Origin: an uncultured Spartobacteria bacterium
Lineage (GTDB): Bacteria; Verrucomicrobiota; Verrucomicrobiia; Chthoniobacterales; UBA6821
Assembly: GCA_903913785.1 (NCBI GenBank)
Contig: CAIWMF010000166.1
Coordinates: forward strand, 1-32,875
Direction of reading: 5' to 3'
DNA: 32,875 nt
Program-made: the position numbers and the translations under genes
The notes under the pieces: generated by a model
Seen by the model: the letters and a program-made list of their open reading frames with translations, nothing else
Database searches by the model: none
Told to the model about the DNA's origin: nothing
Shown: positions 1 to 32,875 of the stretch, in pieces
Layout of the letters: each line of letters begins with the position of its first letter
How positions within the stretch are numbered: the first letter of the stretch is position 1

Positions 1-1439
1 AGATCCTGATCTGATTTCTTGAAATGAAGTTTGAGCACACGGCGGCCATCACTCTCCTTGACAGTGACACAGTAGTTGCCAATTAAGACTTGTTCTCCGC
101 GTTGCGGGAGATGATCAAGCAACTGCGTGACATACCCAGCTACGGTACTCACATCGGTTTCTTCGACTTTAAGGCTGATCATTTCTAAAAGGTCATGCAG
201 GGCAAAGGATCCAGCCACTTCAAATTCCTGATCACTAATTTGGTGAAGCTCTTCTTCCTCTTCGGTATCAAATTCGTCTTGGATCGAACCTACTAATTCT
301 TCGAGGACATTATCGAGCGTGACAATACCAACGGCCCCACCGTATTCATCAACGGCAATGGCAAGGTGGGCATGCTGTGCTAAAAAAAAGTTTAATAACT
401 TTTCTAGCGACATCATTTCTGACACGTGCAGAATAGGACGTTGGATCAAAGCGAGCTTGCTCGCGTTAGAAAGAATCATTTCTTCTGAAGAGCAGGGAGT
501 CGGGGTGGGCTTGGGAATATGATTGTTTTTTAAAGAATCCACAAGACGTGCCAAGAGATCTTTAATATGCACAAGCCCAGAAGCATCATCTAATTCTCCC
601 GAGCAGATGGGAAAACGTGTGTGTTGTGAGGCCACGACTTTGGCAATTTCTTCTTCAAAGATTTTTGTTAGATCAAAAATAATGACTTCACTGCGAGGCG
701 TCATGATGTCGCGAACAACACGATGGCGAAGATCAAAAGCGTTGAGTGCAAGCTTTTGGCCAAGAGGGGTAATTTCATCTGTCTTAGTGCTCTCTCCTAA
801 AATCAATCGGACTTCCTCTTCACTATGAAATAACTCTGTTTCATTGGCTGGCTCGAGCCCAAAGACATGTCGCAGTAACCCATTCGAGGCCCCATTGAGC
901 AAGATAATGGCAGGACGAAATAGAAAATAGAAGGCTCTCAGGATAGGGCTTAGCCACAAGGTTGTCTCAATAGGTTTACGAATAGCAAAGGTCTTAGGTG
1001 ACTGCTCTCCAAGCACAATGTGGAAAAAGGTAATTAAGACAAAAGCCATCACAAAGGAGGAGGAAGTGATGATTTTTTCTGAGGTAATGCCTAAAGAAAA
1101 AAAGAGAGGCGTAAAGAGTGAATTTAAAAACGGCTCTCCAATCCACCCCAGCCCAAGACTAGCCAGGGTAATCCCAAGTTGTGTTGCAGAAAGATAGGCA
1201 TCAAGGTGCGAGGTGATATGACGCGCTTTTTCTGCACGAGGATTTTTTTCTTCTATCAAGGCTTCCAGTTGACTCGGACGAATCTTAACAATGGCAAATT
1301 CTGAGGCAACAAAGAGACCATTTAAGCAAACGAGGAAAAAGATAGCGGCAATTTTTAATAAGATAACCTCAGCAGAATCCCAGGTTGCTGAAGGGATGAG
1401 GCAGACTACAGGCTGAAATAAAGTGAACACAAAAATCAA
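1..1439 (-). CDS. CNNM/CBS/CorC-HlyC-type transporter-associated protein, partial (C-terminus off the left edge)
   Basis: Manual minus-strand translation gives a CNNM-like membrane region (FLVCLNGLFVASEFAIVKIRPSQLEALIEE...YLSATQLGITLASLGLGWIGEP), then VRDIMTPRSEVIIFD, AVDEYGGAVGIVTLDNVLEELVGSIQDEFD and a CorC_HlyC-like tail. Start probably TTG at 1439 or GTG at 1430. Not listed in the ORF track because it runs off the edge. Confidence 0.85.
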   Translation of the reverse strand, partial: MIFVFTLFQPVVCLIPSATWDSAEVILLKIAAIFFLVCLNGLFVASEFAIVKIRPSQLEALIEEKNPRAEKARHITSHLDAYLSATQLGITLASLGLGWIGEPFLNSLFTPLFFSLGITSEKIITSSSFVMAFVLITFFHIVLGEQSPKTFAIRKPIETTLWLSPILRAFYFLFRPAIILLNGASNGLLRHVFGLEPANETELFHSEEEVRLILGESTKTDEITPLGQKLALNAFDLRHRVVRDIMTPRSEVIIFDLTKIFEEEIAKVVASQHTRFPICSGELDDASGLVHIKDLLARLVDSLKNNHIPKPTPTPCSSEEMILSNASKLALIQRPILHVSEMMSLEKLLNFFLAQHAHLAIAVDEYGGAVGIVTLDNVLEELVGSIQDEFDTEEEEELHQISDQEFEVAGSFALHDLLEMISLKVEETDVSTVAGYVTQLLDHLPQRGEQVLIGNYCVTVKESDGRRVLKLHFKKSDQD

Positions 1440-1750
1440 TATTAAGCAGATAGCCTCAATAGGACAGAATCTATAGTCAAATTACTTTGAAATGACATGG
1501 AAGAACGCAAGGGTTTCTAGAAAGAGCAAGGCCGAAGCACTATCTCAAGATAATGTGACGGGATAAGAACGAAGTTCCTTTTGAACGAAGTTCTTGTTCT
1601 CAAAAGAACAAAGTCATTTCGTGTCATTGGAAAGTAATTTGGCTATCTATACTCATCACAAGTCACAATGGCACATTGAAGCAATACTGCATTTTACCTT
1701 AACGCGTTCACCTGAACACGGAAAAGTTAGATATTCTTGAGTATTAAAAA

Positions 1751-1797
1751 GGGTTGGGCAGCATTGCCTAAGGGGGTTGGGCAGCCTTGCCTAAGCG
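1751..1797 (-). terminator. Tandem hairpin (two 23-bp units), probable rpsN terminator
   Basis: gggttgggcagcattgcctaag / ggggttgggcagccttgcctaag. On the minus strand each unit folds (TTAGGCA..TGCCCAA), and the distal one is followed by CCCTTTTTAATAC, just downstream of the rpsN stop. Confidence 0.65.
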
Positions 1798-1800
1798 GAA

Positions 1801-2070
1801 CTACCAGCTCGACTTTGTGACTCCTGGGATCAGGCCATTGGTAGCCATTTCGCGAAAGGTGATACGAGAGAGCTGAAAACGTCGAATAAAGGCGCGGCGA
1901 CGACCGGTGAGTTTACAACGATTGGAAAGACGGGTAGGGCTAGCATCGCGAGGTAATTGACTAAGACCAATATAATCTTTTTTTGCCTTTAATTCGGAAC
2001 GCAGTGCGGACCACTTTGCAACAGTTGCACGTTTGCGTTTCTCTCGTTCTAACCATGAAGTTTTTGCCAT
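1801..2070 (-). CDS. rpsN: 30S ribosomal protein S14
   Basis: [20 protein letters not shown]...[52 protein letters not shown]14 zinc-free type. Confidence 0.95.
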
Positions 2071-2137
2071 AAGAAGTGGAAAATACCATAAAAACAGTCA
2101 CAGGCAAGCACTTTTTAGTAGATTTTTAAATCTTATA

Positions 2138-2150
2138 ATATGCGGGCTAG
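2138..2150. repeat. Solo TIR remnant of the palindromic element (YTAR end)
   Basis: aatatgcgggCTAG matches the TIR end ...GAAATATgCGGGCTAG; the pepP TAG stop lies in the CTAG. Confidence 0.5.
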
Positions 2151-3304
2151 AGTTCTAGTCTTTTTGGAAATTTGCTCAGCAGTTGATATCCCGTAGGGAT
2201 GACGGTAATGACGTCTTCATGACGGACCCCTCCGAGGCCAGGAATATAGAGACCAGGTTCTATCGTAAAGACATGGCCTGTTTTTAAGATAGCTTTTCCA
2301 AAACGAGGCTCTTCATGAAGTTCAAGTCCCAGGCCATGACCGGTCCCATGAAAAAAACCGCTCCAACGTCCCTCTTTTTGTTCCTTAGGATATCCTTGTC
2401 TGGCAAAAAATTGTTCCACACTATGATGAATTTTTTGCCCGGAGACTTTGGGTTTTATTTGTTTTAAGGCCATCTCTTGTCCCTTTAGGCAAGTGCTCCA
2501 GAGGTGCTGTTGCCCTTGAGTTGCCTTTCCTCGAACAATGGTGCGTGTCAGATCACCATAATAGCCGCTTTTGGCAGCCCGCGGGAAAAGATCAATAATG
2601 ATCATTTGATGGGCATAGAGAATACCATGACCACGTTCATGGGGGTCACATGCTTGCAAGCCTCCTGCAATAATAGAATCTCCTTGAGGAATGCCTCCTG
2701 CCCGGTAAAGAGTTACTTCGATTTCCTCGCGAAGACGTTCTGAGCTTAGTGGCTTTCGATGCCATAGGAGCTGATGCTCTTTGCCTATTTTGGTCTGTTT
2801 GAGTATTTCCATCGCACGCGCCATTCCTACCTCGGTAATGTGCATGGAGCGCTCGAGAGTTTTTATTTCCTCAGATGTTTTGATGGCACGTTGAGCAAAA
2901 AAAAGACCTTCCTTCGTTTCTAACGTTATTCCGGACTCTTCAAGAGAACGTGCAAGCGAGAGTGAAAAGACACTTGGAACAATCACATGAAAGACGTGTT
3001 GTTTTTTAAGAAAAGCAGCGATTACCTGAGTGTCGCTCGGCTCTTTTTTGAGCTCTGATGCAACTTCTTTTGCTAAATGACTCCATGACATCACCTCATC
3101 TACGCGTCCCTCTCTTCGGCCCCGATCTAGCTCAAGATCACTTAAGAGAATGATTTTTTTTCCATGATGTTCGAGATAAATAAAATCATCTGGTGCGCGA
3201 AACCCAGTCGCATAGAACATATCAGCTCCGCGTTCGCTCTCAGAAATCAGCAAACGCGATAGGGGTACTTTTGTGATCTTATTATTTCCTGCTTTCTTCT
3301 TCAT
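2147..3304 (-). CDS. pepP: Xaa-Pro aminopeptidase (M24 family)
   Basis: M24 motifs: GDLTRTIVRG, FFHGTGHGLGLELHE, TIEPGLYIPGLGGVRHEDVITV. Confidence 0.85.
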   Translation of the reverse strand: MKKKAGNNKITKVPLSRLLISESERGADMFYATGFRAPDDFIYLEHHGKKIILLSDLELDRGRREGRVDEVMSWSHLAKEVASELKKEPSDTQVIAAFLKKQHVFHVIVPSVFSLSLARSLEESGITLETKEGLFFAQRAIKTSEEIKTLERSMHITEVGMARAMEILKQTKIGKEHQLLWHRKPLSSERLREEIEVTLYRAGGIPQGDSIIAGGLQACDPHERGHGILYAHQMIIIDLFPRAAKSGYYGDLTRTIVRGKATQGQQHLWSTCLKGQEMALKQIKPKVSGQKIHHSVEQFFARQGYPKEQKEGRWSGFFHGTGHGLGLELHEEPRFGKAILKTGHVFTIEPGLYIPGLGGVRHEDVITVIPTGYQLLSKFPKRLEL

Positions 3305-6002
3305 GGCTAGAAAAGGCTTCTAAATAGGATTTTCTTGAGATTTCAAGTTCAGCTTGTTGTTGCTCCGCATTCCTAGGATAACCTTCCCATCGAAAATCAT
3401 CGCGCATGGGCGAAAAAGATAATCCTGACCTATAGATAGAACCAAGCCGTTTCTCTTGATCGTTATATTTTCGGGCTCCAGCTTTGATGAATAAAGGTAG
3501 AGAATTCACATCACCGCCCGCATTCTGATAATGCTGTAGAAAGAGATTGCGTTCTTCTGCTGCTGCGTTCAAAGCAATCATATTGGGATCGTTGATAACT
3601 TGTGAAATAAGACGCTCCATTTTCATAGCATGCTCAGTCGCTAGTTGGTAATCATTGATGCTCCTTGGATTGATAAGAGTCTTTTCAGTTTCTTGATGAA
3701 TGGCGTTCGAACAGCTTTTTTTAAGATTTGCAAAGAGTGTCGTCATGATCTCCTTTTGCAGAGAGCGATCCCTGCTTAATTGATCTAGTACCTCAGAGCT
3801 CTGAGATACTTCTTTGTTCGTGAGTTCTTGGTGTGGATTTTTTGAAGCATGAGAGATAGTAGGATCGTCTTTGAGGGTTAGCCCGGATATTTCATACTGA
3901 TCGTGACGAGGAGACTGCGAAGGCTGATGGGGTAAGGCGAGTGATGAAGTCTGACAACGGCTGTATGAGTACATACTGCCCGAGGAAGACTTCAAGCTCA
4001 ACGCAGCATCCGTCTGCCTTCCCAGCTTCCGCAGTAGATCAGTATGAAATATTCGGGCTAGGCCCTCTTGTGAAGATAATTTTTCATGTGATGGCTCATG
4101 GTCATTATACTCATTCTCTCTGAGTTGAGGGAATTGTTGGTGATCCGCGGGGGGCATGCTAATAGCTTTGTGTAACTGACTCAGGGCTGAAAAAATATCC
4201 GTGAAACGATCCTTTGCAGTGACAAGACGAGGTAAATACTCTTTCTCCTCTTCTTGTGGAAAATAAGTATTTTGATTGTGAGGATAGAAAAAACGTTGCG
4301 GCATCGCTGTTTTTAGATTCAGAGGCATGGCTTGATATGCGAATTGTTGAGATGCAGTTGCCGCTTTTTGATATAATTTAAGAGCTTCTCGATCTAGAAG
4401 CTGTGTTCCAGATAAGGCCAAATCCAGACAATCAGCTCCAAATTTTAAAATGATAGCACTCTCATCATGGCCATTATTAAGGGCATCTAGAACTTGCTCG
4501 TGTAAGGCATGCGCCTGCGTCGTTATCGATGCTAGGAGATCAGTTGTTTTGAAATTGTTCCGATCAAATGTATAGATATTAGATATAAACCGATGCTCGT
4601 TTGGTTTGGGATTCCATGGATAAAAATACTCACAATCGTTCCTCTCGGAATTCAAGTGTATTGGAATGTAATGCAATGTATTTCTAAAATCACGGCTCAC
4701 AGGACGTGTGGGATGGATTTTTCTAACAATAGAATAGCCATCGTAATGACTCATTTCTAATGTTTGGCTCAGGGATCGTTGATAAGTTGAGATGTACTTG
4801 CTGCAAGTTTCATCATGTAGGATTTTATTCCCCACGTCAGATTGATCGAAAAAGCGCCTAATCTCCTCTGCTGCAGTGATTGGATCGGAAAGCAATCGCT
4901 TAGATTCCTCACGCTGCTTTTCAAACGAGAAGCGAGCTTCCTCTAAAGCAAGCTTTCTATGGTATATAAACTCAGCCATATCCCGTGTATCGATACCATT
5001 GTTTGAGAGACGACGGACCGTCTGGTTTGGCTGATCCGCAAACTGAAGCAGTAACTTTTGTTCTAATGTATCGATATGAGCCTTGCGTTCTTGAGCTTTT
5101 AAATACCTACCGTCCCATGGCGTAATAAGTTCATCCGTTTTACCGCGTAGAGAAGAAGGCTTCCTATCAATAGCAGTACGGTCCGCAAGACTATAGATGC
5201 GATCAGGCTTGAGTATGCTGGCATTGAGAAGAGTGGCTATTAATATCCGAGCCAATCTGTGCTGCTGCTGATTGTCAATATTCGTGAGAAAAGTCTGACG
5301 AGGTTCTTCCTGGGGACTTAGAATGTTGTTTTGTGCTCTTTCATGGGATACATTTTGAAGATTGTGTGTATGCTCTCTCGTTACTGTTCTTTCTCCAGAC
5401 CAAAAGCCCATCAGCAATCCCCCAAATTGCGCGATCCTCTCTAACCAGGTGCCAGCTTCTAGTGCTTCAGGAGGAGGGATCATCATTTCCTCAAGATTAT
5501 TTTTTATCTCCATGGGATAGAAAAAAAGTTGATTGCTTTTAAGCCATGGATCAATGCGATCAGTAGAATCACTATCCTGAGCATTTTTTATATGATATGC
5601 GTGGTGCTCCTGCAGATTATCTAAAATATTGTCCATATGCTCGCACTCAGAAATTTGGTTTTGAGGGCATGTCATAAGAGCACTATCTCTTTGACTCACA
5701 AATGGAATCCCTAGGTGTGCCTCAGTGATTGGCTCTTGGCCCATATCACGCTCATCATACTCATAGGCACCTGGTGTCCCAAGCCGATAGATGGGAATTG
5801 CTTGCCCTAGGCAAGAAGCCCCCATCACCCTATCATAGAAATGATGAGGATCACTCTTGGAAAAAACATTCAAAAAGTCGATATAGTACGAGAATCTCTT
5901 TTTTTCCTGCGAGTCATTTGCATGGAGCGTGCTAGACATTCCCAACAAAAAAGAAAAACAAAGAATGAAAATAAAACAAAGAGAGCTCTGGGAGTATTTC
6001 AT
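3282..6002 (-). CDS. Large secreted protein with an N-terminal degenerate SUMF1/FGE-like motif and an internal palindromic-element peptide
   Basis: 906-aa ORF; signal-peptide-like N-terminus; YIDFLNVFSKSDPHHFYDRVMG resembles the FGE-like protein at 16576-18261; residues encoded by 3878-4061 are repeat-derived. Confidence 0.75.
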   Translation of the reverse strand: MKYSQSSLCFIFILCFSFLLGMSSTLHANDSQEKKRFSYYIDFLNVFSKSDPHHFYDRVMGASCLGQAIPIYRLGTPGAYEYDERDMGQEPITEAHLGIPFVSQRDSALMTCPQNQISECEHMDNILDNLQEHHAYHIKNAQDSDSTDRIDPWLKSNQLFFYPMEIKNNLEEMMIPPPEALEAGTWLERIAQFGGLLMGFWSGERTVTREHTHNLQNVSHERAQNNILSPQEEPRQTFLTNIDNQQQHRLARILIATLLNASILKPDRIYSLADRTAIDRKPSSLRGKTDELITPWDGRYLKAQERKAHIDTLEQKLLLQFADQPNQTVRRLSNNGIDTRDMAEFIYHRKLALEEARFSFEKQREESKRLLSDPITAAEEIRRFFDQSDVGNKILHDETCSKYISTYQRSLSQTLEMSHYDGYSIVRKIHPTRPVSRDFRNTLHYIPIHLNSERNDCEYFYPWNPKPNEHRFISNIYTFDRNNFKTTDLLASITTQAHALHEQVLDALNNGHDESAIILKFGADCLDLALSGTQLLDREALKLYQKAATASQQFAYQAMPLNLKTAMPQRFFYPHNQNTYFPQEEEKEYLPRLVTAKDRFTDIFSALSQLHKAISMPPADHQQFPQLRENEYNDHEPSHEKLSSQEGLARIFHTDLLRKLGRQTDAALSLKSSSGSMYSYSRCQTSSLALPHQPSQSPRHDQYEISGLTLKDDPTISHASKNPHQELTNKEVSQSSEVLDQLSRDRSLQKEIMTTLFANLKKSCSNAIHQETEKTLINPRSINDYQLATEHAMKMERLISQVINDPNMIALNAAAEERNLFLQHYQNAGGDVNSLPLFIKAGARKYNDQEKRLGSIYRSGLSFSPMRDDFRWEGYPRNAEQQQAELEISRKSYLEAFSSHEEESRK
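3878..4061 (-). repeat. Type A palindromic element, full length, inside the 906-aa ORF
   Basis: TTAGCCCGGATATTTCATACTGATC...GATCAGTATGAAATATTCGGGCTAG; 184 bp including both YTAR edges; about 87% identical to the copy at 22849-23032 (24 mismatches by hand count). Confidence 0.92.
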
Positions 6003-6046
6003 GCCGTGGAGACTACATACTCAAATGCATCCGAACAATATCTTTT

Positions 6047-6655
6047 CTACCGTTTCACAGTTACTGGCGTTCCAACGGGAGTGACCTCGAAAAATATTTT
6101 AGCCATGCGATCAGGTAATCTAATACAACCATGAGAATCAGGTACCCCAGGGAGGAATCCTGTATGCATGCCAACCCCGGGGTAGATCATCATATAATAG
6201 GGCATTGGAGCACCTGCAAAATGGGCTCCAACAGGCATGCGGACTTCTCTGACGACAACATTTTTAAGGATGATCTGCCCCTGACGATTCAAATAATCAC
6301 CACATTCTGAGGATACGTGATGAAGGTCCTTGTTCATAATTTTATAATGCCCGGTTCTTGTTTCACGTCCTTCGGCTCCTGTCGATACGGCAGATACGGC
6401 AACAAGCTTCTCATTTTTATAGTAGTAGAGTCGTTGTTCGCTCAGATCAATAGTGATGGACGGGGCTCCTGAAATAGCCTCACCATCCCAGTAAGAAATA
6501 CGATCAGCAAAGGTAGCTCGTTCCTCTGAGCTTAGAGCACCACTGAGCCCTAAATAACGCGTCGAGGGGTCATTTAAACGATGGTCATAGGATGCGCAAC
6601 TACAAAACAAGAAAACTCCTAAGAGGATAAAAATGCTTTTTGGAATAACTCTCAT
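6047..6655 (-). CDS. L,D-transpeptidase (YkuD) lipoprotein
   Basis: Lipobox-like FLFCSCASYD; YkuD motif HTGFLPGVPDSHGCIRLP. Confidence 0.88.
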   Translation of the reverse strand: MRVIPKSIFILLGVFLFCSCASYDHRLNDPSTRYLGLSGALSSEERATFADRISYWDGEAISGAPSITIDLSEQRLYYYKNEKLVAVSAVSTGAEGRETRTGHYKIMNKDLHHVSSECGDYLNRQGQIILKNVVVREVRMPVGAHFAGAPMPYYMMIYPGVGMHTGFLPGVPDSHGCIRLPDRMAKIFFEVTPVGTPVTVKR

Positions 6656-6733
6656 ATGAAAAACACGTGGTTACATGAGATAAGACAATACAGCTCGCAA
6701 TGTGAATAAAAAAGAAAATCTAGCAGAGGTGTC

Positions 6734-6753
6734 GCATGAAATATTCGTTTTAA
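6734..6753. repeat. Probable solo TIR remnant
   Basis: Minus strand TTAAaaCGAATATTTCATgC matches the consensus YTARCCCGAATATTTCATAC at 14/16 TIR positions after the YTAR; the cysJ-like ORF stop TAA is in the TTAA. Confidence 0.5.
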
Positions 6754-7898
6754 TAAACATCCTTCCTATAACGCTTCTCTTTTTTCATAGCGTCGATATA
6801 GGCTGCGGCGTCCTCTGGAGATTTCCCTCCAGCAAGTTCAATTGTTTTAAGGAGCGCATGCTCTACATCTTTAGCCATGCGCGAGGCATCACCACAGACA
6901 TAAAAGTAGGCGCCTTCCTCTAACCAGCTATAGAGCTCTTGGGCCTCTTCGAGCATCCGATGTTGAACGTAAATTTTATCCTGCTGATCGCGTGAAAAAG
7001 CCGTGTGTAAACGATGTAGTGTACCCTCCTTGTGCATGCTTTCTAATTCCTCGCGATAGAGAAAATCCGTATCTCTACGCTGATCTCCAAAAAAGAGCCA
7101 ATGTTTTCCAGGGGCGCCGGTAGCCTTGCGATCCTGTAAGAAAGCTCGAAAGGGAGCGATTCCTGTTCCCGGACCAATCATAATGATGTGACGACTGGGA
7201 TCCTCGGGGAGTCTAAAATGTTTGGCAGAGTGAATGAAAATAGAAACCGGAATGTCCTCTGTCACGCGGCTGGCTAAGAAGGTAGAACAGACGCCTAGGC
7301 GCTGGCGTCCAAGCGCTTCATAGGCAACGGTAGCAACCGTGAGATGAATTTCTTCTGGGTACATCTTAGGAGAGGAGGCAATAGAGTAGAGGCGAGGCTG
7401 TAGCTTGCGCAACAGTTTGACGAATTCTTCTGGCGTGAAATGTACCTCGGGGTGCTCTAAGAGAGGGTCAATCACTTCACGCCCCCAGAGATATGTTTCA
7501 AGATGCTCTTTCGATTCAGGTGCGCTCCATGCGCTAAAATGAGAAGCTGCTGGATCCTTTTCTCCAATAGCAGCAAGAAACTGCTTCGATGGCTCGGTGA
7601 TGGCATAGTGGCGCAAGAGGGCTTCACGCATGGGTATCATGTCTCCGCTAGGATTAGAAACCAATTCGTGACCATCAAAGCGTAATCTCGCCAAAATTTC
7701 CTCGACAAGCAGAGGATCATTCTGTGGAAACACTCCAAGGGAATCTCCCGCTTCATAGAGTAATCCGGACCCTGCAATTGAGACTTCATAATGCCGTGTG
7801 TCCTTTGCTGAGCCGCTAGCTGTTAGCCTGCGATTGGTTCTAAGCAAGCCTGGGAAGGGGTTTTTTCGAGAATAAGGAGGCGTAATACAAGACGACAT
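6750..7898 (-). CDS. cysJ: NADPH-sulfite reductase flavoprotein-like FAD/NADPH oxidoreductase, without flavodoxin domain
   Basis: RLYSIASSPKMYPEEIHLTVA, GVCSTFLA, MIGPGTGIAPFRAFLQDR, YFYVCGDASRMAKDVEHAL, KRYRKDVY C-terminus. Confidence 0.8.
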   Translation of the reverse strand: MSSCITPPYSRKNPFPGLLRTNRRLTASGSAKDTRHYEVSIAGSGLLYEAGDSLGVFPQNDPLLVEEILARLRFDGHELVSNPSGDMIPMREALLRHYAITEPSKQFLAAIGEKDPAASHFSAWSAPESKEHLETYLWGREVIDPLLEHPEVHFTPEEFVKLLRKLQPRLYSIASSPKMYPEEIHLTVATVAYEALGRQRLGVCSTFLASRVTEDIPVSIFIHSAKHFRLPEDPSRHIIMIGPGTGIAPFRAFLQDRKATGAPGKHWLFFGDQRRDTDFLYREELESMHKEGTLHRLHTAFSRDQQDKIYVQHRMLEEAQELYSWLEEGAYFYVCGDASRMAKDVEHALLKTIELAGGKSPEDAAAYIDAMKKEKRYRKDVY

Positions 7899-7977
7899 GG
7901 ATCTACTTTAGAATAAAAAGAGAGAACTGAAAAGAGGAAGCTATCTATTTTCCTTTACACGCATTGTCCTGAATATG

Positions 7978-7996
7978 GAAATATCCGGGCTAGAGC
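7978..7996. repeat. Solo TIR remnant
   Basis: ggAAATATCCGGGCTAG, the canonical element end, between the cysJ-like and tolB starts. Confidence 0.5.
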
Positions 7997-8065
7997 ATTT
8001 TTACTCGTGCTTTTAGTGTAGAGTTGCTTCTATGACTTGTTGACTTGTTGAAAATAGCTATTTTT

Positions 8066-9220
8066 ATGAAACGCATTGTTCTCTTTCTCTTTTTTTTCCT
8101 CGTTTGTGGCAGATATGACCATCTCTTTTCTGCGACAGAGGCTCCGACGATCACAGTACGAAAGAGTGATATATTAAATATCGCTTTTTCTGGAATGAGT
8201 GGATCTGATGGGGCAGCACTTTCCAAAGTACTCGGGAGTGATCTTACCCTAGCAGGTTGTTTTTCCATTCAACCTGCAGCGCAATCTGCCTTTGTTATTA
8301 GCGGTGCTTATGAGGGGGGGGCATTGCAGGGCAAGATCGTTGATCGTGCTGGTATGGTTATTTTTTCTAAGAGCTATGGAGGAGATGCTCGCCGTGCGGC
8401 ACATCAATTTTGTAATGACATTGTGGAAAAACTTACCGGGCACCCTGGTATTGCCATGAGTAAAATTGCCTTTGTAAGCAACAGGACAGGACATAAAGAA
8501 ATATATGTCGCTGACTATGATGGTTCCAATGGACATCAGCTCACCCATGACAATGCGATTAGTGTTTCTCCAGCGCTCAGTCCTAATGGACGCAATCTTG
8601 CCTATACGGGCTATCAAAGTGGTTACGCCGATATTTATCTTATTGATCTTCTCTCGGGAGCACGGCTGCGCTTGGTGAAATTTCCTGGCACAAACTCTGG
8701 TCCACGTTTCTCGCCCGATGGGAATCGCATAGCCTGTACGCTTAGTAAGGACGGCAGTCCTGGTTTATATATCGTTGGAATTCATGGAGGTGTTCAACGG
8801 CTAACGTGCACACGTGGAGCAGAATCCTGTGGCACCTGGAACCCTAGTGGTATGGAGCTTATTTACTCTTCTGATGTGAATGGGGGCCCTCAACTCTATC
8901 GTGTCAGTGCCTTAGGAGGAGCTAGTCATCTTGTCTCGACAGGATTTGGCTATGCAACAGAACCTAACTGGTCACCCAATGGCGAGCGTATCGCCTTCAA
9001 TGTCCGCAGCAGTGGTGCTTTTGCAGTAGCTCTTTTGGATCTCAAATCGGGTATATCACGGATTGTTGCTCAAGGGGAAAATCCTGTTTGGGGGCCGGAT
9101 TCCGAACATCTCATCTATAGCACGAAGGATTCGCTAGTGCTCTTTGATGTCCAGCATGGAAGAGGAGTCCCTATTGTGACAGGGCTTGGAGGGGTAACTG
9201 AACCATCTTGGTCAAGGTAA
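8066..9220 (+). CDS. tolB: TolB-like periplasmic WD40-like beta-propeller protein
   Basis: ORF track start 8045; ATG at 8066 begins MKRIVLFLFFFLVCG. TolB N-domain plus repeats KIAFVSNRTGHKEIYVADYDG, ALSPNGRNLAYTGYQSGYADIYLIDL, PNWSPNGERIAF. Confidence 0.85.
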   Translation: MKRIVLFLFFFLVCGRYDHLFSATEAPTITVRKSDILNIAFSGMSGSDGAALSKVLGSDLTLAGCFSIQPAAQSAFVISGAYEGGALQGKIVDRAGMVIFSKSYGGDARRAAHQFCNDIVEKLTGHPGIAMSKIAFVSNRTGHKEIYVADYDGSNGHQLTHDNAISVSPALSPNGRNLAYTGYQSGYADIYLIDLLSGARLRLVKFPGTNSGPRFSPDGNRIACTLSKDGSPGLYIVGIHGGVQRLTCTRGAESCGTWNPSGMELIYSSDVNGGPQLYRVSALGGASHLVSTGFGYATEPNWSPNGERIAFNVRSSGAFAVALLDLKSGISRIVAQGENPVWGPDSEHLIYSTKDSLVLFDVQHGRGVPIVTGLGGVTEPSWSR

Positions 9221-9234
9221 AGAAATCATCTTGG

Positions 9235-9272
9235 TTAACCCGCATATTTCATACTGATCGTGACGAGGAGGC
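9235..9272. repeat. Element fragment (one TIR plus inner arm) between convergent tolB and brnQ
   Basis: TTAACCCGCATATTTCATACTGATCGTGACGAGGAGGC; ends exactly at the brnQ stop codon. Confidence 0.8.
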
Positions 9273-10430
9273 TTATTGACCCCAATCACTACTAACCGGT
9301 TGTAGTGATATAGAAAGACGGCGCTGTTTTTTGAGCTGCCGTACTTTATCGATAATATGCCAAAGGGTATAAACAATTAACACAGGATAGATCACTTGAA
9401 TGATTGGTGATAGGAGACTCATGATGCGGCTAAACCCTAGATTCGTGACACATGCAGTGATGAGGCTTGTGATGATCAGTGCTGTTTTATAACTCAGGCG
9501 CCCTCCACATAAATCCTTGTGAAGATACATTGCAAAAATCGCTGTTAAAGAAATTGCTGTGGCCAGACACGAGATCGCAATAGTGATATTGGCAAGTAGT
9601 CCCCCCTCTTGCCCCAAAATAATGATTGCTAATTTACTAAAAATATCTCCTCGTTCAACATGAACAAGCTCTTGGGCATGAAAACCCGCAACAAGGCAAA
9701 ATCCCATGTAGACTAATGCTAAGAGAATACCCCCAATCAGACTTGCTTGAATGCCTAAAAGGAGCATGGCCCGTGCGTCTTTGCGTTTTTCAGGATGCAT
9801 CCCTTTGCTCAGACCGCTCATGATTAATCCAGCTAAAAAAATAGTTGCTAGTAAATCACAGGTCCCGTAGCCAGAGAGGAGGCCCTTTGCAAAGCCCTGG
9901 GCCGGGGTCAAAGCTGATGTCATCAGTAGAGATGGGTTTAAGAGGCCCTTAATAATTAAGGTCAGTAATAAAATAATTTTTAACGGCCCAAAAAATCGCC
10001 CCAACAAATCAACAATAATACTATTCTTAATGGTGCATGCAAAAATCAAGAGGGCACACACAATAGCAAAGAAAAATAGATCAAGTGCAGGAATATGTAT
10101 CTTAATAGCGGCATACGAAATCACAATACAACGGGGAATCAGCGCGAAGGGCCCCAAGAGGACCATGCAAATGAGAATCATTAGGAATGAGGGAATCTGT
10201 CCAAGAGGCGCTAAGAAGATTTTATAATCTCCGCGACTCAGCATCGTTGCAAAAAGCCCTAGCAAGGGAACGAAAACAGCTGTTAATAAAAATCCCAGCA
10301 CTCCCCAGAGAAGCTGATGACCGGAATCTTTTCCTAAAATTAATGGAAAAATGACATTACCAGAGCCAAAGAGCATAGCAAACATAGCAAATCCCGTGAT
10401 AAGGATCTTTCGAATTTGAGTAAATGACAT
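9273..10430 (-). CDS. brnQ: Branched-chain amino acid transport system carrier (LIVCS family)
   Basis: ITGFAMFAMLFGSGNVIFPLILG..., multiple TM segments, GLIMSGLSKGMHP region. Confidence 0.88.
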   Translation of the reverse strand: MSFTQIRKILITGFAMFAMLFGSGNVIFPLILGKDSGHQLLWGVLGFLLTAVFVPLLGLFATMLSRGDYKIFLAPLGQIPSFLMILICMVLLGPFALIPRCIVISYAAIKIHIPALDLFFFAIVCALLIFACTIKNSIIVDLLGRFFGPLKIILLLTLIIKGLLNPSLLMTSALTPAQGFAKGLLSGYGTCDLLATIFLAGLIMSGLSKGMHPEKRKDARAMLLLGIQASLIGGILLALVYMGFCLVAGFHAQELVHVERGDIFSKLAIIILGQEGGLLANITIAISCLATAISLTAIFAMYLHKDLCGGRLSYKTALIITSLITACVTNLGFSRIMSLLSPIIQVIYPVLIVYTLWHIIDKVRQLKKQRRLSISLQPVSSDWGQ

Positions 10431-10565
10431 TAAGATGAGGGCCCTTCGTATTGAATCTTAGAAGCTGTTTGCTCGTTTGCGCGTGTTCATCAGGTCTGAA
10501 GCCTCTTATTTCAAGGCAATGTCATCTGAAAATGCCTTCGAGATCCCAAGTGGCCAGCTTATAGC

Positions 10566-11171
10566 TTGATCGTGCATCGGAAAAATGTCCCTGTATACTC
10601 GTCACGAATGAAAATAGAATCCAGAACATTACCAAAAAAAAGTGTTAGTTTTCTGAGTATATTCTTTTTCATTATTCTCTCTTTTTTGGTTGAAGCTCGC
10701 GCCAAGCCTCATGAAATCAAAATTCCTCTTGGTCTTGCCTGGGGCGATGGGAGCGAAAAGCTCGAAGCGATGGCCCGTCCAGGAGGATTTTCTGTTACGC
10801 ATCGAGAAGAAAATTCTAATAAAACAATTCTTACCGTACATGGGCTTTTAGGGACAGCTCTGCAAGAGAGTCTATTTTTCTTTCAAAACAATGCCCTGAT
10901 TGAAATCGAATATCGCTATGGTGACTCCTCATGGAAGGGAGCAGGATATCAGGAGTTTTTTGATGCATTTCGCAGAATGTACGATACGAAATATGGCTCT
11001 GGCACACAGCTCATTCACATGAGCTCAACAAGGCAAAAGGATATTGTGATTTCCCTAACAGGTTATCAGTGGAGCGACCCGTGCTCTATTCTAGATCTTT
11101 ACTACTACTCTGCAGCGTTCGGCGAAGAAAATTCTTACCGATTGGTTAGTTTACATTATAAGGCACCGTGA
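10566..11171 (+). CDS. Hypothetical secreted protein
   Basis: 201-aa ORF with hydrophobic N-terminal segment; internal ATG at 10608 may be the true start. Confidence 0.55.
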   Translation: MIVHRKNVPVYSSRMKIESRTLPKKSVSFLSIFFFIILSFLVEARAKPHEIKIPLGLAWGDGSEKLEAMARPGGFSVTHREENSNKTILTVHGLLGTALQESLFFFQNNALIEIEYRYGDSSWKGAGYQEFFDAFRRMYDTKYGSGTQLIHMSSTRQKDIVISLTGYQWSDPCSILDLYYYSAAFGEENSYRLVSLHYKAP

Positions 11172-11181
11172 TGGGGATGCT

Positions 11182-11247
11182 CTAATGCAGCATCCACACT
11201 GCCTTCGCGCTCTCCTCGTCACGATCGGTATGAAATATGCGGGTTAA
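11182..11247. repeat. Internally deleted palindromic element between convergent genes
   Basis: atgcagcatccacactgccttcgcgctctcctcgtcacgatcggtatgaaatatgcgggTTAA: arm fragment fused to an intact TIR. Confidence 0.8.
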
Positions 11248-12824
11248 AGATTTTCTCTGGATGATTCTCCTTTAGCGGAGGCTTCTTTTTTATAAGCAAT
11301 TCTCGTGTGAAACATCCCAAGGAGTGTGCTGACAAGGCTGTCGGCAATTTTATGAAGCTCCCCAATAGTAATGGGGCATTCATCGAATTGATGATCATGC
11401 AAGCGTTCTTTGAGCAGTGTATGAACGAGGTCATCGATGCGCTGTGGTGTAGGACGCTCTAAACTGCGTGTTGCACTTTCGGCGGCATCGGCAAGACTAA
11501 TGATAGCGGCTTCCTTTGTGCGAGGCCTTGGACCAGGGTAACGAAATTGATCCATGTTCACCGTAGGTATATCTTCAAGACGTATATTGATGGTTTTTCC
11601 ACCTGCACGAATATCTTCTTCTTGCTGGCGAGCGCGCTGGAAGAAAAAGTCAATGACAGTCGTTCCGTGATGCTGACGAATGATGTCAATAATACGGCGA
11701 TGTAATTTATTCTTTAAGCCGAGATCAACACCCTCCTTGACATGAGCCGTAATAATGAGAGCGCTCATTGTTGGGGTTAGTTCTTCATGAGGGTTATCAT
11801 CAGAGCGCATGTTTTCTGTAAAATATTCTGGTTTTATTAATTTCCCAATATCATGAAAATAGGCGCCGACACGGCAAATCGTTGGATTGGCATGAATAGC
11901 TTCTGCCGCCGCCTCTGCGAGTGTAGCCATGGCAAGACTGTGCTGATAGGTGCCGGAAGCTTCTAGACTTAATCTGCGTAAGAGAGGGTGATTTAAGTCA
12001 GCCATTTCAAGCCAAGAGATATCAGTTGTGACATGGAAGAGGTGTTCTAACATGGGCAAGAGTCCACTCACCACGACTGATGTACCCAGTCCGCTCGCAA
12101 AGGCTGCAGCGCATTGACAGAGAATAAGGAGCCAATCATTATTTCCCGAAAAAGCTCTAGAAGAGATCTCAATTTTGCCAAAAAGAATCGCTAAGAGGAG
12201 CGTGGCCATTCCAACATAGATGCCAGCACGGATGAGTCGCGAGCGTCGTCGTAGCTGAAAGCTCACGATGACAGCAATTAAGCCTGTGATGAATGAAATG
12301 ATTAAAAAGGCAATATTGATATTGATAAAACGATCCACTAAACAAGCACCCCAAAGTCCCCCGAAAACAATGGCAAAGAAACCTTCCTTTTTTCCTAAGA
12401 GTGCCGTGAGTGTTAGTGGAGCTAGTGTGTAGGGAGCGAGTAGCGGTACTATTGTTCGATAAAAATCCTCATGTCCTTCGCCGAGAATGAGTACTTTTAC
12501 CAAAAGGAGCTGACAGAGAAGTGTTCCAAACAGAAGTGTTAACCGTGAATTGTTACAAAAAATATCATAGGCTCCTATGCGCAGTTGAAAGAGTGCAGCA
12601 AGAAAAAGCAGTAGCGCAATAAGCCCTTGTTGAGTTCCAATGGAAGTTTCGCCAATCATCATGATTCCGAAAAGCCCGCTCCCTATGATGAGTATTAACA
12701 AACAACGCACGAGCCAATGTGCGCTTAAGAATCTGCTTAGTTTAGTCTCTTTAACGCGCCGTCTGATTTTGCCGCAGGTAAGACCGCGCGCTGCAAGTTG
12801 ACGATGCTCTAAATATTTTACCAT
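11244..12824 (-). CDS. 7TM-HD (PgpH/YqfF-like) membrane HD-domain phosphohydrolase
   Basis: Multiple TM helices followed by LSLEASGTYQHSLAMATLAEAAAEAI...CRVGAYFHDIGKLIKPEYFTENM (HDIG family). Confidence 0.85.
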   Translation of the reverse strand: MVKYLEHRQLAARGLTCGKIRRRVKETKLSRFLSAHWLVRCLLILIIGSGLFGIMMIGETSIGTQQGLIALLLFLAALFQLRIGAYDIFCNNSRLTLLFGTLLCQLLLVKVLILGEGHEDFYRTIVPLLAPYTLAPLTLTALLGKKEGFFAIVFGGLWGACLVDRFININIAFLIISFITGLIAVIVSFQLRRRSRLIRAGIYVGMATLLLAILFGKIEISSRAFSGNNDWLLILCQCAAAFASGLGTSVVVSGLLPMLEHLFHVTTDISWLEMADLNHPLLRRLSLEASGTYQHSLAMATLAEAAAEAIHANPTICRVGAYFHDIGKLIKPEYFTENMRSDDNPHEELTPTMSALIITAHVKEGVDLGLKNKLHRRIIDIIRQHHGTTVIDFFFQRARQQEEDIRAGGKTINIRLEDIPTVNMDQFRYPGPRPRTKEAAIISLADAAESATRSLERPTPQRIDDLVHTLLKERLHDHQFDECPITIGELHKIADSLVSTLLGMFHTRIAYKKEASAKGESSRENL

Positions 12825-12858
12825 GATGAGATGCCTTTTAGAAATAGTGTGATATACC

Positions 12859-12879
12859 TTTGCCTAAATGAATTTTAGG
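12859..12879. repeat. 21-bp flanking repeat TTTGCCTAAATGAATTTTAGG
   Basis: 20/21 match to the reverse complement of 29458-29478; both lie beside a type B element end. Confidence 0.6.
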
Positions 12880-12905
12880 ATTTTTTTGTGCAAGATTTTT
12901 TAGGG

Positions 12906-13093
12906 CTAGCCCGAATATTTCATACTGAATCGTCATGAGGCGCTGTGCAAAGCTTGTTAGTACAAGGCGGGTGAAGGATTGTGATGCAGGGCTGTATGTG
13001 TCCATACCGCCCAAATCACCATTCGAGACCAACGCAGTAGCCATAGAGCTTTCCACAAGCCGTAATAGATTTAGTGTGAAATATCCGGGCTAG
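12906..13093 (+). repeat. Type B palindromic element, full length
   Basis: CTAGCCCGAATATTTCATACTGAATCGTCATGAGGCGC...GATTTAGTGTGAAATATCCGGGCTAG; 188 bp; near-identical in inverse orientation to 30226-30413. Confidence 0.92.
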
Positions 13094-13176
13094 CCCTCAT
13101 CAAACTTCATCACTCGCCTTACCCCATCAGCCTTCGCGGCCTCCTCGTCACGATCAGTATGAAATATCCGGGCTAG
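13090..13176 (+). repeat. Half of a type A element, in tandem with the B element and sharing its CTAG edge
   Basis: aacttcatcactcgccttaccccatcagccttcgcggcctcctcgtcacgatcagtatgaaatatccgggCTAG matches the right half of type A. Confidence 0.9.
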
Positions 13177-13304
13177 CGCCAAAAAAAGAAAGTCGAATTC
13201 CCAGGTGATTTTTTGGTGATTAGGATTTCTGCTCGATGTTACACAAGAAGAAATACGTGCCGAGAGGGAAGATTGAGAAGCCTTCAAGATAAATAGGATC
13301 AGAT

Positions 13305-13838
13305 TTATTTTGACCTTTTGGGGTCCTTGTCTTTGACATCTTTATACCCATACACTAAAGCCCAAGGAGTTCTTTCTTCGGGTGATTTGAGGATTTCGAC
13401 AATCGCAAAATAGGTGCCTGTTTTGTCAGGGATAATATGGGCTCCTGCTGAGACGTAATGTTTTTTATCGTGCACACGCTGCCATGCTTCTGACTCTGCT
13501 AGTTTTCCAGTGGTGTCATAGAGATGTACGGAGATCTTCGCGTTTTTCACATCCGAGGCCATCAAAAACCAATAATCATTTCCTTTAAAGAGTTGTGCCA
13601 TGACAGCTTTTTTCTCTTTCACGCCTAAATCGCCGCCCCAGGCATCTTTGCGGATTGCATATTGCTTGGAATAGGGAAGAGCTGCCTCATAGGCAAAGCT
13701 GAGAGCCGCATCCACACTCCCATGCGCTGAGGATAAAAGCGCAAGAAGACTCATGCACAAAAAAGCGCGGTGTTTCAAGGATGATGTAAGGTGAGATAGC
13801 ACGGTGTTTTTTGATAAGAAGCGTTCAAGAAACATCAT
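13305..13838 (-). CDS. Hypothetical protein
   Basis: 177-aa ORF overlapping the stop of the 308-aa ORF by 14 nt. Confidence 0.55.
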   Translation of the reverse strand: MMFLERFLSKNTVLSHLTSSLKHRAFLCMSLLALLSSAHGSVDAALSFAYEAALPYSKQYAIRKDAWGGDLGVKEKKAVMAQLFKGNDYWFLMASDVKNAKISVHLYDTTGKLAESEAWQRVHDKKHYVSAGAHIIPDKTGTYFAIVEILKSPEERTPWALVYGYKDVKDKDPKRSK

Positions 13839-14751
13839 TAATTTTTAAAACAACTTCATCCGTGAGCGAGTGAATTTTTTTGACCTGCTCGCGCGGAATA
13901 TCCTGTTTTTTTCTATCGATGATTAGGCCAATTTGATTAAGAACCCCATGGATGCGTAAGACCAAGGGGTTTTTGCGTAGGCGCGGAGACATTCTGTTAA
14001 TAGAGCGATCGAAATAATGGACTAATTCTGGTTGATGCAAGAGTTCAGCTCCTGGAAGAGTGTAATGTTCATTCACAATAGCAGTGAGAGCATCCGTGCC
14101 GCGAAGCCATCCCCCAAGGCTTACTAATTGAGCAAGATCTTCATCATTCATTTCATCCATAGCAGCACGGACATCCTGAAGAGCACCATCAAATTCGACA
14201 CGCACACCGTGCCAATCATGATGGTCTGCTTTATCGATGATGCTTTTGCTTCTTGTGAGGACGGATTTTCGAACATTGATAGCATCAGCGAGCGTTAAGA
14301 CATCACGGCCTAGTTCTTTGACGCGCTCGGTATCTTCCGCTTCAACGGCAATAAATCCTTCTGCAATAACCGATCCAAGGAGGAGTGCGACCTGTGCTCG
14401 GTCATCAGGCGTTTGTGTTTTACGCAGTCGCAGTTGAGCTTTCCAATTAGGATTTCCTAATTTATCGAGGACTCCAAAAATTTCACTAGGTACAGGAACA
14501 ACGACATCCTGGACGGAAGCTGCCGGAAAGTCAGAGAGGTTAATGGATGGGGGAGAGAGTTCTGCAAATAATGAGGAGGCACTCAAAAGAAGCGAGCAGA
14601 AAACAGGAATATGGAATTTCTTGACTGAAGCAACACAAGAAAAAAAAGCATGTTTCATTTCTAAAGGGAATAGAAAAAAATGGGATGTCACGGTTTTCAT
14701 GCTTTGTTTGGACGTGATGTGTAGTATAAAGGAAGTTTTCCGGTTATCCAC
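13825..14751 (-). CDS. Hypothetical secreted protein
   Basis: 308-aa ORF; hydrophobic stretch FHIPVFCSLLLSASSLFAEL. Confidence 0.6.
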   Translation of the reverse strand: MDNRKTSFILHITSKQSMKTVTSHFFLFPLEMKHAFFSCVASVKKFHIPVFCSLLLSASSLFAELSPPSINLSDFPAASVQDVVVPVPSEIFGVLDKLGNPNWKAQLRLRKTQTPDDRAQVALLLGSVIAEGFIAVEAEDTERVKELGRDVLTLADAINVRKSVLTRSKSIIDKADHHDWHGVRVEFDGALQDVRAAMDEMNDEDLAQLVSLGGWLRGTDALTAIVNEHYTLPGAELLHQPELVHYFDRSINRMSPRLRKNPLVLRIHGVLNQIGLIIDRKKQDIPREQVKKIHSLTDEVVLKINDVS

Positions 14752-14794
14752 CGTTAATTGACTATAGTAAACATCAGAAGAGAATTGATTTTGA

Positions 14795-15793
14795 ATGGAC
14801 CCTCAAAGATTACAACACTATCTCAATATTGCCGCTAAAAAAAAGATTTTAGTTTTAGGTGATTTGATGCTGGATGAATTTGTTTGGGGAAATGTTGTGC
14901 GTATTTCACCAGAAGCTCCGGTTCCTGTCGTAGAAGTAGAACGAGAATTTAGCTATCCGGGAGGCGCTGCAAATGTTGCCCGAAACTTAAAACAGTTTTG
15001 TCAGGAAGTCTATGTTTTGGGTCAAATTGGAAAAGATGATGCCGGCGAAAAATTAAAACGCTTAATGAGCAAAGAAGGCTTGCGGACTGATGGCCTCATG
15101 GTTGCTGAAAATATTCCCACCATTGTTAAAACACGCATTATCGCGCAACATCAACAAATCGTTCGCGTCGATCGTGAGAAAAAAATGCTCCGTGATGCCT
15201 CTGTTTTGAACAATGCCATGGCACAAAGTCATGCTTTGCTTGAGTCCATAGATGCGATCCTTTTTGAGGATTATGGGAAAGGATTCCTCTGCCAGGAGCT
15301 TGTTGATGCCATCTTAAGCAAAAGAACCCATCAGGTGATTACCAGTGATCCTCACCCAGCAAATCTCCTGCACTGGCCTGGCATCGCTGTGATTAAGCCA
15401 AACCGCTCTGAGGCTTTTGCAGCAGCTGGTATTGCCTTAACGCCTCCTATCTTCCCGCCAGAGGAAGATGGAGCACTCATAGCCGTTGGAGAAGGATTGT
15501 TAAAAAAATGGCAGTCGCAGGCTCTTTTAATCACCTTAGGTGAACAAGGAATGATGCTTTTTCGTTTAGGTCATCCTCCTTATCACACGCCGACTCGAGC
15601 GCAGGAAGTCTTTGATGTTTCTGGTGCTGGTGATACTGCCATTGCACTCTACACCATTGGCATTAGTGCTGGGGCTACGCCGCAAGAAGCAGCAGAACTT
15701 GCAAACCATGCAGCTGGTATTGTCATTGGAAAAATTGGAACAGCGACATGTTCGCCTCAAGAACTCAAGGAAAGTTTTTTAAAATTTGCCTGA
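14795..15793 (+). CDS. rfaE1: D-glycero-beta-D-manno-heptose-7-phosphate kinase (RfaE domain I, PfkB family)
   Basis: ILVLGDLMLDEFVWGNVVRISPEAPVPVVEVEREFSYPGGAANVARNL; PfkB signature DVSGAGDTAIALYTIGI. Confidence 0.92.
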   Translation: MDPQRLQHYLNIAAKKKILVLGDLMLDEFVWGNVVRISPEAPVPVVEVEREFSYPGGAANVARNLKQFCQEVYVLGQIGKDDAGEKLKRLMSKEGLRTDGLMVAENIPTIVKTRIIAQHQQIVRVDREKKMLRDASVLNNAMAQSHALLESIDAILFEDYGKGFLCQELVDAILSKRTHQVITSDPHPANLLHWPGIAVIKPNRSEAFAAAGIALTPPIFPPEEDGALIAVGEGLLKKWQSQALLITLGEQGMMLFRLGHPPYHTPTRAQEVFDVSGAGDTAIALYTIGISAGATPQEAAELANHAAGIVIGKIGTATCSPQELKESFLKFA

Positions 15794-15842
15794 TGTGCGC
15801 TCTACAGTCCAATTATCCTGATTCCTATCTAGTACGAGCAAG

Positions 15843-16412
15843 ATGGAGAATTTTATCACAATGACACACCTTAGCTCTACGAGCCTTAGGCCGGCTCTCT
15901 TTTTGGATCGTGATGGAACCTTAATGAAGGAAGTCGATCATTGTCACCGTCCAGAAGATGTCGAGGCGATAGAAGGCGCTGCTCTGGCCCTTGCGCAAGC
16001 ACATCAACAAGGTTGGTGCAATGTGATTATTACGAACCAAAGCGGTATAGGTCGTGGGTATTTTAGCGAAAAGCAATTTCAGGCAGTACAAGAGGAATTA
16101 CAGCGTCAGTTAGGGCAACTTATTGATGCCACCTACATGTCATCAGCTCTTCCTAACACAGATTCTTTGCGTCGCAAGCCTGCCCCTGGAATGATCTTCG
16201 AGGCTGCAAGAGATCTCGGGATTGATCTCCCTTCTTCCTATATGATAGGAGACCGCTCCTCTGATATTGAGGCGGGTAGGGCTGCTGGCTGTAGAACGAT
16301 TTTGGTCTTAAGCGGATATGGCGAGGCACATCGTGATGCCCGTGCAGATTATATTGCCAAGGATGTCACGGAAGCTATTGGGATAGCACTTAGCCGGGAT
16401 ATTTCACACTGA
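15843..16412 (+). CDS. gmhB: D-glycero-beta-D-manno-heptose 1,7-bisphosphate 7-phosphatase
   Basis: HAD-IIIA motifs ALFLDRDGTLMKEVDHCHRPEDVEAIEGA, IITNQSGIGRGYF, RKPAPGMI, MIGDRSSDIEAGRAAG. Last residues (…SRDISH*) are encoded by the palindromic element. Confidence 0.9.
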   Translation: MENFITMTHLSSTSLRPALFLDRDGTLMKEVDHCHRPEDVEAIEGAALALAQAHQQGWCNVIITNQSGIGRGYFSEKQFQAVQEELQRQLGQLIDATYMSSALPNTDSLRRKPAPGMIFEAARDLGIDLPSSYMIGDRSSDIEAGRAAGCRTILVLSGYGEAHRDARADYIAKDVTEAIGIALSRDISH

Positions 16413-16569
16413 TCTACTGCGAAAACCGGGAAGCTAGGATGGATGCTGCGCCCAAGCTCACTTTTTGACTTGGAGCGGGCTGTACACATACAGCCCGGCG
16501 TCAAAATGCTGGGTCTGCGTGACTCGCTTGGCAAAGCTCGTTACGATCCGTATGAAATATTCGGGTTAA
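16390..16569 (+). repeat. Type C palindromic element, full length, overlapping the 3' end of gmhB
   Basis: TTAGCCGGGATATTTCACACTGATCTACTGCG...GATCCGTATGAAATATTCGGGTTAA; 180 bp; central stem CGGGCTGT-ACACAT-ACAGCCCG nested in TTTTGAC/GTCAAAA. Confidence 0.9.
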
Positions 16570-16575
16570 TTCATC

Positions 16576-18261
16576 TCATTCATCTAATAAGAAAGGAAGG
16601 AAGCGAGAAGGGTCCAACTGAGTGTCCCGCCGCTTTACAAGGGTGTTTCTTCTCTCTTCACGAGTCATCCCTTCAAGAGAAGTAGGGGGGGATGAGGGAT
16701 GACTATGATCACGACAGGGTTGATCTCTAAAACCAAACATACGTTTTATCGGGTCCAAGATCCCATGACATAATTCATGCAAACTGTTATAAAAATGGAC
16801 CACTTCTTCTAACCCGTAACTACGCGCCAATGCCTGAGCTTCAGCCGTTCCTAAACTATCTATAGCTATTAGACCTGCTATATCTCCTGTCATATGGAGC
16901 AGCCACTGGGCTCCCCAAGCACAGGCATTCTCAATGCCATAGAAAAAGCAATCAAGAGCTGTGGTGAGAATGCCAATAGGTGCCATCACCTTGAGGTAGG
17001 AGAGAGACGCACAACCTTCAGTAGCCTCGTAGACACAGGCCATCTCAATGCCTTCCTGGAACACAAAAGCACCCGCATTCCATCCAATCCACTCGTAGGT
17101 CTTATTTGCTGCAATACTGTTATTAACAATCGCCATGGTTACAGACTCTTTTTTATCCTTACTTGTTGGGGGTTTGGGGTACCCGGTTTTATGGGCATGT
17201 GCAATTCTAAATCCTGTTGTATTGTTTTTTGTCGTCATGGCTAAGGTATGACGACCAGAACGCGTCAGATCATTGCAGGTGATATCTTGTGGAGAAGCCC
17301 AAGAACCTCCACGAATCGCACAGTCGGCAGGGGAGCTATCGCTCTCTTCTACATAATCGAGAGGAAAAGTCCATTCATTGACGTTACCCCCCATGTCACA
17401 GAGGCCATGGTGACCCTCACCAAAACTACCAACAGGAATTAAATAAAAGGGGGATTCCGCATCACTAATATCTTCAGGCAAATTACAAATAGGATAACTA
17501 CTATTGATTGTATGGCCAACATTGGCATCGATATATTTCTCTGAGGTATCATTGAAGGTTGAATAATCTGCGTAGAAACCACAAGACCCTCTCTCTTGAA
17601 CCGATGGAATCGGGTCCTGCGGGTCATAGGTAATGATTTGTCCTAGGTCGCTATAGTAGTAAGCGGCCTTGTACCACTGATCTTCTGTGGGTAGGAAAAA
17701 TTGATGGCCAAGGTTCGGGTCAATGGTGATAGATGTTTGTCCATTGGTTTTTTTAAATTCCTTGATTGTGTAGGCACCTGTTTCGGTGATGGCATCACAT
17801 GCTTCTTGATGAGTCTCTCCTTGAATAAAAGGAGGAGAAGCATGCTCCATCCAGTTACAAAAGCGTAAGGAGCACAACACATCTACGTACGTGATAGGAA
17901 AGTCCTCTCTGCCTGCGATCGCTTGGTAATGATAATAACCTTGTCGAGTAATCGTTCTCTCTAGCACAGCGACCTGAGGATCTGTTGCCATACGCTCATC
18001 AAAAAGGTGATGAGGATCACCTATGACAGCAACACTATTGAGAAAATCTGCATAGATTTTTGCAGTAATTTGATATTTTCCCATCTCAAAGGAATTCTTC
18101 ACTGCTCCGAACCCGGTTTGATCATCTGCTGGGTTGTCTAGGTCATCAATAAGAACAAATTCTTGGACTTTAGGCTGTATGCCACTGGCCTGAGCATTCG
18201 GGAAAAAAAGAACTAAGATGAGAAAAAAGAGGGAATTTTTTGCAAGGTGATTTTTCATCAT
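16576..18261 (-). CDS. Secreted SUMF1/FGE-sulfatase-domain protein with long C-terminal extension
   Basis: FLPTEDQWYKAAYY, GLCDMGGNVNEWTF, AIRGGSWASPQDITCNDLTRSGR, TTGFRIAHA. Confidence 0.85.
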   Translation of the reverse strand: MMKNHLAKNSLFFLILVLFFPNAQASGIQPKVQEFVLIDDLDNPADDQTGFGAVKNSFEMGKYQITAKIYADFLNSVAVIGDPHHLFDERMATDPQVAVLERTITRQGYYHYQAIAGREDFPITYVDVLCSLRFCNWMEHASPPFIQGETHQEACDAITETGAYTIKEFKKTNGQTSITIDPNLGHQFFLPTEDQWYKAAYYYSDLGQIITYDPQDPIPSVQERGSCGFYADYSTFNDTSEKYIDANVGHTINSSYPICNLPEDISDAESPFYLIPVGSFGEGHHGLCDMGGNVNEWTFPLDYVEESDSSPADCAIRGGSWASPQDITCNDLTRSGRHTLAMTTKNNTTGFRIAHAHKTGYPKPPTSKDKKESVTMAIVNNSIAANKTYEWIGWNAGAFVFQEGIEMACVYEATEGCASLSYLKVMAPIGILTTALDCFFYGIENACAWGAQWLLHMTGDIAGLIAIDSLGTAEAQALARSYGLEEVVHFYNSLHELCHGILDPIKRMFGFRDQPCRDHSHPSSPPTSLEGMTREERRNTLVKRRDTQLDPSRFLPFLLDE

Positions 18262-18338
18262 CAGCGGACAATAGCATCTAGATTATTTCTTGCTGTCGTT
18301 TGCTTGCTAAAAATTAGCGCTTTTTTGCAAAACGCTCC

Positions 18339-18400
18339 AACGCAGCATCCATTAGCCTTTCGAGCGTCTGAATTAGATTGGCATGAAATATTCGGGCTCA
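18339..18400. repeat. Degraded palindromic element fragment
   Basis: aacgcagcatccattagcctttcgagcgtctgaattagattggcatgaaatattcgggctca: arm plus TIR; contains the ATG at 18383. Confidence 0.75.
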
Positions 18401-19375
18401 GTTTTCACCGAGCTTGACCAAGATGTTATGGTCATGAAAATGCAAGAGCCTTCTCAGTTATCACATCTTCCTCGAGGAGTGACACTCTTTGGCCCAGTCC
18501 GAGAAAAGGGGGTTTCACTCACCCGTTACTCTTATAAAAAGAGTGATCCCACAGCCCTATCAGATTGCTTTAAAAACGACTCATTAATTCTGCTTCTTAA
18601 TATCGGTGGCCATGCTCAGATAGCATATTCTTCGAAAAAAGAGCCTCTTCAGACTTGCCGCTTTGCTATTACTCCTCAAAAAATAGTTACCTTAGTTACA
18701 AAAAATGCACTTCTTCTCATGCAGCGAGAAGGAGGTCAAAAACATCATTTTTTGATTCTAGAAATATCTCGTTGCTGGCTTGCCAGGCTTATTAAAGCGT
18801 ATCCTCATCGGACAAAAAATGAGATCCATGATTTTCTTGAGCAAACGTCTCCAAACATCAAGCCGACGCTCTTTCCCTTTTGTATGAATTCGCGGGCACT
18901 CTGTGAGGAGCTTTCTTTACCTTATGACGGGCAAGCGCGCCCAGCCTTATGGTTTTATGCAAAAATTCTTGAGCTCGTCTCGCATATACTCTTAGAACCG
19001 CTCGAAGATTTTTGTTGTCATCGTAAAGAACGTGTCGCTCTAGAACGCATTGCATCCGTGAAAAAATATCTCGCTCAAAATCTCCTTCATCCTCCGTCTC
19101 TCATAGAATGTTCACAGAAGGCAGGGTGCAGCTCGTCGTATCTGAGTCGTACTTTTTCAGCGTACACGGGGATGACGATGAGTCGTTATCTAAGAAATCT
19201 ACGCCTGGAGCAAGCAGCGGTGCTCTTGCGTAGTGGCAAGTACAATGTAACAGAGGCGGCTATGGCTGTTGGGTATTTAAGCTTAAGTCATTTTTCTAAA
19301 GCTTTTGCCGAGATGTTTGGTTCCTCTCCCTGTACCTTTGGCTTGTCTAAAAAATCCCCTGATTTTGATTCGTGA
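18383..19375 (+). CDS. AraC-family transcriptional regulator
   Basis: Two-HTH C-terminus: SLIECSQKAGCSSSYLSRTFSAYTGMTMSRYLRNLRLEQAAVLLRSGKYNVTEAAMAVGYLSLSHFSKAFAEMFGSSPC. Start may be downstream of 18383. Confidence 0.88.
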   Translation: MKYSGSVFTELDQDVMVMKMQEPSQLSHLPRGVTLFGPVREKGVSLTRYSYKKSDPTALSDCFKNDSLILLLNIGGHAQIAYSSKKEPLQTCRFAITPQKIVTLVTKNALLLMQREGGQKHHFLILEISRCWLARLIKAYPHRTKNEIHDFLEQTSPNIKPTLFPFCMNSRALCEELSLPYDGQARPALWFYAKILELVSHILLEPLEDFCCHRKERVALERIASVKKYLAQNLLHPPSLIECSQKAGCSSSYLSRTFSAYTGMTMSRYLRNLRLEQAAVLLRSGKYNVTEAAMAVGYLSLSHFSKAFAEMFGSSPCTFGLSKKSPDFDS

Positions 19376-19415
19376 CGAGTATACTAGCGCAGATTTCTCC
19401 TCTACGATTCTCTGC

Positions 19416-20540
19416 TCAGAGTGATGGAACAAGTTGGCGAACGGCCTTCACCACTTCTTCAGGCGTTATTTTTTGCATGACTTGGCATCGATCCAGCGGA
19501 GTCTCTGTCGGCGGACAAATATGTGGGATCTGAATCGCATTCCAGTGGCAAGGAGAAATAGGACAGGCTTCTGTGTGATGGATAGGATAATGATTAGGAT
19601 AATATTTTGCGCGGGTGTCTGGTCCGTAAGGACCCCACAAGCCTACGCAAGGTTTTTCTAGAATTCCTGCCATATGGACAAGCATAGAATCTGGTGCAAC
19701 ACAGATTTCTGCGCGCTCGATGAGTGCCCATAAAATACGAGGTCGCTCGAAGGAGCGGAACTCTGCATTAGGCGGACCTAGCGGCGTAAGCCAATAGTCT
19801 TGGGTTTCTAGAGGGCCGTAAATTCCAATCCAGTAAATATCTGGGAATGCTTCTGCAAGGGCTTTGAAGACAGCACGACTATGGGCGGCAGGCAAGGAGC
19901 GTATTTGCTGAGAACATGCTATTTGGTAAAAACCAAGACGACGATTCGCGTATAGAGCCTTGGCAATGCCCTTTTCCATCGGTGTAAATCGAGGGGCAAC
20001 ACGTTTCTCGTGATCAGGGATGGAAGCAGGATCAATACCACAAATTTGCAACATAAGATCAATAGGCTGCATCTGATCATGGTGTGCATAGCCATTGGAA
20101 ATATATTCCAAATTAATATGGTAATCAAAATTCTCGAGTATGGACGACCAGTAACAGGGTAAAATCACAATGGATTTAATCCATGGAAAGCCATACCAAA
20201 AAAGTGCTAGATGATGCTCTGAGAGGATGTGCACTTCATAGCCGCGGTCAGCAAGGATTTTTGCTAAGGGCCATGTCATAATTTGATCCCCCATGCCGCC
20301 AACTCCATTGTAAATAAGCACTTTTCCTTTAGGGCCATGTGCAGAATAATGCATCGGCTTGAACATGGGTTCTACTTTTGAAACTTTTTCAAAAGGGATT
20401 GAGACCTCCCATTCCTTGAGCTTATCGAATTGTTTGTCAGCAAAAAGATATCCTTTGCCTGCTTCAAAAACATCAGCACAGCCGAGTTTGACATGAGCAT
20501 TTTCTAACCAGAGATGTTCAGAAAAAGAAATAACGTGCAT
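19416..20540 (-). CDS. Glycosyltransferase family 9 (heptosyltransferase-like)
   Basis: GKVLIYNGVGGMGDQIMTWPLAKILADRGYEVHIL; RAEICVAPDSMLVHMAGILEKPCVGLWGPYGPDTRAKYYP. Confidence 0.82.
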   Translation of the reverse strand: MHVISFSEHLWLENAHVKLGCADVFEAGKGYLFADKQFDKLKEWEVSIPFEKVSKVEPMFKPMHYSAHGPKGKVLIYNGVGGMGDQIMTWPLAKILADRGYEVHILSEHHLALFWYGFPWIKSIVILPCYWSSILENFDYHINLEYISNGYAHHDQMQPIDLMLQICGIDPASIPDHEKRVAPRFTPMEKGIAKALYANRRLGFYQIACSQQIRSLPAAHSRAVFKALAEAFPDIYWIGIYGPLETQDYWLTPLGPPNAEFRSFERPRILWALIERAEICVAPDSMLVHMAGILEKPCVGLWGPYGPDTRAKYYPNHYPIHHTEACPISPCHWNAIQIPHICPPTETPLDRCQVMQKITPEEVVKAVRQLVPSL

Positions 20541-20631
20541 ACTTATTCGTAAAGATCACGAATATAGAAGATGGCAAATTGCTTCGCAATAATTTATTCA
20601 TTCTAAACTCTTTTTCATTCATGACGAGTAT

Positions 20632-23583
20632 ATGTCCAAAATTCTCTTTATAGGATTAGATGCAGCCGATTGGGGGCTGGTTTCACAAAAATTTCTTGAT
20701 GGTAAACTCCCTCATTTATCTAAGGTCATTGCTCAGGGAGTGAGCGGTCCTTTAAGATCTATTGATCCTCTTTTTTCACCTTCTCTTTGGGCCACAATAG
20801 CTACTGGCAAAAGAGCCTACGAGCATGGCATTACTGGATTTACACTACCAGATCATAATGGAAGTGGTTTGCGGCCCTACGATAGAATGTCGCGGCGCTC
20901 TCCTGCACTCTGGAATATGTTCACCCACAAACAAAAAACCTCTCATGTCATTGGGTGGTGGAATACTGCTCCTGCAGAAAAAATTCTAGGAGTCATGGTT
21001 GATGAAACATTTCGTATTGCACATCGTCCTTGCGAGGAACCATGGGAGATTGCACCTGCGAGTGTTAGCCCGATGTCGTTTGCAAGTAAGCTTGCTCAAG
21101 AACGTGTCCATCCTCAGCAATTATCCGAAAAGCTCTTGCGATTTCTCGTGCCTAAGCTCTATGAAATTAATCCGAGTACTGATTTTAGAATAGCTGCTAT
21201 TGCAAAAGTCCTCGCTGAAGATCTCACCACACTTCAAGTAACTTTGCGTTTAATGAAAGAGGAACCGTGGGATTTGACCTCACTTTATCTCATCGGGCTT
21301 GATAGCCTATCTCATCTCGCGATGTGCTACCGGGAGCCAATATTACCTGGAGAAAAAGAACGTGATTGCGAGCTTTATGGAGGCGTTGTTGACCGGGCCT
21401 ACGAACTCTACGATCAGTGGATTGGACAGCTCATGCAAGCAGCAGGAAAGGCTTCCACTGTTGTGATCGCCTCTGATCATGGTTTCTATCATGATGTGCG
21501 CAAGAGGCCTGTTTTAGGGATCGAAGAGACAGCCCCAGTTTTACAACATGCACCCATTGGAACCCTTATCATGGAAGGACCCTCCCTTTGTAAGGGCCGG
21601 AGCATCCTTCATGCCACCATCCTAGATCTGTGTCCTACACTACTGACCCTTGCAGGATTGCCTGTAGGAAGAGATATGCCAGGCAAGGTGCTTGAGGGTG
21701 CTTTTGTTCAAAAACCAATCATTAAGAAAATACGGTCTTGGGATAGCTCTTGGGAAGCTTCTCTAAGTCACGCTGCTCCTACGGCAGAGTCAACAGAAAG
21801 AGCATTACGTCAGCTTGTCTCTCTTGGTTATCTGCGAGAAATGCCCGAGAGTAAACAAGCAGCCATCTTCGAGGGGCAATGCAATGACTATTTACATCGT
21901 GCACTTTGTTTTCTCGCTGATGATCGCATCGATCAGGCGCTACCTCTCTTACAACAAGCAAATGTTCTTTCAAAAAAAAGGGCACACTCCTTCGTGCGCA
22001 CTGACATCTTAGAGGAACTCGCATTCCTCTATCTTCGTCTTGGAGCAAAACGTCGTGCCGCAGCTTGCTTTTATCACGTTGCACGCGACTCTCGTCGCAA
22101 TGCTACGAAGGCTCATGAACAATTTTGGAAAAAAACAGAATCCACCTCGCAGAAGAATCTTTCTTTTAAAGATGCATGGGAAATACGTGCTCTCATCGCT
22201 AGAAGCAACCTGGATGAGGAGAAAATAGCCTTCATCACAACACTCGCACGTTTTTTAGCTCACGAAAAAAATCAGGACCTAGAATCCCTCCTGGGTTATT
22301 GCACGATGCACCCTGAAGATTTTTTTGCCCATGTGCACGTTGGTCGGTTGGCCTTACAATATGAGAGGAACGAAGAGGGGATTGCCTTCTTGCGTCATGT
22401 AGCAAACAGACAATCTGAGAATGCGGCTCCGCTTGCGTTGTTAGCCAACTATTATAATGAACATAGTAATGCCATGGAGGCAGAAAAATGCGCACAAGAA
22501 GCACTCGGTCGCGATCCTTTACATAGACCCTCGTGGCTTGCACTAGCAGCTTCTTATGTGCATCAAGGTCGATGGAAGGAAGCATCAAAAGCCGCACGGG
22601 AGGCCCAGAAGAGTCTTGTAGAAAGAAGTGATGCATTCAAGCTGCTTGCTCGTATTTCCCTTGAAGGTAAACAAGATTCACGAAAAGCGATGTTCTATCT
22701 TCAACGTGCAGAGAAAGCGCAACTATTTTTGTCTCAAAGCGTGAATCATTCTCCATTGCCAAAACAAAGAGCCCATGTAGTCAACAAGAATTTCTTGAGA
22801 AGTCAGCGCTCGCAGCCTCCTCGTAACAATCAGTATGAAACATGCGGGTTAACCCGGATATTTCACGCCGATCACCTGCGGAGACCGGGAAGCCTGATGG
22901 ATGCTGCGTTGAGCTCGAAGTCTTCCTCGGGCAGTATGTACTCATACAGCCATCGTCAGACTTCATCACTCGCCTTACCCCATCCGCCTTCGCGGCCTCC
23001 TCGTCACGATCGGTATGAAACATGCGGGTTAAACCGACCGATTATCGTGACTGGACTTCCTCGATCTGGCACTTCCTTAATCATGCAGATGCTCGCTGCT
23101 GGAGGCATTATGATTGATGCCGATGAGCACCGTCGTCCAGACAAACATAACCCTCAGGGCTACTTTGAACATGAAAAGGTAAAAACCATGACAGCGCATG
23201 CAGATTTTCTCAAAGCAGGGTTTGCCATCAAAGTTGTCATACCAATTCTCTTCAATCTTCCTCGCGGTCATCAATACCAGATCATTTGGGTGCGTCGAGC
23301 GCTTTGTGAAGTCATCACCTCTCAGCATCGTATGGGAGGATACGTGGCAACAGCATCAGAGCTCCATCATATCTACCATGAGTATGAAATACAGGCTACA
23401 GCCTATATTCAAAGTCAGGGTTGGCCTTTGCTGATGCTCCATTATAGCTCGATTATAGAAGACCCAGAGCTAAGCGCAGAGGCAATGGCTCGTTTTCTAG
23501 ATAAAAAACTCCCTCTCACAGCAATGAGAGACGTAGTGATTCCAAATCTATATCGAGTGCGCGAGGGGGGCTCCTTGTCATGA
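20632..23583 (+). CDS. Fusion protein: alkaline-phosphatase-superfamily phosphodiesterase, TPR region, sulfotransferase; with in-frame palindromic-element insertion
   Basis: N-term LFIGLDAADWGLVSQKFLDGKLPHLSKV...SLWATIATGK, VVIASDHGFY; helical TPR-like middle; C-term RPIIVTGLPRSGTSLIMQML (PAPS-binding P-loop). Confidence 0.85.
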   Translation: MSKILFIGLDAADWGLVSQKFLDGKLPHLSKVIAQGVSGPLRSIDPLFSPSLWATIATGKRAYEHGITGFTLPDHNGSGLRPYDRMSRRSPALWNMFTHKQKTSHVIGWWNTAPAEKILGVMVDETFRIAHRPCEEPWEIAPASVSPMSFASKLAQERVHPQQLSEKLLRFLVPKLYEINPSTDFRIAAIAKVLAEDLTTLQVTLRLMKEEPWDLTSLYLIGLDSLSHLAMCYREPILPGEKERDCELYGGVVDRAYELYDQWIGQLMQAAGKASTVVIASDHGFYHDVRKRPVLGIEETAPVLQHAPIGTLIMEGPSLCKGRSILHATILDLCPTLLTLAGLPVGRDMPGKVLEGAFVQKPIIKKIRSWDSSWEASLSHAAPTAESTERALRQLVSLGYLREMPESKQAAIFEGQCNDYLHRALCFLADDRIDQALPLLQQANVLSKKRAHSFVRTDILEELAFLYLRLGAKRRAAACFYHVARDSRRNATKAHEQFWKKTESTSQKNLSFKDAWEIRALIARSNLDEEKIAFITTLARFLAHEKNQDLESLLGYCTMHPEDFFAHVHVGRLALQYERNEEGIAFLRHVANRQSENAAPLALLANYYNEHSNAMEAEKCAQEALGRDPLHRPSWLALAASYVHQGRWKEASKAAREAQKSLVERSDAFKLLARISLEGKQDSRKAMFYLQRAEKAQLFLSQSVNHSPLPKQRAHVVNKNFLRSQRSQPPRNNQYETCGLTRIFHADHLRRPGSLMDAALSSKSSSGSMYSYSHRQTSSLALPHPPSRPPRHDRYETCGLNRPIIVTGLPRSGTSLIMQMLAAGGIMIDADEHRRPDKHNPQGYFEHEKVKTMTAHADFLKAGFAIKVVIPILFNLPRGHQYQIIWVRRALCEVITSQHRMGGYVATASELHHIYHEYEIQATAYIQSQGWPLLMLHYSSIIEDPELSAEAMARFLDKKLPLTAMRDVVIPNLYRVREGGSLS
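22796..22852 (+). repeat. Partial type A element directly upstream of the full copy, sharing the TTAA edge
   Basis: cgctcgcagcctcctcgtaacaatcagtatgaaacatgcgggTTAA; encodes SQPPRNNQYETCGL versus SRPPRHDRYETCGL in the full copy. Confidence 0.85.
22849..23032 (+). repeat. Type A palindromic element, full length, inside the 983-aa ORF
   Basis: TTAACCCGGATATTTCACGCCGATC...GATCGGTATGAAACATGCGGGTTAA; 184 bp with identical TTAA edges. Confidence 0.93.
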
Positions 23584-23602
23584 TCAGTATGAAATATTTG
23601 GA
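23566..23602 (+). repeat. Element fragment at the 3' end of the 983-aa ORF
   Basis: ggggggctccttgtcatgatcagtatgaaatatttgg matches gcctcctcgtcacgatcagtatgaaatattcgg; contains the ORF stop TGA. Confidence 0.75.
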
Positions 23603-23674
23603 GGAGGTGAGTATCTATCATTGGAAAAATTTTCCTCTACTTGCTAAACCATCAATTCTCGCTAGCATACCTGG

Positions 23675-24553
23675 ATGATTAGTATGAGTGGATTTGGTTC
23701 TAGTCACGCCGAGGAATATGGATATCGCTATCATGTGGAATGTGCTTCTGTAAATCGTAAAGGCCTAGAAATTGTCATCACTCTTCCACGAGGACATGCT
23801 CCGCTTGAGCCGCGTGTGAGAGAGGAAGTACAAAAGAAAATGACTCGGGGCCGCATGCACGTTTCCATTACCAGCGAAAAAATTATTTCCTCCAAAACGT
23901 CTTTTTCAATTGTCGATCAAGCTCTCGCAAAGAGAGCTTCAAAAGAGTTACAGCAGCTCCAAAAATCTCTCCATCTTTCTGGTCCGCTTGCCTTGGAGGC
24001 AATTTTACACATTCCTGGTGTTCTTGAAAATAAAGAGGTTGTGGAAGTTGATCTCATTCGTGCATGGAAGCCACTGGAAAAGGCATTAAAGAGAGCTCTC
24101 GAGTCACATCTAAAAATGAGAATCAAGGAAGGAAAAAATTTAGTAGCTGATTTACGAAAGCATGTTGTGCTTTTAGTGGAGATGACTAAAAAAATTCAAG
24201 CGCGCATACCAGCGCTCCTTGAGAATCGACGGGCTCAATTGCTCGCGCGTTTTAGTGAATTAAAGGTTCCTCTTTCTGCCAAGGATCCATCACTGTTACG
24301 TGAACTGACTTTTTTTGTAGAACGCAGTGATATCAGTGAAGAAGTCGTCCGTCTACAAAGTCATCTTCTGCAATCTCGTGAATTACTCACCAAAAGAGGT
24401 GAAGCACGCACTTGTGATTATCTCGCACAGGAAATGTTCCGTGAGTTCAATACCCTTGCTAATAAGGCCAATGATGCCGACATATCACGCTGGGTCGTGC
24501 AAGCTAAATCAGAAATTGATAAAATTCGTGAACAACTCGCTAACCTTGAATAA
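23675..24553 (+). CDS. yicC: YicC family endoribonuclease-like protein
   Basis: MISMSGFGSSHAEEYGYRYHVECASVNRKGLEIVITLP...REFNTLANKANDADISRWVVQAKSEIDKIREQLANLE. Confidence 0.9.
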   Translation: MISMSGFGSSHAEEYGYRYHVECASVNRKGLEIVITLPRGHAPLEPRVREEVQKKMTRGRMHVSITSEKIISSKTSFSIVDQALAKRASKELQQLQKSLHLSGPLALEAILHIPGVLENKEVVEVDLIRAWKPLEKALKRALESHLKMRIKEGKNLVADLRKHVVLLVEMTKKIQARIPALLENRRAQLLARFSELKVPLSAKDPSLLRELTFFVERSDISEEVVRLQSHLLQSRELLTKRGEARTCDYLAQEMFREFNTLANKANDADISRWVVQAKSEIDKIREQLANLE

Positions 24554-24561
24554 TCCCAAAT

Positions 24562-25248
24562 ATGCAGAATCATCCCTCACAACAGCCTCCTAGAGGATCT
24601 CATTTTCAACGCACAGGAATTCTTTTTGTGATTTCTGCCCCTTCAGGAGCAGGCAAAACAACCCTTTGTACAGCATTGCGTCAAAAACCAGACTTTATTT
24701 ATTCTGTTTCCTGCACGACTCGATTAGCGCGCCCTGGAGAGATTGAGGGTGAGGATTATTATTTTCTCTCTCAGCAAGCCTTTCAAAAAAAAATCACTGA
24801 AGGTGCTTTTCTTGAATATGCAAAAGTGCATGACCATTTTTATGGAACCCTCAAACAACCCGTCATTGAGCAATTGCAGCGTGGAATTGATGTTCTTATC
24901 GACATTGACACCCATGGTGCTGCGGCTATTCGCTCTAATCCTGATCCCATTATTCAACATGCATTGGCGGATGTTTTTATTATGCCTCCAGACCTTGAAG
25001 AGCTCCGTCGCCGTCTAGAGCGGCGTGGAACCGAGAATGCACGCGAAGTAGAACTTCGGCTTGCCAATGCTGCTCGTGAAATGGAATGTTGGCGAGATTA
25101 TCGCTACACGATTATTAGCGGATCGATGGAAGAGAATATTGAAAAATTTCGTGCAGTCATGCGTGCAGAACGCTATCAGAGTCGCAGATTTTCCTTGGTT
25201 CCAGAGGCTCCAAAAAACTCATCTCTCCCACGGGATAGCTCTGAGTAG
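24562..25248 (+). CDS. gmk: Guanylate kinase
   Basis: LFVISAPSGAGKTTLCTALRQ; YSVSCTTRLARPGEIEGEDYYFLS; RRGTENAREVELRLANAAREM. Confidence 0.95.
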   Translation: MQNHPSQQPPRGSHFQRTGILFVISAPSGAGKTTLCTALRQKPDFIYSVSCTTRLARPGEIEGEDYYFLSQQAFQKKITEGAFLEYAKVHDHFYGTLKQPVIEQLQRGIDVLIDIDTHGAAAIRSNPDPIIQHALADVFIMPPDLEELRRRLERRGTENAREVELRLANAAREMECWRDYRYTIISGSMEENIEKFRAVMRAERYQSRRFSLVPEAPKNSSLPRDSSE

Positions 25249-25292
25249 ATTTCACCCTAAAAAATATTTTCTACTCACGGAATGTTACACGT

Positions 25293-25904
25293 ATGAACTC
25301 ACAAGCTCTTAGTTCATCTTCAGCAATAACAAGGATTCCGGCCACTTCCTCCACGCCTCATCACACTATTATCATTGGGGTTACCGGTTCTATTGCGGCT
25401 TATAAGGCTGCTGAACTCGTGAGCCAATTGCGGCAGCGCGGCCATCGAATCTTTGTTGTGATGACATCGGATTCCAAAAATTTCATCACCCCACTCACTC
25501 TGCAAACGCTCTCAGGCAACCCTCTTGTAGAAAATTTTTCAGATGAAATACCAGGCTCCTCCTGTGGGCATATTGCTCTTGCTGATAGAGCTGATTTACT
25601 ACTAATCGCTCCGGCAACAGCAAGTGCCATTGCGCGTCTTGCCTATGGTTTTTCGGATGATCCACTCAGTGCTATTGCCTTAGCAACACGTGCTCCCTTA
25701 CTCATCGCCCCAGCAATGAATGGCAAAATGTGGGAACATCCTGCAACATGCGAAAATGTCGAGCGATTACGTTCCCGTGGGGTTCAATTTATTGGCCCTA
25801 GCGTAGGTTTATTAGCCTGCGGCTATGAAGGCTCTGGAAGGCTTATAGAATCAAGTGCTATTATTGATTGTGCTGAAAAATTACTGACGCACAAAGTCAT
25901 TTGA
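25293..25904 (+). CDS. coaC: Phosphopantothenoylcysteine decarboxylase (flavoprotein, CoaC domain only)
   Basis: IIIGVTGSIAAYKAAELVSQLRQRGH; HIALADRADLLLIAPATASAIARLAYGFSDDPLSAIALATRAPLLIAPAMNGKMWEHPA. Confidence 0.9.
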   Translation: MNSQALSSSSAITRIPATSSTPHHTIIIGVTGSIAAYKAAELVSQLRQRGHRIFVVMTSDSKNFITPLTLQTLSGNPLVENFSDEIPGSSCGHIALADRADLLLIAPATASAIARLAYGFSDDPLSAIALATRAPLLIAPAMNGKMWEHPATCENVERLRSRGVQFIGPSVGLLACGYEGSGRLIESSAIIDCAEKLLTHKVI

Positions 25905-26063
25905 CTATACGTTTCCCTACAAGCGTGCGTGTTTCCATGGTATCGACTTGATCGAGGCATCAACAAAAATGCATTTTTTATAACAAGGGGCTTGCACTCA
26001 GGAGAGGATTTTATTCTTATGCTTTCACCTCCTCGCACCTGCGAAATGAAAGGGGTGAATTCA

Positions 26064-26336
26064 ATGCCTATTAAAAAGATAGCTCTCAAAGCAAAAGCGC
26101 CAGTAAAAGCAAAAGCGCCAGTAAAAGCAAAGCCCAAAGCTGTAGCAAAAACAAAAGCACCTGCAAAAGCGAAGCCAAAAGCTCTTGTCAAGCTCAAAGC
26201 ACCTGCAAAAGCGAAACCGAAAGCCACCGTCAAGCTCAAAGCTCCGGTGAAATCGAAAGCTGCAGCTAAGCCGAAAGCTCCTGTCAAAGCAAAAGCTCCC
26301 GCTAAAAAGAAAGTAGTTACTACAAAAAAGAAATAA
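26064..26336 (+). CDS. Lysine/alanine/proline-rich repetitive basic protein (histone H1-like)
   Basis: MPIKKIALKAKAPVKAKAPVKAKPKAVAKTKAPAKAKPKA...; KAKAPxK repeats. The ORF track start (25929) is probably too far upstream. Confidence 0.75.
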   Translation: MPIKKIALKAKAPVKAKAPVKAKPKAVAKTKAPAKAKPKALVKLKAPAKAKPKATVKLKAPVKSKAAAKPKAPVKAKAPAKKKVVTTKKK

Positions 26337-26375
26337 AATTCTTTGATCTAGTACATCTTTGAAAAAAAGCCAAAG

Positions 26376-26417
26376 ATTGGGGGAAGCGTACAAAAACGCT
26401 TTCCCCAATTTTTTTTA
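26376..26417 (+). terminator. Rho-independent terminator
   Basis: attgggggaagcg-tacaaaaa-cgctttccccaat followed by tttttttt; 13-bp stem with one G:T pair. Confidence 0.9.
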
Positions 26418-27196
26418 TGAATCATTCCTATCAAACACAACTTTACACTGCGCGCGAGGCTGCACTAGCTGCTGGCGAGCTGCTTTGCGAGCATGCTCTT
26501 CACCACCAACGAGAACTCATTGTTGATCACCGGGAAGCCCATGATATCAAGCTAGAGTTAGATCGACGTGCCCAAGAGTTGATTGAAAAAAAGGTAAAAA
26601 GTGTCTTCCCTGATTTTGCGATCTATGGTGAAGAATCAAGTAGTGGTGATCCAAATGCAGAGTATAGATGGGTGATTGATCCTATTGATGGCACGGTGAA
26701 TTTTTTTTATGGGATCCCTCATTTTGCGATTTCTATTGCCTTGCAACGTAACAAGGAAACTGTTGTCGGTGTTATTTATGATCCAATAAGGAAGGAGCTT
26801 TGGGAAGCAAGCAGAGGAGGTACTGTTCTTCTAAATAAGAATCCTATCGTTGTGAGCAAGCGCTCGCTATTAAGTGAAGCTGTTCTTTCTATTGGTATGT
26901 CTAAAAGCGCAACGACTATGGAAAAAACATTACCTCATTTTCTAGAACTTCTCCGCTCTGCCCATAAATGCCGGATGATGGGGAGTGCTACGCTTGATAT
27001 TGCCTACGTTGCTTGTGGTCGGCTCGATGCCTACATCGAAGGACAAATCAGTCTCTGGGATATTGCGGCAGGAGCACTCATGGTTGAAATGGCAGGAGGC
27101 ACTGTTGATCTCAAAGCACATGATGAGGATCCTGATAAATATTCCATTCTAGCTATAGGTTCGCTCACCAGAAAGGTATTGCAGTACACGGATTGA
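26417..27196 (+). CDS. suhB: Inositol monophosphatase family protein
   Basis: YGEESSSGDPNAEYRWVIDPIDGTVNFFYGIPHFAISIAL; ISLWDIAAGALMVEMAGG. Confidence 0.92.
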   Translation: MNHSYQTQLYTAREAALAAGELLCEHALHHQRELIVDHREAHDIKLELDRRAQELIEKKVKSVFPDFAIYGEESSSGDPNAEYRWVIDPIDGTVNFFYGIPHFAISIALQRNKETVVGVIYDPIRKELWEASRGGTVLLNKNPIVVSKRSLLSEAVLSIGMSKSATTMEKTLPHFLELLRSAHKCRMMGSATLDIAYVACGRLDAYIEGQISLWDIAAGALMVEMAGGTVDLKAHDEDPDKYSILAIGSLTRKVLQYTD

Positions 27197-27308
27197 TTTC
27201 TTGTGTCTACAATGCAGGCCCTATTTTTTTATGATGCAATCTGTAAAAAAATTATTTTCTCATTTTCTTCAAATGATCGGTTGCTCTTCAACAAAAGCAC
27301 TGCCGAGG

Positions 27309-27806
27309 ATGGTGACACGTACTGGTATTGGTTATGATATCCATCCTTTGGTTTTCGGTAGGCCTCTTGTTTTAGGGGGCATCAGGATTACTCATCCTCA
27401 AGGGAAAGGTCTCTTAGGCCATTCAGACGCAGATGTTCTCGCGCACGCAATTGCTGATGCCTTGCTTGGAGCTGCTGGCAAGGTGGACATTGGGGTCTAT
27501 TTTCCTAATACAGATGCTAGCATTCAAAATATTTCCAGCCTTTTGATTTTAGAAAAAGTATCCGAGATTATTGCTGCAGAAGGTGGAGTCATCATTAACA
27601 TCGATGCGACTCTTATTGCGGAGGAGCCTAAGATTGGACCGTATGTTGATTTAATGCGTTCATCTATAGCAGGGGCATTGAAGATTCCCGTTACGGCGGT
27701 TGGCCTTAAAGCCACTACTAACGAAGGGCTCGGAGCCATAGGGCGCGGCGAAGGAATTGCAGCCCTGGCTACGGCCTCCGTAGAGATGCAATATTTATGT
27801 CGATGA
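27309..27806 (+). CDS. ispF: 2-C-methyl-D-erythritol 2,4-cyclodiphosphate synthase
   Basis: RTGIGYDIHPLVFGRPLVLGGIRITHPQGKGLLGHSDADVLAHAIADALLGAAGKVDIGVYFPNTD; TTNEGLGAIGRGEGIAALA. ORF track start is 27201. Confidence 0.95.
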   Translation: MVTRTGIGYDIHPLVFGRPLVLGGIRITHPQGKGLLGHSDADVLAHAIADALLGAAGKVDIGVYFPNTDASIQNISSLLILEKVSEIIAAEGGVIINIDATLIAEEPKIGPYVDLMRSSIAGALKIPVTAVGLKATTNEGLGAIGRGEGIAALATASVEMQYLCR

Positions 27807-27874
27807 AATGTTTCATACGACTCTTGAGAATAAGCTCGAACAAGTCTTAACCTTAACAACTTTTTTGCCTCTCC

Positions 27875-29284
27875 ATGTTTTATTTCTACAACACTCTCAC
27901 GCGTGAGCATGAACTTTTCACTCCAGGACCAATCATACGCATGTATACCTGTGGGCCTACGGTATATGATCATGCGCATATTGGGAATTTTCGTGCCTAT
28001 GTCTTTGAGGATCTCTTGCAACGTCATTTAGAAGCTCAGGGCAATAGAGTGGAACGAGTCATGAATTTAACTGACGTTGATGATAAAACCATTCGCGGCG
28101 CTCGTAGAGAAGGGATCTCCTTGGACAAATTCACAGCGCGCTACAAAGAAGCTTTTTTTCAGGATTCAGCAGCCCTGCGGCTTCGTCCTGCGTGTGCCAC
28201 CCCGGCCGCTACGGATCCAGAAAACATTACTGCGATGATTGCCATGATTCAGGTGCTCTTAGATCAAGGTAATGCCTACGTTGCAGAAGATCACTCTGTC
28301 TATTTTCGAATTGCTTCTTTTCCACGTTATGGAGCGCTTGCCCAGGTTGACCGGGATGCTCAGCGCTCGACGCTGCGGATGAAACATGATGAATATTCTA
28401 AAGAAGAGATTGCTGATTTTGCTCTTTGGAAAGCATGGGATGAGGAGGATGGAGATGTTGCTTGGCAAAGCCCATGGGGCAAAGGTCGTCCTGGCTGGCA
28501 TATTGAATGCAGTGCCATGGCAACACGTCTACTCGGTCCTCATATTGATATTCACTGTGGGGGGGTCGATAATATTTTTCCACATCACGAAGCAGAAATC
28601 GCTCAGTGCGAATGCGTGAGTGGCACACAATTTGTCAGTCTCTGGATGCATTGTGCGCACCTTATGGTTAATGGAATGAAAATGTCAAAGTCTGCAGGAA
28701 ATTTCTACACCGTGCGTGATTTGAGACAACAAGGATGGAGCGGTCGTGAAATTCGCTATGCCCTTTTAAGTGTTCACTATCGTATGCCACTGAATTTCAC
28801 GCTAGAGGGAATTGCCTCTGCGCGACAGGCTCTCCATCGCATTGATGAGTGGAGGACGCGCCTTGAGGAATACCTTGCGAACGTTCCCTCGCATACTTCT
28901 TTCAGCCTAGAAAAATGTGGGGCGGTGAATGTGAGGGATTTTTTTACCGCTCTCGATGATGATTTAAATATCTCTGCTGCGCTTGGAGTATTATTTGAGG
29001 TCATTCGTGAATCACATCGGTTGCTTGATCAAAACGCCCTTTTGCCTACAGAGGTACGAGCTCTTCTTGATTGGTGGTACAAGGTTGATAGCGTCCTAGC
29101 CATTGCTTCTGATTCTCTTGATGGGGATATTCCCGAGGAAGTTCAAAAGCTCGTTGCCTTACGACAGGAAGCACGGTTTTTGAAAAACTGGGATGAGAGC
29201 GATCGTCTTCGTGATACCATTGCAGGGCTTGGATGGAGTATTAAAGATAGTAAAAGTGAACAAAAGCTTGTACGCCAAGCATGA
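27875..29284 (+). CDS. cysS: Cysteinyl-tRNA synthetase
   Basis: MYTCGPTVYDHAHIGNFRAYVFEDLL; GWHIECSAMA; GGVDNIFPHHEAEIAQ; KMSKSAGNF. Confidence 0.96.
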   Translation: MFYFYNTLTREHELFTPGPIIRMYTCGPTVYDHAHIGNFRAYVFEDLLQRHLEAQGNRVERVMNLTDVDDKTIRGARREGISLDKFTARYKEAFFQDSAALRLRPACATPAATDPENITAMIAMIQVLLDQGNAYVAEDHSVYFRIASFPRYGALAQVDRDAQRSTLRMKHDEYSKEEIADFALWKAWDEEDGDVAWQSPWGKGRPGWHIECSAMATRLLGPHIDIHCGGVDNIFPHHEAEIAQCECVSGTQFVSLWMHCAHLMVNGMKMSKSAGNFYTVRDLRQQGWSGREIRYALLSVHYRMPLNFTLEGIASARQALHRIDEWRTRLEEYLANVPSHTSFSLEKCGAVNVRDFFTALDDDLNISAALGVLFEVIRESHRLLDQNALLPTEVRALLDWWYKVDSVLAIASDSLDGDIPEEVQKLVALRQEARFLKNWDESDRLRDTIAGLGWSIKDSKSEQKLVRQA

Positions 29285-29344
29285 CAAACACTCAAAATAC
29301 TCCCATTATAATTCTACTCTTGAGGATTCGTTCCTCACTCAATA

Positions 29345-29447
29345 GAGTGTGCGGATATAACATACTGTTCTCAAATGAATGTTAGGAACTGTGACTGTAA
29401 TAAGCTCTTCAAGCCGTAATAGATTTAGTGTGAAATATTCGGGCTAG
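29345..29447. repeat. Decayed, internally deleted type B element
   Basis: Left: gtgcggatataacatactgttc (degenerate TIR). Right: aagccgtaatagatttagtgtgaaatattcgggCTAG (intact B right end). Confidence 0.7.
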
Positions 29448-29457
29448 CCTAACAATC

Positions 29458-29478
29458 CCTAAAATTCATTTGGGCAAA
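29458..29478. repeat. Flanking repeat CCTAAAATTCATTTGGGCAAA
   Basis: Reverse complement matches 12859-12879 at 20/21. Confidence 0.6.
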
Positions 29479-29504
29479 CAAAGTTATCCCACACTCTTTA
29501 TTCT

Positions 29505-30248
29505 ATGCTTGACCGATCCTCTTCCAGTTGCCTTTCAAGATTGTTGCGATATTTTTTTCTCGGTTCTCTTTCCTTGGTTGTACTAGATATTGTTGATGCC
29601 CAAGAGACGACTGTGCCGCTAGCCACACCTCAACAACAAGAAGAAGTTCTCTCCCCATCTGCCTCTCCTCATGCTCAGGAGCCACTTGATCCATCGAAGA
29701 AGCCAGATCAAGCTAGCGATGAGGGATCATCGGTAAAAGATCATCTCGTGTCAGAAGCAGCTTCTCAATCTCCTTCAGAGGGCTCCTCAAACACCTCTTC
29801 TTCACTAATTCCTACAGATCCATCGATGATTCCTCCTCCAGCATCTGAGGTCAATGATGGAGTCAGCAATGTATCTGTTTCCACCTCTAGTGAGCTAGAG
29901 CCATTAACCAACTCGCCATCCGCGATGCCTTCGACTCAAAGTATTGAAAAAAAGAAACACGAAATAAAAATAAGGTACTACGCAGTGCGAACAGGCATGG
30001 AGAAAGAGGCTGATGTTTCCGCGTTAAAAGAAAAAGCTGATCACGCCACTACCGATGAAGAAAAACGTCAAGCACTACGGGCCTATTACAAATTACTCTT
30101 TGCAAAAATGAAAAAAATGGATCCCTCTATTGCCGATCGGTGTGATCTTATGGAGAAAGCTTATTTGCGGCACTTGGAACAAATAACTCTCCAACCCACA
30201 ATCCCTTTATTGCCAGAAACGGGATCTAACCCGAATATTTCACACTAA
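29505..30248 (+). CDS. Hypothetical Ser/Pro-rich secreted protein
   Basis: 247-aa ORF with N-terminal hydrophobic segment; C-terminus NISH* encoded by a type B element. Confidence 0.6.
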   Translation: MLDRSSSSCLSRLLRYFFLGSLSLVVLDIVDAQETTVPLATPQQQEEVLSPSASPHAQEPLDPSKKPDQASDEGSSVKDHLVSEAASQSPSEGSSNTSSSLIPTDPSMIPPPASEVNDGVSNVSVSTSSELEPLTNSPSAMPSTQSIEKKKHEIKIRYYAVRTGMEKEADVSALKEKADHATTDEEKRQALRAYYKLLFAKMKKMDPSIADRCDLMEKAYLRHLEQITLQPTIPLLPETGSNPNISH

Positions 30249-30413
30249 ATCTATTACGGCTTGTGGAAAGCTCTATTATTACTGCGTTGGTCTCGAATGG
30301 TGATTTGGGCGGTATGGACACATACAGCCCGGCATCACAATCCTTCACCCGCCTTGTACTAACAAGCTTTGCACAGCGCCTCATGACGATTCAGTATGAA
30401 ATATCCGGACTAA
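30226..30413 (-). repeat. Type B palindromic element, full length
   Basis: CTAACCCGAATATTTCACACTAAATC...GATTCAGTATGAAATATCCGGACTAA; 188 bp, identical CTAA at both edges. Confidence 0.92.
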
Positions 30414-30483
30414 GTAAAAAGGTCTATTAAGAGAGAGGGAAATAATCAATTTTTTATCATTAAGAGATAGTAGATCAATCATC

Positions 30484-31425
30484 ATGAAGCATAAATTACG
30501 TTTATTTAGCGGCTCTGCTCATCCTCAGCTTGCCTTAGAGATTGGCGCGTATTTGGGACAGGAACTCGCAGATGCCACTGTCACCTCGTTTCCAGATGGT
30601 GAAACATTCGTGAAAATTAATGACAACATTCGTGGCCAGGATGTTTTTATTGTTCAGCCAACGTGTCCTCCGACGAACCAAAATATCATGGAGCTGCTTA
30701 TCATGGTCGATGCAGCACGTCGCGCAAGTGCAGATCGCATTACAGCGGTCATTCCCTTTTTTGGCTATGCACGACAAGATCGCAAAGATCAGCCGCGCGT
30801 TCCAATTACTGCAAAATTAATTGCTAATATCCTTGTTGCTGCAGGTGTGCAGCGTGTCTTGACCATGGATCTTCATGCTCAACAGCTTCAAGGCTTTTTT
30901 GATATTCCAGTAGATCACCTGTATGCATTGCCTGTCATGGTCAAACATATTCGCTCCATGAAGCTTGAAAATCTTGTGGTTGTTTCTCCTGATGTTGGTG
31001 GTGTGAAGATGGCTTCTGCCTATGCAGAAGCATTGGGAGCTAGTCTTGCCATTGTGGTAAAACGCCGTCGTAGTGCAACAGAAGTCGACGCATCGCATGT
31101 GATTGGTGAGGTGGATGGAAAAAATGTTCTCATCATTGATGACCTTACAGAAACTGCAGGAACCATTACGAGCGCTGCCAAAATATTAAAAACTTTAGGG
31201 GTTTGTGATATTTATGCTGGTGTCTCGCACGCAGTACTGACAGATTTAGCAGTTGAACGAGTGAGGAGTTCAGAAATTAAGGAGCTCATCACTACTGATA
31301 GCGTTCCAGTCCGCCATGATATGGCAGACCGTGTGAGGGTGCTTTCCGTTGCCGAGCTTCTTGGCGAAGGAATTCGCCGTATTCATGAAGGCGAATCAGT
31401 TAGTTCTCTATTTAGGTTAAAATAA
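30484..31425 (+). CDS. prs: Ribose-phosphate pyrophosphokinase
   Basis: LRLFSGSAHPQLALEIGAYLG; SFPDGETFVKINDNIRGQDVFIVQPTCPP; AARRASADRITAVIPFFGYARQDRKD; NVLIIDDLTETAGTI. Confidence 0.96.
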   Translation: MKHKLRLFSGSAHPQLALEIGAYLGQELADATVTSFPDGETFVKINDNIRGQDVFIVQPTCPPTNQNIMELLIMVDAARRASADRITAVIPFFGYARQDRKDQPRVPITAKLIANILVAAGVQRVLTMDLHAQQLQGFFDIPVDHLYALPVMVKHIRSMKLENLVVVSPDVGGVKMASAYAEALGASLAIVVKRRRSATEVDASHVIGEVDGKNVLIIDDLTETAGTITSAAKILKTLGVCDIYAGVSHAVLTDLAVERVRSSEIKELITTDSVPVRHDMADRVRVLSVAELLGEGIRRIHEGESVSSLFRLK

Positions 31426-31464
31426 CCACATCATTGTAACTTCCCACCTTGACACATTAATCTT

Positions 31465-32127
31465 ATGGCAAAACAGGTAAAACTCTCGGCACATCCTCGT
31501 ATACACGTTGGACGTAACTGCGTCAAACAACTCCGTTCTCGTGGAGCTGTTCCAGCTAACATTTATGGCCCTAAAAATGAGCCAGCAAATATTGAAATTA
31601 GCGCTAAGGATATTAAGCGTCTCCTAGCACACGCATCAGGTGAAAATATCCTTGTGGAACTTGAAATCAGTGAAGAAAAAGGCACCAAAACCCATCTCTC
31701 GCTCATTCAAGAAGTCCAACATCATCCTGTTCGTGGTGATATTCTCCATGTCGATTTTCTCGAGGTTTCCATGAACGAGCTACTTCACACAGAAGTGCCT
31801 CTGGAATCTTTTGGAGACGCGGATGGTGTTAAGAATTATGGCGGATTGCTCGAGCAGCTAATACGACACATTTCTATTGAATGCTTGCCTAAAAATCTTC
31901 CCGAATCCATTCGTGTGGATATTTCCTCACTTGGGATTGGACACGCATTGCACGTTCGTGACTTAGTAATGCCAACAGGCGTCGTTGCTACAAGCGATCC
32001 GGATTTAACCGTTTTCCTTGTTGCAGAACCAAAAGTTGAAGATCCTTCTAAGTCTGATCAGCTTCAACAAGCTCCTGAAGTTATTAGAGAAAAGAAATCA
32101 GCAGTTGAGGGCGAAGGCAAGAAGTAA
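31465..32127 (+). CDS. rplY: 50S ribosomal protein L25/Ctc
   Basis: L25 N-domain plus TL5/Ctc C-domain: HHPVRGDILHVDFLEVSMNELLHTEVPLESFGDADGVKNYGGLLEQLIRHISIECLPKNLPESIRVDISSLGIGHALHVRDL. Confidence 0.93.
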   Translation: MAKQVKLSAHPRIHVGRNCVKQLRSRGAVPANIYGPKNEPANIEISAKDIKRLLAHASGENILVELEISEEKGTKTHLSLIQEVQHHPVRGDILHVDFLEVSMNELLHTEVPLESFGDADGVKNYGGLLEQLIRHISIECLPKNLPESIRVDISSLGIGHALHVRDLVMPTGVVATSDPDLTVFLVAEPKVEDPSKSDQLQQAPEVIREKKSAVEGEGKK

Positions 32128-32271
32128 GATTTGTCTTTAATGCTTTTAGTGACAAGTTGCAAACAGCAGTAAAACCATGGGTAAAAATCCCAATAATGCT
32201 GCAATAAAGATGCGACTAATATGCGGCTAAGGTATAACAAAGATAAAAAATTCTTTTACTAACTTTTCCTG

Positions 32272-32875
32272 ATGGAACGAAAAAATGGCAATCACCAAGC
32301 ACGCATTACCGATTCTCCAGAACTACCATCTTATCTAGGCAATGTAGCCCGGCCTCCAATCGCTCTTAATAAGGCTCCAAGCCAGACTCGCCTCATTGTT
32401 GGGTTAGGTAATCCCGGCAAAGAGTACAATGGCACCAGGCATAATATTGGGTTCGCTATCCTTGATGCACTTGCAAAACGTCATGGGAGCAAATTTTCTT
32501 TTGAAGCAAAATGGAATGCAGAAGTAGCAAAAATTCCTGCCATTTCTACTTCTGCCTGTGATTTGCACCTCATGAAGCCAATGACTTTTATGAATTTGAG
32601 CGGGACTGCTGTTTCAGCCTATGTTCGCTTCTTTCATCTCAGTGCGTTAGAGACCTTGGTGGTTCTTGATGATGTTGCTCTGCCCTTGGGCAAATTACGT
32701 TTTAGAGGAGAGGGGAGTGCGGGAGGCCAACGTGGACTGGAATCGATTTTAACTCATTTTTCAACACAGGAAGTTCCCCGTCTACGTATTGGAGTGGGCT
32801 CTTCTCTCAAAACAAAAGAGATCCCTTCTAATCATTTATCTCACTATGTATTATCGCGTTTTAGCCAAGAAGAAT
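32272..32875 (+). CDS. pth: Peptidyl-tRNA hydrolase, partial (runs off the right edge)
   Basis: Manual translation: LIVGLGNPGKEYNGTRHNIGFAILDAL; LMKPMTFMNLSGTAVSAYVRFF; LDDVALPLGKLRFRGEGSAGGQRGLESI. Confidence 0.93.
   Translation, partial: MERKNGNHQARITDSPELPSYLGNVARPPIALNKAPSQTRLIVGLGNPGKEYNGTRHNIGFAILDALAKRHGSKFSFEAKWNAEVAKIPAISTSACDLHLMKPMTFMNLSGTAVSAYVRFFHLSALETLVVLDDVALPLGKLRFRGEGSAGGQRGLESILTHFSTQEVPRLRIGVGSSLKTKEIPSNHLSHYVLSRFSQEE

Follow-up and report, generated by a model that had tools for sequence, protein, structure and literature searches.

The element at positions 16390-16569 is very probably a copy (termed C1) of a high-copy MITE that is moved in trans by a DDE transposase of the IS1380 family (piggyBac-like) and that forms 60-codon in-frame inserts in protein genes. 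In the window, by which we mean the whole 32,875-nt stretch of DNA analysed, C1 belongs to a large family of elements that are quasi-palindromic over their full length and have common ends; the family is represented there by five complete copies (A1, A2, B1, B2 and C1) and several halves (Table 1). The interval singled out in the preliminary description takes in C1 only. This copy enters the GmhB-like gene out of phase, with its target at codon position 2, and the gene is terminated by a TGA at 16410-16412, inside the element. Copy A2 is located in the variable linker between the TPR and sulfotransferase domains of its host protein, where it is read as the peptide TRIFHADHLRRPGSLMDAALSSKSSSGSMYSYSHRQTSSLALPHPPSRPPRHDRYETCGL; this insert is absent from the orthologues in four congeners.

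Table 1. Copies and fragments of the element in the window, with the genes they touch
Feature	Positions	Strand	Evidence or remark
C1, 5′ target duplication (TTAG)	16390-16393	+	YTAR direct duplication, 184 copies
MITE copy C1, 172 bp, reverse of A/B orientation	16394-16565	-	sequence, arm comparison, folding
C1, 3′ target duplication (TTAA)	16566-16569	+	sequence
HAD-phosphatase gene (GmhB-like)	15843-16412	+	last codons and stop supplied by C1
MITE copy A1, 176 bp, TTAG/CTAG	3882-4057	+	in phase within 906-aa ORF 3282-6002(-)
MITE copy A2, 176 bp, TTAA/TTAA	22853-23028	-	in phase within ORF 20632-23583
Half element immediately before A2, TTAA in common, also in frame	22768-22848	+	window comparison
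Host gene of A2: phosphodiesterase + TPR + sulfotransferase protein, 983 aa	20632-23583	+	
MITE copy B1, 180 bp, CTAG/CTAG	12910-13089	+	sequence, folding
A-type half element adjoining B1, CTAG in common	13094-13175	+	
MITE copy B2, 180 bp, CTAA/CTAA	30230-30409	-	flank pair direct, not inverted
Element fragment, left end	9235-9273	+	at 3′ end of gene 9273-10430(-)
Element fragment, right end	11201-11247	+	its TTA is the TAA stop of gene 11244-12824(-)
Element fragment	18338-18399	+	at 5′ end of AraC-type gene 18383-19375
Element fragment	23568-23597	+	over stop of 983-aa ORF
Element fragment, right end, B type	29410-29447	+	

Tandem copies with a single YTAR in common were seen twice in the window (13090-13093 and 22849-22852) and at L037:6882-7237, as if the flank of each copy looked like a target to the next. 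Weak single-end matches near gene ends or starts (2134-2149, 6737-6752 and 7977-7992) are possibly remnants of old elements. The window also encodes, at 25929-26336, a small protein with lysine/alanine-rich repeats (AAAGCx units) that is histone-H1-like in appearance.

A search of the window for the terminal sequence TARCCCGNATATTTCA gave 20 matches (up to 3 mismatches) vs. 1.66 expected, and 566 such ends were counted in the 1.63-Mb genome (up to 1 mismatch) vs. 0 for the reversed-pattern control. The shared termini proposed in the preliminary description are thus real and recurrent, although the YTAR included in them is a target duplication that lies outside the element. The central loops agreed with those described, namely GTATG-TACT-CATAC in A2, GTATG-GACA-CATAC in B2 and CTGT-ACACAT-ACAG in C1; the loop of A1 is the reverse complement of that of A2 (AGTA), and that of B1 reads TGTC. 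Pairing of the arms extends over nearly their full length, as expected of the whole-element quasi-palindromes that had been claimed, and the arm said to be shared by C and A was found at 4018-4060 and 16391-16433 with 86% identity. The division into three related subfamilies holds as far as relatedness is concerned, but C1 runs opposite to A1 and B1 (A-C score 56 reversed, 30 direct), and the arm bodies of A and B, thought to differ, are instead homologous end to end (score 62 direct, 30 reversed). The arms are also mosaic, with like left or right arms recurring in different combinations between copies.

Complete elements measure 172-184 bp, with a modal length of 176 bp, carry no transposase of their own and are present in hundreds of copies in the genome. 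The ends were found in all six genomes of the genus examined, in burst-like numbers (566, 567, 75, 29, 22 and 4). An order-wide scan of 213 genomes revealed abundance only in this genus, the others having 0-4 exact ends each, some of which sit at the ends of IS1380 copies; the relatives that could be named are Chthoniobacterales/Verrucomicrobiia MAGs. A scan of IMG/VR with the extended end gave no match, so nothing pointed to a phage element. The family also includes 60-bp mini-palindromes with its ends, and longer relatives of 250-410 bp (L102:2149-2445, L134:334-610, L153:3984-4352) whose arms contain additional hairpin modules; the majority of these elements are not frame-preserving or contain stops. 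In a sublineage of genome G002 (contigs such as C18, C24 and C32) both ends have changed together, to CCCGCAAATTTCA on both sides.

Where the left target is non-palindromic, it is repeated directly 12 times and inverted once, showing that YTAR is a direct duplication of 4 bp; the two flanks were identical in 111 of 184 copies, sampled from stretches that make up about half of the genome. An origin from a TA-targeting transposon of the IS630 type was dropped once this duplication was seen. PF13701 matches a single sequence of the genome (E 1e-163), a 453-aa ORF encoding an IS1380-family transposase, and both ends of its locus (L078) are TARCCCGNATATTTCA with 0 mismatches. The ORF is bounded by CTAA followed by CCCGCATATTTCATACTGA on one side and by TGTGAAATATCCGGG followed by CTAG on the other, so that the flanks of this IS in the transposase-bearing genome (G000) differ by one base. 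A genome from another family of the order (G083) contains a 70%-identical transposase with like ends and CTAG on both sides; the MITE copies and this IS therefore have a 4-bp YTAR duplication in common. The right end of the IS recurs at two further contig ends, one of them abutting a MITE, which indicates that the IS is multi-copy. At L140:1519-1701 a MITE directly adjoins the right end of an IS1380 element, with TTAG in common.

Taken together, the CCCG...CGGG ends, the 4-bp YTAR duplication and an IS with matching ends identify the element as the MITE of an IS1380-type transposon, and from these sequence features the transposon of the same genome is the likely driver of its spread. Similarity between MITE and IS is confined to the outer 13-19 bp, the body of the MITE matching no known source. 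The transposase, present in G000, was not found in G003 (73% complete) despite equally many elements.

Comparison with element-free orthologues gave proof of insertion. After removal of exactly 60 codons, four host proteins aligned to such orthologues with 0-1 gaps: the LMW phosphatase (65% identity, 1 gap), 3-dehydroquinase (56%, 0 gaps) and two further hosts (48% and 82%, 0 gaps each). For the 82% pair the empty site could be seen at the DNA level as a single CTAA vs. TTAA-element-TTAA. In the LMW phosphatase the P-loop is kept and YwlE aligns on both sides of the insert, with residues 19-44 and 110-220 of the query matching residues 2-27 and 34-145 of the chain, which leaves about 60 extra residues.

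The length of the insert follows from simple geometry, as 176 bp of element and 4 bp of duplication add 180 bp, or 60 codons net, per insertion. Among 89 176-mers with flanks, 60 had an open + strand and 71 an open - strand in the frame that begins with the first base of the target (YTA = Leu); the other frames had about 1-5 stops on average. In the diverged genomes G002, G004 and G005 the - strand remained open in 18 of 21 copies vs. 7.5 predicted, and the + strand in 8 of 21 vs. 4.5; the predictions assume substitutions placed at random in the nearest G000/G003 copy, and the copies are not independent.

Of 186 sampled copies, 29 were situated 90 bp or more inside an ORF, the hosts being simple open frames predicted from the sequence. 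Of these, 27 were in phase 0 and length-preserving (orientations 10 and 17), a count that is partly circular because other phases bring stops. The contrast in length is less circular: 27 of 111 frame-preserving copies were inside ORFs vs. 2 of 75 other copies (p 2e-5), and for class A alone 25 of 81 vs. 1 of 46. We infer that this bias reflects survival of in-frame copies rather than insertion preference. The peptide L-T/A-R-I-F-H-T-D...Y-E-I-S-G recurs in unrelated hosts, but selection on its sequence was not supported by codon-position variation (p 0.10). In a prephenate dehydratase the dehydratase and ACT domains are separated by two elements in tandem, and in GlnD an element lies between HD and ACT.

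We then considered why the palindrome is kept. All five complete window copies folded better as RNA than their dinucleotide shuffles (z-scores of -10.3 for A1, -9.8 for B1, -5.8 for A2 and B2, and -4.3 for C1; z only -2.5 for C1 folded as DNA). Among 32 aligned non-redundant 176-mers drawn from five species, standard pairs filled 80.4% of pair cells vs. 35-41% when partners were slid, cells changed on both sides numbered 159 vs. 44-61, and the covariation score was 0.232 vs. 0.072-0.089. Double changes from one standard pair to another on the same branch of the tree numbered 21, vs. 0-4 with partners slid by 1 to 6 columns and 2.2 ± 1.5 with random re-pairing. Covariation is not limited to the ends of the element and takes in its outer, middle and central stems. 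Weak consensus folds given by RNAalifold for the first mixed alignments are probably due to blurring by mosaic arms and gaps. Neither shuffle-like folding nor a lack of covariation, which together would have spoken against a maintained structure, was therefore observed. Of the two causes offered in the preliminary description, compensatory change and selection for a folded strand, the former is supported, but the fold is not the main story of the element.

It is possible, if somewhat doubtful, that selection for a folded RNA or ssDNA formed by one strand maintains the palindrome, with mobility and in-frame insertion as side effects. Besides the stem covariation, the A(+) strand gives the better fold of the two in 29 of 32 cases, and one-sided transitions at pairs supported on both strands give 125 G.U vs. 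57 A.C on A(+) (p 5e-7), those at unpaired sites being symmetric. Favouring of one strand of a pair points to a single-stranded form. Yet the + strand is antisense to host transcription more often than not (38:21 in ORFs, 29:13 in co-directional spacers, 67:34 together), and the G.U excess is equal in both element orientations; these strand and G.U counts are indicative only, as they depend on genes called as open frames, on parsimony and on a structure taken from the same sequences. A bias independent of orientation in a mostly antisense strand implies that the constrained strand is not host mRNA. Selection of the structure on host mRNA was accordingly rejected, the orientation being opposite to that expected, and the strand-specific bias may stem from another single-stranded form or from a mutational process. 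In addition, Rfam gave 0 matches in the window at the gathering threshold.

Quasi-palindromes are known to undergo arm-to-arm correction by template switching or gene conversion, and the covariation could in principle be mutational, one arm being copied onto the other within the hairpin and the structure being unselected. The free mosaicism of arms among copies agrees with such copying, but we regard it as unlikely to be the whole cause, as it predicts strand symmetry and the one-sided changes are asymmetric. Either selection or arm-to-arm copying may underlie the covariation. That the elements are host transcription terminators or mRNA 3′-end hairpins is improbable: convergent gene pairs do hold 28 of 88 spacer copies, while making up 135 of all 892 pairs of neighbouring genes, and several gene ends fall in elements, but a large number of copies are located within ORFs or in co-directional or divergent spacers, and insertions tolerated at gene ends would yield an equal pattern.

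The IS1380-linked MITE is, in its mode of working, most like the Rickettsia palindromic elements (RPE) and their Wolbachia counterparts (Ogata et al. 2000, 2002, 2005; reviewed in PMC10969869, PMC2229807, PMC3767692). Like RPE, which are palindromic repeats of 100-200 bp, the element described here (27 in-phase copies) is found in frame in protein genes unrelated to one another, prefers one open frame and yields a peptide that recurs between hosts. This likeness is one of description; the taxon is different and no membership of the same family is claimed. The Verrucomicrobiota MITE occurs in another phylum with 566 ends, vs. 44 copies in R. conorii (PMC10969869), is usually open on both strands and adds exactly 60 codons net. 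It also has a target duplication, a candidate transposase and empty sites, whereas the target duplication of RPE is entered as "?" (PMC2229807).

With IS1380 elements (PF13701) the MITE shares the ends and the YTAR/TTAA-type 4-bp target of the IS in its genome and in G083, but its whole length is quasi-palindromic, its body is its own and its size is coding-compatible, so that it is not a simple IS deletion derivative. IS1380 transposases served as outgroup to the TTAA-targeting piggyBac superfamily, their eukaryotic cousin (PMC10813416). ERIC, Correia/NEMIS and RUP (PMC2229807) are similarly small, non-autonomous, highly base-paired and present in many copies, but they have TA at their ends, in contrast to the 4-bp YTAR duplication and other ends found here, and systematic in-phase insertion into ORFs is a feature of the Verrucomicrobiota MITE. 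In the open-licence literature searched we found no description of in-frame palindromes in Verrucomicrobiota. In-frame palindromes as such are known from Rickettsia and Wolbachia; the present case adds another phylum, a candidate transposase, a target duplication and empty sites.

We propose that the IS1380 transposase would bind the CCCGNATATTTCA ends, insert the element at a YTAR target and duplicate the 4 bp, the modal form thereby adding 180 bp. As the whole-length quasi-palindrome is centred in phase, the frame from YTA would usually be open on both strands. With an in-phase Leu codon as target, the product would be a 60-aa insert (L-T/A-R-I-F-H-T-D ... Y-E-I-S-G) in either orientation with the host ORF left open; other phases would bring stops and gene truncation, and such copies would persist chiefly in spacers or where genes end, C1 being a probable example. 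More tentatively, the palindrome may have been shaped as an element for coding compatibility, with a net length of 60 codons and mostly stop-free in-phase frames on both strands over large divergence, making protein genes a usable niche, and with one strand kept foldable for the element's own spread.

The ends, the target duplication, the transposase gene with matching ends, the 60-codon insertion, the empty sites, the frame on both strands and the covariation were all seen directly, and mobilisation by the IS1380 transposase is the reading that they suggest. A simple geometry, in which length plus duplication is a multiple of three and the centre is in phase, lets the element survive inside a gene whichever way it is oriented, and in one genus many ORFs carry extra 60-aa segments. 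With a candidate transposase, a defined duplication and empty sites at hand, the spread of protein-coding palindromes becomes testable.
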